From Deltaproteobacteria bacterium (GTDB lineage Bacteria > Myxococcota_A > UBA796 > GCA-2862545): 64,000 bases of DNA. Below the pieces are notes generated by a model. It was not told where the DNA came from, searched no databases, and saw nothing but the letters and a program-made list of their open reading frames with translations. Every line of letters starts with the position of its first letter. Position 1 is the stretch's first letter. The DNA is taken from positions 1 to 64,000 of the forward strand of contig REDI01000014.1 of NCBI GenBank assembly GCA_007693595.1. Reading direction: 5' to 3'. The translations under genes and the position numbers were made by a program. Shown here one piece after another: positions 1 through 64,000 of this stretch.

Positions 1-2
1 CC

Positions 3-857
3 GACACAGACACCGATGTCGACACCGACACAGACACCGATGTCGACACAGACACAGACACCGATGTCGACACAGACATCTTCCCGCCCGATCTTCGGTT
101 CCGGCCGATCCTGGTGGATGCCTTCGGTCAGTTCGCCTACGATGCCGACTTTGACGATATGGGGCCATGGATCCGTGACGGTGAAGAGCTGCCCTCATAC
201 GTCGTCCTCGAGTTCATCGACGAGCGCTTCTTCGAGGCCGGTGACAATGCCTGGCGTTGCGAGGTCCTGCTCATCCCCCAAGAAACCTACGTAATGTCCC
301 TATTCTTTTCGGTGGAAGGCCCCTACCGCGGCTTCGCCTCACAGGTCTTCGATCATCTCTACTTCCCGCTGTGGGCAGGAGAGTTCGACGCGTACAACCT
401 GCCCGACACGTCCGATGACTCCAACCCCAAGCCTGGTTGTTTCGACATCTCCGAGGATCCCGAACGCGACTTCCACCCCGACTTCGTCGACGAGGACTTC
501 GAGGGTTGGCTCTCGAGTCGGACTTGGGCGGTCGGGATCGGCACCATGTCTCATGCGGTCGAGGACTACCTCTTGGATCTTCCCCCCGACAGCGTCGCGC
601 GCGAGCTCTACACCTCGGGCCACCTGGCAGGTGGCGCCTTCCTCTACGACGACGACGAGGGGACCCTGGTGGCCCCGGAGGGCTTTGCGCGCGGCTTCGC
701 CGTGACCTCGACCATGGAGCTGGTGGTCGTCGACGACTCCAACGTGCTGCACCCAGCCGACTCCATCCACAGCACCGAGGGGGGCGCCCGACCCCTCTCA
801 GGGATCTACGAAGTCTACAGCGTCTTCGGGCTGTTCTTCCCTTACGACGACGAGTGA
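3..857 (+). CDS. Acidic secreted-type protein with Asp-Thr repeats, 5' end outside the window
   Basis: The frame is already open at the left edge, so the true start and any signal peptide lie upstream. About the first 25 codons are Asp/Thr repeats built on a unit reading DTDTDTDV, encoded by 24-bp tandem repeats. The remaining ~255 residues are rich in Asp, Glu, Phe and Tyr, with few Cys, and I recognise no family. DT-rich low-complexity stretches of this type are common as linkers in exported proteins of Myxococcota; surface or periplasmic location is inference. It ends convergent to metH, and its TGA stop sits in a small inverted repeat. Confidence 0.7.
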   Translation, partial: DTDTDVDTDTDTDVDTDTDTDVDTDIFPPDLRFRPILVDAFGQFAYDADFDDMGPWIRDGEELPSYVVLEFIDERFFEAGDNAWRCEVLLIPQETYVMSLFFSVEGPYRGFASQVFDHLYFPLWAGEFDAYNLPDTSDDSNPKPGCFDISEDPERDFHPDFVDEDFEGWLSSRTWAVGIGTMSHAVEDYLLDLPPDSVARELYTSGHLAGGAFLYDDDEGTLVAPEGFARGFAVTSTMELVVVDDSNVLHPADSIHSTEGGARPLSGIYEVYSVFGLFFPYDDE

Positions 858-865
858 TCGTGGTC
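846..865. terminator. Short hairpin enclosing the stop codon of the left-edge gene
   Basis: Arms ACGA (850-853) and TCGT (858-861) enclose GTGA, which contains the TGA stop at 855-857. Outside them GAC (846-848) pairs with GTC (863-865) across a single G-G mismatch. There is no T tract, so a Rho-independent terminator role is uncertain. Confidence 0.3.
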
Positions 866-993
866 TGGCGGCGCATATCGAGAGTTCGGCGTCGGCGAAG
901 CCTGTAGAGAAGCGAGGACGCCCCCAAAGGGAAGGCCAAGGAAGAGTTTGCGGGCGAGCGAGAAGAAGGGGTCGAGAGCCCGATCCGCGCCAC

Positions 994-4713
<3,720 letters not shown>

Positions 4714-4846
4714 GGAGACTCCAGGGTCTTGACGCGCGCCGACCGGAGCCGACCGCGCCCTGAGCCGGCCGACGTATCACCTCGGCGCCGAACGCGCAGG
4801 CAGGCGCAGCCGTCCCAACGGGCGGGTGCTTCCCCGCCGCGAGGGG

Positions 4847-4875
4847 AACGGTCCCCCTTGTTCCGGCGGACCGTT
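4847..4875. promoter_or_regulatory. Perfect inverted repeat, candidate TetR operator
   Basis: AACGGTCC at 4847-4854 and its exact reverse complement GGACCGTT at 4868-4875 are separated by 13 bases. A nested pair GGAAC/GTTCC (4845-4849 and 4860-4864) lies inside. The site is 32 bases before the monooxygenase ATG, between its candidate -35 and -10, where a repressor would block transcription. The TetR gene directly downstream of the monooxygenase is the natural candidate ligand; that link is inference. Confidence 0.5.
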
Positions 4876-4887
4876 ATGGCGTACCCT
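4858..4887 (+). promoter_or_regulatory. Candidate promoter of the flavin monooxygenase gene
   Basis: TTGTTC (4858-4863) resembles a -35 element and TACCCT (4882-4887) a TANNNT -10 element, with 18 bases between. One arm of the inverted repeat lies in the spacer. The GGGAGG ribosome site follows at 4895-4900. Confidence 0.35.
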
Positions 4888-4906
4888 CACGACCCGGGAG
4901 GCAACC

Positions 4907-6256
4907 ATGCCAGCCGAACGCATCTGCGTCATCGGTGCAGGCCCGTGTGGGCTCACCGCAGCCAAGAGTCTCCTCGAGGCAGGCTTCACCGATCTCACCC
5001 TCGTCGATCGTGGCGGGGACGTGGGCGGGAACTGGGTCTTCGATGAGGCCTCTGGACACTCCTCGGTCTTTGAGACCACCCACATCATCAGCAGCAAGCG
5101 TTACAGCACCTACCTCGACCACGACTTCCCGCCCGGAACCGCCGACTATCCCTCCCATCACGACCTGGCTTCGTACTTCCAGAGCTACGCCGAGCGCTTC
5201 GGACTCTACAGGCACCTGGAGCGACGAACCCTCGTGACCCAGGCCGAGCCGCTGGATGCGGGTGGGTTCATCGTGCATACGCAGTCCGAGCTCGACGGGT
5301 CCACCCAGTCGCGCCAGTTCGACAAGCTTGTCGTCGCCAACGGGCACCACTGGAAGCCCCGGTGGCCGGACTACCCCGGAACCTTCACTGGGGATTACCT
5401 TCACTCCCATGACTTCAAGCGGGCCGAGCCCTTTCGCGACAAGCGCGTACTCGTGATCGGCGGAGGGAACTCAGCCTGCGACATCGCCGTCGAGACGAGC
5501 CGGATCTCGGCGAGGACCGACCTCTCGTGGCGACGAGGCTACTGGGTCGTACCCAAGTTCGTCTTCGGCCGCCCGGCAGACCACTTGCACCACAAGACCG
5601 AGCGGCTCCTCCAACGCCTCCCGCTCAAAGTGCGCATGCGGAGCCTGGAGCGCTTGCTCAAGGTAATAAACGGGCCAAACTCACTTTACGGGCTCCCAGA
5701 GCCCGACCACCACTTCGGCGAGACACACCCGACCATCAACTCGGAGTTGCTGTACTTCCTTCGACACGGCAAGATCAACCCTCAACCCGACATCGAACGA
5801 TTCGATGGCCACACAGTTACGTTTGCAGACGGAACCCGTCAGGACTACGATGCGGTCGTTGCCTGCACCGGCTACTGGATCAGTCATCCCTTCTTCGACC
5901 CTGACTTCATCGACTACAGCCATGGCCCTGTCCCACTCTACCTCAAGATGCTCCACCCCAAACGCGATGATCTCGTCTTCATCGGGCTCTTTCAGCCGCT
6001 CGGCTGCATCTGGCCGTGCGCTGAGCTCCAGTCTCGCATCGTGGCCCGTTGGTGGACAGGCCAGTGGCAGCCGCCCCCCGACAGAGCCGCCGCGATCCGC
6101 CGAGAGCTGGCTCGACCTCACCTCCAGCAGGTCGCATCGCCAAGACACACGATCACCGTCGACGAACCCACTTTTCGACGCCGCCTCATCCAAGAACTCG
6201 ACGAAGACCCCCTCGTGCAAGCTGCACGCGACCGAGGCGCCCCACTGCCCTCGTGA
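4907..6256 (+). CDS. Flavin-containing monooxygenase (FMO family)
   Basis: Predicted FAD/NADPH enzyme that oxygenates a soft nucleophile or ketone; the substrate is unknown. The 449-residue product begins with an FAD-binding GAGPCG motif near residue 10 and has a second nucleotide-binding motif, GGGNSACD, near residue 185. Between them lies HSHDFK, matching the FMO/BVMO fingerprint, and later CTGYWISHPF corresponds to the family's ATGY segment. The frame extends 27 codons further upstream, but ATG 4907 is preferred because GGGAGG precedes it and the Rossmann strand starts there. The next gene, 43 bases downstream, encodes a TetR regulator. Confidence 0.88.
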   Translation: MPAERICVIGAGPCGLTAAKSLLEAGFTDLTLVDRGGDVGGNWVFDEASGHSSVFETTHIISSKRYSTYLDHDFPPGTADYPSHHDLASYFQSYAERFGLYRHLERRTLVTQAEPLDAGGFIVHTQSELDGSTQSRQFDKLVVANGHHWKPRWPDYPGTFTGDYLHSHDFKRAEPFRDKRVLVIGGGNSACDIAVETSRISARTDLSWRRGYWVVPKFVFGRPADHLHHKTERLLQRLPLKVRMRSLERLLKVINGPNSLYGLPEPDHHFGETHPTINSELLYFLRHGKINPQPDIERFDGHTVTFADGTRQDYDAVVACTGYWISHPFFDPDFIDYSHGPVPLYLKMLHPKRDDLVFIGLFQPLGCIWPCAELQSRIVARWWTGQWQPPPDRAAAIRRELARPHLQQVASPRHTITVDEPTFRRRLIQELDEDPLVQAARDRGAPLPS

Positions 6257-6299
6257 CCCCACCAGCGTAGCCTCCTCGCCGCCGAACTAAGGGAACGCC

Positions 6300-6890
6300 A
6301 TGGACCGCAAGCCCAACCGACGCACCGAGATCCGCCAAGAGAACACGCGGATCCTGGTCCTCGCAGCACTGCGCGCCTTCGCAACGCACGGATACGAGAA
6401 CACGACCATCCGCGACATCGTTGAAGAGAGCGGCCTGTCCCGTGGAACCTTCTACAACTACCTCGGCGACAAACCGACCGCGCTCCGTGCCGTCACTGAG
6501 TGGGTGGTCGAGCAGCTACGCGAGGAGGTTCGTCAAGCGCGGCACCAAGCGTCCAGCGTCACCGAGCTCATCCAAGACGCCTTCGTCACCATGATCGACG
6601 TCATGGTCCGAGACCCTCACGTCGTGAACTTCATCCGCATGAACGGTCAGGCGGTGCGCTCGATCTCGGGGGACCTCGAGCTCGTACACGCCGCGACCTC
6701 CGACCTCGCGATGGACTTGGAGCGCGCCATCCATGCCGGACTCTTGTCTCGCCAGCATGCGGAGTGGCTGGCGGCGGCCATGGTCGGCGCCACCATCGAG
6801 GTCCTCACCCGCCTAGAGCCCGACGATGATCCTAAAGAAGCGGCGCTTTACCTGGCCCACATCTTTCTGAACGGGATCCGGCAAGCCTGA
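6300..6890 (+). CDS. TetR/AcrR family transcriptional regulator
   Basis: The 196-residue product has an N-terminal TetR helix-turn-helix (residues ~10-60, including TTIRDIVEESGLSRGTFYNY) and a helical C-terminal ligand-binding half that I cannot assign. AAGG precedes the ATG. It follows the monooxygenase in the same direction with a 43-base gap, so both may share a transcript and the regulator may bind the inverted repeat at 4847-4875. Repression relieved by a substrate of the monooxygenase is a reasonable guess only. Confidence 0.92.
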   Translation: MDRKPNRRTEIRQENTRILVLAALRAFATHGYENTTIRDIVEESGLSRGTFYNYLGDKPTALRAVTEWVVEQLREEVRQARHQASSVTELIQDAFVTMIDVMVRDPHVVNFIRMNGQAVRSISGDLELVHAATSDLAMDLERAIHAGLLSRQHAEWLAAAMVGATIEVLTRLEPDDDPKEAALYLAHIFLNGIRQA

Positions 6891-6943
6891 GAGCGCCACG
6901 CCACGACGCTCGAGGATCGTACCGAGAGGGCTCAGAGCTTCAG
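6887..6943. terminator. Imperfect inverted repeat carrying both convergent stop codons
   Basis: CTGAGAGC (6887-6894, holding the TetR stop) pairs with GCTTCAG (6937-6943, holding the RNase Z stop on the minus strand) with one bulged base. No T tract is present. A shared transcription end is inferred. Confidence 0.25.
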
Positions 6944-7860
6944 TGGGGACGTCGTGGCGGTACGGGGATCACGTCGCCGTCGCGCGCTGCGACGACCTCT
7001 GAGAAGATCGGAGTGGCTTCCTCGAGAAAGGCTCGTTCGTCGGGATATCGCTGAGAGAAGTGAGTCAGGACAAGCTTCCGAGCCCCCGCTTCGCGGGCGA
7101 GCGTGGCGGCCTGCTCGGCGGTCATGTGCCCGTAAGCCTGCGCCTCATGAGACTCGGTGCGAAGGAAGGTCGACTCCGCGACCAGCAGATCGACCCCCCG
7201 CGCGAGCTCGATCGCCGCGTCGCACAGGCGCGTGTCCATGATGAAGGCGAAGGACTGCCCCGGCTTGGGTTCGCTGACCTCGGCGAGTCGAACGCGCTGA
7301 CCGCTGGGGGCCGTCACCTCTCCGATCTGGATGAGCCGACCGACCAACGGGCCGCGCAACCCCGCCTGCGCGAGCTTCTCGGGCACCATTCGAACGCCGT
7401 CGGGCTCTTGCAGGCGGTACCCGAAGGCCTCGACGCGATGGTCCAGCCGACGCGCGAACAACGAGAAGCCCGGCGCCTGGCCTACCTCGCCCTCCGCTCG
7501 GAGCGGGTGCTCGACGATCTTCGTGAACTCCTCGAAGATCGACGCTCGCCGTAAGCGGTCGAAGTAGACCTGCCCACTCGCAGGAAACCAGGCATGGACA
7601 GGATGGGACACGCGATCGAACGAGAGCCGCTGCACTACCCCTGGCACCCCGAGGCAGTGGTCGCCGTGAAAGTGGGTGAGCAAGAGGTGGTGAACGCCGT
7701 GGGCACGCACGCCGTAGAGGGTCATCTGGCGCTGGGTGCCTTCGCCGGGATCGAAGATCAAGCCCGCGTCGTCCCAACGCAAGTAGGCGCCGTGGTGGTT
7801 GCGGCACCGGGTCGGCACGAGGCTCGCGGTGCCGAGCACCGTCAGGGAACGCTCAGACAT
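6940..7860 (-). CDS. rnz: Ribonuclease Z family MBL-fold hydrolase
   Basis: Likely removes 3' trailers from tRNA precursors. The 306-residue product has the short-form RNase Z layout: N-terminal LGTASLVPT, the zinc motif HFHGDHCLG near residue 62, an MDTR segment with AESTF, and C-terminal HMTAEQAA followed by LTHFSQRY. It starts six bases after the SDR stop, so translation is probably coupled. General metal-dependent hydrolase activity on another substrate is possible, but the AESTF/HMTAEQAA pattern favours RNase Z. Confidence 0.88.
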   Translation of the reverse strand: MSERSLTVLGTASLVPTRCRNHHGAYLRWDDAGLIFDPGEGTQRQMTLYGVRAHGVHHLLLTHFHGDHCLGVPGVVQRLSFDRVSHPVHAWFPASGQVYFDRLRRASIFEEFTKIVEHPLRAEGEVGQAPGFSLFARRLDHRVEAFGYRLQEPDGVRMVPEKLAQAGLRGPLVGRLIQIGEVTAPSGQRVRLAEVSEPKPGQSFAFIMDTRLCDAAIELARGVDLLVAESTFLRTESHEAQAYGHMTAEQAATLAREAGARKLVLTHFSQRYPDERAFLEEATPIFSEVVAARDGDVIPVPPRRPH

Positions 7861-7866
7861 GGTGGC

Positions 7867-8691
7867 CTAGCCGGGCGACGAGGAGGAGGCCCGACGCCGG
7901 ACCACTTCGGCGGCCCGCTTCTCGAGGGCCGCCGTGACCCCAAGGGCGCGAAGCATGATGGCGTCGAGCCGAGGGAAGAGCTGGCCCAAGGCCAGAAAGG
8001 GGCGCATGGGGCTCGGCGTAACCAGGACCTCGGGCGCACCCTTGATCACCCGCTTGGTCGCCCTGACCACGGCATCGAGAGGCACCTCGCGCAGGAGACC
8101 AGGAGCCTTCACTCCCCAGTCCGCCCACATTCCCGCCGACGCGACGAAGCTCGGGCAGACGGTGCCGACGTGCACTCCGGAGTCGCGCAGCTCGATGCGG
8201 AGGGTCTGCGCGAAGCCATTGAGCCCGAACTTCGTCGCGCTGTAGATCCCGTTGTAGGGGGTCGGTGACTTACCCGACATCGACGAGATCATGACCACAG
8301 CCCCTCCACCCCGCTCGATCATGCCCGGCACGAGGGCGCGGGTGAGGGCGATGGGCGCGACGAGGTTGACCTCGATCTGTCGCTGGACGTCGAGGTCCGT
8401 CTGGTCGAGCACCGCCATGGGAACCTCGATCCCCGCGTTGTTGACCAGCACATCGATGGGGCCCGCCGCCTGGAGCATAGGAGCCCGGCCCCCTTCGCTG
8501 GCCAGATCGGCAGGGAGGACGTGTGCCGTACCTCCGCTCGCGCGCACCGACAGAGCCGTCTGCGTGAGGCCCTCCTCGTCGCGCGCCACCAACACCAGCT
8601 CCGCGCCCTCTTCGGCCAGCCCTACCGCTAGAGCTGCCCCGATCCCGCGGGAAGCTCCGGTCAACAATACCCTCTTCCCTTGCAGGTCCAC
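7867..8691 (-). CDS. Short-chain dehydrogenase/reductase (SDR)
   Basis: Classical NAD(P)(H)-dependent SDR of 274 residues: TGASRGIG cofactor motif near residue 11, NNAG near 90, catalytic Ser in the ISSMSG segment and YSATK further on. The C-terminal ~70 residues have a helical, Arg-rich tail found in the membrane-associated SDRs. A longer frame runs into the upstream gene; GTG 8691 is preferred because GGAGGT precedes it and the product then starts at the Rossmann strand. It lies between the Na/Pi symporter and RNase Z genes on one strand. The substrate cannot be predicted. Confidence 0.88.
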   Translation of the reverse strand: MDLQGKRVLLTGASRGIGAALAVGLAEEGAELVLVARDEEGLTQTALSVRASGGTAHVLPADLASEGGRAPMLQAAGPIDVLVNNAGIEVPMAVLDQTDLDVQRQIEVNLVAPIALTRALVPGMIERGGGAVVMISSMSGKSPTPYNGIYSATKFGLNGFAQTLRIELRDSGVHVGTVCPSFVASAGMWADWGVKAPGLLREVPLDAVVRATKRVIKGAPEVLVTPSPMRPFLALGQLFPRLDAIMLRALGVTAALEKRAAEVVRRRASSSSPG

Positions 8692-8750
8692 GGCCACCTC
8701 CGTCGCCTCGCCTAACGCGAGCCCGCCGCCCTCGCCCGTCGGCGACCGGC

Positions 8751-10370
8751 TCAGGTCTCGAGGGCGTCCGGCTCGGTCGGTAGCTCCGCGCTCGACTCTG
8801 CGAGGTCCGCTCCCCGCAGGTGATGAAGGGCGCGCCACAGGTGGAAGCTCAGCCGCTCCCCCCACCGGATCGCCTCGAGCCGCCCTTCGGCGACCAAGGG
8901 CGAGAGGTCGCTCGACGCGGTCTGCTCCAGGATCTTCGGCCGATGGATGCGGCGATAGTCCGAGAGATCCGACGCCAACCGCTCTGCCGCCTCGTAGGCG
9001 TCCACATCCTCGGACGAGGCGAGCACCGCGTCAGCGCGCTGGAGCAGCTCGACTACCCCGTCGTGCACCTCCCGGACCGCTTCGTCGCGGCGAACCCTCG
9101 TGGCGGGCTCGCGATCATCGCAGGCCTCGATGAGCCGATCGAGGTGGTCGATGGCGTGCAGGAGCGCGACGTGCCGGGCCCACGCCTGCTGTGAGGTGGG
9201 ATCGGTACGAAGGGGCTCCATGAAGGCGCGGGTCGATGCGAGGGCCTCTCGGCAGGCGTCGAGTCGCCCCTCGGCGTTGCCGCCCGGACTCTGCGGGTCC
9301 ACCACCCGGCGGGTGGAGGCCACCACCTCGGACATGACCTCGACCACGGTCTGGCGCGCGGCCTCGAGGCGGACTTCGGGCACGGAAGATCCCCCTTCGG
9401 AGAGGCGGCGGGTGAGCCCCTGGCGCCGCTCGGGGACGATCCGCTCCACGAAGCGGGCGAAGGGAGCGCTGATCGGCAAGAGGATCGCGATCCCGAGCAG
9501 CTTGAAGATCGTATGGAAGATGGCGATCTGGATGGTCGGGTCATCGCCCGCCGTCATGCTCGAGATCCACTTCACCACGAAGAGGAAGACAGGCAGGATC
9601 AACAGCGCCACCGCGGCCGCCACCACGTTGAACAAGACGTGGGCCACCGCGGTCTGGCGCGCCGGGACCGAGCCTCCCGCCGCCCCCATGAGCGCCGTGA
9701 CCGTTGTGCCCACGTTCTGTCCAATGACGAGCAGCACCGCCTGATCGAGCCCCAAGGTCCCCGCGTGAACCGCCGCCAAGGTGGTGGCGATGGCCGCGCT
9801 GGAGGACTGCATGATCACGGTCATGATCGCGCCGACGAGCACCAGGACGACGGCACCCATCACCCCAGGCTGCGCGAGGGAGGCAGGATCGATGGTCTCG
9901 GCGACGCTCGCCATCCCTTCCTGCAGGATGTCGATCCCCACAAAGATGAGTCCAAAGCCCGCGACCGCGAGGCCCGCCTGGCCCAGGCGCTTTCCTCCGA
10001 AGACCTTGAGGCCCGCCCCGATCCCCACGAGCGGCAAGGCGATCACGTCGATCTTGATCTTGAGCCCCAGCAACGACACGATCCACGCGGTGGACGTGGT
10101 CCCAAGGTTCGCGCCAAAGAGCAGCCCGATCGACTGCGGGAAGGAGATCAACCCCGCGCCGACAAAGCCCACCACCGTCAGGGTCGTCGCGCTGGAAGAC
10201 TGCACCAGAGCCGTCGCGACCGCCCCCGAGGCCAGTCCAGTCAGGTGGTTGCGGGTCGAGGCGCGAAGCAGCGAGCGAAGCTTATCGCCCGCGACCGCCT
10301 GAAGACCACTAATAAGGAGCGACATCCCCAGAAGGAACAGCCCGATCCCACCGAGCACTGAGCCGATCAT
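8751..10370 (-). CDS. Na+/phosphate symporter family protein with PhoU-like tail
   Basis: The N-terminal ~310 residues form a NptA/PNaS-type transporter with two inverted Gln-Ser-Ser repeats (VQSSSATT near residue 57 and MQSSSAAI near 188), the family's sodium and phosphate signature. The C-terminal ~200 residues are soluble and helical, like the PhoU-like domain of bacterial family members. Length 539 residues is normal. It probably imports phosphate into the cell. AGGAG precedes ATG. It heads a minus-strand run with the SDR and RNase Z genes. Confidence 0.93.
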   Translation of the reverse strand: MIGSVLGGIGLFLLGMSLLISGLQAVAGDKLRSLLRASTRNHLTGLASGAVATALVQSSSATTLTVVGFVGAGLISFPQSIGLLFGANLGTTSTAWIVSLLGLKIKIDVIALPLVGIGAGLKVFGGKRLGQAGLAVAGFGLIFVGIDILQEGMASVAETIDPASLAQPGVMGAVVLVLVGAIMTVIMQSSSAAIATTLAAVHAGTLGLDQAVLLVIGQNVGTTVTALMGAAGGSVPARQTAVAHVLFNVVAAAVALLILPVFLFVVKWISSMTAGDDPTIQIAIFHTIFKLLGIAILLPISAPFARFVERIVPERRQGLTRRLSEGGSSVPEVRLEAARQTVVEVMSEVVASTRRVVDPQSPGGNAEGRLDACREALASTRAFMEPLRTDPTSQQAWARHVALLHAIDHLDRLIEACDDREPATRVRRDEAVREVHDGVVELLQRADAVLASSEDVDAYEAAERLASDLSDYRRIHRPKILEQTASSDLSPLVAEGRLEAIRWGERLSFHLWRALHHLRGADLAESSAELPTEPDALET

Positions 10371-10445
10371 TCAGCGTTCTCCTGGCTTCAACGAGGTCAA
10401 GAAACCTATGACCGCGCTTGAATCCCCCAACCTCCCTCCCTTATT

Positions 10446-11798
10446 TCACGGAGAGGGGCTGAGAAACTGGACGTAGCGGGAGCGGTTGACCGCCGCAACG
10501 GTCTCCCAGGTCCACAGGCGGTCTTCACCCTTCGCACCGCCCCCTTCGGAGGAGTCTAGGTCGTTCATATCGTAGGTAAAGAACGAGCCATTGTGGAAAA
10601 GCCGACCAAAGGGATCGTCGACGCGCAAGCCGTCGGACTCGACCCACTCCAGCCTCACGATGTGGAAATGCTGACCCGCGTTGCCCCACGCCATCGACAA
10701 CGTCGCGGACTCTCCGCGCTCGAGGCGAGGTAGCACGTTCTGCTCGTAATAGGCCTTGGCCTGGGCTGCCCCGTTGAAGGCCGGCGTCCACACCCGATCG
10801 GTGTCCGCCCCGAACCGCGCCGCCACGTTGCGCTGCCCGGTCAGCTCATAGCGACTCCCCATTCGCCCTTCATGCCGCGTCTCGTCGAGGATGTCTTCGA
10901 AGGACTTTTCGGACTCGTCCGCTCCGATCCCCAGGGTCTCGAGGGCCATGGCCAGGGAGGTCATGCTGCACATGACATCTCCGCGGTTCGTCGCCTCACC
11001 GGCCGCATACACGCCTTCGTTGTCGCGTTGGTTGCGGTAGGTCACCTTAGAGGCGAGCTGGCGATAGAGATCGGGTCGCTCGGACTGCGGCCGACCCGCG
11101 ATCAAGCTCCGGGCCTCGGCGATCTCGTCGGCGCTGAGTCGGTCGTGATCGAGGAGGCGCTGCAACACATCGGGCTCGAGCTGCGGCGGCATGTCCGGGG
11201 ACTGCTCCTGAGCGCTGAGATCACGAGGACTCTGGGCCCGCTGGAGCACGACGCGAGCCTCATCCACCGAGATGGGATCGTGACCACGAAAGTGGTTCTC
11301 AGAGCCAAAGAAGATCCCCGCCCGTCGCGTGGCGTGAGCACTCTCGAAGAACCAGTCCGAGGGCATCACGTCGCGGAAGTAGGCCGTGTCACCCTCCGGT
11401 AGGCTGGTCGAGAGGCCCAGCAGTCGGACCAGCACGGTGGCGGCCTCGGCGCGGGTGATGTCATCGTCGGTGCGGCCCGACAGGATCCCCTGCGACTCCG
11501 CCCAGAGGATGGCCTGGTCTCGGTCGAAGGACTGCCCGGCTACATCGCGGGCGAGCGCCCAGACGAAATCACCGCGGCTGGCCCCGGCGGCGAAGGGCTG
11601 CCCCATGGCCGCGTCGAGGATCGGGGTCTCGGAGTCGAGCTCGAGCGCTGAGATCTGCCCCTCGGTGACGAAGCGCGGATCGTCGATCCGGCACATAAGA
11701 TCATCGGCGGAGGAAGCGTGGGAAGAGCTCGACGAGCCGCTGCCGGACTCGCTCTCGCCATCCGTGCGCCGGAGGAGGCGTCGCAGGTAAGAAGGCAT
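10446..11798 (-). CDS. Protein with SLH-like segment and C39-like peptidase domain
   Basis: The 450-residue product has a short basic N terminus (no signal peptide seen), a Ser-rich linker near residue 15, an SLH-like region around residues 90-200 (RAEAATVLVRLLGL, then FRDVMPSDWFF), and a C-terminal domain with MCSMTSLAMAL and HFHIVRLEW followed by DDPFG. These give a Cys, His, Asp order consistent with a papain-like C39 fold. Catalysis and target are inferred. ATG 11798 has GGAG eight bases before it; 28 further in-frame codons upstream are probably untranslated. Flanked by genes on the same strand but with separate spacing. Confidence 0.6.
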   Translation of the reverse strand: MPSYLRRLLRRTDGESESGSGSSSSSHASSADDLMCRIDDPRFVTEGQISALELDSETPILDAAMGQPFAAGASRGDFVWALARDVAGQSFDRDQAILWAESQGILSGRTDDDITRAEAATVLVRLLGLSTSLPEGDTAYFRDVMPSDWFFESAHATRRAGIFFGSENHFRGHDPISVDEARVVLQRAQSPRDLSAQEQSPDMPPQLEPDVLQRLLDHDRLSADEIAEARSLIAGRPQSERPDLYRQLASKVTYRNQRDNEGVYAAGEATNRGDVMCSMTSLAMALETLGIGADESEKSFEDILDETRHEGRMGSRYELTGQRNVAARFGADTDRVWTPAFNGAAQAKAYYEQNVLPRLERGESATLSMAWGNAGQHFHIVRLEWVESDGLRVDDPFGRLFHNGSFFTYDMNDLDSSEGGGAKGEDRLWTWETVAAVNRSRYVQFLSPSP

Positions 11799-11905
11799 GG
11801 GTTCTCCTTTGAGAGATTCTAGCCTACCTGCGAGGGCCTCCGCTACAAGTCCGCCTGACGTCGCCCTTGGGTGGCTGACCACGAGGCGCGAGACGCCGGC
11901 GTGAC

Positions 11906-12898
11906 TCAGACCCCATCGGTGAGGAGCAGCGCATCGAGGGCGACGCGCTCCTGCGCGAAGCGCTCAAGGTCGGCAGGCGGCAGCGATCGCCTGAGCGTTC
12001 CGTGCACCTTCGCCGGGTCGAGCACCTTGCCCCCCTTCTCGAGCTCGTAGTGCAGGTGCGGCGCGGTGGAGCGCCCGGTGTTGCCCGACTTGCCGACCAC
12101 CTCGCCTGCCGCGAGCGACTGACCGGGCTGAACGAGGGTCTCGGAGAGGTGTAAGAACCGCGCCAGAGTGCCGTCGGCCCAGCGCACCTCGACGGCATTC
12201 CCGTTGTAGGTAAAGTTCCAGTTCGTTCGCACTACCTTACCCGCTCGAGGGGTCACGACAGGGGCGCCCACCGGCACCTTGAAGTCCATGCCCTTGTGGG
12301 TCGGGCGATCTTTGAGCAGCGAGGTGATCTGGTCGTAGCGCTGCTGAAGGGGGCACTCTTTGAGGACGTGGGGGACCTCGGTGCCCTCGGCATCCCAATA
12401 GCTCGGGAAGTCGTCGCCGGTGGCGTGAAAGCGATACGCGACGAGCTCCCCCTTCTTCTGCGAGGCGTACCGCGCCGCGAGGACCACGGGTAGATCCGCC
12501 TCGACCGTCCAAGCGACCTGAACGTGATCGCCGCGCTGAAGGTCGCGTCGGAGGTCGAGGTCCCAGACGAAGAGCCGCGCGGTCGTGGCAGACAGGGCAT
12601 CGCCGATATCCCCAGCGGCCTTGCGGAAGGTATACGCCAGGTTGCGCTCCACCGGCGCCGAGAAGCGCTCGACCCCCACTGGAAGAGCGGTCGGCTCGGG
12701 CTCAGCGACGGGCTCAGGCTCGGCGAGGGGCTCGGTCAGGGCCTCCGCCACCGCCTCGTCTTGTACGGGGGCGTGCTCAGCCCCCTGTGGAGACGGCCAG
12801 AGGAGGACCGCGGAGAGCAGGACGTTCATGGTGAGGCTGGCGCCACAGAGACCGATCAGGGCCCAGGGACGCCCATCGGGGGGGGCGGCGAGGTGCAT
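11906..12898 (-). CDS. M23 family metallopeptidase (LytM domain), membrane anchored
   Basis: Predicted murein endopeptidase or scaffold in the periplasm. A single N-terminal membrane segment (residues ~12-33) is followed by a Glu/Pro-rich linker (~40-70), an OapA-like beta region and a C-terminal LytM domain. The latter shows HKGMDF near residue 205, LHLSETLVQPGQ, GNTGRSTAPHLHYEL and a final helical tail. The HxxxD and HLH zinc residues are present, so it may be active. A TATACT hexamer and a 16-bp palindrome lie upstream. Similar anchored M23 proteins act in cell division or envelope remodelling; its exact job is unknown. Confidence 0.88.
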   Translation of the reverse strand: MHLAAPPDGRPWALIGLCGASLTMNVLLSAVLLWPSPQGAEHAPVQDEAVAEALTEPLAEPEPVAEPEPTALPVGVERFSAPVERNLAYTFRKAAGDIGDALSATTARLFVWDLDLRRDLQRGDHVQVAWTVEADLPVVLAARYASQKKGELVAYRFHATGDDFPSYWDAEGTEVPHVLKECPLQQRYDQITSLLKDRPTHKGMDFKVPVGAPVVTPRAGKVVRTNWNFTYNGNAVEVRWADGTLARFLHLSETLVQPGQSLAAGEVVGKSGNTGRSTAPHLHYELEKGGKVLDPAKVHGTLRRSLPPADLERFAQERVALDALLLTDGV

Positions 12899-12929
12899 GG
12901 GGAGCTCGGGGAGGGGCGTGGGGGAAGCA

Positions 12930-12945
12930 GGGCGCGATCGCGCCC
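12930..12945. repeat. 16-bp perfect palindrome in the M23 gene leader
   Basis: GGGCGCGATCGCGCCC is fully self-complementary and contains GCGATCGC. On the minus strand it starts about 14 bases after the TATACT hexamer, so it would fall at the 5' end of the transcript, either as an operator or as an RNA hairpin. Confidence 0.6.
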
Positions 12946-12958
12946 CAGGGGGAGCCCT

Positions 12959-12964
12959 AGTATA
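12959..12964 (-). promoter_or_regulatory. Candidate -10 element of the M23 peptidase gene
   Basis: On the minus strand this reads TATACT, five of six matches to TATAAT, about 60 bases before the start codon. No convincing -35 element is visible 17 bases upstream. Confidence 0.35.
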
Positions 12965-13017
12965 GCGTGATCGTCAGCTCTGGGCGAGCCCCAATCGAGC
13001 CGATCCCCAGACCCCAC

Positions 13018-14559
13018 TCACCCTTCGTCCGAGACCCCGAGGACCTCGGCGAGGAGCCGGGCGTCGCCTTGGATGGCACAGCGCTGGAGGTAGAAGCCCA
13101 GCCCTCGAAGCCCCCCGAGCTCTTCGCCGCCACCAGCCTTGCCTGGGCCCCCATGGACCAGGCCAGGCATCACGGTGCCGGGGCCGGGGCCCTGGTCGTG
13201 CACCTTGCGGGAGCCCCAGTAGATCCGGCCGTGCCACGGAGCGAGTCCAAGCACGACCTGGGCGCCGAAGCTGCGGTCGTCGGTGTAGAGGCTACAGACG
13301 AGTCCGCCCCCGCCCCGCGCGACCAGCTCGACGGCATGCGCGGCGTCGCGGTAAGGCACGACGGTCGCGACCGGGCCGAAGACCTCGTGCTCATGGATGA
13401 AGGGAGCATCGGGCTCCGCAAGGAAGAGCGACGGCCCGACGTAGAAGCCCTGCTCGGGGCGCTGTGCAGGGTCGCCCCAGACCCGCCGGCCCACCTGCCC
13501 CAGTCGATCGATGCCTCCGAGGATGTCACGCTGCTGCGACGCGGTAGCCAGCGGCCCTACCGTGGTGACCCTCTCACGCGGGTCGCCTACAACCGCCTGA
13601 TCGAGCCGATCGCTCAGCGCGGCCACCACCTCGGCCGCTCGATCGCGGGGGACGAAGATGCGCCGAGTCGCCGTACACTTCTGCCCAGCCTTCTGAGTCA
13701 GGTCGCGCACGACGTCCGCGAGGAACATCTCGAAGGTCTCGGTGCGCTCTTGCAGGTCGGGGCCGAAGATCGCGGCGTTCAAGGAGTCAGCCTCAACATT
13801 GACCGGCACCGAGTGGCGCAGGACAGCGGGGTGCGCTCGGATGACCCGCCCGGTGTCGCCCGATCCGGTAAAGGCCACGACGTCCTGCGGGCCGAGGTGG
13901 TCGAGCAGATCCCCGACGCTGCCACAGAGCAGCGAGATCGCCCCGGCAGGTAGCTCCGCCTGCTCCTCCCACAGCTCGACGATCCGAGCCGTGACCAGGG
14001 CCGTCGCGGTCGCTGGCTTCGCGAAGACCGGCACGCCGGCCAGCAGGGCGACCGCCGCCTTCTCACCCAGACCCCATGCAGGGAAGTTGAAGGCGTTGAT
14101 GTGGACCGCCACCCCGTGCCGGGGGACCGAGACATGCTGCGCAAGGAAGCGCTTGGAGCGCGAGAACCGCTCCTGACCTCCGTCGAGGAGGAAGGTTCGA
14201 TCGCCGAGCTTCTCGCCCAGGCCCGCATAGAAGGCCAAGGTGCCCGAGGCCCCATCGATGTCGAACTTGGCGTCGCCTCGCGTATTGCCGCTGTTCTGTT
14301 GGGCGAGCTCGATGAGCTCGTCGCGGTGGGCGTGGATGACCCCGGACAAGCGCTTGAGGAACGCCCCGCGCTCCGCGAAGGTCATCGCGCGGAGGGCTGG
14401 GCCTCCGACCTCGCGCGCGTGCTGCATCGCAGCCCCAAGATCGAGGCCCCTCGTGGAGGTCTGCGCGATGGGATCGCCCGTCACCGCGTCGTGAAGGGTC
14501 GAGAAGGGTTCTTCGCCGGTAGACCAGGTGTCGTTGAGGAAACTTCTGAGGGTGCGCAT
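13018..14559 (-). CDS. PaaZ/BoxD-type CoA-semialdehyde dehydrogenase
   Basis: The 513 residues match the aldehyde dehydrogenase half of PaaZ from end to end: N-terminal SFLNDTW, the segment INAFNFPAWG, the catalytic pair VEADSLN (Glu) and GQKCTATRR (Cys), and C-terminal VHGGPGKAGGGEELGGLR. The MaoC-like hydratase domain of PaaZ is absent, which makes it closer in layout to BoxD (3,4-dehydroadipyl-CoA semialdehyde dehydrogenase of the benzoyl-CoA box pathway). No other paa or box gene is in the window, so the pathway is uncertain. GGAG precedes the ATG. Confidence 0.85.
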   Translation of the reverse strand: MRTLRSFLNDTWSTGEEPFSTLHDAVTGDPIAQTSTRGLDLGAAMQHAREVGGPALRAMTFAERGAFLKRLSGVIHAHRDELIELAQQNSGNTRGDAKFDIDGASGTLAFYAGLGEKLGDRTFLLDGGQERFSRSKRFLAQHVSVPRHGVAVHINAFNFPAWGLGEKAAVALLAGVPVFAKPATATALVTARIVELWEEQAELPAGAISLLCGSVGDLLDHLGPQDVVAFTGSGDTGRVIRAHPAVLRHSVPVNVEADSLNAAIFGPDLQERTETFEMFLADVVRDLTQKAGQKCTATRRIFVPRDRAAEVVAALSDRLDQAVVGDPRERVTTVGPLATASQQRDILGGIDRLGQVGRRVWGDPAQRPEQGFYVGPSLFLAEPDAPFIHEHEVFGPVATVVPYRDAAHAVELVARGGGGLVCSLYTDDRSFGAQVVLGLAPWHGRIYWGSRKVHDQGPGPGTVMPGLVHGGPGKAGGGEELGGLRGLGFYLQRCAIQGDARLLAEVLGVSDEG

Positions 14560-14720
14560 CGGAACTCCGGGGGCCAGGGCCGAGCAGGCTAACGAGATCG
14601 GAGCGATCCTTCATCAGCGTCAGCATCAAAGCCCGATCGAGTCCTAGACTTCTCGCCCGAGGGCTGCATCCGGCGACCCCATGGTCTACACTGAAGGCCG
14701 ACCCGCTCGCACGAGGTTGC

Positions 14721-15926
14721 ATGCACCGGCTTCTCCTGGCCCTCACCCTCCTCCTTGCCCCGCTCGCTCACAGCGCTGAGCCCTTCACGGTCAGCACGCT
14801 GTCCAAGGCTCAGGCCCACGCGGCCTCCGATGGCAAGCTCGTCGTCGTCTACCTCTTCCACGACCAGAGCCCCGACTGCGCCTTCATGGACAAGGACACC
14901 TGGAACCATCCCGAAGTCCGAGGGTGGATCGCCAAGAACGGCGTCGCCGCACGGGTCGACGCCCAGAGCGGCCACGGAGCGATGCTGAAGAGCCGATACC
15001 AGGTCGATGGAACTCCGAGTGTCCTGGCCTTTCAAGGAGACGACCTCGTCAAGCGTCACACGGGGCTGCTCGACGCGACCAGCCTCGTCTCCTGGCTCGA
15101 CGCAGCGCGCAACGGCTCCTCCACCGAGCCCATGTCCGCCGCGTCTGCCGAGTCCACCGCTCCCGCCGTCAACCTGGACCTCGACAAGCTGACCGTGCGC
15201 GCCCTGAGCGCCGGCAACCCCGAAGACCGAGCCAAGGCTCTGCTCGAGACCTGGACCCTCACCGTCGGCACACCTCAGCAAGAGATGCGTCGCGAACCCT
15301 TGATCACGGCGCTGGGGCCGGTGGTCAAGGAGAGCTTCGGCGCCAGCGAGCGCGTGACCGTGGTGCGAAACGCATCGTGGTCCCGCTGGAAGAAGCATGG
15401 GATTCTAGCCGATCTCATCGATTGGATCGCCCTCAACTCCCTCCTCGAGGAAGAGCCTGCGACGCTGCGATGGCTCGATGAGCGGAAGCCCCCCGATTGC
15501 CACCCGGCGGCCCAGGCTGCCCTGAAGCACCTGCACAACCCCCTGCTCGACATGCTCATCCGCCGCGAGCGCTGGGCCACCCTTGGGGCGTGCGTCGAGG
15601 ACGCCGAAGAGCTGGTGGGGCTCTATCAGGCCGACTGGCAGAACACCCTCGACAGCGGTCAGCTCCTCACCGACCGCAACATCCAAGCCCACCGCACACG
15701 CCTGAGCGGACTGTCTGCGGGCCTGCTCGCGGCAGGTCGTGACCGAGACGCCCGTCGGGTCGCGCGAGCCCTGCTTACCCACGACGAACGCGCAGGCCCA
15801 GCGATCGTCGAGACCGCCTTGACGGCCGAGCAGCCTCGTGGCTGGCACCGCCGCATGCTCGACCCGCGCAAACAGGACGAGAAGGACCTGTCCATCACGC
15901 TCAACAAGGCGATCAAGCTCCGCTGA
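14721..15926 (+). CDS. Exported thioredoxin-fold protein with helical C-terminal domain
   Basis: A signal peptide (residues 1-18, cleavage after AHS-A) precedes a thioredoxin-like domain at ~20-130: strand VVVYLFHDQSPDCAFMD, a VDGTPSVLAFQ cis-Pro segment and a terminal helix. Only one Cys lies at the active-site position (SPDC instead of CxxC), so classical disulfide exchange is unlikely. The remaining ~250 residues are helical with no recognised family. GAGG precedes ATG. It ends convergent to a lipoprotein gene, and both stop codons lie in one inverted repeat. Confidence 0.65.
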   Translation: MHRLLLALTLLLAPLAHSAEPFTVSTLSKAQAHAASDGKLVVVYLFHDQSPDCAFMDKDTWNHPEVRGWIAKNGVAARVDAQSGHGAMLKSRYQVDGTPSVLAFQGDDLVKRHTGLLDATSLVSWLDAARNGSSTEPMSAASAESTAPAVNLDLDKLTVRALSAGNPEDRAKALLETWTLTVGTPQQEMRREPLITALGPVVKESFGASERVTVVRNASWSRWKKHGILADLIDWIALNSLLEEEPATLRWLDERKPPDCHPAAQAALKHLHNPLLDMLIRRERWATLGACVEDAEELVGLYQADWQNTLDSGQLLTDRNIQAHRTRLSGLSAGLLAAGRDRDARRVARALLTHDERAGPAIVETALTAEQPRGWHRRMLDPRKQDEKDLSITLNKAIKLR

Positions 15927-15954
15927 GCCCGGAGCGACCGCGCAGACTCAGCGG
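15920..15954. terminator. Shared inverted repeat with both convergent stop codons in its arms
   Basis: CCGCTGAG (15920-15927) and CTCAGCGG (15947-15954) are exact reverse complements with a 19-base loop. The left arm holds the TGA of the plus-strand gene, the right arm the TGA of the minus-strand gene. It may end both transcripts, though no T tract follows on either strand. Confidence 0.5.
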
Positions 15955-17030
15955 GTCACGTTGTACATGATGTATTGGAACGTCGCCTGCATGGGCTGGG
16001 ACTGGTTGGCCGCGACCCGGAAGGTGGCGAAGGCCACTCGACCACGCCCGCCGCTAAAGCTCACCATCAGCGGCGAGTCTTCGAGCTGCTGGGACTGGGT
16101 ACCCTCGCGGTAGCTCACGTTGCCCCGCATGTGCACGCTGACGTAGTCTTCGACGTTGACGATGGGGGGCCAGACCGGGAGGTCGTACTCAATGGTGAGC
16201 GAGCTCTGACCGATGAAGTCGGCGACGCTGTCGTCGGTGACGACCGCGTTGACCGTGCCGTACTCGCCGAGCTGCGCAGCATTGGGGACATTGTCGTCGC
16301 CGAGGAAGTCGATGGCGTCGGGCCAGACCTGCTCCACCACGTCGTAGGACCAGTCGGAGGCGACCAGGCTGCCCCCTTCCCAGACGTAGTCGCCGAGGAC
16401 CTGGTGCACGAGCGGCGGCGTGGGATCGCTCGGATCGCTCGTGTTGTAGATGATGCCCTCTTCGATGATGCCACCATTGAAGAAGAGCACGTCGTAGGGC
16501 TCGAGGTTCGCGCCGTCCGAGAGGAAAGCGCGCAGCTCATCGGCGTCGGAGCCATCGATGATCGTGTAGTTGAGGAAGCCCATGGAGTCGAGCATGCGCT
16601 CCATGTCGTCGTAAGCGCCGACGATGACCGCGATGTTCATGGCCTCGGGGTCAAAACAAGAGGGCTCCGGCACCACCAAGTCTTCGCCCGTGCGGACGAA
16701 GTGGACCTGCTGGTCGATGACCTGGTTTCGATACTGGGTGTAGACCAGATACTCGGTGTTGGGCGCCAGATCCGACAGCGTATAATAGCCGTCGCGATCG
16801 GTGAAGGCCTGGACCGTGTCGACCACCTTGCGCACCCCGTCGACCTCGCGGAAGACGTTGGCGTAGACCAGCGCGTCAGACAGCCAGCGCGAGCCCGAGG
16901 GGTGACAGACCCGGCCGGTAATGGAGGCCTGACGGTTCAACAACGCGTCAGGGCCCGCGGCCGTGAAGCCGGTGTCGTTGCACGCGGCGAAAGAAAAAAG
17001 CAGAGAAGCTGAGATAAGAACAGATCGCAT
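15948..17030 (-). CDS. Lipoprotein with regulatory-like beta-sandwich and amidotransferase-like fold
   Basis: The N terminus from ATG 17030 is a lipoprotein signal (lipobox FAAC near residue 16), supported by GGAAGG before the ATG; six more in-frame codons exist upstream. Residues ~35-115 resemble a carboxypeptidase-regulatory-like domain (TGRV... DRDGYYTLSDLAP). Residues ~130-360 resemble a ThuA/GATase-like Rossmann domain (VLFFNGG, YVWEGGSLVASDWS) without an obvious catalytic triad. The role is unknown; outer-membrane or periplasmic anchoring is expected. Immediately upstream on the same strand lies the glycosyltransferase pseudogene. Confidence 0.6.
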   Translation of the reverse strand: MRSVLISASLLFSFAACNDTGFTAAGPDALLNRQASITGRVCHPSGSRWLSDALVYANVFREVDGVRKVVDTVQAFTDRDGYYTLSDLAPNTEYLVYTQYRNQVIDQQVHFVRTGEDLVVPEPSCFDPEAMNIAVIVGAYDDMERMLDSMGFLNYTIIDGSDADELRAFLSDGANLEPYDVLFFNGGIIEEGIIYNTSDPSDPTPPLVHQVLGDYVWEGGSLVASDWSYDVVEQVWPDAIDFLGDDNVPNAAQLGEYGTVNAVVTDDSVADFIGQSSLTIEYDLPVWPPIVNVEDYVSVHMRGNVSYREGTQSQQLEDSPLMVSFSGGRGRVAFATFRVAANQSQPMQATFQYIMYNVTR

Positions 17031-17043
17031 GGTACCTTCCACG

Positions 17044-17560
17044 GGCATGAGCGCCCCGCAACTTACATGCTCGTGGCCCCATGATCAACAAAAAAATCCG
17101 GCTCGCGCACCGCTCCGCAGGCGCAGCGATCAGAGATATACCCGTTCAAGGTGATTTACTACGCCCTCCCTCCCAGCTCGCAGCACGCGAAGCCCCTCCC
17201 CGCTTGACCGATGCGGTGGGCCAAGTCGCGCGCCAAGGTCAGCTCCCGCGCTTCGCCGAGCTCTCCATCCGACGCGAGCCCGACGACCCCGGCATCGGCG
17301 GCGCGACCGAGGCCCTCGCGACGAAGGACCGACCGAACATCGAGATCCTCATGGGGAAGCCCTCGCAGCGACGCTGGGGCACCACCCCAAGGGGGCGTCA
17401 CCCTTCGCCCAGCCACCGCGCAGATCGTCGAGAACCCCGGAGAGGTCCTCGAGCGAAACGATGACAACGTGCAGACCCGAGGCAAAGGGTGCCGCCCAAT
17501 CAGGTTCAGGATAACAAGAGCAGCGCCCCTACAACTCCGATTGACGGGCTGCGCCCTAGC
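17044..17560 (-). pseudogene. Decayed 3' copy of the GT4 glycosyltransferase gene
   Basis: Bases 17044-17560 align with 18460-18950, the 3' third of the glycosyltransferase gene plus its downstream flank. The block from about 17166 to 17330 matches at roughly four bases in five, including a shared stretch around ATGGGGAAGCCCTCGCAGCG. Relative to the intact copy there is a 3-base deletion and at least one frameshifting single-base deletion, and the frame carries stops. A fragment can still be read as ELGEARELTLARDLAHRIG, compared with ELGEALELLLAKRDLADRIG in the intact protein. No upstream two thirds of the gene is present, so this is a non-functional remnant. Confidence 0.8.
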
Positions 17561-17571
17561 ATCGACCAAGG

Positions 17572-18117
17572 CTAGTCCGAGTCGCCGGTACAGCGATAGA
17601 CCTGTCCGCATATCTCGGGAAGATCGGGGAAACTCGGAAAGGAGTCTGAGGGTTCCGTGCAACCCCAGGCCCCATCCAGACAGGCTTCGGCCGCGGCAGG
17701 GTTATAGTCGCAGTCCTCTCCGTCGTCGGTGGGCCCGTCACCATGTTCACAGAACAGCTCGCCTTCGGAGCAGTGCTCAAGCTGAGCACAGAAGCGGTCC
17801 GTGAAACGGACATTGAACGCTTCTTCGCTAAGAGGTCCTCCCTCTCCCGAGCTTGGAAGCTCGCAGCCACGCATCGCCGAGATCCCGGCCTCGCACGCCG
17901 CCGCACAGCGCTCAGCGTCGCTTCGAGACTCCCAGCACGGGCTGGCATCACCATAGGCGGCCGTCGCCGCAGGGATCTGGGCCGGGTCCTCTTCGGCCAG
18001 ACAGTCCATGTAGGTCTCGCAGAGCTCCCGCTCGTCAGAGAACCGCCCGAAGCAGGCGAGTGTTGAAGGTAAGAGGATCAGACCCACGAAGGGGAGGAGA
18101 AGGATACGGCGTCGCAT
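17572..18117 (-). CDS. Small Cys-rich lipoprotein
   Basis: From ATG 18117 the 181-residue product starts with a lipoprotein signal (MRRRILLLPF..., lipobox TLAC near residue 22). The mature part has about a dozen Cys spaced through an acidic, helix-poor chain (for example CETYMDC, CAAACEAG, CAQLEHC, CEHGDG), which suggests several disulfides. I recognise no family, although short Cys-rich lipoproteins of this style are frequent in Myxococcota. It lies between the intact glycosyltransferase gene and its decayed copy, all on the minus strand. Confidence 0.6.
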   Translation of the reverse strand: MRRRILLLPFVGLILLPSTLACFGRFSDERELCETYMDCLAEEDPAQIPAATAAYGDASPCWESRSDAERCAAACEAGISAMRGCELPSSGEGGPLSEEAFNVRFTDRFCAQLEHCSEGELFCEHGDGPTDDGEDCDYNPAAAEACLDGAWGCTEPSDSFPSFPDLPEICGQVYRCTGDSD

Positions 18118-18499
18118 GGTGGCCTCTTTGGGGGATGTGAACCGTCCAAACAAAATAAGGCCCGGTGCTCCTAGCACGTTTCCACCCTGGGGCGAGCAAG
18201 ATCATCGCCATTCGTCGGTCCAGCCAAGCGAGCGACTCGAGCGGACCAACCCTTCGGGCCGGCAAGGGGCTCCAAGGCCCGCCGATGCGCGCTCCGAGCG
18301 AACGTCGGCCTCACCTGGAGTGTGTCCACAAGACCCCGACATCTACCGGAGCCCCTCGGTCTTGGCACCTGGAGTCGACGCAGCCGGCTCCAGGCGACGG
18401 CTGCCGCTCGGGCAGGACCGAGGGCGCGGCGCGGAATCACGCAGCGGTCCCTTCGCCAGGCATGAGCGCCCAGCAACGCACCGGCTCGTGATGCCGTGA
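18118..18499. other. 382-base stretch without a gene
   Basis: No convincing reading frame on either strand. The last ~40 bases (from about 18460) belong to the block duplicated at 17044. The minus-strand promoter of the Cys-rich lipoprotein should lie near 18140-18170, where AT-rich bases (around AAACAAAATAA) stand out from the surroundings, but no clear -10/-35 pair is seen. Confidence 0.5.
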
Positions 18500-19624
18500 T
18501 CAACCCAAACGCGAGCCGCGCCCGCCTCGTCGCGACCCTATCGCCCCACGGTAGGACCGATCAAGATGCTCGACCACGCGACCCCACCGAAGCTCGCGCC
18601 GCGCGAAGCCTCTCCCAGCTCGACCGATGCGATCGGCCAAGTCGCGCTTCGCCAAGAGCAGCTCCAGCGCTTCTCCGAGCTCCTCGTCCGACGAGACCCG
18701 GACGACCCCCGGCATCGCCGGCACCGCCGAGGCCCTCGCGACGACGGGCCGACCGGAGGCCAGGAAGGGCAGCACCTTCATGGGGAAGCCCTCGCAGCGA
18801 CGACGGGGTACGACGCCCACAGCACACCCGCCTATCGCGGCCCGGACGCTCGAAAAGCTGGAGACGTGAGCGAGGCGCAGCCGAGAGCGCTCCACGCCTT
18901 CGGCCCGAGCCAGGGCGTACCCCCGATCGGCCTGCGCCCCTGTCACCACCCACAGCTTGAGCCGACGCTGCGCCACGATCCGCAGCAGCGTCCCTAGGTC
19001 CTGGTAGCCATCGAGGTTTCCAGCGTAGAGGACCCAGCGGTCGCGCGTTGGAGGAGGCGGAGCCGCGTCCAACTCCTCTACACCGGGGATGGACCACGTC
19101 ACCGCCGTCGCGCCGTCGCGTGCGGCCCTCTGCGCCCCCTGCGGAGAGAGCGCGACCACCAGATCGGCTCGACGAGCGAACGCGCGATCGAGCACCCGCC
19201 CCGCAGCACGCAGGTCGGGGCGCCTCCTCGGGGCCCGCGCATAGCTAGGCAGCTCTTGGGCGAGGCCCGTGTGCAGGTGGTGAACCCGAAGCCAGGGGCC
19301 GGACGGGGCGAGGAGCGGCGCCTCGACATGGTGTAGATGCACGACGTCCCACGGCTCGCGTAGGTCTCGGACCAGCGCTCCTCGCAGCGCGACCGCCAGC
19401 GCGGCCCGGGCCCCCGAGGGGCCGCTGCGCAGGCTGAAGGCCCCTGGCAGAGGGAGCAGCCGCCGTACCTCGAGCCCCAGCGGTGTGGGCCCCACCCCGC
19501 CAGCCCAGCACCGAAGAGCCACTCGGTGCCCCCGCGCCGCCTGAGCGCCGAGCAAGCCCTCGAGGTAGACCTGGGTTCCCTGATGGCTCGGGAAGGGACC
19601 GGCATAGACGTGTAGGATCCGCAC
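18500..19624 (-). CDS. GT4-type glycosyltransferase
   Basis: The 374-residue product has the GT-B architecture of family 4 transferases: N-terminal MRILHVYAGPFPSHQGTQ with the G-T-Q acceptor loop, a second half starting near WVLYAGNLDGYQDL, and C-terminal nucleotide-sugar residues in GVVPRRRCEGFPMKVLPFLASG. The usual E-x7-E motif is represented by the EGFPMKVLPF region. It should transfer a sugar from an activated donor onto a lipid, glycan or small molecule in the cytoplasm. No polysaccharide cluster surrounds it. Divergent from murJ. Confidence 0.85.
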   Translation of the reverse strand: MRILHVYAGPFPSHQGTQVYLEGLLGAQAARGHRVALRCWAGGVGPTPLGLEVRRLLPLPGAFSLRSGPSGARAALAVALRGALVRDLREPWDVVHLHHVEAPLLAPSGPWLRVHHLHTGLAQELPSYARAPRRRPDLRAAGRVLDRAFARRADLVVALSPQGAQRAARDGATAVTWSIPGVEELDAAPPPPTRDRWVLYAGNLDGYQDLGTLLRIVAQRRLKLWVVTGAQADRGYALARAEGVERSRLRLAHVSSFSSVRAAIGGCAVGVVPRRRCEGFPMKVLPFLASGRPVVARASAVPAMPGVVRVSSDEELGEALELLLAKRDLADRIGRAGRGFARRELRWGRVVEHLDRSYRGAIGSRRGGRGSRLG

Positions 19625-19726
19625 CCGCCACCCCTAACCTCGAAGGACACCCACGGGCCGGCTCGTGTTCGTGCTGCCACCCCACGGCGGGACGCGCTAG
19701 GGGGCCTGACCGCCCCGAGCATCCCC

Positions 19727-21340
19727 ATGACCCGTCGTATCGGTATCGCCGCCGCCATCTGGGCCGCTGGCACCTTGCTCTCCCGCTTCGTCGGCTTGGG
19801 TCGCGAGGCGGCCTTCGGGCGCATGGTCGGTGGAGGGCAAGCGGCCGACATCTATCAAGCCGCCTTTACGATCCCTAACTTCCTCAACTACCTCCTCGCC
19901 GCGGGCGCGCTGTCCATCGTCTTCATCCCGCTCTTCGCCGGTCACCTCACCCGCGGAGAAGAGGAGCGGGGCTGGGAGGCCTTCAGTGTCATCAGCACCG
20001 TGGTCGGGCTGGTGCTCCTGATCGCGACGACCATCGGCTGGCTGCTGGTTCCGACCGTCGACCGCTGGCTCTACGCCGGATTTCCCCCCGAGGCCCTCGC
20101 CGAGCTGGACGCGATGACCCGGGTGCTGATCCCCGCCCAGATCTTCCACGTGATCGGAGGACTGCTGTCCGCAGCCCTCCAAGCCAGGGATCGCCACGTC
20201 CTTCCCGCGATGACCTCGGTCGTCTACAACGCCTGCATCATCATCGGGGGGCTCGTCGCCGGCACCGAGGTCGGCGCGTGGGGTTTCGTCTGGGGGGTGC
20301 TGGTAGGCAGCGCTCTGGGCCCCTTCGGGCTGCCGCTCATCGGATGCCTTAGGATGGGACTACGCTATCGCCCGATGCTACGCCTCACCGATGACCTCAA
20401 GGCCTACCTCTGGCAGACCCTTCCGATCATGCTCGCCTTCAGCGTGGTGGTGGTCGATGACTGGCTCCTCATGTCCAACGCCGCAAACCTCGAGGAAGGC
20501 TCCGTCGCCACCGTGATGTACGCCAAGAACATCCTCCGGGTGCCCATGGGCGTGTTCGGTCTCGCGCTCGGCGCCGCGGCCTTCCCGACCTTGGCCCGAC
20601 TGGTGGCCGAGGGGCGAGCAGGCGACGCCTACGCCACGCTCTCGACCTCCACCCAGCGCATGTTGGTGCTCGCGCTGGGCGCGCAGGTGGCCCTCACCGC
20701 GAGCGGCACCGAGATCGCTGCGGTGATCTACGGGCAGCGGCTGCTCCCCGGCCAACATGAAGCGATCGGGCTGGCGCTGGGCATCATGGGCCTCGGCCTG
20801 TGGGCGTGGGCCGCGCAGACCGTCCTGGCGCGGGGCTTTTACGCTCAAGGCCGCACTTGGATCCCCAGCCTGCTCGGCACCGCGGTCGTGCTCGTGATCT
20901 GGCCTCTCTACGGCATGCTGGGGAGCCGCCTGGGTACGGCGGGCCTGGCCGCCTCAAGCACGGTCGCGATCAGCGTCTACGTCCTCGCGCTGGCCCTGGC
21001 CCTTCGACGGACCTACGCCCCCGCCAAAGACGGCTTCGGTTCCTTCGCCCTGCGCGCCGCCCCTGCGGTCGGCGTCGGGCTCCTGGTCGGCTGGGGTCTG
21101 CGGGCCGCCCTCATGCAGTGGTCAGCCGACGGGCTGGACAGCGTGATCCATCCCTGGCTGTCGGCCACTCCACTCGCGGGCTCGGCCTCGACCTTCGCGG
21201 CGCTGGGGCAGGGGGCGGTCCTGGCGAGCCTCGCGGGCCTCTCCTACCTGGGAGTCGCCGCGCTGACCCGCGTCCCCGGCTTGCGGGAGGTCCTCTCGCT
21301 CCTGAGCCGCAAGCTCCTCCGCACCCCGAGGGCGACGTGA
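19727..21340 (+). CDS. murJ: MurJ/MviN lipid II flippase
   Basis: A 537-residue, ~14-helix membrane protein of the MOP superfamily. N-terminal FVGLGREAAFG, then AADIYQAAFTIPNFLNYLLAAGALSIVFIP-type sequence (residues ~40-70) is the MurJ signature, with Arg residues lining the cavity. It flips lipid-linked peptidoglycan precursor across the inner membrane. No strong Shine-Dalgarno precedes the ATG. The stop overlaps the start of the next gene, giving a three-gene coupled run. Other polyprenyl-glycan flippases share the fold, but MurJ is the best fit. Confidence 0.92.
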   Translation: MTRRIGIAAAIWAAGTLLSRFVGLGREAAFGRMVGGGQAADIYQAAFTIPNFLNYLLAAGALSIVFIPLFAGHLTRGEEERGWEAFSVISTVVGLVLLIATTIGWLLVPTVDRWLYAGFPPEALAELDAMTRVLIPAQIFHVIGGLLSAALQARDRHVLPAMTSVVYNACIIIGGLVAGTEVGAWGFVWGVLVGSALGPFGLPLIGCLRMGLRYRPMLRLTDDLKAYLWQTLPIMLAFSVVVVDDWLLMSNAANLEEGSVATVMYAKNILRVPMGVFGLALGAAAFPTLARLVAEGRAGDAYATLSTSTQRMLVLALGAQVALTASGTEIAAVIYGQRLLPGQHEAIGLALGIMGLGLWAWAAQTVLARGFYAQGRTWIPSLLGTAVVLVIWPLYGMLGSRLGTAGLAASSTVAISVYVLALALALRRTYAPAKDGFGSFALRAAPAVGVGLLVGWGLRAALMQWSADGLDSVIHPWLSATPLAGSASTFAALGQGAVLASLAGLSYLGVAALTRVPGLREVLSLLSRKLLRTPRAT

Positions 21341-22566
21341 GCTCTCCTCCCTTTCGGCCCGCGTGGGCGATGGCGGCGCTCTGGGCGCTGAACTTCACCG
21401 CGAGCGCCCAGTTTCTCATCGTCACCCCAATGCTCCCGCTCATCCGCGACCAGCTCGGGGTGCGCGAGGACCTCCTCGGCCTGCTGGTCACGTCGTACGC
21501 GGTGGGCGTCGGCATCTCCGCTTTGGTCAGCGGCCCGGTCTCCGATCGGGTGGGGCGCCGCGCGGTCCTGCTCTACGGCAGCGCCGCCATGGCGGTCGCG
21601 CTGCTCCTGCACGGGCTGGCCACCAGCTTCGAGGCCCTCCTCGCCGTGCGCCTGCTGGCCGGCTGCGCGGGAGGCCTCCTCGCGAGTAACAGCATCGCCT
21701 ACGTGGCGGATGCCTTCCCCTTCGCCCAGCGCGGGCGCGCAAACGGCATCTTGGCGAGCGGCTTCGCCGCGGGACAGATCTTCGGCATTCCCGCCGGCAC
21801 CCTGCTCGGGGAGCTGGGCTACCGTCTCCCCTTCGTGGCGTTCGGGTTGTGCGTCGGGATCGCGGTGGCGCTGATCTTCCGCTTCCTCCCTCAACCCGAT
21901 GTCCCCCGCACCGACCGGCTCACGGTGCGCACCACCCTCGAGGCCTTCCAGCGGGTCTTCTCTCGCGTGCCCACCGCGGCCTCGGTCGCTTCGTACACGG
22001 TGATGTTCCTGGGGATCAGCCTCTTCATCACCTACCTTCCAACCGAGCTCGCCGCGCGCTTCGACGCATCCGCTAGCGCTGTCTCCACCCTCTTCGTGGT
22101 CGGCGGCGTCGCCAACTTGCTGGTGGCCCCCCTCGCGGGCGCCCTCTCGGACCGCGTGGGCAAGAAGGTGCTCGTCGTTGGGGGGAGCACCGCGATGGGG
22201 ATCATGATGATCCTGACCCCGTGGCTGCTCTTCTCGTTCTGGGCGGCCTACCCACTCTTCTTCATCGTCATGGTCTTCGTGGCCTTGCGGATCTCGCCGA
22301 TGCAGGCCTTGGTGAGTTCCCTGGTGCCCGCAAACGAGCGCGGGACCCTGCTCGCCTTGAGCTTCGCCGTCGGACAGGTCGGCTTCGGCTTGGGGGCCAG
22401 CCTTGCCGGTCCGCTCTTCCTCGCCTACGGGTTCTGGAGCACCGCGGTGATCGGCGGCAGCGCCGCGACCCTCATGGCGATCATCGTGCTGTTCCTGATC
22501 CCGGAACCGACCACCGATCTCGACGCGAAACCCGGACCGCCCCACGCCCCCCAAGGAGATCCTTGA
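21337..22566 (+). CDS. MFS transporter
   Basis: A 12-helix major facilitator of 409 residues. GTG 21337 overlaps the murJ stop (GTGA) and gives a product beginning MSSPPFRPAWAMAALW, directly before helix 1. The A-like loop motif reads GPVSDRVGRRAVLL (residues ~62-75) and its second-half counterpart reads GALSDRVGKKVLVVG. Sequence style resembles AraJ/DHA1-type efflux pumps, but the substrate is unknown. It probably functions at the inner membrane. Coupling to murJ and to the following FAD oxidoreductase suggests coexpression rather than a shared pathway. Confidence 0.88.
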   Translation: MSSPPFRPAWAMAALWALNFTASAQFLIVTPMLPLIRDQLGVREDLLGLLVTSYAVGVGISALVSGPVSDRVGRRAVLLYGSAAMAVALLLHGLATSFEALLAVRLLAGCAGGLLASNSIAYVADAFPFAQRGRANGILASGFAAGQIFGIPAGTLLGELGYRLPFVAFGLCVGIAVALIFRFLPQPDVPRTDRLTVRTTLEAFQRVFSRVPTAASVASYTVMFLGISLFITYLPTELAARFDASASAVSTLFVVGGVANLLVAPLAGALSDRVGKKVLVVGGSTAMGIMMILTPWLLFSFWAAYPLFFIVMVFVALRISPMQALVSSLVPANERGTLLALSFAVGQVGFGLGASLAGPLFLAYGFWSTAVIGGSAATLMAIIVLFLIPEPTTDLDAKPGPPHAPQGDP

Positions 22567-23858
22567 TGCCTGCAACCCTCGACATCGTGGTCATCGGAGG
22601 AGGAACCGCCGGCGCGGCGGCGGCGGCGGCGCTGGCTCAGACCGGCCGCGAGGTGGTCCTCCTCGAGTCCGGCCCCCTCGAGAGGGCAGGAGCTCGCTGG
22701 GTCAACGGGCTGCCCAAGGGCGAGATCGAGCGATGGGGGCTCACCCCACCCGCGCCCGAACATGTCGCGCCCTTCCACTTGGTCGCTGGGTGGGGGCCTG
22801 AGCGGATCACCGTCGAGGAGCCGGCCATCGTAGACCACGACATGCGCTGGCTGGTTCGAGCGCTCCAGGAGCAGGCCCGCGCGGCGGGGGCCGATCTGCG
22901 CGAAGGGCGAAGGGTCGAGCGGATCGAACCCGGCGCCGACGCGGTTCGGGTTCACGTGCGGGGGGAGCCCACGCTACGGGCCACCTTCGTCGTCGACGCC
23001 GGGGGCATGACGGGCCCCGGAGCTCGGGTGCCCTGCCCGCCGGAGCGGATCTGTGTCGCCGCGCAGCAAGTGCGGGAGATCTCCGACCTCGACGCAGCGC
23101 GAGCCTGGCTGGAGACGCAGCGGGCTAAGCCCGGCGAGACCCTAAGCTTTGGCGGCGTGGCGGGCGGGTACAGCATCGTCAATGTTCACATCCAGGTCAC
23201 CCCCCATCCGACGGTCTCGCTGCTCACGGGATCGATCCCCGCGCTGGGCCACCCCTCCGGTGTCGCCCTGATCGAACGCTTCGTTCAAGAGCATCGGTGG
23301 ATCGGCGAGGAGCGCTTCGGCGGGGCCCGGCCGATCCCCCTCACAGCCCCCGAGCCTATCGTCGGTCAGGGCCGGATCGCGCGGATCGGTGACGCCGCCC
23401 GCCAGGTCTTCGCGACCCACGGCAGCGGCATCGCCCAAGGCCTCCGCGCCGCCCGACTGCTGGCGCGCACCCTCGCCGATGGCGGAGGGTCGTGGGAGTA
23501 CAACGTGCGCTTCCAGCGCGAGGCTGGCGCGACCCTCGCCTCCTCGGCGGCAGTGGCCGCGTGGACCGCCTCCCTCACCACCGCTCAGGTTCGGGAGCTG
23601 GTGATCTCGGGCCTGCTCCACCCCGCGCTGGTCGCCGAAGGTCTGGCCCAAGAAGCTCCGAGCCTCCACCCGAGCCTCCTCCCCGATCTCCTCTCGTCGG
23701 CGGCCACGCAGCCCAAGATCGCCGCGAGCATGGTCCCCGCCCTCATCGCAGCGGCCCGCCTCCAGCGCATGCACCACCGCTACCCCTCCACGCCCGAGCG
23801 CGTCCCGGCCTGGCACGCCGCTCGACACAGGGTGCTGCGGAGCGTCGGCGCCGCCTGA
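22566..23858 (+). CDS. FAD-dependent oxidoreductase
   Basis: ATG 22566 overlaps the previous stop by one base (TGATG). The 430-residue product begins with an FAD-binding Rossmann motif (IVVIGGGTAGAAAAAAL, then VLLES) and has a later GD segment (RIARIGDAARQVFATHGSGIAQGL) typical of the p-hydroxybenzoate hydroxylase/geranylgeranyl reductase/halogenase superfamily. The halogenase WxWxIP motif was not seen. Substrate and reaction are unknown. About 120 C-terminal residues are helical and unassigned. Confidence 0.8.
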   Translation: MPATLDIVVIGGGTAGAAAAAALAQTGREVVLLESGPLERAGARWVNGLPKGEIERWGLTPPAPEHVAPFHLVAGWGPERITVEEPAIVDHDMRWLVRALQEQARAAGADLREGRRVERIEPGADAVRVHVRGEPTLRATFVVDAGGMTGPGARVPCPPERICVAAQQVREISDLDAARAWLETQRAKPGETLSFGGVAGGYSIVNVHIQVTPHPTVSLLTGSIPALGHPSGVALIERFVQEHRWIGEERFGGARPIPLTAPEPIVGQGRIARIGDAARQVFATHGSGIAQGLRAARLLARTLADGGGSWEYNVRFQREAGATLASSAAVAAWTASLTTAQVRELVISGLLHPALVAEGLAQEAPSLHPSLLPDLLSSAATQPKIAASMVPALIAAARLQRMHHRYPSTPERVPAWHAARHRVLRSVGAA

Positions 23859-23900
23859 CGAAGGGGGCCGGGCTCGGGGGCCGCGTCCCCTGGCGCGGGT

Positions 23901-23906
23901 TAGCAC
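23901..23906 (+). promoter_or_regulatory. TAGCAC hexamer, candidate leaderless -10 element
   Basis: TAGCAC within GGGTTAGCAC lies seven bases before the ATG at 23914, and no Shine-Dalgarno is present. That spacing would place the transcript start at or next to the start codon. Confidence 0.4.
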
Positions 23907-23913
23907 ACCCTCC

Positions 23914-25041
23914 ATGCGCCATGTCCTGCCCCTGCTTCTCTTCGGCTGCACCGAGGGCGAGATCCTGTTCGAGGCCTCCTCCGAGCCGACCGATCTCGCC
24001 GATACGAACGATCCCGACAACGCGACCGACGCGACGAGCGAGCCCGAGGCCACGCCTCAGCCCCGCTTCGCCCCCGCGACCCTCCACACCACCGTGCCGG
24101 GGCCTGGGGGGCTGGTACTTCCGATTCAGGTCTGGTATCCTGCTCAAGAGAACGCGGCGTCATCACTGCATTCCTACGATGGCCTCGTGCGGGGTCACGC
24201 CCTCGACAACGCACCTGCAGCCTGTGACGAGCCGCGTCCGGTCATCGCCTTCAGCCACGGGAACCTGGGGGTGCGCTGGCAGTCGCTCACCATCACCGAG
24301 GAACTGGCCCGATACGGCTTCATCGTGGTCTCACCCGACCACGTTGGCAACACCTTGGGGGGCCCCGCCTTCGCGCTCTCCGTCTTGGTGCAGCGTCGCC
24401 CCTACGACCTGATCCAGGCCTATAATGGTCTGTTCAACCTCCCCGCCCTGAGCGGCTGCCTGGACCCCGACGCGGGCTACCTGACCGTCGGGCACAGCTT
24501 CGGCGGCTACACGGCGCTGATGGCTGCGGGGGCCACCCTACCCGGTGAAGCGATCGACGAGCTTTGTCGCGCCGGAAACAGCACAGCCTGCGGGCTCCGA
24601 GCGCAACTCACCGCCCTGGGGGTCGAGGGAGACTTCGAGCCTGGCGATGCGCGCGTTCGCGGCGTGGCGGTCCTCGCGCCCTGGGACGCCACCCTCCTGG
24701 GCGAAGGCGCTCAAGATGTTAGGGTTCCGAGCCTCTATCTGACCGGCGCGGGCGATCCGATCACCCCCCTCGACACGATGGTCCGACCCCTGTGGGACCA
24801 GATGGGGGCGACGCCGACCAGCCTCGGCGTGCTCCCCGGTGGCGGCCACTTCAGCTTCGTCTACGACTGCGAGGCCGTGGGCGGGAGCGTCGCTGACGGA
24901 TGTGGACCCAACGCCACGCCCCTGCCCCTAATCCACGACCTCACCGTGCAAGCCGTGCTCACCCTCGCTGGCCAGACAGGCCTGCTCCCTGCCGAGTCGC
25001 CGCTTCCGCGAGCCGACGAGATCGACTGGCACACCCGCTGA
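23914..25041 (+). CDS. Alpha/beta hydrolase lipoprotein (PAF-acetylhydrolase/dienelactone hydrolase-like)
   Basis: A short lipoprotein signal (MRHVLPLLLFGC, Cys 12) and a Thr/Asp/Glu linker (residues ~15-55) lead to an alpha/beta hydrolase domain. The oxyanion region is VIAFSHGNLG, the nucleophile elbow GHSFGGYTAL near residue 195, the acid is probably in YLTGAGDPITP, and the His in GGGHFSF. The catalytic triad looks complete. It probably hydrolyses esters or lipids in the periplasm or on the outer membrane. The gene lacks a Shine-Dalgarno and may be leaderless. Confidence 0.82.
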   Translation: MRHVLPLLLFGCTEGEILFEASSEPTDLADTNDPDNATDATSEPEATPQPRFAPATLHTTVPGPGGLVLPIQVWYPAQENAASSLHSYDGLVRGHALDNAPAACDEPRPVIAFSHGNLGVRWQSLTITEELARYGFIVVSPDHVGNTLGGPAFALSVLVQRRPYDLIQAYNGLFNLPALSGCLDPDAGYLTVGHSFGGYTALMAAGATLPGEAIDELCRAGNSTACGLRAQLTALGVEGDFEPGDARVRGVAVLAPWDATLLGEGAQDVRVPSLYLTGAGDPITPLDTMVRPLWDQMGATPTSLGVLPGGGHFSFVYDCEAVGGSVADGCGPNATPLPLIHDLTVQAVLTLAGQTGLLPAESPLPRADEIDWHTR

Positions 25042-25056
25042 GCCCAGCGCCTCAGC
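25037..25056. terminator. Hairpin with both convergent stop codons in its arms
   Basis: GCTGAG (25037-25042) and CTCAGC (25051-25056) are exact reverse complements with an 8-base loop. The left arm holds the hydrolase TGA, the right arm the TGA of the minus-strand unknown gene. Confidence 0.5.
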
Positions 25057-25960
25057 CCCCACTGGAGCTCGGCTCTGGCACGAGAGAGCCGAACCCTCCC
25101 GCGGCGCTCCGCGACCCAATCCGCGGGAAGTGACCTCGGACCGGACGAATAGGTTGAACATCCAGAGCGGGCTCGTCGAGGTGCGTCGAGAAGACCTCGA
25201 AGCCATCGCGCGCGCGATCGGCGAGCCAGGCCTCGACGTCTGGGGCGAGCTTACGACTCTTGTTGCCCAGGATGATCACCAGGCGATCGATGCCCTGCGC
25301 CTTGAGGAAGTTGCTCCCTGGAAGGAGGGTGTCATCGAGGTAGTAGCGGTTGTCGAAGTTGCCTGGGCTCGGGCGACGTCCGACCAGGCGGCTCGCATCA
25401 CACAGCCAGACGGGCGGGGAGTCGACCTTGATGAGCTCCCGAGCATCGGCGACGAGCGGGGAGTAATAGAGCAAAGCGGCCAGCGTGAACTCGGGCTTGC
25501 CCACCCCTCTGGGATGAGGCCAGTTATCGAAGGTGCAGACGGGCTGGCAGCCCCGCTGGATGAAGCGCACCCCGAGCGAGACCGCCGCAGGTCCGAAGAT
25601 GTCGATGATCACCATGGTGCTCTGGTTGAGCCAGTGCACCTCGATGGGCTGGTCGGGCACCTTGATCAGGGGTCGGTCCTCGATGCGTTCGACCACGCCA
25701 GGGGGTGGGGGGTGCGGCTTGGTCCGAGCGTGGCCGAGGGCCGCGAAGAGGGTCACGCAGTGGTACGGCTCGTAGGGGCTGTCAAACGCGGGGGCCCAGA
25801 GCTCAAAGAGGCTGCGCGGCGTCGCGTAGCGCGTCCAGGTGTCGCCGCCCCGGACATCGACGGCTCCGAGGGTGCCGATGGCGGGCACGAGACGTTCGAA
25901 GCGGCTGCGGTAGCGAAGATGGGTGAAGATCTCAAGGATCAACGACAGCGGTCGCCACAT
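25052..25960 (-). CDS. Unknown protein, third gene of the DUF350/ATP-grasp operon
   Basis: A 302-residue soluble-looking protein with no signal peptide that I cannot place in a family. Visible features: an N-terminal hydrophobic helix, alternating strands and helices with Trp and Pro (WLNQSTMVIIDIFGP, TFDNWPHPRG), a PVWLCDASRL segment, FDNRYYLDDTLLPG, and VIILGNKSRKL followed by a basic-acidic C terminus. Its ATG overlaps the end of the ATP-grasp gene by 29 bases; a TTG at 25942 is an alternative start. The overlap implies cotranslation and probably a shared pathway with the ligase and the DUF350 protein. Confidence 0.7.
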   Translation of the reverse strand: MWRPLSLILEIFTHLRYRSRFERLVPAIGTLGAVDVRGGDTWTRYATPRSLFELWAPAFDSPYEPYHCVTLFAALGHARTKPHPPPPGVVERIEDRPLIKVPDQPIEVHWLNQSTMVIIDIFGPAAVSLGVRFIQRGCQPVCTFDNWPHPRGVGKPEFTLAALLYYSPLVADARELIKVDSPPVWLCDASRLVGRRPSPGNFDNRYYLDDTLLPGSNFLKAQGIDRLVIILGNKSRKLAPDVEAWLADRARDGFEVFSTHLDEPALDVQPIRPVRGHFPRIGSRSAAGGFGSLVPEPSSSGG

Positions 25961-27128
25961 GGAGGGCCTCGTGGGTCAGGAGGGGCTTGGGCGCGGCCCG
26001 GCTGTAGTAGCCCGCGAAGGAACCATTTACGAGGTAGACCCCCACCGCCGGATAGAGGGGGCCCAACTGGAAGGGCATGGGCACGTGGCCGAAGCGACGC
26101 TGCGCCAGCCACCCGGAGGGATCGAGCTTGACTTCTTTGAGGGTCTCGGACCAGGTCTTGGGTGAGACCAGCGCCCCGATCACGACCGAGTCGCCCATGC
26201 GCCCGAAGGCCTGCTTGAGCACCCATGCCTCAGGTTCGTCACGGAGCTGCTCGAGCGACACGTCACGGCCCGCCTCGCCGGTCCACGGCGCGTGCCGATC
26301 GACAAAGGCGAGCTCCTCGGCGCTCAGGAGCCCTTCCTCACGCCAAACCGAAAAGAGTAGTTTACTCTGCCGGATCAAGCGCCGAAGCGGGTTGAGCATG
26401 GGCAGCTTGTCGCCCAGACGACGCCACCCATCGAAGTTGGGCAGACGGGGGAACCACTCGCCTGGATAATAGCGGAAAGCTGCCTCGATCGGCGTACCGT
26501 CGAGCTTGACTGTGCCCCATGACCGGCGGACGTGGGCTGGGGAGCCACGGCAGGTCGGGTGGCCAGCCGCCTCGAGCCAGTCTTCGATGATCAGGCAATG
26601 CTGTAGATCTTCGGAGTAACCCGTGGCAAAGATCGATCCTACAGGGCCGAAGGGCGACATGGCCTCGACCACCGCGCCACGAAGATCCCCCACGAAGCGG
26701 GCACGTCCAAAGCGCTCCCCGAGGAGCTCAGGCAAGCCCACCGCCTCGTTGAAGCCCCCGGGGACATCTTCGTTGAACTCGGAGAGCATCCAGCCGCCCT
26801 CGGGGGTCGGGTGCAGGTCGTAGCGGGCGAGCTGAAGCTCGTGAGCCGGCCCCGCGCGCAGGATCGGGTACATCTCTCGGGGGATCCCTAGGCGATCGAG
26901 CAGGCGCGGGGTGCGGGCCACGATCGCTTCGAGCTTGGTGAGGATCTGACCGAACCGCTCGGAGATCTGGATCACCTCTCGGTGCACCTCGCCAGGGAGC
27001 ACGAGGGTCTCGGGGAGGATGCCTTCGTGGCCGCAAGCATAGAGATCCCACTTGTGGTAGCGAAACTGGAGCTCCCGCATGAGTTCCCGGCGCTCCGGCA
27101 GCTCGAGCCCCCACGACGTCGCGTGCAT
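25932..27128 (-). CDS. Glutathionylspermidine-synthase-type ATP-grasp ligase (YjfC-like)
   Basis: ATG 27128 overlaps the DUF350 stop by one base (TGATG), giving 398 residues, normal for YjfC-type proteins. The product matches the C-terminal synthetase domain of glutathionylspermidine synthase: RYHKWDLY, LSEFNEDVPGGFNEA (residues ~125-140), KLDGTPIEAAFRYYPGEWF and VLKQAFGRMGDSVVIG with the ATP-grasp Lys, and a C-terminal YPAVGVYLVNG. It is expected to join a carboxylate to an amine using ATP. The amidase half of Gsp is absent. The acceptor is unknown; association with DUF350 proteins is established for this family. Confidence 0.85.
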   Translation of the reverse strand: MHATSWGLELPERRELMRELQFRYHKWDLYACGHEGILPETLVLPGEVHREVIQISERFGQILTKLEAIVARTPRLLDRLGIPREMYPILRAGPAHELQLARYDLHPTPEGGWMLSEFNEDVPGGFNEAVGLPELLGERFGRARFVGDLRGAVVEAMSPFGPVGSIFATGYSEDLQHCLIIEDWLEAAGHPTCRGSPAHVRRSWGTVKLDGTPIEAAFRYYPGEWFPRLPNFDGWRRLGDKLPMLNPLRRLIRQSKLLFSVWREEGLLSAEELAFVDRHAPWTGEAGRDVSLEQLRDEPEAWVLKQAFGRMGDSVVIGALVSPKTWSETLKEVKLDPSGWLAQRRFGHVPMPFQLGPLYPAVGVYLVNGSFAGYYSRAAPKPLLTHEALHVATAVVDP

Positions 27129-27931
27129 CAGATGTCGCTCCAGCCAGGGATGAGATTGAGCAGCAAGGGAACTCCGAAGCCCGAGATCAGATAGAGTGCG
27201 CTCTCGAAAAGGCGGCTCCCACCCGTAACCCTGGAGTGCACCAAGCGGAAGATCTCGTGAATGACGAGCAAGACCACCACCTGACCGATCGCGGCCAGCC
27301 CGTGCGCCCATCCAAAGAAATCGCCGGCGACCGCGGTCGAGATGATCCAGGCCAGGCTCAAGGCGTAGGTGAAGGTGGCTCGCCCCGCCCCCACGCTGCG
27401 CTCCCCGACGAGTTGGTAGCGCATGCCGTGACGTTCACGCCGGGAGAAGAACGTGAGCGCCGCCGCGAAGACCCCGTAGCCAAGAGCAAAGAAGCCAACC
27501 GGAATCCACCAGCCCCCCTCGTCGTCGGAGTGGGGGTCCGCCTCGCCCCACAGGCAGCTCCCAAAGATGATCCCTACCGCGAGGTAGATGCCGGTGATGG
27601 CGAGGGCCGCGGCAGGGTTGCGGCGCTCGCACACATCGACCTGAAACCGAACGCCGAGCATCCCTTCGGCCAGGTGGCCCCCCCAGAGCGTAAAGGCGTA
27701 GGCGAGTACGACGTAAAAGGCCATGTAGATGGGCGTCACGCTGGCATCCGCGAACAGCAGCAGCACGTAGAGCGCATAGATCAGCGCGCCAAAGACCCCA
27801 AGGCGGGTCAGACCCGGGTAGGGGTTTCGCTCCAGGTGCATGGGCTCTAGGTAGTACGTGCCCTTGAAGAGGTAGTAGAGCCCCACAGCCCCACCACCAG
27901 CGAGGAAGATCAGGATCTCGTCTTCTTCCAC
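27128..27931 (-). CDS. DUF350 family membrane protein (YjfL-like)
   Basis: A 267-residue protein with about seven predicted membrane helices. The DUF350 hallmark RNPAAALAITGIYLAVGIIFG lies near residue 115 with paired helices around it. GTG 27931 is preferred because GGAGG precedes it by five bases; 19 extra in-frame codons upstream would give a charged leader. It is the first gene of a three-gene overlapping operon with the ATP-grasp ligase and an unknown protein. In known genomes DUF350 proteins occur with such ligases and PspA-like proteins; the function remains unproven. Confidence 0.82.
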   Translation of the reverse strand: MEEDEILIFLAGGGAVGLYYLFKGTYYLEPMHLERNPYPGLTRLGVFGALIYALYVLLLFADASVTPIYMAFYVVLAYAFTLWGGHLAEGMLGVRFQVDVCERRNPAAALAITGIYLAVGIIFGSCLWGEADPHSDDEGGWWIPVGFFALGYGVFAAALTFFSRRERHGMRYQLVGERSVGAGRATFTYALSLAWIISTAVAGDFFGWAHGLAAIGQVVVLLVIHEIFRLVHSRVTGGSRLFESALYLISGFGVPLLLNLIPGWSDI

Positions 27932-28056
27932 AGCGGCCTCCTGGGTGGGAGGGCTCTGCACCGAGCCCAGACCTCCGCGACAGCGCACTCTACCACGTTG
28001 CGGTTAAGCCCATCGCCCCCTCCACCGGCCGCGATGCGCGTCCCCCTGGAGTCCGA

Positions 28057-29505
28057 ATGAGCCGTCCGATCCTCACCCGCCTGCTCCGTCGCATCGCCGA
28101 GGACGCGCCGACCTCCGCCGAACGTCGGGCCTTCCTTAAAGGCTCCGTAGCGCTGGGCGCCTCCATGCTCGTCTCGAGCCGCTCCTGGGCCGCCTCCCCC
28201 ACCAAGGGGCGCGTCCTGATCCTCGGAGGAGGACTGGCCGGGCTCAGCGCCGCCTTCGAGTGTCGCGCCGCAGGCCTCGACGCCCAAGTCTTCGAGGCCC
28301 GCAGTCGGGTGGGCGGCCGGGTCTTGTCCATCGCCGGCGACGGCCAGCACCACGAGGCGGGCGCCGAGCTCATCGGCACCAACCACCCTCGCTGGCTTGC
28401 CTATGCCGAGCAGCTCGATCTCTCCCTGAGCCCGCTGACCGATCACGACGGCGACGAGGTCGTGATCCTCGACGGCAAGCAGCTCAGTAAGCGGGAGGTC
28501 CAGCAGCTCTGGCGACGGCTCAACCGCCCGATCCGACGCCTCACCAAGCTCGCCCGCGAGGTGCCCGCTACGACCCCTTGGCGCGCGGAAGGCGCGGCCT
28601 CCCTGGACCTTCAGAACGTGCACGCCTACCTCATGGATCGCGGAGGCCACCCCGAGGGTGCCGCCTTCTTGTCCATGCTGTTCGGCTCCGACGCGGCCGT
28701 CCCGAGCGAGGCTCAGAGTCTCCTAGGCCTGCTCGCCTGCATACAGGGCGGGGGCGGCGAGCGCTTCTGGACCGAATCCGAAGCCCTGCGCTGTGCGGGG
28801 GGCAACCAGAGCCTCGCGCAAAAACTCGCCGAAAAGCTTGGGGACCGCGTCTCGCTGCGCCGCCCCGTGAGGGCTGTGAGGTGGGGAGCCTCTCCGCCCC
28901 AGATCGAGCTCGAGGATGGAACCACGCACGAAGGGGACGCCATCGTCCTCGCCGTCCCCCCAACGGTATGGGGCGCGATGACCTTCGACCCACCCCTTCC
29001 CCCCGAGCTTCGCCCCTCCATGGGGCCCGCAGTCAAGCACCTCACCCGCCTGAGGCGCGCCGTCTGGGATGACACCCAACGGAGCCCGGCTGCCTACGCC
29101 GACGGCGTGGTCTCGCTCACCTGGGACGGCACCGAGGGTCAGGCGGGAGAGAAGCGATGGTTGGTCGCCTTTTCGGGCGCCGGGCAAGCCGACCGGGGCC
29201 TCGCCTTGTCCGACGAGGCACGAGAGACCCGCTACACCGAGGAGCTCGAAGGCATCTTCCCCGGCTTCCGCGAGGTCGCCGAGGAGCGACGGTACTACGA
29301 CTGGCCCCGCGACCCCTTGACCCTCGCGGGCTATTCGTGCCCCGGCGTCGGCGAGGTCACCACGATCCAGCGCACCCTTCACGAGGGGCTCTTCCCGCTG
29401 CTCTTCGCGGGCGAGCACTGCTCCACGGCGTTCCCAGGCTACATGGAAGGCGCGCTCGAGAGCGGGGTGCGCACCGCCCGAGCGCTCGTCGCTAAGCTGG
29501 GCTGA
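28057..29505 (+). CDS. Tat-exported flavin amine oxidase
   Basis: The 482-residue product has a twin-arginine signal (RRAFLKG near residue 22, hydrophobic stretch, then AWAAS). The FAD motif ILGGGLAGLSAAFEC follows, then ARSRVGGRV, and the C-terminal FAD segment LLFAGEHCSTAFPGYMEGA. These define the monoamine oxidase/phytoene desaturase superfamily. It probably oxidises an amine in the periplasm; the substrate is unknown. GGAG precedes ATG. It overlaps the ParA gene tail to tail by 14 bases, with the TGA inside a small hairpin. Confidence 0.88.
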   Translation: MSRPILTRLLRRIAEDAPTSAERRAFLKGSVALGASMLVSSRSWAASPTKGRVLILGGGLAGLSAAFECRAAGLDAQVFEARSRVGGRVLSIAGDGQHHEAGAELIGTNHPRWLAYAEQLDLSLSPLTDHDGDEVVILDGKQLSKREVQQLWRRLNRPIRRLTKLAREVPATTPWRAEGAASLDLQNVHAYLMDRGGHPEGAAFLSMLFGSDAAVPSEAQSLLGLLACIQGGGGERFWTESEALRCAGGNQSLAQKLAEKLGDRVSLRRPVRAVRWGASPPQIELEDGTTHEGDAIVLAVPPTVWGAMTFDPPLPPELRPSMGPAVKHLTRLRRAVWDDTQRSPAAYADGVVSLTWDGTEGQAGEKRWLVAFSGAGQADRGLALSDEARETRYTEELEGIFPGFREVAEERRYYDWPRDPLTLAGYSCPGVGEVTTIQRTLHEGLFPLLFAGEHCSTAFPGYMEGALESGVRTARALVAKLG

Positions 29506-29512
29506 GCCCGCT
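29492..29512. terminator. Inverted repeat around overlapping convergent stops
   Basis: GGGC (29499-29502) and GCCC (29506-29509) flank the TGA of the amine oxidase; AGC and GCT extend the stem across one bulged base. The ParA stop (29492-29494, TAG on the minus strand) lies at the left edge. Confidence 0.35.
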
Positions 29513-30367
29513 ACCCTGCACCGCCTGGACGAGGTGCTCCGCGAGGTCGCGATACTGGCGCGCTCCCCGGCTGTCGGGATCGAAGGAGTAGATGTCGCGG
29601 CCCTCCTGTTGGGCTTGGGCGAGGCTGCTGTTCACGCCGATCCGCACCGGGAGCACGGCGTCGCCCCAGCGACCCGCGATCTCTTGGTCGACCGCCGCGT
29701 TCAGCTTACTGTTGCGGCCATCGACGCGAGTGAGCAGGATCCCGAGCACGTCGATCTCGGGGTTGAGGCGCCCGGCGACCTGTTCGATGGTGTTGACGAG
29801 CCCTTCGACCCCCGAGAGAGCCAGCGGCGAGGGATCACAGGGGATGAGTACCTGATCGGCCGCAACCAGCCCGTTGATCGAGAGGTTGCCGAGGTTGGGC
29901 GGGCAGTCGATGAGGATGAAGTCATACCATGTGCGGGTGACCTTGAGGGCGTCGCGGAGGAGGAACTCCTTGCCGATGCGGCTCGTGAGCAGGTCCTCGG
30001 TGACCCGGAGGCCCGGATCGGCAGGCGTGACCGAGAGGCCAGGTATTTCGGTGCGCGTCACGACGTCGAGGACCTCGCGCTCGCCGGACTCGTCGAGCAG
30101 GACATCGGAGAGCCCACCCTTGCCAGGGTTGATCTGGGCTTGGAGCGCTCGGGCGACGTGGCCCTGGGGATCGAGGTCGAGGAGGAGGACCTTCTTTCCG
30201 TGGTAACGCGCCAGGGCCGAGGCCAAGTTGACGCTGGTGGTGGTCTTGCCGACGCCGCCCTTCTGGGTGGCGATGGCCAGCACCGTGGCGGTGTGATCAC
30301 CGACGGGTCGGCGGACGGTCGAGGCGCCCGCCAATCGGCGGAGGCCCGTCTTGAGGAGGTTGCGCAT
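29492..30367 (-). CDS. ParA/Soj-type ATPase
   Basis: A 291-residue Walker-type partition ATPase: deviant Walker A KGGVGKTTT near residue 36, LLLDLDPQGHVA, Walker B LIDCPPNLG, and a C-terminal RVDGRNSKLN segment. It should bind DNA or a surface in its ATP-bound dimer and position a cargo. No parB gene or parS-like site was seen nearby, so it is an orphan ParA. ATG 30367 was chosen because the folded domain begins soon after it; an in-frame GTG at 30469 would add 34 Pro-rich residues encoded by G/C repeats. Confidence 0.85.
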   Translation of the reverse strand: MRNLLKTGLRRLAGASTVRRPVGDHTATVLAIATQKGGVGKTTTSVNLASALARYHGKKVLLLDLDPQGHVARALQAQINPGKGGLSDVLLDESGEREVLDVVTRTEIPGLSVTPADPGLRVTEDLLTSRIGKEFLLRDALKVTRTWYDFILIDCPPNLGNLSINGLVAADQVLIPCDPSPLALSGVEGLVNTIEQVAGRLNPEIDVLGILLTRVDGRNSKLNAAVDQEIAGRWGDAVLPVRIGVNSSLAQAQQEGRDIYSFDPDSRGARQYRDLAEHLVQAVQGSGLSPA

Positions 30368-30376
30368 GCTGGGCTC

Positions 30377-30421
30377 GGGGGCAGAGGGGGAGGGGCTGGG
30401 GGGAGGGGCTGGGGGGAGGGG
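30377..30421 (+). repeat. G-quadruplex-prone tract before the ParA gene
   Basis: Seven runs of four to six G (30377-30381, 30386-30390, 30392-30395, 30398-30403, 30405-30408, 30411-30416 and 30418-30421) with loops of one to four bases, partly as a 13-bp tandem repeat. The G-rich strand is the template strand of the ParA gene. It lies just upstream of the chosen ATG, or within the coding region if GTG 30469 is used. Confidence 0.7.
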
Positions 30422-30479
30422 CGGCCGAGGGGCCGCCAGACCATAACACGCCTCAGGCCTCGCATCCACAAGTGGTCTA

Positions 30480-31412
30480 CTAGCTCAGCCGATCCCCCAC
30501 CCGCAGACGGATCCACGGCGCGGGCCAGGGCCCGGGCGGCGAGGTGGTCCAGGCCCGCTGGATCGCGAGCCCGCCGACCCCACAAGCGACCACGACATGG
30601 GGTCGTACCTGCACCACCTCGCCCGGTGTGCCCTTGACCTCGTCGACCGCGCGAGCCGCCGAGACATAGACGAGGCGGGAGCCATGACGCAGCCGGGGTA
30701 GCGGCGAGATGAGAGCGCGCACCTTGCGATCCAGAGACTCTGCGCTCTGCGACAGATCGAGGAAGGCCTGCTCTGGGGTGAGGCGCCTGAAGTAGCTGCC
30801 CTGGCTGAGGTCCTGGGGCACCCCCACCAGGCCATCCTTCTCGACACGGTCGAGCACACCGACGATCCGCCGCTCCGCCTCACTCACGGCGCGGAGGTGA
30901 AGCGAGGTCGCCGTGGCGTCGGGACCGACGGGAAAGGCCACCTGTTCGAGGATGTCCCCCGCGTCGATCCGCGGGGTGACGACATGAAAGGTCACGCCGG
31001 TCAGGGGATCTCCGGCGAGCAGCACGCTCGTGCTCGGGTTGGGACCTCGGTGACGCGGGAGCAGCGACCAGTGGATGTTGATCGCACCGACCTTCGGCAC
31101 GGCGAGGATCCTTGGCTTGAGGATCAGGCCGAAGTTGGCGACGAGCAAGAGGTCAGGCTCGGCCTTGGCCAGGGCCCGCGCTTCGGACTCGTCTTGCTCG
31201 GAGAGCCAGACCAGCGGCAAGCCCGCCGTGAGGGCCCGCCCCTCGAGGGTCAACGGACCGCCGAGCACCCCCATCGCGTGCTCGATCCATCGCTGGGGGG
31301 CACTGCCCGAGCGCCCGTCGCGTACCAAGGCGACGATCTGGTGCGATGAGTCACTCAGCGCCCGATACAGCGCGAGGCCCATCTGGGCATTGGAAGCAAG
31401 CGCGACCCGCAT
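30480..31412 (-). CDS. Formyltransferase-fold protein (Fmt/sugar N-formyltransferase-like)
   Basis: The 310-residue protein has the 10-formyltetrahydrofolate-dependent transferase fold: N-terminal VALASNAQMGLALY, then INIHWSLLPRHRGPNP near residue 112 with the catalytic Asn and His, and DAGDIL with the catalytic Asp. The usual RGAAPI of Met-tRNA formyltransferase is RGPNPS here and the C-terminal domain is short, so an alternative acceptor such as an amino sugar is possible. It lies upstream of the ParA gene on the same strand with a 112-base gap. Confidence 0.75.
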   Translation of the reverse strand: MRVALASNAQMGLALYRALSDSSHQIVALVRDGRSGSAPQRWIEHAMGVLGGPLTLEGRALTAGLPLVWLSEQDESEARALAKAEPDLLLVANFGLILKPRILAVPKVGAINIHWSLLPRHRGPNPSTSVLLAGDPLTGVTFHVVTPRIDAGDILEQVAFPVGPDATATSLHLRAVSEAERRIVGVLDRVEKDGLVGVPQDLSQGSYFRRLTPEQAFLDLSQSAESLDRKVRALISPLPRLRHGSRLVYVSAARAVDEVKGTPGEVVQVRPHVVVACGVGGLAIQRAWTTSPPGPWPAPWIRLRVGDRLS

Positions 31413-31481
31413 CGGATCCCCCTAGCGCAGGGCAGCCCCGAACGCCCCCACAAGATACGCTCCCTCCTGCTTGGAGACGCC

Positions 31482-32846
31482 ATGTCGATCCTGCTATTGC
31501 TCCGCCTCTGTCTCAGCCCCGCCTGGGCCGACGAGCCCGATGAAGACTCGGTTTCGGTCACCCAGGACCTGATCGAGCGGGTGCGGAGCGCCCAGGAGCA
31601 AGTCAGCGCCCTGCGAGACCTCCCCTTCAAACGCGACGTCAGGATCGAGGTCGAGAGCCCCGAAGCCATGCGCGAGGCCATGCGCGAGGATCTCGACGAG
31701 CAGCTCGAAGACGGCCAGCTCGAGGATCTGGTCTTCATCTGGTCTTTGCTTGACATGGCCCCCGCCGACCTCGACCTCTACGAGGTGTACTTGGGTGTCC
31801 TCCAGGACGCGGTGGGCGGCTACTACAACGCCGAGACCCAGCGGTTGGTGGTCGTCGATCGCAGCGAGATGGGACTTGACCCCAAGATGCTCGCCCTGCA
31901 AGAAGACCTGGTCATCGCCCACGAGCTCGTCCACGCGCTCCAGGACCAGCACTTCGGCCTGCGGGGCCTCAACGAGCGCGAGTTGAACAACAGCGACGCC
32001 AGGCTGGCCGTGCTCTCACTCATCGAAGGCGACGCGAACTACGCCATGCTCTATCGCGCCTTCCCCAACCCCGATCAGGTCCCCCTCGCCAACCTCGGCC
32101 CCATGCTCGAGAGCGTCACCGGGGCCTCCGAGTCCATGTTCGGCCCCCCTGGCCAGATCCCCCGTGCGCTCACCTCTCCCCTGATCTTCCCCTACAACTA
32201 CGGCTTGGTCTTCGCTCAGCACGTCAAGCTCAGCGACGAGGGATGGGATGCGGTCAACCGAGCGCTCGTCCAGCCGCCCTTGTCGAGCGAACAGATCCTC
32301 CACCCCGAGAAGTACGTCGGCCCGAACCCCGACTGGCCGACGCTGATCCAGGTGAAGCGCCCCGAGCGTTGGCTTGGACCACGCTGGACCTTCGTCGACG
32401 AAGACACCTTGGGCGAGGCGGGCATCGCGCTCGTCATGAGCGAGAACTTTCCCGAAGCAGACCACCGCTCGATCGCCCGCGGCTGGGACGGAGACCGGCT
32501 GCTGGTCTGGCGGCGCGGCGAGGTGGGGGCCCTGGCCTGGATCACCACCTGGGACTCCGATGACGACGCGCAGGAGTTCGCGGAGGCCGCCTGGGAGCTG
32601 GGTCGCAAGCTGAGTCCCGACGCCACCTGGACGCGCGAACCCACTCAGATCCTCGGAGAGCACGGCTCCGACCGCCACCTCATCCAGGTCCGAGGCCACG
32701 ACGTCACCGTGCTCTTCGGGATCCCCAAACAACGGCTGCGTCGGACCCTCCGGCGCGTCGCCCGCACCACCTATGAGGACCTCACCGAGATCGACCAGCT
32801 CGCCACCTGGGAGCCCCCCGAAGATGACACCGAAACCACACCCTGA
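31482..32846 (+). CDS. Exported zincin-like metallopeptidase
   Basis: A short signal peptide (residues 1-16, AWA-D) is followed by a 438-residue mature protein. HELVH at residues 147-151 with Glu in LIEGDANYA about 31 residues later gives the HExxH plus EGxA arrangement of gluzincins. The region between is helical (ALQDQHFGL). The C-terminal half is beta-rich and unassigned. GGAG precedes ATG. Periplasmic or secreted proteolysis is the likely role. The next gene begins 23 bases before this one ends. Confidence 0.72.
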   Translation: MSILLLLRLCLSPAWADEPDEDSVSVTQDLIERVRSAQEQVSALRDLPFKRDVRIEVESPEAMREAMREDLDEQLEDGQLEDLVFIWSLLDMAPADLDLYEVYLGVLQDAVGGYYNAETQRLVVVDRSEMGLDPKMLALQEDLVIAHELVHALQDQHFGLRGLNERELNNSDARLAVLSLIEGDANYAMLYRAFPNPDQVPLANLGPMLESVTGASESMFGPPGQIPRALTSPLIFPYNYGLVFAQHVKLSDEGWDAVNRALVQPPLSSEQILHPEKYVGPNPDWPTLIQVKRPERWLGPRWTFVDEDTLGEAGIALVMSENFPEADHRSIARGWDGDRLLVWRRGEVGALAWITTWDSDDDAQEFAEAAWELGRKLSPDATWTREPTQILGEHGSDRHLIQVRGHDVTVLFGIPKQRLRRTLRRVARTTYEDLTEIDQLATWEPPEDDTETTP

Positions 32847-33885
32847 CCCAAGGCTCTTGCTACACCACGCTCTCCTCGAAGCGCTCCGTATCGAGTGGAT
32901 CGAGAGCAATAAGCGCCTCTTCGGGGACGCCATGCGCGTCCCGGTGATCCTCCTGCACGACGGCGCCAACCTCGGCTCTTTCGACCCGCGGACCCGCCAC
33001 CTGTCCCTCCAGCGAGAGCTCGCAACTCGCGCCCCTTGGGGGCAGGTCGTCGAGGTCCTCCGCCACGAGATGGCGCACCAGTTCGTTCACGAGGTCCATC
33101 GGATCCACGACGAGGCCCCTCACGGTCCAGCCTTCCGCCAGGTCTGTGCCCAGCGAGGAATCGACGCCCGTGCCGCCGGGCTGCCCGAGACAGGCGACGG
33201 CGAGCTCGACCGCCTGCTGCGCAGAATCCGACGTCTGGTCGCGTTATCTGAGAGCGACAACCCGCATGAGGCTCAAGCCGCGGCCCGACGAGCCCGTCAA
33301 CTGCTCGCCGAGCACGATCTGACCCTCACCCCCCACGATGCGCGCTACACCTTCCGACAGCTCGGGCGCGCAAAGCAGCGCTTCGCCCTCTGGGAGAAGG
33401 TCATCCTGCAGATCTTGGAGGACCACTTCGGGGTCCGCGCCCTCTACAACGCGGCCTATCTCCCCGATCGTGGCAAGTGGGGATGGGTCCTCGAGGTCGT
33501 CGGCACGGTCGAGCACGTCGAGGTCGCCTGCTACGTGCACGACGCCCTGCTCCATCACGCGGACCACGCCTGGCGCGCGCACAGAAAGACCCAGGGCCTC
33601 CAGGGCAACAAACACCGAAGGAACTTCCTGTACGGCCTGATGCGCGGGTTCCTCGACGCCCTCGACGCCTCGTCCGCCGACGATCCAGGGTCGGCCTTGA
33701 TCCACCTGAGCGACCCCGTACTCGACGCGCACTTCCGCCGCCGCCACCCCAAGCTCGTCGCGGGGACATCGGGAACCTACCGAAACGACGAGGCCCTCCA
33801 CGCGGGCATGCAAGCGGGCGCCAACCTAACGATCCGTCCGGGGGTCCAAGGGGGCACGGGGCAGCCTCGCCTGCTCCCGGGGTGA
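32824..33885 (+). CDS. SprT-like and DUF2786 domain protein
   Basis: The 353-residue product (from ATG 32824, inside the upstream gene's last codons) has an N-terminal SprT-type metallopeptidase domain: HEMAH at 81-85 and a likely third ligand in HGPAF near 100. A DUF2786 domain follows (IRRLVALSESDNPHEAQAA, residues ~140-175) and then a DUF7168-type C-terminal half with RDKWGW-like and Trp-rich strands. No signal peptide. The frame is open for 17 codons further upstream. SprT/Spartan proteins cleave DNA-protein crosslinks; a DNA-linked role here is inference. Confidence 0.8.
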   Translation: MTPKPHPDPRLLLHHALLEALRIEWIESNKRLFGDAMRVPVILLHDGANLGSFDPRTRHLSLQRELATRAPWGQVVEVLRHEMAHQFVHEVHRIHDEAPHGPAFRQVCAQRGIDARAAGLPETGDGELDRLLRRIRRLVALSESDNPHEAQAAARRARQLLAEHDLTLTPHDARYTFRQLGRAKQRFALWEKVILQILEDHFGVRALYNAAYLPDRGKWGWVLEVVGTVEHVEVACYVHDALLHHADHAWRAHRKTQGLQGNKHRRNFLYGLMRGFLDALDASSADDPGSALIHLSDPVLDAHFRRRHPKLVAGTSGTYRNDEALHAGMQAGANLTIRPGVQGGTGQPRLLPG

Positions 33886-33917
33886 GCTGCGGACCGATGG
33901 GGCTCAGGTCGCGCTCA
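33883..33917. terminator. Inverted repeat linking the two convergent stop codons
   Basis: TGAGC (33883-33887), which includes the plus-strand TGA, is complementary to GCTCA at 33902-33906 and again at 33913-33917; the second copy includes the minus-strand stop of the TrpF-MazG gene. Confidence 0.3.
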
Positions 33918-34889
33918 GTCCCAGGTTCGCTCTTGGTTCTTCAGGTTCTTCTCGCGGCTCGCCTGCGCGACGTCGACCCCCAGGCGGTTGGCGATGGCCA
34001 GGAGGTAGTTGAGCACATCGGCGATCTCGGCGCCGGCGGCCGCGAGGTAGGGCGTGAGATCCTCGCCGCGGGCCTGGGCTCGGCGCAGCGCGCGGATCGC
34101 CGCGTGGAGCTCGCCGACCTCCTCGACCATCAGAAAGCCGCTCTCGATCAGATCGGCCTCGAGCCAGCCCATGCGGGCCTCGAGCAGGAGCACGGAGCGC
34201 TGAAGCTCGGCGACGGTGGGGTTGGGCCCGATCTGGACGGGTCCCCCCGCCCGAAGCGCCCGGTGGATGAAGGCCCGGAGCGCCACAGGATCGAGCTTGT
34301 AGCTCGAGTCACGCACCCCCGAGCACAGATCGACACCCGCGGGGCGAACCTGGGTGATGGCCTGGGCCACGTTGTGCGGGGTGAGCCCCCCCGCGAGCCA
34401 GACGGGTACCGAAGCGCTTTCGACGATCTGCGTGCTCAAGGACCAGTCATGAACCTGGCCGGTACCACCGAGCTTACCCTCTGAGCCGGAGTCAAGGAGT
34501 AGCGCATCGACGCGGGGAGCCACCCGCTGCGCGACCTGGAGGGCTTCGGGGCCATGTACGTGCACGACCTGGACGAGCTGGAGCGAGGGGAAGCGCTCCC
34601 GGAGGGCTGTGTGGATGGGCGAAGAGACCAGCGCACAGAGCTGCACAGCGTCGGGTCGCGTCCGCTCGATCTGGTCGATGAGATCGTCGAGGGCCACGTG
34701 GGCTGTGAGGAGCCAGCACGGCACTCGACCGCCCACCGCGGCGATCAACGCGGCGATCGTTTCGTCAGGGAGACGACCGGGTCCCAGAGGTGCCTCGCCG
34801 ACGAAGCCGAGGACCGTCGCCCCCTCGGCGATCGCCAGCTCGGCCTCGGAACGGTCCGAGATGCAGCAGATCTTGATCGCCACACTCAC
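33915..34889 (-). CDS. Phosphoribosylanthranilate isomerase (TrpF)-MazG fusion
   Basis: Residues ~1-205 form a TrpF-like TIM barrel with KICCI (general base Cys 8), the catalytic Asp in LLLDSGS, and the phosphate-binding VWLAGGLTPHNV and DLCSGVR. Residues ~220-324 form a MazG-type pyrophosphohydrolase domain with EEVGEL and the metal-binding E-x-x-D in AEIADVLNYL. All key residues of both domains are present. The start overlaps the recN stop by 4 bases. Isomerisation of phosphoribosyl-anthranilate is the family activity of the first domain; why an NTP-cleaving domain is attached is unknown. The junction is colinear with no frameshift. Confidence 0.8.
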   Translation of the reverse strand: MSVAIKICCISDRSEAELAIAEGATVLGFVGEAPLGPGRLPDETIAALIAAVGGRVPCWLLTAHVALDDLIDQIERTRPDAVQLCALVSSPIHTALRERFPSLQLVQVVHVHGPEALQVAQRVAPRVDALLLDSGSEGKLGGTGQVHDWSLSTQIVESASVPVWLAGGLTPHNVAQAITQVRPAGVDLCSGVRDSSYKLDPVALRAFIHRALRAGGPVQIGPNPTVAELQRSVLLLEARMGWLEADLIESGFLMVEEVGELHAAIRALRRAQARGEDLTPYLAAAGAEIADVLNYLLAIANRLGVDVAQASREKNLKNQERTWD

Positions 34890-36595
34890 GGTGCTCGCTC
34901 TCGAGCTTGGGTCAACAGGTCCGCGGCCGCGCGGTGGGTGGCCTCGGTGAGGACAGCCCCCCCGAGCATCCGCGCGAGCTCTCGGGCCCGCTCCTCGTCG
35001 GAGAGCCGCACGACGCGGCTCTTGGTGCGGCCCTGGTGGACCTGCTTGGTGACGTGAAGGTGGGTGTGCCCGAAGGCAGCGATCTGCGGCTGGTGGGTGA
35101 TGCAGAGGACCTGGTGATGGGCGGCGACCTCGCAGATCTTGCGACCGATGGCCTCGGCGATGGCGCCACCGACTCCGGTGTCGACCTCGTCGAAGACGTA
35201 CAACCCCGCAGGGCCTAGACCGGAGAGGACCCGCTTGAGGGCCAGCAGCGCGCGCGAGAGCTCCCCGCCAGAGGCCACCCGCGCCAGGGGACGTGGCGCC
35301 TCGCCGGGATTGGGGGCGATCAAGAACTCGACGCGATCGATACCGCTCTCGGTGAGCCGTCCACCACCGACCTGGAGGGCATCTTCGGCGGCGTGAAGCG
35401 GGGCGACCGCGACCTCGACCCGCGCGTCACCCATGCCGAGGTCTGCCAGCTCCTGGGTGATCGCGACGGCGAGCTCCCCCGCGACCGCGCTGCGGGCCTG
35501 CGAGAGCTCTCGCGCCACCCGCTCCGCGTCGTTCAGCGCGGCCTCAACGCGGCCAGCGGCAGCCCGGAGATCATCTTCGAGGGCCTCGAACGCGCCGAGC
35601 TCGGTGTGGGCCTGATCACGGAAGGCGTGCAGCGCGGACTCGTCCCCGCCGAAGCGCCGAAGGAGACGATCGAGGGCCTGCGACCGATCCTCGACGTGGG
35701 CTAGCCGTTCAGGATCGAGATCGAGATCGTGCACGTAGAGGGAGAGCTCGTGAGCGATGTCCCGGAGCTCCGTGACGGCGCTATCGAGGCGGTCCCCCAG
35801 CTCCGAGAGCGACGCGTCGTGCCGCCCGGCGTCCGCCAGGACTCCGACCGCCTTGCCCAGTCGATCGCACACGCCCCCCTCGTCGCCATCGATCACCCCT
35901 GCGGCGGAGGCTGCGGCGCGCAGCAGGCGCTCCCCGTGGCGCAGCCGATCGCGCTCGACCCGCAGCGCTTCGACCTCGCCGGGTCTCGGGTCGACGCGAT
36001 CGAGCTCAGCGAGCCGGAAGCGAAGGAGATCCTCGCGCTCCGAGCGCTGCTCCAGGCGCTCTCTCAGCTCGCGCACCGCCCCCTGCGCCTCGCGGGCGAC
36101 CCGGTGGGCCTGTGCCACCCGCCGGCGCGCTTCGTCGTGACCCCCGAAGGCGTCGAGGTAGCCGAGGTGGGTCGCAGGGTCGACCAGCGTGGTGTGCTCG
36201 TGCTGGGAGCTGATGTCGACCAAGTGAGCGGCGATCTGTCGGAGCTGCGCCAAGGTCGCCAGCCGACCATTGACCGTGGCGCGCGATCGACCACTGCTCT
36301 TGACGATCCGCCGGAGGACGAGCTCCTCGCCGTCGGGCTCGAAGTCGAACCCGCGCAGCACCCCCAGGACGGGATCGCCCGAGGACAGCGTGAAGAGGGC
36401 CTCGACCTCGGCCTGCTCACAGCCGCTTCGTACCAGCTCGGGCCGAGCGCGCGCGCCGAGCACGAGCTGCAGCGCCGCGATGAGGATCGACTTGCCCGCC
36501 CCCGTCTCGCCCGTGACCACGTTCAGCCCGGCGCCCAGGTCAACCTCGATCCGGTCGATGATCGCGAGGTTTTCGACGCGCAGACAGCTCAGCAT
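34886..36595 (-). CDS. recN: DNA repair protein RecN
   Basis: A 569-residue SMC-like ATPase: MLSCLRVENLAIIDRIEVDL, Walker A ETGAGKSIL near residue 30, long coiled coils, then the ABC signature VASGGELSRALLALKRVL and Walker B YVFDEVDTGVGG. Acts in double-strand break repair. GGAGG lies shortly before the ATG and GTTAGTC upstream of that. The next gene overlaps its end by 4 bases (ATGA), so recN and the TrpF-MazG gene are cotranscribed. Confidence 0.96.
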   Translation of the reverse strand: MLSCLRVENLAIIDRIEVDLGAGLNVVTGETGAGKSILIAALQLVLGARARPELVRSGCEQAEVEALFTLSSGDPVLGVLRGFDFEPDGEELVLRRIVKSSGRSRATVNGRLATLAQLRQIAAHLVDISSQHEHTTLVDPATHLGYLDAFGGHDEARRRVAQAHRVAREAQGAVRELRERLEQRSEREDLLRFRLAELDRVDPRPGEVEALRVERDRLRHGERLLRAAASAAGVIDGDEGGVCDRLGKAVGVLADAGRHDASLSELGDRLDSAVTELRDIAHELSLYVHDLDLDPERLAHVEDRSQALDRLLRRFGGDESALHAFRDQAHTELGAFEALEDDLRAAAGRVEAALNDAERVARELSQARSAVAGELAVAITQELADLGMGDARVEVAVAPLHAAEDALQVGGGRLTESGIDRVEFLIAPNPGEAPRPLARVASGGELSRALLALKRVLSGLGPAGLYVFDEVDTGVGGAIAEAIGRKICEVAAHHQVLCITHQPQIAAFGHTHLHVTKQVHQGRTKSRVVRLSDEERARELARMLGGAVLTEATHRAAADLLTQARERAP

Positions 36596-36701
36596 GACGC
36601 CTCCGACGGCGCGACTAACCTGGGATCAAGGCGAGCGCCTGAGAGCTCCGGGGCCCATCCCCCCGACGCGGGTTACACGGCTCCACGCCAACGGAGTCCT
36701 C

Positions 36702-37532
36702 GTGCGCCTCGCCCTCTTCCTGCTCACCTTCACGCTCGCCTCGCCAGCTCTGGCGCAGAGCGATCCGAGCCAAGTACCCAGCATCGAGGGGCGCGAGCTG
36801 ACCGAGGGGCCGGACGGCCTGCGATACGTCGATCTCACCGAGGGGCAAGGCCCCGGCGCCGAGGCCGGCACCGCCGTGCGCATCCGCGTCCGGATCTGGT
36901 CCGAGGACGGGGAACCCATCGTCATCATGAAGCCCTCCGACGATCCCCTTGAGCTGCCAGTCGGAGGCGGCCGCATGTTGCCGGGCCTCGAGATCGCCAT
37001 GGTCGGCATGAAGGCGGGTGCTGCCCGCTACGTACACCTCCCGCAGGCCCTCGCCTACGGCGACACCCCTCCCCCCGGCGCGCCCCCTGGCGATCTCGTG
37101 GCGGTGATCGAGCTCGTCGCGATGAGCGGCACCTCCTCCCCCGCGGGAACCCGTCCCCGCAGACCCCCCGAAGCCCCGCCCACGGTCGACGCCTTCAGCG
37201 ATCTACCGAGCGGGGTCCAGATCGCCGACCTCGTCGAAGGCGACGGTCCCAAGGTCGCGCAGGGTCGGCTCTTGCACGTCGACTACACCGGCTGGACCGA
37301 CGAGACCCACGAGCGCTTCGACAGCAGCTATGGCCGCCCGGAGCCCTTTCAGCTCAAGCTAGGCACAAAGCAGGTGATCCCCGGCTGGGAGATCGCGCTG
37401 CGCGACATGCGGGTCGGCGGACGCAGGCTCGTTCGGATCCCCGCCTACCTCGCCTATGGCGCGACCGCTCAGGGCAGCATCCCCGCCCACGCCGACCTTC
37501 TGTTCGAGATCCACGTCGTGCGAATGGAATAG
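36702..37532 (+). CDS. Exported protein with two FKBP-type domains
   Basis: GTG 36702, with GGAG before it, starts a signal peptide (cleavage after LAQ near residue 20). Residues ~50-140 are a divergent FKBP domain (LPGLEIAMVGMKAGA, LPQALAYGDTPPPG) and ~165-276 a canonical one: HVDYTGW, RFDSSY, VIPGWEIALRDMRVGGRRLVRIP, LAYGATAQGSIP. The second domain keeps the isomerase pocket residues; the first lacks the usual D-Y-T-G and F-D-S. It probably assists folding in the periplasm. Divergent from recN. Confidence 0.88.
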   Translation: MRLALFLLTFTLASPALAQSDPSQVPSIEGRELTEGPDGLRYVDLTEGQGPGAEAGTAVRIRVRIWSEDGEPIVIMKPSDDPLELPVGGGRMLPGLEIAMVGMKAGAARYVHLPQALAYGDTPPPGAPPGDLVAVIELVAMSGTSSPAGTRPRRPPEAPPTVDAFSDLPSGVQIADLVEGDGPKVAQGRLLHVDYTGWTDETHERFDSSYGRPEPFQLKLGTKQVIPGWEIALRDMRVGGRRLVRIPAYLAYGATAQGSIPAHADLLFEIHVVRME

Positions 37533-37674
37533 CCCAGAGCCTCTATCGCCCCGGTGCTTCCATCCGCGAGCGCGTTAGAGCCCGCCGGCCACACCGTAGG
37601 ACATCTCGCAGCATCCCCCCACATGACCCCTTCGCCCTCGGGTCCCTGCGAGCTGTCCCCCCAGGGGAGCGCCC

Positions 37675-39354
<1,680 letters not shown>

Positions 39355-39516
39355 GCCGAGAGGCAGACGTCCGAAAGCGATTCGGCTGCGCGCCGCGGAG
39401 CTCCTCGATCGCAGAGGGAGCGTCGCTGCAGATCCACGTGGAGCAGGGCCCGCCCCCCTCCACGCCGCTACGCTCCACATTCCACATCCCCCGAGATGTG
39501 CGCCCGGCCAACCCGT

Positions 39517-39525
39517 GCTATACTC
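39517..39525 (+). promoter_or_regulatory. Extended -10 promoter element of the pseudokinase gene
   Basis: TGCTATACT matches the extended -10 pattern TGnTATAAT at eight of nine positions. No convincing -35 hexamer lies upstream, as is common for extended -10 promoters. The start codon is 68 bases further on. Confidence 0.45.
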
Positions 39526-39529
39526 TTAG

Positions 39530-39546
39530 GAGCCTCCCAGGCTCCC
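39530..39546. promoter_or_regulatory. Perfect inverted repeat at the predicted transcript start
   Basis: GGAGCCT (39530-39536) and AGGCTCC (39540-39546) are exact reverse complements with a 3-base loop, beginning four bases after TATACT. It would be an operator covering the start point or a 5' hairpin on the RNA. A ~40-base C/T-only stretch follows up to the GGAG ribosome site. Confidence 0.45.
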
Positions 39547-39592
39547 TCTCCCTCCTACCTCCCCTCCCCCGCTCCCCCCCTTTGGAGCTATC

Positions 39593-41623
39593 ATGTCACC
39601 CATCGGCCTCCGGGTCGGTCCCTTCGAGATCATCGAAGAGGCCACCGTCCCTGCACACGGCTCCTGGTACCGCGCTCGCCGCGCGGGCCTCTCGCGCCGT
39701 GAGCCCCGCTCCGTCCTCGTGCGCCTCCTCGGACCTCAGCCCTCCGCCCGTGACCTCGGACAAGCGCAGCGCCAGTTCGAAGTGCTCCGAGGCCTCGATG
39801 ACCCTCGGTTCCCCCGCGCTGTGGCGCTCTACGAAGGCTCCGGGGCCCTCGCGATCGAGGCGCCCCACACGGCCCCGATCGCCCGGGTCGTCGAGGCCCG
39901 CCTGCTCGACGACGTGACCATGACGCCCGCCACCCTCATCGATCTGGCGCTGGACCTCACCGAGGCCCTCCAGGCCGCCCACCAGCGAGGTCACCACCAC
40001 GGTCACCTCTCGGCCGACAACGTCGCCCTCGCCTCCGACGGTGGGGTCTGGATCTGGGGCCTCGGCCTCGAAGGCGAACGACCCGCCTTCTCGTGGCTGC
40101 CCCCCGAGCGCGCTCGGGGCGATCGGCCTTCCGCCGCCACGGACCAGTGGAGTCTGGGGGCGCTGCTCGTCGCGCTGGTCTCGGGGCACTGCCCTTGGTC
40201 CTCCTCCAGCGCCTCAGCCGACCCGCGCACCGGGGATCTCGCCGACTTCATCGAGCCCGTCGCCATCCAGTGGCCCGCCTTGGGCCGCTTGGTTCGACGC
40301 ATGCTGGACCCGAACCCTACCCAACGCTTCCCGAGCCTGCACCCCGTGCGGCTGGAGCTGCTGGCCCTCGCACGTCGAGCGGGCGGGGTGTCGGACCGCC
40401 GAGATCTTGCAGCCTGGCTGCACCACACCTTCGCCCTCGAGAACGGTCTGCCTACCTTCGCGGGGCACGAGGCCCCGATCCACGAGGAGCTCTCCGACGA
40501 GCCGCTCCAAATCGAGATCCTCGACGATGAAGACAGCGAGGAAGTCCTCGCCGCGCCGCCAGCGCCTCCTTCCACGGATACCCCCGTCGGGCCCTCCCGC
40601 GTTTCGGTGCGCGTCTCGTCCGCCCAGCGCAGCCCCCCGGCCTCCCTCGACGCGGGCCCCGCCGCCCCCGTCGTCCAGGCCGCGACCCGCGCCGAGGCAC
40701 CCACCTCTCCTCGGGTCCAGGTGCGAGCCCGGCTCCCCCGCGAAGAGCTCGCGGTGGTGCGTCCCTCGGTCGATGCCAACAGCGTCCCCGACCTGGGGCG
40801 GGAGGACAGCGAAGATCTGATCACCGAGTTCTCCGAGGAGGCCGAGACCGAGATGGTCCCCGACCGCGAGACGGAGCGGGTCGCGCCCCGCGAGTCCACC
40901 GACGACATCCCCCCTATTCGTCGCCGGATCGGAACCTTCGACGCCCGGACCGAGCCGGTCGCCCCTGCACGCGCGGTGGCTCCGGCTCGTTCGGTCCCTC
41001 CCCGCCCCATCGCGATCCAGCTCACCGACGAGCACCCCGCTGCCCTGCCCGACGCCGAGGAGCCCGAGCCCCTCTCTCCATCCGCCTCCACCAGGCCTCG
41101 CTGGCGTGACGAACCCGCGCCGACCCTACCTGGCATGGAGGCCCCCGAACCCGCTGCCCTCTCGGTCACGCCGAGCGCACCCACCGCCGAGGTCGAGGTC
41201 GAGTTCGAGGACGAGGACCCCGAGGCCGCGTTCTTCGGTGAAGACGTCGAGATCGAACTCCTTCACGACGAAGACCAGACCGGGCCGGTCTGGGACGCGC
41301 GCAGGGTGCCGACGAGCATCCAGCCCTTTACCGATCCCCACTTCAGCAGCGCGTCGATGGCGGAGAGCCCCGAGCCCGCCCCCGCGCGGCTCAAAGGCCC
41401 TCAACCCGAGATCGAGCTCCACCCCGACGTCGACGAAGACGGACCGACCCTGATCGGTGCTCCGCTCAGCGGGCCCCGACCCATGCCCTGGGAGCGCGAG
41501 CCCGAGGTCGATCTTCCCGTCCCGGCCAATGATCCCATCGTGAGGCTCGCCCCCTGGGCCGCCACCGCCGCCATGACGGGGCTCGTTCTCCTGACCCTCA
41601 TCAACGTGGTCCGCGTCTGGTGA
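39593..41623 (+). CDS. Kinase-fold protein (likely pseudokinase) with acidic linker and C-terminal anchor
   Basis: Residues ~8-280 align with a Ser/Thr kinase fold: C-lobe features PPERARG and DQWSLGALLVALVSG are kept. The catalytic residues are not: the VAIK Lys is Arg (VLVRLL), the HRD loop reads HGHLSADN, and the DFG position reads GLG. It is therefore predicted inactive. Residues ~290-640 are a low-complexity Glu/Asp/Pro/Ala linker, and one membrane helix (LAPWAATAAMTGLVLLTLIN) ends the protein. The kinase-like part should face the cytoplasm. Neighbours give no partner kinase. Confidence 0.78.
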   Translation: MSPIGLRVGPFEIIEEATVPAHGSWYRARRAGLSRREPRSVLVRLLGPQPSARDLGQAQRQFEVLRGLDDPRFPRAVALYEGSGALAIEAPHTAPIARVVEARLLDDVTMTPATLIDLALDLTEALQAAHQRGHHHGHLSADNVALASDGGVWIWGLGLEGERPAFSWLPPERARGDRPSAATDQWSLGALLVALVSGHCPWSSSSASADPRTGDLADFIEPVAIQWPALGRLVRRMLDPNPTQRFPSLHPVRLELLALARRAGGVSDRRDLAAWLHHTFALENGLPTFAGHEAPIHEELSDEPLQIEILDDEDSEEVLAAPPAPPSTDTPVGPSRVSVRVSSAQRSPPASLDAGPAAPVVQAATRAEAPTSPRVQVRARLPREELAVVRPSVDANSVPDLGREDSEDLITEFSEEAETEMVPDRETERVAPRESTDDIPPIRRRIGTFDARTEPVAPARAVAPARSVPPRPIAIQLTDEHPAALPDAEEPEPLSPSASTRPRWRDEPAPTLPGMEAPEPAALSVTPSAPTAEVEVEFEDEDPEAAFFGEDVEIELLHDEDQTGPVWDARRVPTSIQPFTDPHFSSASMAESPEPAPARLKGPQPEIELHPDVDEDGPTLIGAPLSGPRPMPWEREPEVDLPVPANDPIVRLAPWAATAAMTGLVLLTLINVVRVW

Positions 41624-41657
41624 GCCAGACCTCGGGGCACCCCGAGGGAGCCCGGGT

Positions 41658-41663
41658 TAGGCC
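41658..41663 (+). promoter_or_regulatory. TAGGCC hexamer, candidate leaderless -10 element
   Basis: TAGGCC within GGGTTAGGCC lies six bases before the ATG at 41670. No Shine-Dalgarno is present between them. Confidence 0.35.
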
Positions 41664-41669
41664 CAGCGC

Positions 41670-42491
41670 ATGCTGGATGGCGTTCAGATCATTCCGACCC
41701 GCACGCCGACCCTCCCCCCGGCGACCCACACCAATACGTGGATCGTCGGGGAGGATCGGCTCACGGTGATCGACCCTCCGAGTCCCTGGCCTCAAGAGCA
41801 GCGCGCGCTCTTCGAGGCCATCGAGGACCGCCTCCTCCTCGGTGAGACGGTGGAGCGCATCGTCTTGACCCACCACCACCACGACCACGTCTCAGGGGTC
41901 GATGCGCTCAAGCGAGCCCTCGGGGAGCCCGTGCCCGTCCTGGCCCACCCGCTGACCGCTGAACTGCTCCACGGTATCGTCGAGGTTGACGGCCATCTCA
42001 ATGAAGATCAGAGCTTCGATGCCGGCGGGCGAACGCTGCGGGCCCTCCACACGCCCGGGCACGCGCCGGGTCACCTGGTCTTCTTGGACTTGGAGCAGCG
42101 CTGGATGATCGCGGGCGACATGGTCGCGGGGGTAGGAACCATCCTGCTCCACCCCGACGAGGGCGATCTCGCAGACTACCTGGCCTCGCTCCAGCGCATG
42201 CAGGCCGAGCGCCCCGTCGCGCTCCTGCCCTCCCACGGTCCGGTCCTCCACGATCCCTCCAGCCTGCTCTCGATGTACGTCGCCCACCGCCACATGCGGA
42301 GCGCCCAGACTCGTGAGGCCTTGATCACCCACGGCGCGATGACCCCCGCAGAGCTCGTCTCTTACGTCTATGGGGACCTCGACCCCCGCGCCGTGCCCTT
42401 CGCGGCGCTGCAGCTCCGCACGCACCTGCGCTGGATGCAGGACCATGGGCTCACCCGCCCCGCCGACGAGACGCGCTGGGAGGCCGCATGA
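41670..42491 (+). CDS. MBL-fold hydrolase of the LACTB2/glyoxalase II type
   Basis: The 273-residue product has the zinc motif [10 protein letters not shown] near residue 68, a later His in [11 protein letters not shown] and Asp in [11 protein letters not shown]. The C-terminal ~70 residues ([28 protein letters not shown]) form a winged helix as in LACTB2. Ribonuclease or thioesterase activity is possible; the substrate is unknown. It lacks a Shine-Dalgarno and may be leaderless. Its stop overlaps the queE start (ATGA). Confidence 0.85.
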
Positions 42492-43234
42492 GCTCCCTCT
42501 CCCTACGCCTCGCGGTCACTCGCCCGGGCGAGCCCGAGGTCTTCTACACCCTCCAAGGAGAGGGCCCCCACACCGGGCGTCCGAGCCTCTTCGTCCGGCT
42601 GAGCGGGTGCAACCTACACTGCGTCTGGTGCGACACCCCCTACACCTGGCGCTTCAGCGGCCATCGGGCGCCTCACCGCGACGGCCGACACTTCGACCGC
42701 CAGACCGAGCAGGTCCGGCTGGAGCCCCTGGAGCTCGCCGACAGGATCCGGGAGCTCCCCTGCCGCGCCCTCGTCTTCACCGGGGGGGAGCCCCTGGCGC
42801 AGCAGCGCGGGATCGTCCAGACCCTCCTGGAGCTCGGGCCCGGCTATTCCGTCGATTTCGAGACGAACGGCACCCTGGCGCCGACCCCCGAGCTGAACGA
42901 TCTGAGCACCACCTACGTCGTGAGCCCGAAGCTCGCCAACAGCGGGGTCGAGCCCCCTCTGCGTCTGCGCGAGGAGGCCCTGCGAACCTTCGTCGACTCG
43001 GGGAAGGCGTGGTTCAAGTGGGTGGTCGCTGAGCCGGCCGACCTCGCCGAGATCGAAGACCTCGCCCAGCGCTTGTCGCTCCCTGATGACCGGATGATCT
43101 TGATGCCTGAGGGCACCTCGCCATCGGAGCTGATGGGTCGAGCCCCTCGGATCGCACAGGCCGCCCTCTCGCGAGGGTGGCGCTTCTCGGACCGACTGCA
43201 CGTGCACCTCTACGGCGGCGGGCGCGGGGTCTGA
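42488..43234 (+). CDS. queE: 7-carboxy-7-deazaguanine synthase QueE
   Basis: Radical-SAM enzyme of the queuosine/7-deazapurine pathway that converts carboxytetrahydropterin to 7-carboxy-7-deazaguanine. The 248-residue product has [17 protein letters not shown] near residue 17, the cluster motif [14 protein letters not shown] and FTGGEPL, then DFETNGTL. It overlaps the upstream MBL gene by 4 bases. No other queuosine gene (queC, queD, queF) is in the window. Confidence 0.93.
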
Positions 43235-43238
43235 CCCC
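43226..43238. terminator. Short palindrome around the queE stop codon
   Basis: GGGGTC (43226-43231) and GACCCC (43233-43238) surround a single T. The queE TGA occupies 43232-43234. No T tract. Confidence 0.3.
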
Positions 43239-43255
43239 AGGCAGCGGCAGCGCCC

Positions 43256-43876
43256 TCAAGGGTAGAAAGTGACCTCACGAACCGAGTTAAGGGTCCCCAA
43301 CTCGACGTGAACCCGACGGAGCGGCTCTGGGACACAGGGCTCCTGCTCCGAGGAGCACCACGTGGTGACAACCTCGCAGGTCTCGTCCTCGTTCTGGTAG
43401 GTCTCGACGAAGATCCGGGCCCGCATCGGACGCCCGAAGAGTGCGTCGAGAGCCAGCTCGGTGCCACTAAAGACCTCGATGTGCTGAAGATCGAGGAAGG
43501 CGCGCTGGCCTGGAGGCAAGAACTTGAAGCCCAGGGGCTCCAGCCCCTCGATGGGCTCAAAGTCGGAGGCCGAGAGGACATCGCCGGAAAAGAACGTGTC
43601 GCGAACCACATCGCCATCTTCGACGTGTCGGGGGTCGTCGTAGATCACCCAGGTGACTTGGAGGGGGGGCCAAGCGGTGCTGTCGTCTTGCTCGACGGGA
43701 AATAGTACGTCACAGCCCTCATCCAGCCCCAGCTGGAGCGTGATGAAGTCCGTCCAGCGGTTGAAGGTGACGCGGGCGATCTCGGCGCGGGTGCCCGAGG
43801 CAGCGAGCTCGCCTTCCGGCAGCTCAAAGCGTTGGGCGCAGCTCAGCACCGAGACTATGGGGAGCAGTCGCCACAT
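43256..43876 (-). CDS. Lipoprotein of unknown function
   Basis: From ATG 43876 the 206-residue product begins with MWRLLPIVSVLSC, a short lipoprotein signal with Cys 13. The mature chain is rich in beta-forming and acidic residues with paired Cys near the C terminus (ETCEVVTTWCSSEQEPC). I recognise no family. The frame is open 38 codons further upstream but that part lacks a signal. It is convergent to queE and divergent from the epimerase gene. Confidence 0.6.
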   Translation of the reverse strand: MWRLLPIVSVLSCAQRFELPEGELAASGTRAEIARVTFNRWTDFITLQLGLDEGCDVLFPVEQDDSTAWPPLQVTWVIYDDPRHVEDGDVVRDTFFSGDVLSASDFEPIEGLEPLGFKFLPPGQRAFLDLQHIEVFSGTELALDALFGRPMRARIFVETYQNEDETCEVVTTWCSSEQEPCVPEPLRRVHVELGTLNSVREVTFYP

Positions 43877-43947
43877 CGGGGGTCCTCGAAGGGTGGACGC
43901 CGAGGGTCGCGCGGCGCGCACCGGGCCCTGTCCCGCGCGACACCAGC

Positions 43948-43976
43948 CTGACTCCTCGGCAGCCATGAGATATAAC
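43948..43976 (+). promoter_or_regulatory. Sigma-70-like promoter of the epimerase gene
   Basis: CTGACT (43948-43953, four of six to TTGACA) and TATAAC (43971-43976, five of six to TATAAT) are separated by 17 bases, the optimal spacing. The start codon is 38 bases downstream, after a GGAG. Confidence 0.5.
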
Positions 43977-44013
43977 CGAGGTCCCACCATCAGACCAGCC
44001 CCCTGGAGCGCCC

Positions 44014-45057
44014 ATGACCAGCGATGAACCCAAGCTCACCTGCGTCACCGGCGCCTCTGGCTACATCGGCGCCCATGTCGTGCAGCGACTCTTGGATCGA
44101 GGTCATCGGGTACGGGCTGCGGTGCGCGATCCGAACAAGGCGCGCTCCGTCGATCCTCTCAAGGCGCTGCCCGGGGCCGAGGAGCGGCTCGAGCTGGTCC
44201 GTGGCAACCTCAACGAGCCCGGATCCTACGACGAGGCCTGTGCAGGCTGCGAGGTGGTCTTTCATCTGGCGAGCCCCTACGCCTTGACCGTCGACGATCC
44301 CCAGCGCGATCTGGTCGACCCCGCGGTCCAAGGCACCACGTCGGTCCTCCAGTCCTGCGTGAAGGCGGGCACGGTTCAGCGCGTCGTCCTCACGAGCTCC
44401 ATGGCCGCCATCACCGATGAGCCCGACGGACGGATCCTCACCGAAGCCGACTGGAACACGAGCTCTTCCCTCAGCAGAAACCCCTACTATTTCTCCAAAG
44501 CCGAGGCGGAGCGCGCAGCCTGGGCCTTCGTGGAGCGGGAGCGACGCCCCTTCGATCTCGTCGTGATCAACCCCTTTCTCGTGATCGGTCCATCCTTGTC
44601 CCCCTCGCTCAACACCTCCCCTGGCGTCCTCCGCGACCTGCTGTCGGGCGGGTTCCCAGGCATCGTCGATCTCGTGTGGGGATTCGTCGACGTGCGCGAC
44701 GTCGCCGAAGCTCACGTCCGCGCCATGGAGGTCGCCGAGGCCAAGGGGCGCTACATCTGCGCGGGGCAGACCGTCTCAATGCGCGAAGTCGTCGAGCTGC
44801 TGCGCGACAGAGGGCACGAGGGCCTCCCGTCCATGGCCCTCGACAACGCCATCGGTCGCGCGATCGTCTGGTGCGGCTCGTGGTTCCAGCCCAAGGGTGC
44901 TGGGACCTACCTGCGAACCCACCTCGGCCGCGTCCCCCGCTACGACAACCGCAAGATCCAAGATGACCTCGGGATCAGCTTCCGAAGTGCAGAGTCTTCG
45001 ATTCTAGACACGATCGGGGACCTCCGTCGCTGGGGTCATCTCCCGTCCGAGACCTGA
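44014..45057 (+). CDS. NAD-dependent epimerase/dihydroflavonol-reductase-like protein
   Basis: An extended SDR of 347 residues: VTGASGYIGAHVVQRLL at residue 10, HLASPYALT, the Ser-Tyr-Lys set in TSSMAA and YYFSKAEAE near residue 165. Sequence style is that of dihydroflavonol-4-reductase-like proteins, probably NADPH-dependent carbonyl reductases. The substrate is unknown. Its 3' end overlaps the beta-helix gene on the other strand by 22 bases. Confidence 0.87.
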   Translation: MTSDEPKLTCVTGASGYIGAHVVQRLLDRGHRVRAAVRDPNKARSVDPLKALPGAEERLELVRGNLNEPGSYDEACAGCEVVFHLASPYALTVDDPQRDLVDPAVQGTTSVLQSCVKAGTVQRVVLTSSMAAITDEPDGRILTEADWNTSSSLSRNPYYFSKAEAERAAWAFVERERRPFDLVVINPFLVIGPSLSPSLNTSPGVLRDLLSGGFPGIVDLVWGFVDVRDVAEAHVRAMEVAEAKGRYICAGQTVSMREVVELLRDRGHEGLPSMALDNAIGRAIVWCGSWFQPKGAGTYLRTHLGRVPRYDNRKIQDDLGISFRSAESSILDTIGDLRRWGHLPSET

Positions 45058-48000
45058 GCGCGCCGGCGGCGGACTCGCGCGAGCGCGAGGAGCGCCAAGA
45101 GCCCACCCCAGGGCAGGACGCCGCGTCCGGCCTGACAGCCCGAGCACTTCGCCCCATAGAACAACACCACTTCGCCGGTGGGTTCCTCACAATCCGGGTC
45201 GTCGTCGAGGCATGGCGCTTCTTCGTCGCAGTTGTCGATCCGGTCTGGATCGTCATCGTCGCAGTCCCCACCGATGAGCACGTTGCCTTCCTGCAGCTCG
45301 CAGTCGTCCCCCTCCCAGAGCGCGCCGCCGACGCCATCCCCATCATTATCGACGTACTGAACCAGCCAGGCGCCGACGCTGGGATCTTCGTCGTCGCAGT
45401 CGAAGAGGGCGGGCACCCCGTCTTCGTCGAGATCTGTACGCCAATCCTCGGTAAATGCGTGTGGACCTCCGAAGATCCCGAGCACCGGATCGCCCTCGAC
45501 CGCGGGCCATCCGTCGAGCAGCAGCGGCGAGAAGGGGCGAGGGTGCAGGGCCTCGAGAGAGCAAGCGGGCGGGCCGCCGGTCGGGCGGAGCGCGCCGCGA
45601 AGATGAGGATGTTCACGCATCAGCTCAAGCTCGAGGGTCTCGCCCGCGGAGGTCTGGGCGAGGGGCCGATCCGGGTGAGGCCAGGCGAGCCCTCCATCGA
45701 CCGAGATCGTCGCATCGCCGTCGAGCTCGAGGGGTGGAAGGAGCTCGGAGCCCCCCCAGAGCAGGAGGGTGTCGGCGAGCGCAAGCGAGCTCGTCGAGGC
45801 CAAGACCGTGGGTCCTGCAGAACCTACCAAGGCGCTGTGACGCAGCTCCAGCCCGGCGCGCTCGAGGCTGAGCAACGGAGGGGAGCGCTCGTCGACCGAG
45901 ACGAAGAGGCTGTTGCGGACGACGACGGGCACGTGGTCGTCGGCTAGGTCCGGGTCCCCAGCGAGCCAGATGGCCTCCGCCTGGGACGAGGTGTTGTGGC
46001 AGAACAGCCCTCGCACGATCTGGTGCGGTGGACCTGAGGGCAGGTTGAGCGCGCCCCCGAGGTCCGTCGCGCGGTTGCGCTCGAACCGTACATCGACCGC
46101 GGTGAGCAGCCCCTCGCGCGCCACGTCGATGGCGCCGCCCCGGCCCGCGGCATTGCCCAGAAAGGACACCTCGTCGAGCTCGATCACGGACCGGCCCAAG
46201 GCGAAGATCGCCCCTCCTCGCCCCTGCTCTCCGGTCGCTGTGTTGTCTTCGAAGCGCACCCCCGAGAGGACGGCCTGCACCTCGCGCAACTCCACGGCCC
46301 CGCCTCGGAGGGCCTCACCGCTTACGAACGCGCTGTCCTGGATCTGGAGGTCGGGGAGCTCGCCATCCTGGCCGCGCTCCATCGCGAGGTGTCCCGCCGC
46401 TCCGGAGTGAGCGATGTTGCCTTGGAAGGTTGCCCGAGAGAGCTCCGCCGACGAGGAGTCTGTCCAGAGCCCTCCCGCCTCTTCGGCTTGGTTACCGGAT
46501 ACGGTCGTCTCAGTGACCTCGAGCCTCTTGCCTTCGCTGTGCCAGATCGCCCCGCCACGCCGCGCCTCATTCTCAAGAACCTCGGAGTGACGCAGCTCGA
46601 GATCTCCAGCCTGCACCAAGAGGGCCCCACCCCGCTCTGTACGGCCCAAGCCGCCATTACCCTGAAGGGTGACGAAGGCGAGCGCGACCCGGCTGTCCTG
46701 ACTGTGGAGCGCACCGCCAAAGAGAGCCTGATTATTAGAAAAACTTGAGTCATCGACCGAGAGCACCCCCGAGAGCAGCGCGACCGCCCCGCCTCGGCCG
46801 TGCAGCGCCTCGATCTCACCATTCCTCTGAAAGGTGGAGCCCTCGATGGAGACGTCGGCGAAGGCCGCATAAAGGGCCCCACCCAAAGGCTCGATCGCGT
46901 GCTCATCCTCCTCGGCTTCAACGCTGCGGGCGAGGCCGATCCGGTTGTCGTCGAAGGTCGAGTCCTTGATCTCGACCTCGGAGGACAGGGACGTCGTGCC
47001 CTGGACCCAGATCGCTCCGCCTCGGCGGGCCCTACCGCCCTCGAAGGTCGCGCCATCGACCGTCATCTTGGTATTGGAGGCGCAGATCGATCCGCCGAGA
47101 TCCGCCTGGTTCCCCAGGAAGAGTACGTTCCCGACCGATAGAACCGAGTCGCTCGCGACCAGGATCGCGCCCCCACAGCTCTCCTCGTTCGTGGACGAGG
47201 GCGGCGCGACATCGCGCGGGTGCCCGTTGGCTTCGAAGAGACCAGCGTCGATCTGTAGACGTGCGCCTTGCCCATAGAGGGCGCCTCCGAAGTCCGATCG
47301 AAGGTGACGAAAGACAGGAGCTTCTCCGGCGTGCTCTCGGACCCAGATGCGACCATTGGCCGAGGCGCTCACGGCACCCAGCCGTGAGATGACGTTCCTG
47401 ATCAGGCTCGATCCCCGGATCTCCGCCTCGGCGAGCTCCCCCGCCACGTGGACCGCGGCCCCGCGCATGCGCGGCGCGTGGATCCGATCGACCGTGACGT
47501 CTTCGAGCACCACCCGGCCCGATCCTCGCACCAAGACCAGCATCCCGCCTGGGAGGACCGTGCTGCCCACTCCCGAGGGGGGTCGGAGAAACTCCAGATC
47601 GTCGGAGATTGGGCCCCCCGAAGCGCTCAGGCTCACCCCGCGCAGGACCAGCTCCCCGCGGTCCACCTCGAAGACGCGGCCCAAGACCAGGTTCGTCGAG
47701 AGGTCGAGGGTCGACGTCCCGAGCGCAGGCCGAACATGGACGTCCTCGAACGCCACCGACCCCGCCTCGGTGTCGATCCGAAAGAGCAGGTAGGCGTCGA
47801 GCAGCTCCCCAGAGCCGATGACGATCGGCTCCAAGAGCGTTCGGTGCGCGATGGCAGCAGCGCCGGGGGTCTGCGCTCTGAGCGTCATCGGACGATCGAT
47901 CGTCGTCCGCGCGATCCGATGGACCCCGTCGGCCAGCTCGATGAGGGTGTTGCTCGGATCGCTCAGGCAGTCCGAGAGCCGCGGAGAGCGCGAAGGTTGG

Positions 48001-48095
48001 GCCACACAGTCCACCGCGAGCGCCGCAGCGGGCCACAGCAGGGCCGCCGCGAGGACGAGCGCTCTCGATGAGACGTTGATGTGGCGCCTGAACAC
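45036..48095 (-). CDS. Secreted beta-helix protein with MopE-type repeats and MYXO-CTERM-like tail
   Basis: GTG 48095, with GGAGG five bases before it, starts a signal peptide (LALAVDC-type end near residue 30). The 1019-residue product has a right-handed beta-helix across ~150-800 with recurrent units such as GGALYAAFADVSIEGSTF and GNQAEEAGGLW. Next come metal-binding repeats of MopE type (DCDDEDPSVG, DNDGDGVGG, GDCDDDDPDRI). The C-terminal KCSGCQAGRG, hydrophobic helix and RRRR match MYXO-CTERM-like sorting signals. It is probably exported and anchored or processed at the surface. The longer frame upstream (85 codons) lacks a signal peptide. Confidence 0.88.
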   Translation of the reverse strand: MFRRHINVSSRALVLAAALLWPAAALAVDCVAQPSRSPRLSDCLSDPSNTLIELADGVHRIARTTIDRPMTLRAQTPGAAAIAHRTLLEPIVIGSGELLDAYLLFRIDTEAGSVAFEDVHVRPALGTSTLDLSTNLVLGRVFEVDRGELVLRGVSLSASGGPISDDLEFLRPPSGVGSTVLPGGMLVLVRGSGRVVLEDVTVDRIHAPRMRGAAVHVAGELAEAEIRGSSLIRNVISRLGAVSASANGRIWVREHAGEAPVFRHLRSDFGGALYGQGARLQIDAGLFEANGHPRDVAPPSSTNEESCGGAILVASDSVLSVGNVLFLGNQADLGGSICASNTKMTVDGATFEGGRARRGGAIWVQGTTSLSSEVEIKDSTFDDNRIGLARSVEAEEDEHAIEPLGGALYAAFADVSIEGSTFQRNGEIEALHGRGGAVALLSGVLSVDDSSFSNNQALFGGALHSQDSRVALAFVTLQGNGGLGRTERGGALLVQAGDLELRHSEVLENEARRGGAIWHSEGKRLEVTETTVSGNQAEEAGGLWTDSSSAELSRATFQGNIAHSGAAGHLAMERGQDGELPDLQIQDSAFVSGEALRGGAVELREVQAVLSGVRFEDNTATGEQGRGGAIFALGRSVIELDEVSFLGNAAGRGGAIDVAREGLLTAVDVRFERNRATDLGGALNLPSGPPHQIVRGLFCHNTSSQAEAIWLAGDPDLADDHVPVVVRNSLFVSVDERSPPLLSLERAGLELRHSALVGSAGPTVLASTSSLALADTLLLWGGSELLPPLELDGDATISVDGGLAWPHPDRPLAQTSAGETLELELMREHPHLRGALRPTGGPPACSLEALHPRPFSPLLLDGWPAVEGDPVLGIFGGPHAFTEDWRTDLDEDGVPALFDCDDEDPSVGAWLVQYVDNDGDGVGGALWEGDDCELQEGNVLIGGDCDDDDPDRIDNCDEEAPCLDDDPDCEEPTGEVVLFYGAKCSGCQAGRGVLPWGGLLALLALARVRRRRAQVSDGR

Positions 48096-48153
48096 GACCA
48101 CCTCCAAAGGCCGACCATTGTAGCCAAGGCTCACCCCCAATCGCTGAGAGGTC

Positions 48154-49434
48154 TCAGGCCTTGACCCCGGTGGCGATGAACAGCGGCAGCAGGTTGCCCC
48201 CGAGGCCCTCGGCCCCTTCGGCCGCGCGCGCTTGGAGCGCCTGCGTGGCGGCCGCGAGTTGCGTCCACTCAGGACTCTTGGAGGAGATCCCATGCGCCTT
48301 GGCGATCGCACGCGCGTAGGCCCGGAGGCGCCGCTCGAGATCTTCAAGCGGCTGGATCCACATATTCTGAGAAGAGTGCACGTTCAGCTCGCGCGGTGTG
48401 AAGCCCGCGTGCTTGAGCCGGGCGAAGAGCTGCGGCCCAAGGGACATGCCCCCGCGCCCTATGGCGGGCACCTCGGGCAGCCCATGCGCCCGCCGCCGCT
48501 CAGCCTCGGCGACTAGGCCGCGAAAGGCGAGGGTGTAGGCATCGAGGGATCCGTCGAAGTAGAACTGTTCCGCGAGGCCGTCGGGCTCGACCATGATGCA
48601 CCGGCCACCTTGCCGGAGCACCCGATAGGCCTCGGCGAGCACGCTGCGGGTGTCGTCGCGGGTCTGGAGCGCCCGCACGGCGAGGACGATATCGACGCTC
48701 TCGTCGGGCAGGGGAAGATCGTCTGGAGGCCCCACCCTCAGCGCCACCCTCGGCCCCAAGGTCTGCAGGGAGGAGCGCGCCATCGAGATCCGATCGGGGT
48801 TGCGGTCGATGCCCAGGTACTTGAGCTTGGGTCTACGGGGCAGCAAGGTGAGGGCCGACCACGCCATGCGGCAGTAGATATCAACCATCTCACCCGCACC
48901 ATCGGGAATGGCCTCGAGCAGCAGGCGAGTGAAGTGCGAGTCCCACCAGCTCATCGCGCGGGCGTGATCGCTTCGCGTCGGATCCAGCATGCTCGGGACC
49001 GCCGCCCCGACCGAGGCGGCTCGATCCGCCAGCTCCCGCATGCAGCGGTCCTGCGAGATCCCAAGGTTCTCAGCCAAATCCCGAACAAAGCGCTCCTCGG
49101 CCTCGCTCACGATGCCGTCGGCCAAGATGCCGTCGATCGCGAGATGCAAGGAGGGAAGGCTCTCATCTTCGGCCTTAGCCCTGAGATAGTCGCAGTACTC
49201 CGCGGGCTCTTCGAGCACCGAGGAGATGGCCTGCGCGTGCTTGATAAAGAAGCGCGCCTGAGTCTTGAACTTGGGGTTGGCCTGCATTCCCTGCATCTTT
49301 CGACGATACTGGCTGATGGCCTGCGAGACGCGCTCGGGGTCCGCGTGCCGATCGATCGAGAAGAGCTCAAAGAGGTCGTCGACCTTGGCCAGATCGCACA
49401 ACTCTGCGGCCAGGTCGAGATACCGGGCTTCCAT
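48154..49434 (-). CDS. TerB-like domain fused to a class I methyltransferase
   Basis: Residues ~1-80 are helical and contain DLFELFSIDRHADPE and an Arg/Lys-rich segment. Residues ~90-135 resemble a TerB-like helical domain (AIDGILADGIVSEAEERFV). The second half is a SAM methyltransferase: YLGIDRNPDRISMARSSLQ, DDLPLPDESVDIVLAVRALQ and YRVLRQGGRCIMVEPDG. The usual G-x-G-x-G at motif I is replaced by the DIYCRMAWS segment, so SAM binding is plausible but not certain. ATG 49434 lacks a strong Shine-Dalgarno. Substrate unknown. Confidence 0.68.
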   Translation of the reverse strand: MEARYLDLAAELCDLAKVDDLFELFSIDRHADPERVSQAISQYRRKMQGMQANPKFKTQARFFIKHAQAISSVLEEPAEYCDYLRAKAEDESLPSLHLAIDGILADGIVSEAEERFVRDLAENLGISQDRCMRELADRAASVGAAVPSMLDPTRSDHARAMSWWDSHFTRLLLEAIPDGAGEMVDIYCRMAWSALTLLPRRPKLKYLGIDRNPDRISMARSSLQTLGPRVALRVGPPDDLPLPDESVDIVLAVRALQTRDDTRSVLAEAYRVLRQGGRCIMVEPDGLAEQFYFDGSLDAYTLAFRGLVAEAERRRAHGLPEVPAIGRGGMSLGPQLFARLKHAGFTPRELNVHSSQNMWIQPLEDLERRLRAYARAIAKAHGISSKSPEWTQLAAATQALQARAAEGAEGLGGNLLPLFIATGVKA

Positions 49435-49601
49435 GTCACACTCCGTTGGGCAGCCCCCTCAGCGTATCGCACCCCTCCCTCATGCGCGCCAGAGTTGACA
49501 CAGCCTTGCGACCCAGGGAGCCCATGGTCCCGCCGGGGAGGGCCACCGTACAGCGCGCACGCCAAGGTGAGGCCGCTCGACGATACGCCAGGGAGAACAC
49601 T

Positions 49602-50264
49602 TTACGACGAGGACTCGCCCCAATCTCGTACCGGCCAGCCTCGCTCGCGAGCCAACCGCCGGAGCCGGCGATCCGGGTGAACCACCACCGGCTGCCCGAC
49701 CCGCTCCAGAAGATCCGCGTCGGTGGCTGAGTCGGTGTAGAAGGTCATCTCGTCGAGGCGGACTCCCTCGCGACGGGCCCACTCTTCGACCCGGGTCGTC
49801 TTGTGCGCACCGAGGGCCGACGAGACGATGCCCCCACTGATCACCCCATCGACGACCTCGATCTCGGTGCAGGCGGCGAGCTCAAGATCCCAGGCCTCCA
49901 TGGCTGCAAGGGCGATGAACTGCGTGGTCGAAGAAGCGATAGCCACCCGATCCCCCTGCGCCCGATGACGCCGCAAGGCCTCCTCGGCCCCAGGCCTCAG
50001 CCGTTGCACGAGCTCTGCGGCAAAGAAGGCTCGGCTCCGTCGCTCCAGCTCCTCGGCAGGCATCCCCGCGTAGGTGGCGACCGCCTGGGAGAAGGCCTGA
50101 TCGAGCCCATCGCTCATGCCTAAGGCGTAGCGCAAGAACCAGTAGACCGCCCAGGCCGCATCGACGCTCCGCACCCTCCCCGCCCGGACCTCGGCGCGTA
50201 ACCAGAGATGGCCGGAGTTGCGGTCGATGAGGGTCTTATCGAAGTCGAACAGCGCGACGGCCAT
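49602..50264 (-). CDS. HAD-superfamily phosphatase (SerB-like, HAD-IB)
   Basis: The 220-residue product from ATG 50264 (GGAG before it) starts MAVALFDFDKTLIDRNSG with the DxDxT nucleophile. IASSTTQFIAL, Lys in LGAHKTTRVEEW and YTDSATDADLLERV complete the four HAD motifs. A helical cap (residues ~30-90) is of the SerB type. It likely removes phosphate from a small metabolite or phospholipid head group. It lies 23 bases downstream of the TerB-like gene stop on the same strand, so cotranscription is likely. Confidence 0.85.
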   Translation of the reverse strand: MAVALFDFDKTLIDRNSGHLWLRAEVRAGRVRSVDAAWAVYWFLRYALGMSDGLDQAFSQAVATYAGMPAEELERRSRAFFAAELVQRLRPGAEEALRRHRAQGDRVAIASSTTQFIALAAMEAWDLELAACTEIEVVDGVISGGIVSSALGAHKTTRVEEWARREGVRLDEMTFYTDSATDADLLERVGQPVVVHPDRRLRRLARERGWPVRDWGESSS

Positions 50265-50287
50265 CGAGGCTCCAGCGGGCGTGCCCT

Positions 50288-51124
50288 TCAGTCGGGGATG
50301 ACGCCACTCTTGTCGATCTCGGGGGCGGGCGCCGAGCCCCGCTCTGACCCAAAGAGTCGGTCGAGGATGAGGGCGATCCCCCGCAGGCGCGAGTCGACCA
50401 GACTCAGCGTGCGACCTTCTTCCGTGTGAAGCTGCACCGCGGCCGCCATGGTCGGAACACGAGAATAGGTGACGATGTCGGCCCACCGCACGAAGCTCGT
50501 GCCTTCGAGGAAGTGGGCCGACAGACCCGAGGGGTACAGCGCGATCACCACGACGTCGTCCAAGGCGATCGCCCGTACCGGACGACGGCCATCGGAGACC
50601 GCCTCGGCGATGGGGCCCGAGATCGCTTCTTCGAGGATCTGCACGCTATTCCACTGAACATCCTCGAGGATCTCGACGAGACGCTCAGGATCGACATCTT
50701 CGACCCCGCGACCCGAAAGCTCCCTGAGTACCCGGTCGACCGCCGTCGGCCCCAGCCTGAACTCCCTGGCGAGACGCTCGAGAAGCTCGCGCTCCTGCGC
50801 TTGGAGATCGCCGTCTTTCCAGGCCATTCGGGCCGCAAAACGAAGCCCCTTCCAGCGCTCTTCGGGAGAGGGTAGAGCCTTGGCGACCGCCTGGAGGTCG
50901 AGGGGATGGGCGCCGACCTGCTCGACCCAGGCCACCAGCTCACCAGGGTCCCGCCCTGGCAGGACACGCTGAAGGAACTCCAACTCCCCTTCGTCAATCT
51001 CGTGATCGGAGAAGGCGACGTGGACGAGCAGGGCGAGCAGCGCGTCGTCGGCGGGGTGGCCGGGCGTGAGCGCCTGTCGCGTGGGGTTGTCGACCAGATC
51101 CAAGAAGTCATCGACACGAGTCAT
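50288..51124 (-). CDS. TerB-like protein with C-terminal PH-like domain
   Basis: Residues ~20-125 form a TerB-like helical domain with the repeated acidic helix-turn motif: FSDHEIDEGELEFLQRVL and MAWKDGDLQAQERELLERL. Residues ~150-270 form a PH-like beta domain (VVVIALYPSGLSAHFLEG, RWADIVTYSRV). Such proteins are thought to bind metals or membranes. The gene precedes the HAD phosphatase in the same direction. The gene two further on (48154) also has a TerB-like segment. Confidence 0.7.
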   Translation of the reverse strand: MTRVDDFLDLVDNPTRQALTPGHPADDALLALLVHVAFSDHEIDEGELEFLQRVLPGRDPGELVAWVEQVGAHPLDLQAVAKALPSPEERWKGLRFAARMAWKDGDLQAQERELLERLAREFRLGPTAVDRVLRELSGRGVEDVDPERLVEILEDVQWNSVQILEEAISGPIAEAVSDGRRPVRAIALDDVVVIALYPSGLSAHFLEGTSFVRWADIVTYSRVPTMAAAVQLHTEEGRTLSLVDSRLRGIALILDRLFGSERGSAPAPEIDKSGVIPD

Positions 51125-51181
51125 CGTGAATCACCGTGCGCAAGGGGAGAGGAAGTCATACCACACCGGCTGGAGGTCGTC

Positions 51182-51718
51182 GTGTCTGGACGCCAGATCG
51201 CACGCGCACGGGGAACCCCTCAAGAGGTGCGAGAACGCCTCAACGCGCGGCTCATGGTGGTCGGGAACCTCTGGCTGCCCACCCGCCGGGAGCTCCACGA
51301 CTGGCACGACGCCCCCGCCCCCCTCTACCTGAGTTGGTCCCGAGGCGACGTCTTCGAGATCGGCCCCCGCCTCGAGACGATGCCAGCCGCTCGCCTGGCC
51401 CCGGTCTACCGCGGTCGCCTGATCGCCGATGGGAGCGATCACACCCGCCTCGTCGCGAGCCTACGCTGGCCGCTCTTCACCCTGACCGTGCTGGGCTTGC
51501 TCTGGATCATGCTGGCGGGCTGGGGCGTGGCGACCCTCACCAGCTACTCCCAAGGGACCACCCACCTCGGCTGGGTCGGGGCTTGGGGCGTGAGCAGCCT
51601 GATCGCGACGGTGGGCCCCGCCCTGGGGTGGTGGTACGGCGCCGCGGAGCTGTCGCAGGAACAGCCCTGGCTTGAGCAGGCCTTGTCCCAGGCCCCCCTT
51701 CCCGACGAAGACTGGTAG
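51182..51718 (+). CDS. Small membrane protein with two predicted helices
   Basis: GTG 51182 is preferred because GGAGG precedes it by five bases; the longer frame overlaps the divergent TerB-like gene. The 178-residue product has an N-terminal soluble part (residues ~1-90, with LWLPTRRELHDW and YLSWSRGDVFEIG) and two C-terminal membrane helices (LFTLTVLGLLWIMLAGWGVA, then LGWVGAWGVSSLIATVGPAL). No family recognised. Divergent from the TerB-like gene. Confidence 0.6.
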   Translation: MSGRQIARARGTPQEVRERLNARLMVVGNLWLPTRRELHDWHDAPAPLYLSWSRGDVFEIGPRLETMPAARLAPVYRGRLIADGSDHTRLVASLRWPLFTLTVLGLLWIMLAGWGVATLTSYSQGTTHLGWVGAWGVSSLIATVGPALGWWYGAAELSQEQPWLEQALSQAPLPDEDW

Positions 51719-51765
51719 CCCGATCGCGTTAGAACGCGCCCCACGAACCGCCCCTTGGAGGCTCC

Positions 51766-52491
51766 TTGCGCACGATCCTGACCTTCTTGCTCCTCGCGAG
51801 CTGCACCTCGCCCGCCACCAAGCGCCTCCAAGCCGACGTGTATGAGCTGCGGGAACGGATCGAGCGGCTCGAGTCCACCATCCGAACGCTCGAGGGTGCC
51901 GTCGGGCTCCCGGGCGACCCCGAGCGCGAGGCCGCGGCCATGGAGTTCGCCGTTCCGATCCGCGAGGCCCTGGACCGCTACGACATGCTCGCCGCTCGCG
52001 ACCTCGCCGAGACCTTGATCGAGCGCTACCCCGACACCCAGCTCGGACGGGCCGCCATCGACTTGGTCGAACAGCTCGAGCTCATCGGCTCCCCGGCCGG
52101 TGAGCTCCAAGTCGCCGACTGGATCCAGGGCGAGGCCCACCTCGACGACGATCGGCTGATCATGCTCGTCTTCATGGAGGCATGGTGCGCCTACTGCCGC
52201 CAAGAGGTCCCCGAGCTGCAGGGCCGCCTCGACGCCTTGCACGACGACGGACTCGACATCATCGGCCTGACGAGCCTGAGCCGAGACACCAGCCGAGAGG
52301 ACTTCCAGGCCTTCCTCGACGCCTCGGGGGCCAAGTTCCCCGTCGGTCTCGACGAGGGGCCTCTCGCGATCCGCTACCGGGTCGAAGGCGTCCCCTACGC
52401 CGTGCTCCTGAAGGACGGAAAGGTCCATTGGACGGGGAGCCCCGGACAGATGACGACCGAGGTTCTGCAGGGCATGTTGCCCGGCACTTGA
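51766..52491 (+). CDS. TlpA-like thioredoxin-fold lipoprotein
   Basis: The start is a TTG with GGAGG five bases before it. The product begins MRTILTFLLLASC (lipobox, Cys 13), followed by a coiled coil (residues ~20-50, VYELRERIERLESTIRTLE) and a thioredoxin domain. The redox site EAWCAYCRQEVPEL near residue 142 has CAYC. The cis-Pro loop VEGVPYAVLL follows at ~205. It should reduce or exchange disulfides in the periplasm. GTTAGAAC lies 40 bases upstream. Confidence 0.87.
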   Translation: MRTILTFLLLASCTSPATKRLQADVYELRERIERLESTIRTLEGAVGLPGDPEREAAAMEFAVPIREALDRYDMLAARDLAETLIERYPDTQLGRAAIDLVEQLELIGSPAGELQVADWIQGEAHLDDDRLIMLVFMEAWCAYCRQEVPELQGRLDALHDDGLDIIGLTSLSRDTSREDFQAFLDASGAKFPVGLDEGPLAIRYRVEGVPYAVLLKDGKVHWTGSPGQMTTEVLQGMLPGT

Positions 52492-52558
52492 GCGGCGTCT
52501 CGCAGGGCGCGGGGGCGTCTCCTCTCGCCGGTGCTACAACGTCACGGTGGAGGATGGC

Positions 52559-53608
52559 ATGAACATCGAAGAGATCGACCCCCTCGCCGCGTGGGCGTGG
52601 CGCGCGGAGCCCACCGCGATCCTCATCGAGGACGCGGGCTTGATCAACGAGACCTGGGCCGTCGTGATCGACGATGAGGCGGTCGGAGTGCTTCAGCTCC
52701 TCAACACGCACATCTTCGAGCCCACGGTCCACCTCGACATCGACGTCATCACCCGCCGGCTCGAGCAGCGCGGCCGGCAGACCCCTCGCCTGATCCCCAC
52801 CCAGCGTGGCGAGCTCTGGCACACCGATCCGCATGGGGGCGTGTGGCGATGTCTGACCTGGGTCGGCGACACGACCCACTCCAAGGTCTCATCCCCCGAC
52901 ATCGCCGAGAGCGCTGGGGCGCTGGTCGGGAGCTTCCACGCGGCCCTGTTCGGGTTCGAGCACCGCTTCGCCTTCGAGCGACCCGGAGCACACGACACCG
53001 CCCTGCACATGACCAAGCTACAAGAAGTCTTGGTCACGCACCGGAACCACACCCTGCGCTACGCCGTCGAGCCCTTGGCGGACGAGATCTGGGAGCTCTG
53101 GCAGCTCCTACAGGTCCCCAAGAACTTGCCGCCGCGCATTTGTCACGGGGACCTCAAGATCAGCAACGTACGCTTCATCGGGGACCGCGCCGTGGCGCTG
53201 ATCGATCTCGACACCCTCCAGTGGGGCACCCTCGACGCGGAGCTCGGGGATGCGCTGCGCTCGTGGTGCAATCCCCTCGCCGAAGATCACCCTGAACCCT
53301 ATTTCGACCTGGATCTCTTCGAGGCTTCTATGCGGGGCTACCTTCAGACCGCAGGTAAGCTTCCTTACACAAGGGCGGAGTGGCGCAGCGTCGTTCCGGG
53401 GGTGGAGCGCATCACCATCGAGCTGGCGAGCCGCTTCGCGCGAGACGCCCTCGAGGAGCGATACTTCTCCTGGAACACCCGCTACGAGCGCGCAGGCCTC
53501 CACAACCTGGCCCGCGCGCGCTCCATGATCGACCTGGCGCTCTCGGTTCATGAACGCGCCGACGAGGCCGAAGAACGCCTTGACCGGCTGCGCGCCGCAG
53601 GAAGCTGA
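52559..53608 (+). CDS. APH-fold phosphotransferase
   Basis: The 349-residue product from ATG 52559 (GGAGG five bases before) belongs to the aminoglycoside/choline kinase superfamily. The catalytic loop HGDLKISNVRF and metal Asp in ALIDLDTLQWG lie near residues 195 and 215; helical C terminus follows. The N-terminal lobe (residues ~10-90) has NETWAVVID as the ATP strand region. Phosphate acceptor unknown; resistance is not implied. It overlaps the next gene's upstream frame but not its chosen start. Confidence 0.82.
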   Translation: MNIEEIDPLAAWAWRAEPTAILIEDAGLINETWAVVIDDEAVGVLQLLNTHIFEPTVHLDIDVITRRLEQRGRQTPRLIPTQRGELWHTDPHGGVWRCLTWVGDTTHSKVSSPDIAESAGALVGSFHAALFGFEHRFAFERPGAHDTALHMTKLQEVLVTHRNHTLRYAVEPLADEIWELWQLLQVPKNLPPRICHGDLKISNVRFIGDRAVALIDLDTLQWGTLDAELGDALRSWCNPLAEDHPEPYFDLDLFEASMRGYLQTAGKLPYTRAEWRSVVPGVERITIELASRFARDALEERYFSWNTRYERAGLHNLARARSMIDLALSVHERADEAEERLDRLRAAGS

Positions 53609-53672
53609 GCCTTCCGCTCGCCAGGCGGCCCCCTCCCCTGGTATCGTTCGCCTCCTGACCCAAGGTGTGCCC

Positions 53673-54296
53673 GTGCCCGAATGCGGCCTCAAGGTGTTCA
53701 ACGAAAACGGTGAGCTCGCGCGGTCCCTGCGTGTCGGGCTCGACGACCCCATCGATCACGCAGGTCTGGAGCTCGTCAGGGCCGAATGCATCCAAGGCGT
53801 GACCTGCAGCTACGCCACGCTCGCAGACGCGGGCGGCCTCCGTGCCATCTACCTGCACAGCCAGCTTCTTCCGCCGAGCGTCAAGATCTTCGGTGTGCGA
53901 CGCCGCGTACAGGGACGCTGGGTCACGCACCGCCTGCCCCTGAGCCTCCGTGCCGGGGGGCGAGGATTCTGGGGCCCCGAATGCTTCTTCCGGCAGGTCG
54001 ACCTCACCTCGGAGTGCGCTTGGCTCGCGCCGCTGCTCCTGCGGCTCCGCCCCGCGATCGACAGCCGAGCGATCGGGGTGGGCAAGGAGGAGCTCTGGTC
54101 CTGGGAGCTCGACGATCAACGCTACTATTACGCCGACCGGAAGGGGCGTTGGGACCTGTACGGCGCGGGGAACACCCCGTTGCTCCGCCTCGAACAGGCC
54201 CTCCACCTCGCCGAGCCCGACTCCCCCGAGGCCTACCTCTGGGCGATCGGCGCGGTGCCCGTCGGCAGACGTTCTCGCCCCAAGCGCCCTACATAA
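53673..54296 (+). CDS. Unknown protein of 207 residues
   Basis: From GTG 53673 (AAGG before it; GTG 53667 is an alternative), the product starts MPECGLKVFNENGEL. It has many Trp, Arg and Leu (RLPLSLRAGGRGFWGPECFF, WSWELDDQRYYYADRKG) and no signal peptide or membrane helix. I recognise no family. The frame runs upstream into the APH gene for 41 codons. The 3' end overlaps the DUF493 gene by 8 bases on the opposite strand. Confidence 0.5.
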   Translation: MPECGLKVFNENGELARSLRVGLDDPIDHAGLELVRAECIQGVTCSYATLADAGGLRAIYLHSQLLPPSVKIFGVRRRVQGRWVTHRLPLSLRAGGRGFWGPECFFRQVDLTSECAWLAPLLLRLRPAIDSRAIGVGKEELWSWELDDQRYYYADRKGRWDLYGAGNTPLLRLEQALHLAEPDSPEAYLWAIGAVPVGRRSRPKRPT

Positions 54297-54564
54297 CAGC
54301 CCGAACGCCGTCGATCGCCCGAATGAGATCGTAGACCTCGAGCACCTCTTCGGCAGCCCCTAGCGTGAGGGTCAGCCTGAGACTGATGTAGGTGCCCTTT
54401 CGGGAAGGCTGCTCCCCCACCTCGTCGAGCCGCTCCCCAGCGAGGGCCTGGATCGCGGTCACCACCGCAGCGCGGCGACCGGCGGGAACCACGACCCGAA
54501 AGCGGTAGGGACCGGGGAAGCGGTGCGATGCACGCAACAGCTCGAGCGCCTCAGCGCGATCCAT
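54289..54564 (-). CDS. DUF493 (YbeD-like) protein
   Basis: A 91-residue protein: MDRAEALELLRASHRFPGPY, then RFRVVVPAG, the family's RKGTYISLRLTLTL strand pair and C-terminal LIRAIDGVRAVM. The size and pattern fit DUF493, ACT-like small proteins linked in some bacteria to lipoate ligase genes. ATG 54564 is supported by GAGGAGG five bases before. It is convergent with the upstream unknown gene and divergent from the YkgJ gene. Confidence 0.82.
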   Translation of the reverse strand: MDRAEALELLRASHRFPGPYRFRVVVPAGRRAAVVTAIQALAGERLDEVGEQPSRKGTYISLRLTLTLGAAEEVLEVYDLIRAIDGVRAVM

Positions 54565-54602
54565 TCGAACCTCCTCTACCCCTCTCATAGTGCTGAGCCG
54601 GT

Positions 54603-54608
54603 TACCCT
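54603..54608 (+). promoter_or_regulatory. TACCCT hexamer, candidate leaderless -10 element
   Basis: TACCCT within GGTTACCCT lies six bases before ATG 54615 with no Shine-Dalgarno between them. Confidence 0.35.
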
Positions 54609-54614
54609 GCAGCC

Positions 54615-55745
54615 ATGACTTCGACCCCTACACCAAGAACGGTGGCCGACACCCGCTGGGACTGCGGAGGCTGTACCAAGTGCTGCCGCCACTTCGCCCT
54701 CGGGCCGGTCTCCGACGAGATCGTTCAAGGGCTGCACGCCTTGCAGATCCAGCGCGACTGGGCGCCCGCAGCCGAAGGCTTCGCGGTCCAGCGCGAGGGT
54801 CCCCAAGGCACGACCGCCTGGTTCCTCAGGCGCCGCGACGACGGCGCGTGCATCTTCCTACGCGAAGACGGTCTCTGCGCCGTGCACGCCCTGCACGGAG
54901 CCCAAGCCAAGCCCTCTTTTTGCCGTGAGTACCCCTTTATGCTCATCGAGGAGCCCGACCTGCCGCCCGCGGTCGTCGTCCGGGGCGACTGTGGTGGCTG
55001 GGCAGAGTCCTTCCAAGAAGGTGCTCCGATCGTCGACGCCACAACCCCGCTGCTGAGCCTCAAACGCGCTCATCCCGCTGGGCGCTTTCACCTCGACCCG
55101 ATCCCGCTGCTGCGTGGGGTCGGCATCGGCCAAGGGCAGTGGGCCGCCGTCGAAGATCGGCTGGAGCCCCTCCTTCGCCAGCCCGCCGGTCAAGACTCAA
55201 CCATCGAACAGATCGTCTCCCGAAGCTGCCAAGCCCTGCACCAGCTCGTGGGCCGGCCCGCCCCCGATCCGGACCCCGAACGCTACCAAGGAGCCCTCGG
55301 GGCTTGCTCCCTCCACCTGCGCCGCGTCCTTCGACCGGCCGTCGAGCAACCTCCTGGCGACGATCCCGAGATCCGAGGCATGCACGCCTTCCTGCGCGAG
55401 TCTCTCGAGTTGCTCGACGCGGCAGCCTCCGAGTTACATCATCTCCGCCGCCTCGATCCTAGCGCGTCGCAATACCTGAGCCTCGTCCTTCGAAACGAGC
55501 TGCTCGGACGGCTCTTCCAGCCCCTCGGCGGCCTCCCTCCGTGGCTGGGGAGCGCGGCGCTCGGCGTGCGGATCGCCAGCGCGGCTTGCCCGGGCCAAGG
55601 GCCCATCCCCGCGCGCGAGCTCGGGCCTCGCCTCGCCACCTGGATCCGGCTCACCCGACACGCCACCACCCAGCGCTTCCTCATCCAGATGAGGCCGGCC
55701 CTCATCGACCTCTTCGAACACGCCTCCCCCGACCCCGGAGCCTGA
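54615..55745 (+). CDS. YkgJ-family Cys-cluster protein
   Basis: The 376-residue product has CGGCTKCCRHF near residue 17 and later Cys in CIFLREDGLCAVH and PSFCREYPF, the pattern of YkgJ/UPF0153 proteins thought to bind a metal or Fe-S cluster. The C-terminal 220 residues are mostly helical and unassigned. The gene lacks a Shine-Dalgarno. One base separates its stop from the next gene's GTG, so the three genes YkgJ, agmatinase-like and pgi form a tight run. Confidence 0.83.
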   Translation: MTSTPTPRTVADTRWDCGGCTKCCRHFALGPVSDEIVQGLHALQIQRDWAPAAEGFAVQREGPQGTTAWFLRRRDDGACIFLREDGLCAVHALHGAQAKPSFCREYPFMLIEEPDLPPAVVVRGDCGGWAESFQEGAPIVDATTPLLSLKRAHPAGRFHLDPIPLLRGVGIGQGQWAAVEDRLEPLLRQPAGQDSTIEQIVSRSCQALHQLVGRPAPDPDPERYQGALGACSLHLRRVLRPAVEQPPGDDPEIRGMHAFLRESLELLDAAASELHHLRRLDPSASQYLSLVLRNELLGRLFQPLGGLPPWLGSAALGVRIASAACPGQGPIPARELGPRLATWIRLTRHATTQRFLIQMRPALIDLFEHASPDPGA

Positions 55746-55746
55746 C

Positions 55747-56811
55747 GTGAGCCTGCCCGACGCCTTCGACCCCGACGCCCCCGCCGGGGCGCTGGACGGA
55801 CTCTTCGGCCTGCCGGATGACCCGGAGCAGGCCGCCGTACTCGTCATGAGCGTGCCTTGGGAACCCACCACTTCGTACCGGCAAGGCACGGCCCACGGCC
55901 CTGCGGCGATCGCTCGGGCAACGCTCCAGGTGGACCTGCACGACGTCGAGACCGGCGACCCCTGGCGGCACGGGATCGCTCGGGTCGAGGCCCAGCTCGA
56001 CATCGAGGCTCTGAACGCGCGCGCCTGCGCCCTGGCCGAGGCCGTACACCTCGCCGGAGGGGTCGATCCAGCCCGAGCTGAGCTCGTCGCCGCCGCCGCC
56101 GAGGTCGACGCCCTCAGCGAGCAGATCCGCGATGAGGTGGCCCGTTTCACCGGCGCCTGTCTGGACCACGGGCGGATCCCCGCGATCGTCGGAGGCGACC
56201 ACAGCGTACCTCTCGGCGCCATGATCGCCGCCGCCGCGCGCCATCCGGGCCTCGGGATCCTCCACATCGACGCCCACGCCGACCTGCGCGTCGCCTACGA
56301 AGGCTTCCGCTACTCCCATGCCTCGATTCTCCACAACGTCCTCGAGCAGGCTCCCCAGGTGGGCCCGGTGGTGCAGGTGGGGCTTCGCGATCTCTCGACC
56401 CGCGAGAGAGCACGCCTCCAGAGCGATCCCAAGCTGCACGCCTGGCTCGATGCCGAGCTGGGCCTGGCGCTCGCACAGGGCCAGACCTGGGCGGAGCTGA
56501 GCGCCCAGATCCTCGCCCCTCTCCCGGACAAGGTCTGGATCACCTTCGACATTGACGGTCTCGATCCTTCGCTCTGTCCGCGCACCGGCACCCCCGTCCC
56601 CGGCGGACCCTCCTGGCGGGAGGCCCTCTTCCTCCTGCGAGCGCTCTCGTCGAGCGGGCGCACGATCGTGGGGTTCGATCTCTGCGAGGTCGCCATCGAC
56701 GACCCCGACGATCCCACCGACGCCTGGGATGCCATCGTCGGCGCCCGGCTGCTCTACAAGCTCGCGGGCCACGCCCTGCGCACCCAAGCCTCCTCCACGG
56801 AGATCCGATGA
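55747..56811 (+). CDS. Agmatinase/arginase family hydrolase
   Basis: The 354-residue product has the binuclear Mn residues in GGDHS (near 158), HIDAHADLR (near 178) and FDIDGLDPS (near 266). It begins with GTG. Family members hydrolyse guanidino groups of agmatine, arginine, or formiminoglutamate; an N-terminal extension and a 20-residue helical insert near 110 are less usual. The substrate is not settled. It overlaps the pgi start by 4 bases (ATGA). Confidence 0.87.
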   Translation: MSLPDAFDPDAPAGALDGLFGLPDDPEQAAVLVMSVPWEPTTSYRQGTAHGPAAIARATLQVDLHDVETGDPWRHGIARVEAQLDIEALNARACALAEAVHLAGGVDPARAELVAAAAEVDALSEQIRDEVARFTGACLDHGRIPAIVGGDHSVPLGAMIAAAARHPGLGILHIDAHADLRVAYEGFRYSHASILHNVLEQAPQVGPVVQVGLRDLSTRERARLQSDPKLHAWLDAELGLALAQGQTWAELSAQILAPLPDKVWITFDIDGLDPSLCPRTGTPVPGGPSWREALFLLRALSSSGRTIVGFDLCEVAIDDPDDPTDAWDAIVGARLLYKLAGHALRTQASSTEIR

Positions 56812-58364
56812 CCGACTGGCTCCCCCCCACCGTCCTCGTCCATCCTCGCGAGCCCTGGTGGCTCGACGCCTCGGCGATGGGGCTCGACCTGCCCGCCCTC
56901 GACACCCTGCCCTGGGAGCGCGCCTTCAAGGAGCTCCACCAGACCGAAGCGGGTGAGATCGCCAACCCTGACGAGGGGCGCGCGGTGGGCCACTTCTGGC
57001 TGCGCTCACCTCACGACGCCCCGACCGTGGGCCATGCCCGTGCCATCGGCGAGGCGCTCGAGACGGTCCGCAGCTTCAGCAAGGCGATCCTCGACGGCCG
57101 CGAGGCGGCGGAGGACGGGCTTCCCTTCTCAGACCTGCTCCACATCGGCATCGGCGGCAGCGCGCTCGGGCCCGCACTGCTGGTCGACGCCCTCCCGCCA
57201 GGCGCCGGGCGGCGCGCCCTGAGGGTGCATTTCATCGACAACACCGACCCCGACGGCATCGCCCGCACCCTCGAGCAGATCGGAGAGCGGCTGCGCCACA
57301 CCTTGGTGGTGATCGTGAGCAAGTCGGGCGGTACCGTCGAGACCCGCAACGCCATGATCCTCGTCCGCGAGACCTGCCTGAGCCAGGGGCTTGAGTGGGG
57401 ATCGCGCGCGGTCGCCATCACCGTCGAAGGCAGTAAACTTCACCAGCAGGCCCAACAGGAGGGCTGGCGCGCCGTGCTCCCGCTCTGGGACTGGGTCGGG
57501 GGCCGCTTCAGCGTGACCAGCGCCGTCGGCCTGTTCACCGCCGAGCTCGCGGGGATCGACTCCGTCGCGCTGCTCGACGGCGCCCGCGAGATGGACGCCT
57601 GGACCCGCGCCGCCGAACCTGAGCGCTGGCGCGAGAACCCCGCCGCCTTGCTCGCCGCGAGCTGGCACCACGCAGGGAAGGGCCGTGGCGAGCGGGCCAT
57701 GGTCGTGCTCCCCTACCGAGACCGACTCGGGCTGCTCGCGCGCTACCTTCAACAGCTCATCATGGAGTCCCTGGGCAAGCGGCACGATCGGTCTGGGCGA
57801 ACCGTAGAACAGGGGCTCACGGTCTACGGGAACAAAGGCAGCACCGACCAGCACGCCTATGTGCAGCAGCTCCGCGATGGTCGCGACGACGTCTTCGTCA
57901 CCTTCCTTCAGGTGCTCGACGACGGCGACGGCCCGCTCACCGAGGTCCAGCCGGGGGTCCGCGCCGGCGACAGCCTCCAAGGCTTTCTGCTCGGGACCCG
58001 CCGCGCCCTGATCGAGCAGGGCCGCCCCTCGCTCACGCTCACCCTCCCACGCCTCGACGCCTGGCAGCTCGGCGGCGTGATCGCGCTCTTCGAGCGGGCC
58101 GTGGGCCTCTACGCCAGCCTCATCGACGTGAACGCCTACCACCAGCCGGGGGTGGAGGCCGGCAAGGAGGCGGCTGCAGACCTCCTTTCGCTGAGCGGCA
58201 CCTTGCGGGGCCTCCTCCAGGATGGTCAGCCTCGGAGCGCCGCCGAGCTCGCGGCCGCGGCGAACGCGGATCCGGTAGAGGTCTGGTCGATCCTCGAGCA
58301 CCTCGTCGCCACCGATCGGCTCACGCGCACGGGATCTCCCCAAGCGGGACGCTACCGACGCTGA
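56808..58364 (+). CDS. pgi: Glucose-6-phosphate isomerase
   Basis: The 518-residue product has IGIGGSALGPALL near residue 105, SKSGGTVETRN near 170 and VTSAVGLF near 230, the sugar-phosphate and SIS-domain features, and later KRHDRSGRTVEQGLTVYGNKGS with catalytic residues around residue 345. Interconverts glucose-6-phosphate and fructose-6-phosphate. The C-terminal 50 residues (RSAAELAAAANADPVEVWSI) resemble a winged-helix extension found in some bacterial Pgi proteins. Coupled to the agmatinase-family gene. Confidence 0.9.
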   Translation: MTDWLPPTVLVHPREPWWLDASAMGLDLPALDTLPWERAFKELHQTEAGEIANPDEGRAVGHFWLRSPHDAPTVGHARAIGEALETVRSFSKAILDGREAAEDGLPFSDLLHIGIGGSALGPALLVDALPPGAGRRALRVHFIDNTDPDGIARTLEQIGERLRHTLVVIVSKSGGTVETRNAMILVRETCLSQGLEWGSRAVAITVEGSKLHQQAQQEGWRAVLPLWDWVGGRFSVTSAVGLFTAELAGIDSVALLDGAREMDAWTRAAEPERWRENPAALLAASWHHAGKGRGERAMVVLPYRDRLGLLARYLQQLIMESLGKRHDRSGRTVEQGLTVYGNKGSTDQHAYVQQLRDGRDDVFVTFLQVLDDGDGPLTEVQPGVRAGDSLQGFLLGTRRALIEQGRPSLTLTLPRLDAWQLGGVIALFERAVGLYASLIDVNAYHQPGVEAGKEAAADLLSLSGTLRGLLQDGQPRSAAELAAAANADPVEVWSILEHLVATDRLTRTGSPQAGRYRR

Positions 58365-58446
58365 GCGCAAGATCCGCCCCCTCTTGCTCCGGGACTTGAT
58401 TTCTGCCATGCCGGTGGTAGCCTCTCGGCATCCTTCTGGAGGTCCA

Positions 58447-59241
58447 GTGCTCCGAGCCCTACTCCCCCTCGCCCTCGTATTCTCCCTCGGCGGATGCGAC
58501 GGGATCAAGAAACAGCTCCGCGATATGCTCGATGATGACGAGCCGAGCAGCGCCCCCAAGGGCGATCGCAGCAGCGCGGGAGCCTCACAGGGCTCAGGAA
58601 CGAGCGCGAGCCGGCCCTCCGGCGGCGGCGGCGGAGGCGGCTCCGACGAGCCCGCCAAGGTCGGCGCCCGGCCCGTCCAGCAAGGCGCTGGCGCGAGCAA
58701 CCTGATCCGACAAGTAGCGGGTGGCGGGGGACCAGCGCCGGGCATCACCTCCGCGCAGTGCAACGACCTGACCGACGGGGGCCCCGTCCCCGGACCCGAC
58801 TGCATCACCGCCGAGATCAAGTGCGGCGAGACGATCGTCGGCCACACTCGAGGCGGGGTCAACCTCTACAATACCCGCTTCTACGAGCGGAACTTCTGCT
58901 GGCCCGGCACCCGCAACCACAACGCCGGCGACGAGCGCGTCTACCTCTTCGTGCCCGACAAGAGCCCCCGCTTCCAAGCCGGCGAGAACCGTCAGCGCGT
59001 CTCGGTCTTCTTCGACTCCCCCTGCGCCGATCTGACCTTCACCAAGATGGTCGGCACCAGCGCCACCAAGTGCCCCCGCGAGACGGCCAAGCTCTGCGAC
59101 TCGGCCAACCCCTTCACCCGCAAGATGAATCGCAACACCATGCACCTCACCGTCGACCGTGGCGAGATCTACTACTTCCTCGTCGAAGGCGCCGACGACG
59201 AGAACGGGGCCTTCGCGATCACGGTCGAGTGCGGCACCTGA
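58447..59241 (+). CDS. Lipoprotein with Gly-rich linker
   Basis: GTG 58447 follows GGAGG at 58438-58442. The 264-residue product starts with a lipoprotein signal (LLPLALVFSLGGC, Cys near residue 16). Residues ~20-80 are Ser/Gly/Ala-rich disordered sequence. The rest is beta-rich with six Cys, probably in disulfides (CNDLTDGG, CIT, CGETIVG, CPRE, CDS, CGT), resembling a carbohydrate or pre-peptidase C-terminal type domain, but no family is certain. Its stop lies in the loop of a short hairpin and overlaps the methyltransferase gene tail. Confidence 0.6.
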   Translation: MLRALLPLALVFSLGGCDGIKKQLRDMLDDDEPSSAPKGDRSSAGASQGSGTSASRPSGGGGGGGSDEPAKVGARPVQQGAGASNLIRQVAGGGGPAPGITSAQCNDLTDGGPVPGPDCITAEIKCGETIVGHTRGGVNLYNTRFYERNFCWPGTRNHNAGDERVYLFVPDKSPRFQAGENRQRVSVFFDSPCADLTFTKMVGTSATKCPRETAKLCDSANPFTRKMNRNTMHLTVDRGEIYYFLVEGADDENGAFAITVECGT

Positions 59242-59833
59242 TCGGGTGCTCCATGCCCCGATCGCCGAGCGGTCCCCGGGCGATATAGAAGATGGCAGGG
59301 GGTACGTTCTTCAAGACCAGCCGCGATCGCTCCAGCCGACGAAAGCGTCGCTCTAAGGTCTGCCTGAAGCGACGCCCAGCGGGCAGCAAGGGGCTGTGGG
59401 CGTAGGTAAAGGTCACGAAGATCCCATCCTCGCTCAAGCACGAGACGACCGCGTCCAGGGCGGCGCGCTGGCGGGCCTCGGGCCAGATCGCGAAGGGCAG
59501 ACCACTGAGGACCCGAGCGGCCGTGAGGTGCCCCCGGTTGGAGAGGACCGCGTGCAGGGTCTCGGCCCTGGCCTCGACGATCTCGACGCCAGGGCACCGA
59601 GCACGACTACGCGCAGCCAGGGTCGGATCGGGCTCAAGGCTGATCCGTGGTCCTCGGTGGTGCTGGAAGGCCGCGGTGATCGGGCCCGTGCCCGCGCCGA
59701 GCTCCACCACGACCTGTCCCGGACGCAGGTCCGCCGCCTCGACCATCGCCCGCGCCAGGGTCTCACCGGAGGGCCAGATCCCTCCCACCGAGATGGGGTC
59801 GCGCGCGAAGGCTCGCAGGAAGGCCAAGGACAC
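59219..59833 (-). CDS. SAM-dependent methyltransferase, phospholipid N-methyltransferase (PmtA)-like
   Basis: The 204-residue product (GTG start, GAGG before) has VVELGAGTGPITAAF near residue 42, the SAM-binding motif I of PmtA and KsgA-like enzymes, and SGLPFAIWP near 110 in the place of the catalytic motif IV. The C-terminal half is basic. Phosphatidylethanolamine methylation is a plausible but unproven activity; the short size and GTGPIT motif favour the Rhizobium-type PmtA group over rRNA dimethylases. Tail-to-tail overlap of 23 bases with the lipoprotein gene. Confidence 0.7.
   Translation of the reverse strand: MSLAFLRAFARDPISVGGIWPSGETLARAMVEAADLRPGQVVVELGAGTGPITAAFQHHRGPRISLEPDPTLAARSRARCPGVEIVEARAETLHAVLSNRGHLTAARVLSGLPFAIWPEARQRAALDAVVSCLSEDGIFVTFTYAHSPLLPAGRRFRQTLERRFRRLERSRLVLKNVPPAIFYIARGPLGDRGMEHPIRCRTRP
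59234..59249. terminator. Hairpin around the lipoprotein stop codon
   Basis: GCACC (59234-59238) and GGTGC (59245-59249) enclose a 6-base loop that holds the TGA at 59239-59241. It lies inside the overlap with the methyltransferase gene. Confidence 0.35.
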
Positions 59834-60070
59834 GGGTAGGACCTCACGGTGGACCGCGGCCCGCCGCCCGTGGGGGACTCGACCCTAGGGCACGGCGGGG
59901 CCAGACAGGACGAAGTCGTGGATAACCACCCCATGCGGTCGCGTCCTGCCAGCCCCCCTTACCGGCTCTGCAGGGGTAAACAGCCCTCGCTGCCACGCGC
60001 GACGACGAGCCGGCCGTCGAATACGGGACCCACGCGCGGCGTCTACCGCGTAGCTTCTTGGAGGACTCCC

Positions 60071-60916
60071 ATGCGTTCGAAGCCGGTGGCCCTCGCCCTC
60101 GCCCTGCTCGCCACGCCCGCCTTCGCCGGCGTTCCTGGAGAGGACAAGCCCGTCGTGTCCGGGCTCGCGACGGCGGTCTACGACGCCGACGCTCGAGATC
60201 CCCTCGCCATCGGCGGCGAGCTGCGCGCTGCCTTCCCCTTCGATCTCGAGCTGCGCGGGCGCCTGCTCCACACCCGCACCCCTCCCCGCTCGATCGAAGA
60301 CTTCATGAGGGCCAACCCCGAGCCCTCCGACGCCCAGGTCCCCGAGAGCCTCGCGTACTCCCGGTGGGAGAGTCGCCTCCAAGCCTTCTGGTCCCTCGAC
60401 GCAACCGAGCGCGAGACGGGTCCCAGGGTCCGCGCAGGGGCCCTCGGGGTGATCGCGGGCACCTCGGGGGCGAGCCGACGCCTGGGGCCCATCGGCTGGT
60501 CGCCAGACTACACCGCGTCGTTTCAGCTAGGGCCCAGCGCCGCCGTAGGCTGGGCCACCCCCTTGCGCGACACGCCCGAGGCCGCCTTGCTCGATGTGCG
60601 CCTCGGTGGCTCCTTGGCGATGCCCATCACAGCAGGTGGGGGACGCCTCTCGATCAGCAGTGAGGACCGGGCCTTCGCCCTGACCGTCGACGACGACGTC
60701 TTCTCCCCTTCGGGTCTGCTCGGCCGCGAGAGCCGCGCCTGGGTCGAGGGGACGCTCATTCATCGGCGTCTGATCTTTGGGCTAGAGGTCGGTCTGGAGC
60801 ACAACGCCCGTAGCGCCGTGCGACGCGCGCGGGCGGGGAGCCCCAACTGGAATATCGAAGACACGCCCGAGCGCGTCGCACCGCACGCGGCGGTGCAGTT
60901 CGGCCTCCTCTTCTGA
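60071..60916 (+). CDS. Exported protein, possible outer-membrane beta-barrel
   Basis: The 281-residue product from ATG 60071 (GGAGG before it) has a signal peptide (MRSKPVALALALLATPAFA-G). The mature chain alternates hydrophobic and polar residues through its length, with GGELRAAFPFDLELRGRLL, WESRLQAFWSLD and a final FGLLF, ending in a C-terminal Phe as many outer-membrane barrels do. No family is recognised. The next gene, 17 bases on, encodes a PDZ protein of secretion type. Confidence 0.5.
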   Translation: MRSKPVALALALLATPAFAGVPGEDKPVVSGLATAVYDADARDPLAIGGELRAAFPFDLELRGRLLHTRTPPRSIEDFMRANPEPSDAQVPESLAYSRWESRLQAFWSLDATERETGPRVRAGALGVIAGTSGASRRLGPIGWSPDYTASFQLGPSAAVGWATPLRDTPEAALLDVRLGGSLAMPITAGGGRLSISSEDRAFALTVDDDVFSPSGLLGRESRAWVEGTLIHRRLIFGLEVGLEHNARSAVRRARAGSPNWNIEDTPERVAPHAAVQFGLLF

Positions 60917-60932
60917 GTCCAAGGACCGATCC

Positions 60933-61970
60933 GTGACAGAATCTGACCTCCCTCGATCGAAGATCGAGAAGCGCCCGGGGGTCTACACCCGTGCACCCCG
61001 TTTCAGGACCGCTATGCCCTCGATCGTGCTCAGCCTCAAGTCCCTCGGCCAAGCGTTCGCGACCTCCGCGATCCTCGGAGGCGCCATCGCGCTGCCCTTG
61101 TCGATGACTCTGAGTATGGAGCTGCCGACCCCCTCAGTCGAGCTCCCCGGCGAGCGCTTCGCCCACATCCAGATCGCCGCCACGCTAGAGCCGAGCCAGC
61201 CCGAGGCACCGAGTGAGCCCGAACAGACGCTCGCCCCCGACACCGAGCCCCCCGACCCCACGCCGCCCCCCGAGACCGAGCCCCCGGAGGCGACGCTGGC
61301 CATCGGGACCGCGCCGCCCCCCACCGCGGAGCCGTCCGCCAAAGATCCCGCGCCTGCCACCACCTCCACCGCGGGCCCCCACGATGAAGCCTCGACCCCT
61401 TCGGAGCCCGAGCCCATCGAGATCGCCTCACCCGAGCCTATTGAGCCCACCCTCGAGGAACCCAGCTCTAAACGCCACGTTCTCGCGCGCCACCGTGTGC
61501 GGCCGGATCTCACCCAACGCCCCCACCTCTTGAAGGCGCACCTTCGACGCATCGACCAAGAGACGGGCATGCGGACCCGGACGGGCACTCAGCCTCCCAC
61601 CCGACGCTCGCGCTGTCTTGAGGACCGGCCCGAGATCACCCACCTCGACGGTCGCCACTACGCCGTCGAGCGATCATTGATCGACGAATACAGTTCGATC
61701 AAGCAAGCGATGACGCTGGCGAGGGTGGACTGGCATCGCAATGACCGAGGAAAGGTCGACGGCTTCGGGGTCTATGGACTGCGCTGCGGCAGTCCGCTCT
61801 CGCAGGTCGGACTGAAGAGCGGCGATGTCATCCACCGCATCAACGGAAAGCGGGTGCGCAACATCCTGCAGGCGCTCTTGGTGGTCAACAAAGTCAAGCG
61901 GAAGGACCGCATCGTCGTCGAAGCGAGCCGACGCGGCGAGCCGATGAAGATCGTCGCCGACGTGCGCTGA
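60933..61970 (+). CDS. GspC-like PDZ protein
   Basis: Starts with GTG (AAGGA before it); ATG 61014 is an equally plausible start. A membrane helix (~35-55), a Pro/Glu-rich linker (~65-180) and a C-terminal PDZ domain follow: DGFGVYGLRCGSPLSQVGLKSGDVIHRINGKRVRN (first and last ten residues shown in the family pattern; positions ~270-300). The segment YAVERSLIDEYSSIKQAMTL before it matches the GspC C terminus in type II secretion. No other gsp gene is nearby. It may anchor a periplasmic interaction. Confidence 0.7.
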   Translation: MTESDLPRSKIEKRPGVYTRAPRFRTAMPSIVLSLKSLGQAFATSAILGGAIALPLSMTLSMELPTPSVELPGERFAHIQIAATLEPSQPEAPSEPEQTLAPDTEPPDPTPPPETEPPEATLAIGTAPPPTAEPSAKDPAPATTSTAGPHDEASTPSEPEPIEIASPEPIEPTLEEPSSKRHVLARHRVRPDLTQRPHLLKAHLRRIDQETGMRTRTGTQPPTRRSRCLEDRPEITHLDGRHYAVERSLIDEYSSIKQAMTLARVDWHRNDRGKVDGFGVYGLRCGSPLSQVGLKSGDVIHRINGKRVRNILQALLVVNKVKRKDRIVVEASRRGEPMKIVADVR

Positions 61971-61973
61971 GCC

Positions 61974-63062
61974 TCACTCCTCGGACGACGCCCTTGGAGC
62001 GGCGGCAGCGGGCGGGGGCTCACCCTCAGGGGACCAGGTCACGCCGTCCTGCACCAAGATCACCTTGCCGAGGTTCTCGCGATCGTGAAGGATCCGATGA
62101 GCCTCTGCGGGCTCGACGAAGGGGACGGCTGCGTGGATCTTTGGCCGGATCACACCGTGTTCCCACAGCTCGACCAGGCTGGCGAGCCACCCCGAGACGC
62201 GCTCTCGCTCGCCCCACATGCGGCCCATGTTCACGCCACCGACCACTTGGTTGCCGTGCATCAGCGAGACGGGGTTGAACTTCATCCAGGGGACGGCGAG
62301 CACCTCGGAGAGCTGCTTGAAGACACCTGGCTTCTGACTTCCGCCGCTCCGGGACGAGAAGCCAAAACAGATCAGCGCCCCAGCAGGGCTCAGCAGTCGC
62401 AGCCCCTTGGCCCAGGAATCTCCCCCGATGGGATCGAGGATACAGTCCAGGGGCGGATCGTCGCGCAAGACTTCTTCGAAGTCCTCGTTTCGGTAGTCGA
62501 TGAGCTGATCGTAGCCCCGCTCCTTGAGGAAGGCATGCTTGGAGGCGCTCGCTGTGCCGATGGCGATCCCGCCTCGCCGCTTGATCAGATCCAGAGCCAT
62601 GAGCCCCACTCCGCCCCCGGCGGAGTGGACGAGCACGCGATCCCCCTCGCGCACTCGGCGGATCTCCTCGAGCATCATCCATGAGGTGACCCCTGTGACG
62701 GGGATCGACGCCGCCGTGACCGGGTCGAGGGTCTCGGGGCGGCGGACGGCCTGTTCCACGGGCACCACAACATGACTACTATAGCCCTTGAAACGGGTCA
62801 TCGCGAGGACCGGCACGCCCTCCCAGGAGGCGTCGACGCCTTCGCCCACACGATCGATCACCCCGGCGACCTCGTAGCCCACCACCATCGGGAGAGGGGG
62901 GGCGTCGGGGTAGATCCCCTGCCGCGCCATGAGGTCGGCAAAGTTTACGCCGCTCGCCTGAACCGCGATCCGGACCTCGCCGGCGGAGGGCTCGGGATCG
63001 GGGGACTCCCGAAGCTCGAGCACGTCGAGATCACCGTGACGAGGAATGACGATCTGCTTCAT
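61974..63062 (-). CDS. Zinc-type/quinone oxidoreductase (MDR family)
   Basis: The 362-residue product from ATG 63062 (GGAG six bases before) is a medium-chain dehydrogenase: N-terminal IVIPRHGDLDVLELRES, VGYEVAGVIDRVG near residue 60, and the cofactor motif VHSAGGGVGLMALDL near 145. No structural zinc Cys cluster was seen, so it is closer to the quinone oxidoreductase/VAT1 branch. A Pro/Ala/Ser-rich tail of ~20 residues ends it. NADPH is the likely cofactor; the substrate is unknown. Confidence 0.85.
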   Translation of the reverse strand: MKQIVIPRHGDLDVLELRESPDPEPSAGEVRIAVQASGVNFADLMARQGIYPDAPPLPMVVGYEVAGVIDRVGEGVDASWEGVPVLAMTRFKGYSSHVVVPVEQAVRRPETLDPVTAASIPVTGVTSWMMLEEIRRVREGDRVLVHSAGGGVGLMALDLIKRRGGIAIGTASASKHAFLKERGYDQLIDYRNEDFEEVLRDDPPLDCILDPIGGDSWAKGLRLLSPAGALICFGFSSRSGGSQKPGVFKQLSEVLAVPWMKFNPVSLMHGNQVVGGVNMGRMWGERERVSGWLASLVELWEHGVIRPKIHAAVPFVEPAEAHRILHDRENLGKVILVQDGVTWSPEGEPPPAAAAPRASSEE

Positions 63063-63164
63063 GAGGGTCTCCAAGGTTGGGCTGACTCTACCGCAAGAGG
63101 GCGGCTCGCGCGCCACACGTCGGACGTCGCGGTCCAGGCTGCCCACCCGGTCCGGCGCCACAGA

Positions 63165-63722
63165 TCACGGGAGGAGGTAGGGCCGAAAGGACTTGAGCCG
63201 ATGGAAGTCGGGTTGCTCACCGAGGGTCGGAGACCAGGCGAGGTAGCGCCGCTCGGCCCCCTGGCCGTGGATGGCGTAGGCGTTGATCCGATGAGGAGCG
63301 AGCGGCAGGTAGCTCCTTGGAACGCGCGCCGTGCCCCTCCACCGACCGGAGTCTATCGTGACCTGGTACTCCAAAACCAACCCGGACTGCACGACGTTGC
63401 GCTCCCCTTGGAGCTGGAGAACGAGGTGGTGCCCATGGGGACCCAGCTCCACCTCGAGGTAAGGCACAGGCTGACCCAGCCCCGCCACGAAGACCTCCAC
63501 CACTTCGTAGTCCCACAGCCTCCACGTCGAGCCACGCGGTCCCGGCGGGGCCGGGTCGCCATGGTACGGGGCATCGACCGTCAAGAGGAGATGGTCTCGA
63601 TCGCCCTCGACCGCCACGAGCACGACCTCGCCGGGCTCGGCCGGCGTGCCATCCCACAGGGAGTCGATACGCAGCTCACCAGCCATCGCCGCTCCCAGCC
63701 CAAGGAGCGCGCCGAGGATCAT
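63165..63722 (-). CDS. UPF0462 (C4orf33-like) CBM9-like protein
   Basis: The 185-residue product has a hydrophobic N terminus (residues 1-14) that resembles a short signal peptide, then the UPF0462 pattern: SLWDGTPAEPGE, WDYEVVEVFV near residue 70, YLEVELGPHGHHLVLQLQG, ERNV, YLPLAPHRINAYAIHG and a final PDFHRLKSFRPY. These match the human C4orf33 family closely by recollection, and the fold resembles carbohydrate-binding CBM9. No ligand is known. It begins six bases after the right-edge gene, so both are likely cotranscribed. Confidence 0.72.
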   Translation of the reverse strand: MILGALLGLGAAMAGELRIDSLWDGTPAEPGEVVLVAVEGDRDHLLLTVDAPYHGDPAPPGPRGSTWRLWDYEVVEVFVAGLGQPVPYLEVELGPHGHHLVLQLQGERNVVQSGLVLEYQVTIDSGRWRGTARVPRSYLPLAPHRINAYAIHGQGAERRYLAWSPTLGEQPDFHRLKSFRPYLLP

Positions 63723-63728
63723 CGCCGA

Positions 63729-64000
63729 TCACTCGGGCGCAAAGGTGAGGGTTCGAACCGTCCGTCGATCGCGCAAGACCTCGGGCTCAGCATCGGGACG
63801 GCTCAGTACGACCCGCTCGACCCGGACCCGCTCGGATCGGATGGGCACCAGCGTCGCGGCATGGGCGAGGACCGTGGTGGTCTCAGACCAGGTAGCCTCC
63901 GAGATCTCGACCGGGCCTCGCCGACCGTGACGCTCCTTTAGATGCTCGACCCACCCCTGCTGGGTGCGCGGATCGGGCACCCGCTCCAAGATGAGGGTCA
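63729..64000 (-). CDS. Unknown protein, 5' end beyond the right edge
   Basis: The frame is open to the window edge, so the start is outside; TTG 63989 is the first in-frame start-like codon but not necessarily used. The visible ~90 residues have WVEHLKERHG, SEATWSETTTVLAHAATLVPIRSERVRVERVVLSR and end in FAPE. No family is recognised. Only six bases separate its stop from the UPF0462 start. Confidence 0.5.
   Translation of the reverse strand, partial: TLILERVPDPRTQQGWVEHLKERHGRRGPVEISEATWSETTTVLAHAATLVPIRSERVRVERVVLSRPDAEPEVLRDRRTVRTLTFAPE

Follow-up and report, generated by a model that had tools for sequence, protein, structure and literature searches.

A conserved operon encoding a DUF350 membrane protein, a GSP_synth-type ATP-grasp ligase and a third protein whose Gly/Ser-rich C-terminal tail is a candidate ligase substrate

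Glutathionylspermidine synthetase (GspS) couples spermidine to glutathione through the C-terminal glycine of the latter. YgiC and YjfC of the same ligase family carry RefSeq names as peptide--spermidine ligases, and no statement of the physiological substrate of YgiC/YjfC-type ligases was found in the literature searched. Both enzymes have been reported to be peptide-spermidine ligases (Pederick et al., 2023, as cited in excerpts of PMC12568646 and PMC12270671). DUF350 operons that are linked to PspA/CesT and contain a GSPS-like ATP-grasp protein, with a predicted polyamine/membrane link, are likewise described in excerpts of Ravi et al., 2024 (PMC11237479). The window considered here, i.e., the whole stretch of 64,000 nucleotides that was analysed, contains a ligase of this type within a three-gene operon.

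A three-gene operon and its conservation across phyla

The three genes lie on the minus strand and overlap by 1 nt (DUF350/ligase, TGATG) and 29 nt (ligase/third gene, 25932..25960), which confirms the coordinates and strand given in the initial annotation. The first gene (27128..27931, minus strand), with a GGAGG just 5' of its GTG start, encodes a protein of 267 aa with two DUF350 stretches and at least six hydrophobic segments by hydropathy; its match to PF03994 (E 3.2e-8; 34.2 bits against a Pfam cut-off of 26) upholds its earlier description as a DUF350 membrane protein. The second (25932..27128, minus strand) encodes a GSP_synth-type ATP-grasp ligase of 398 aa (PF03738, E 3.1e-10; 40.2 bits against a curated cut-off of 29.3), with the Pfam match spanning nearly the entire protein and the amidase domain absent, as had been proposed from the sequence. 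In an alignment with E. coli Gss, YgiC and YjfC, core columns were defined as the ATP-grasp positions conserved between GspS (Gss), YgiC and YjfC, and all ten are kept. The conserved residues of the ligase are R102, D104, E117, N119, E173, D174, K256, K305, Q343 and R377, and the columns kept in it and its relatives are, in Gss numbering, R316, D318, E330, N332, E391, E392 (as Asp), K498, K533, Q568 and R598. Since the ligase retains the catalytic columns of GspS, YgiC and YjfC, the loss of conserved ATP-grasp residues that the initial annotation had named as speaking against its proposal is not seen. Its reading of this gene thus stands, while the later report on YgiC and YjfC as peptide-spermidine ligases had been missed. 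The third gene (25052..25960, minus strand) encodes a protein of 302 aa with a Rossmann-like core and a C-terminal tail.

A contig scan of genomes with the third protein yielded ten homologues, in Planctomycetes, Verrucomicrobia, Gemmatimonadetes and Trueperaceae, that are 34-41% identical to it over almost the full length. Directly before the third gene, eight of the ten loci carry a full or near-full homologue of the ligase (42-54% identity), and in six of these eight a DUF350 homologue stands in front. The two exceptions are a locus with only a C-terminal ligase fragment (L009) and one with no adjoining ligase (L007), and in both genomes an intact ligase is found elsewhere. The 29-nt overlap is of identical length in the window, two Verrucomicrobia, one Gemmatimonadetes and one Trueperaceae locus (L002-L005), pointing to inheritance or transfer of the operon as one block. 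A plasmid search with the ligase and third protein of the window gave no match. As homologues at 34-41% identity keep the ligase-then-third-gene order in several phyla, the arrangement is more than chance, and the three-gene operon is a real, conserved unit.

Within the phylum of the window, profile searches detected the third family in 25 of 237 genomes and the ligase family in 24 of 226. Both occur together in 21 genomes (Fisher 1.2e-22 for ligase/third-family co-occurrence), 20 of which have the two genes on one contig, a few kb apart, and 18 of which have DUF350 within about 5 kb. The ligase-only genomes comprise one with a full amidase-synthetase GspSA (G182), one with a fragment (G027) and one with a different context (G199). 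In the window's own family of organisms the operon was found in one of 13 sampled genomes and is therefore patchy there. DUF1190 is absent from the window's genome and from all 226 sampled genomes of its phylum, so that its place is taken there by the third family. This distribution, with the ligase adjacent in 8/10 homologue loci and DUF350 nearby in 18 genomes of the own phylum, is a strongly positive result for the recurrent linkage that the initial annotation had proposed to look for; homologues occurring mostly without DUF350 or the ligase, the opposite outcome, were not seen. Its interpretation of the overlaps as the sign of one complex or pathway is likewise supported by the recurrent association of third gene, ligase and DUF350.

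As a separate observation, a secreted Lys/Gly-rich protein ending in GKGGSCKG is encoded at L055:44-433 (minus strand), downstream of a GSP_synth-type ligase lacking a partner from the third family; it may represent a further type of tail carrier.

The third protein and its C-terminal tail

The initial annotation had been unable to assign the 302-residue protein, and the searches bear this out: it has no match in Pfam or NCBIfam, and two AlphaFold models compared with the PDB gave none at E <= 0.001. The profile of the family, searched against PDB sequences, retrieved HAD phosphatases only, at E 0.38, and these were rejected as noise. Across Planctomycetes, Verrucomicrobia, Gemmatimonadetes, Trueperaceae and the window's phylum, the proteins thus form a family for which neither Pfam nor NCBIfam has a model and no solved fold gives a match. 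Most of the Rossmann-like core, which includes an FDNW motif, was modelled at high confidence, and an alignment of 29 divergent members revealed invariant D120, R191, D203, R205, P214 and D241. Distant members are longer (450-500 aa), and in most of them an N-terminal hydrophobic segment is preceded by Arg-Arg. Such Tat-like starts, often present among the distant members L028-L041, suggest export of a folded, already modified protein. Inspection revealed no signal peptide in the third protein or in its close relatives, and the tail is present all the same.

The codons of the conserved tail, SRSAAGGFGSLVPEPSSSGG, occupy positions 25055..25114 (minus strand). Following a variable linker, the family alignment gives the consensus R[SN]xxGGFGxx[IV]P[ED]PSSSxG, in which R284, G288-G289-F290-G291, P295, P297 and S298 are invariant in the close family. 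The final residue is always Gly in the close family; with distant members included, it is Gly in 26 and Ser in three of the 29. The distant proteins end in Gly/Ser-rich sequence, often with an altered GGFG motif. AlphaFold pLDDT values of 25-32, and likewise the second model, indicate that the tail is predicted to be disordered, and it is proposed here as a substrate or recognition site of the ligase. The GGFG pattern, searched at DNA level in the window's own genome, showed no excess over the reversed control (113+99 versus 108+103). The earlier statement that the third gene lies outside the YjfL/YjfC set was correct; the conserved C-terminal tail that ties it to YgiB/YjfM had been overlooked.

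Similar tails beside related ligases and what they may mean

In E. coli K-12, YgiB, encoded beside YgiC, has a similar Gly/Ser-rich C-terminal tail, and YjfM, encoded beside YjfC, has the C-terminal end SRGGYGRSSSARGHWGG, the last part of which is RGGYGRSSSARGHWGG. Gly/Ser-tailed neighbours of plasmid-borne ligases were also found in Rhizobium, Paracoccus, Asticcacaulis, Azospirillum, Indioceanicola, Acinetobacter, Deinococcus, Nonomuraea, Bacillus, Leptolyngbya, Trichormus and Paraburkholderia; GGFG is often present in their tails, and several of these carriers have no DUF1190 match. The unrelated scaffolds that bear such tails include small proteins of Deinococcus, Actinomycetota, cyanobacteria and Bacillus. 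A simple tail rule, requiring that G and S make up 40% or more of the last 20 residues and that the final residue be G or S, was passed by 14 of 14 partners, by 27 of 29 third-family members and by 0 of 115 other genes of these loci. Since the partners were picked after their tails had been seen, the comparison serves more as a description than as a blind test. Two ligases have no tail protein adjoining them, namely those of Photobacterium (L079) and of an Azospirillum brasilense plasmid (L086:4956-6107). Catalytic residues have been lost from the latter (CNYD replaces ENxD), which looks, from its sequence, like a pseudoenzyme; the one ligase seen with such a loss is thus also without an adjacent tail protein. 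No account of the tail was found in the literature searched, which did not cover the primary study of YgiC/YjfC activity or a 2012 comparison; a proposal concerning the YgiB/YjfM tail may pre-exist.

Several of these neighbourhoods have features of their own. The cyanobacterial partners (L087:3506-4675 and L088:3772-4902) present yet another scaffold: they are long, with a hydrophobic segment at the N-terminus, and end in a Gly/Ser tail. On a Bacillus plasmid (L089:4410-6725), successive genes encode a small lipoprotein-like Gly/Ser-tail protein, a GSP_synth-type ligase and a poly-gamma-glutamate hydrolase, with NADAR and macro domain genes close by; the reverse reaction might be carried out by this hydrolase.

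The recurrence of such tails beside related ligases, on otherwise dissimilar proteins, points to the tail as the target of modification by the enzyme. The reading we favour, with slightly better than even confidence, is that the ligase amidates the C-terminus of the third protein with an amine, at the membrane with DUF350. The operon would then be a membrane-associated protein-modification set, in which the ligase would use ATP to convert the carboxylate of the third protein's C-terminal glycine into an acyl phosphate and would then couple it, as an amide, to an amine that may be a polyamine, for example spermidine. The tail with its GGFG...SSSGG sequence, rich in Gly/Ser, would act as a flexible handle entering the ligase, like the C-terminal glycine of glutathione in glutathionylspermidine synthetase. 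Such a handle would be modular, a similar one being carried by the DUF1190 lipoproteins YgiB and YjfM and by other small proteins, and here by a Rossmann-like domain, while DUF350 would either localise the reaction to the membrane or engage with the product once modified. We infer from these comparisons the tail as substrate, the polyamine as amine, and what DUF350 and the core domain do. In the window's own genome, AdoMet decarboxylase is absent, no convincing spermidine synthase was found (a spermine-synthase domain occurs only inside open frames of 1046 and 710 aa) and nspC gave only a weak, sub-threshold match; as the standard spermidine genes looked for are lacking there, spermidine may not be the amine. 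Counted against the tail as substrate are the three members that end in Ser, the post hoc choice of partners and the Photobacterium ligase without a tail protein.

Alternatively, the tail could serve for docking or recruitment, keeping ligase and third protein together, and the third protein, with the invariant Asp/Arg/Asn residues of its Rossmann-like core, could be an enzyme that makes or processes the small molecule joined by the ligase. The invariance of the same six core residues in 29 members, together with the confident modelling of most of the core, indicates more than a passive carrier and gives this reading an appreciable, if minor, probability. What the partners have in common, however, is the tail and not the core, since DUF1190 and other partners have no Rossmann-like domain, and for docking, neither a position at the very C-terminus nor a final Gly/Ser would be required. 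Less probable still is that the tail is a feature of membrane, envelope or secretion, the ligase then having a substrate, peptide or metabolite, that is unrelated to it. Among the tail carriers, many resemble lipoproteins or have a membrane segment at the N-terminus, and Gly/Ser-rich tails are found in surface proteins generally, but the third protein and its close relatives keep the tail with no signal peptide by inspection, and such a tail is carried by 0/115 other genes of the same loci.

The ligase might, finally, make a free peptide-polyamine or another small amide, which the third protein and DUF350 would sense, process or export. The product of GspS is itself a small metabolite, and a gene for a flavin amine oxidase with a Tat-like N-terminus (28057..29505, plus strand; PF01593, E 1.8e-59; PDB 3rha, E 1.6e-33), whose nearest solved relative is putrescine oxidase, is divergent from the operon. 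No homologue of this oxidase was found near other copies of the operon, however, so that it was rejected as a member of the system and is possibly only a neighbour; the conserved tail would moreover be left unexplained, and we regard this as the least probable of the readings weighed. Returning to the tail as substrate, a wider form of the proposal is put forward tentatively, at somewhat less than even confidence: a general bacterial C-terminal amidation, in which the GGFG plus Ser/Gly tail would be a transferable tag, capped with an amine by GSP_synth-type ligases and spread onto several unrelated scaffolds, including the undescribed Rossmann-like family. The shared tail type is in any case a concrete and easily tested substrate candidate for YgiC/YjfC-type ligases in E. 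coli and many other bacteria; if it is the substrate, it would define an amine modification of protein C-termini.

Comparison with known systems

The ligase shares with GspSA the ATP-grasp synthetase domain and an equal catalytic core, and GspSA ligates to a C-terminal glycine. GspSA differs in its fused amidase domain, which the ligase of the window does not have, and in acting on glutathione, in place of which a conserved protein tail is proposed here; in the window's phylum, true GspSA is a separate gene (G182, L053). The operons of Ravi et al. (PMC11237479) also combine DUF350 and ATP-grasp, with the predicted polyamine/membrane link, whereas their partners, in the excerpts of that study, are DUF1190, DUF2491, DUF4247, DUF2617 or band-7 proteins, and no counterpart of the third protein is named there. 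The E. coli yjf operon has DUF350 as well (YjfL), and the Psp-linked yjfIJKLMC set includes PspA, DUF2170 and DUF2491, none of which was found in the six flanking genes scanned in the window (22.5-32.8 kb). YgiC and YjfC with YgiB and YjfM are likewise among the closest known systems. Their ligases differ from the subfamily of the window at its fixed residues T169, N246, Q254 and F346, and YgiB and YjfM are DUF1190 proteins (PF06693), whereas the partner in the window has no DUF1190 match and belongs to the Rossmann-like family without a Pfam model. The ligase family (PF03738) and its catalytic residues are the same, as is the adjacent partner with a GG[FY]G...G tail.
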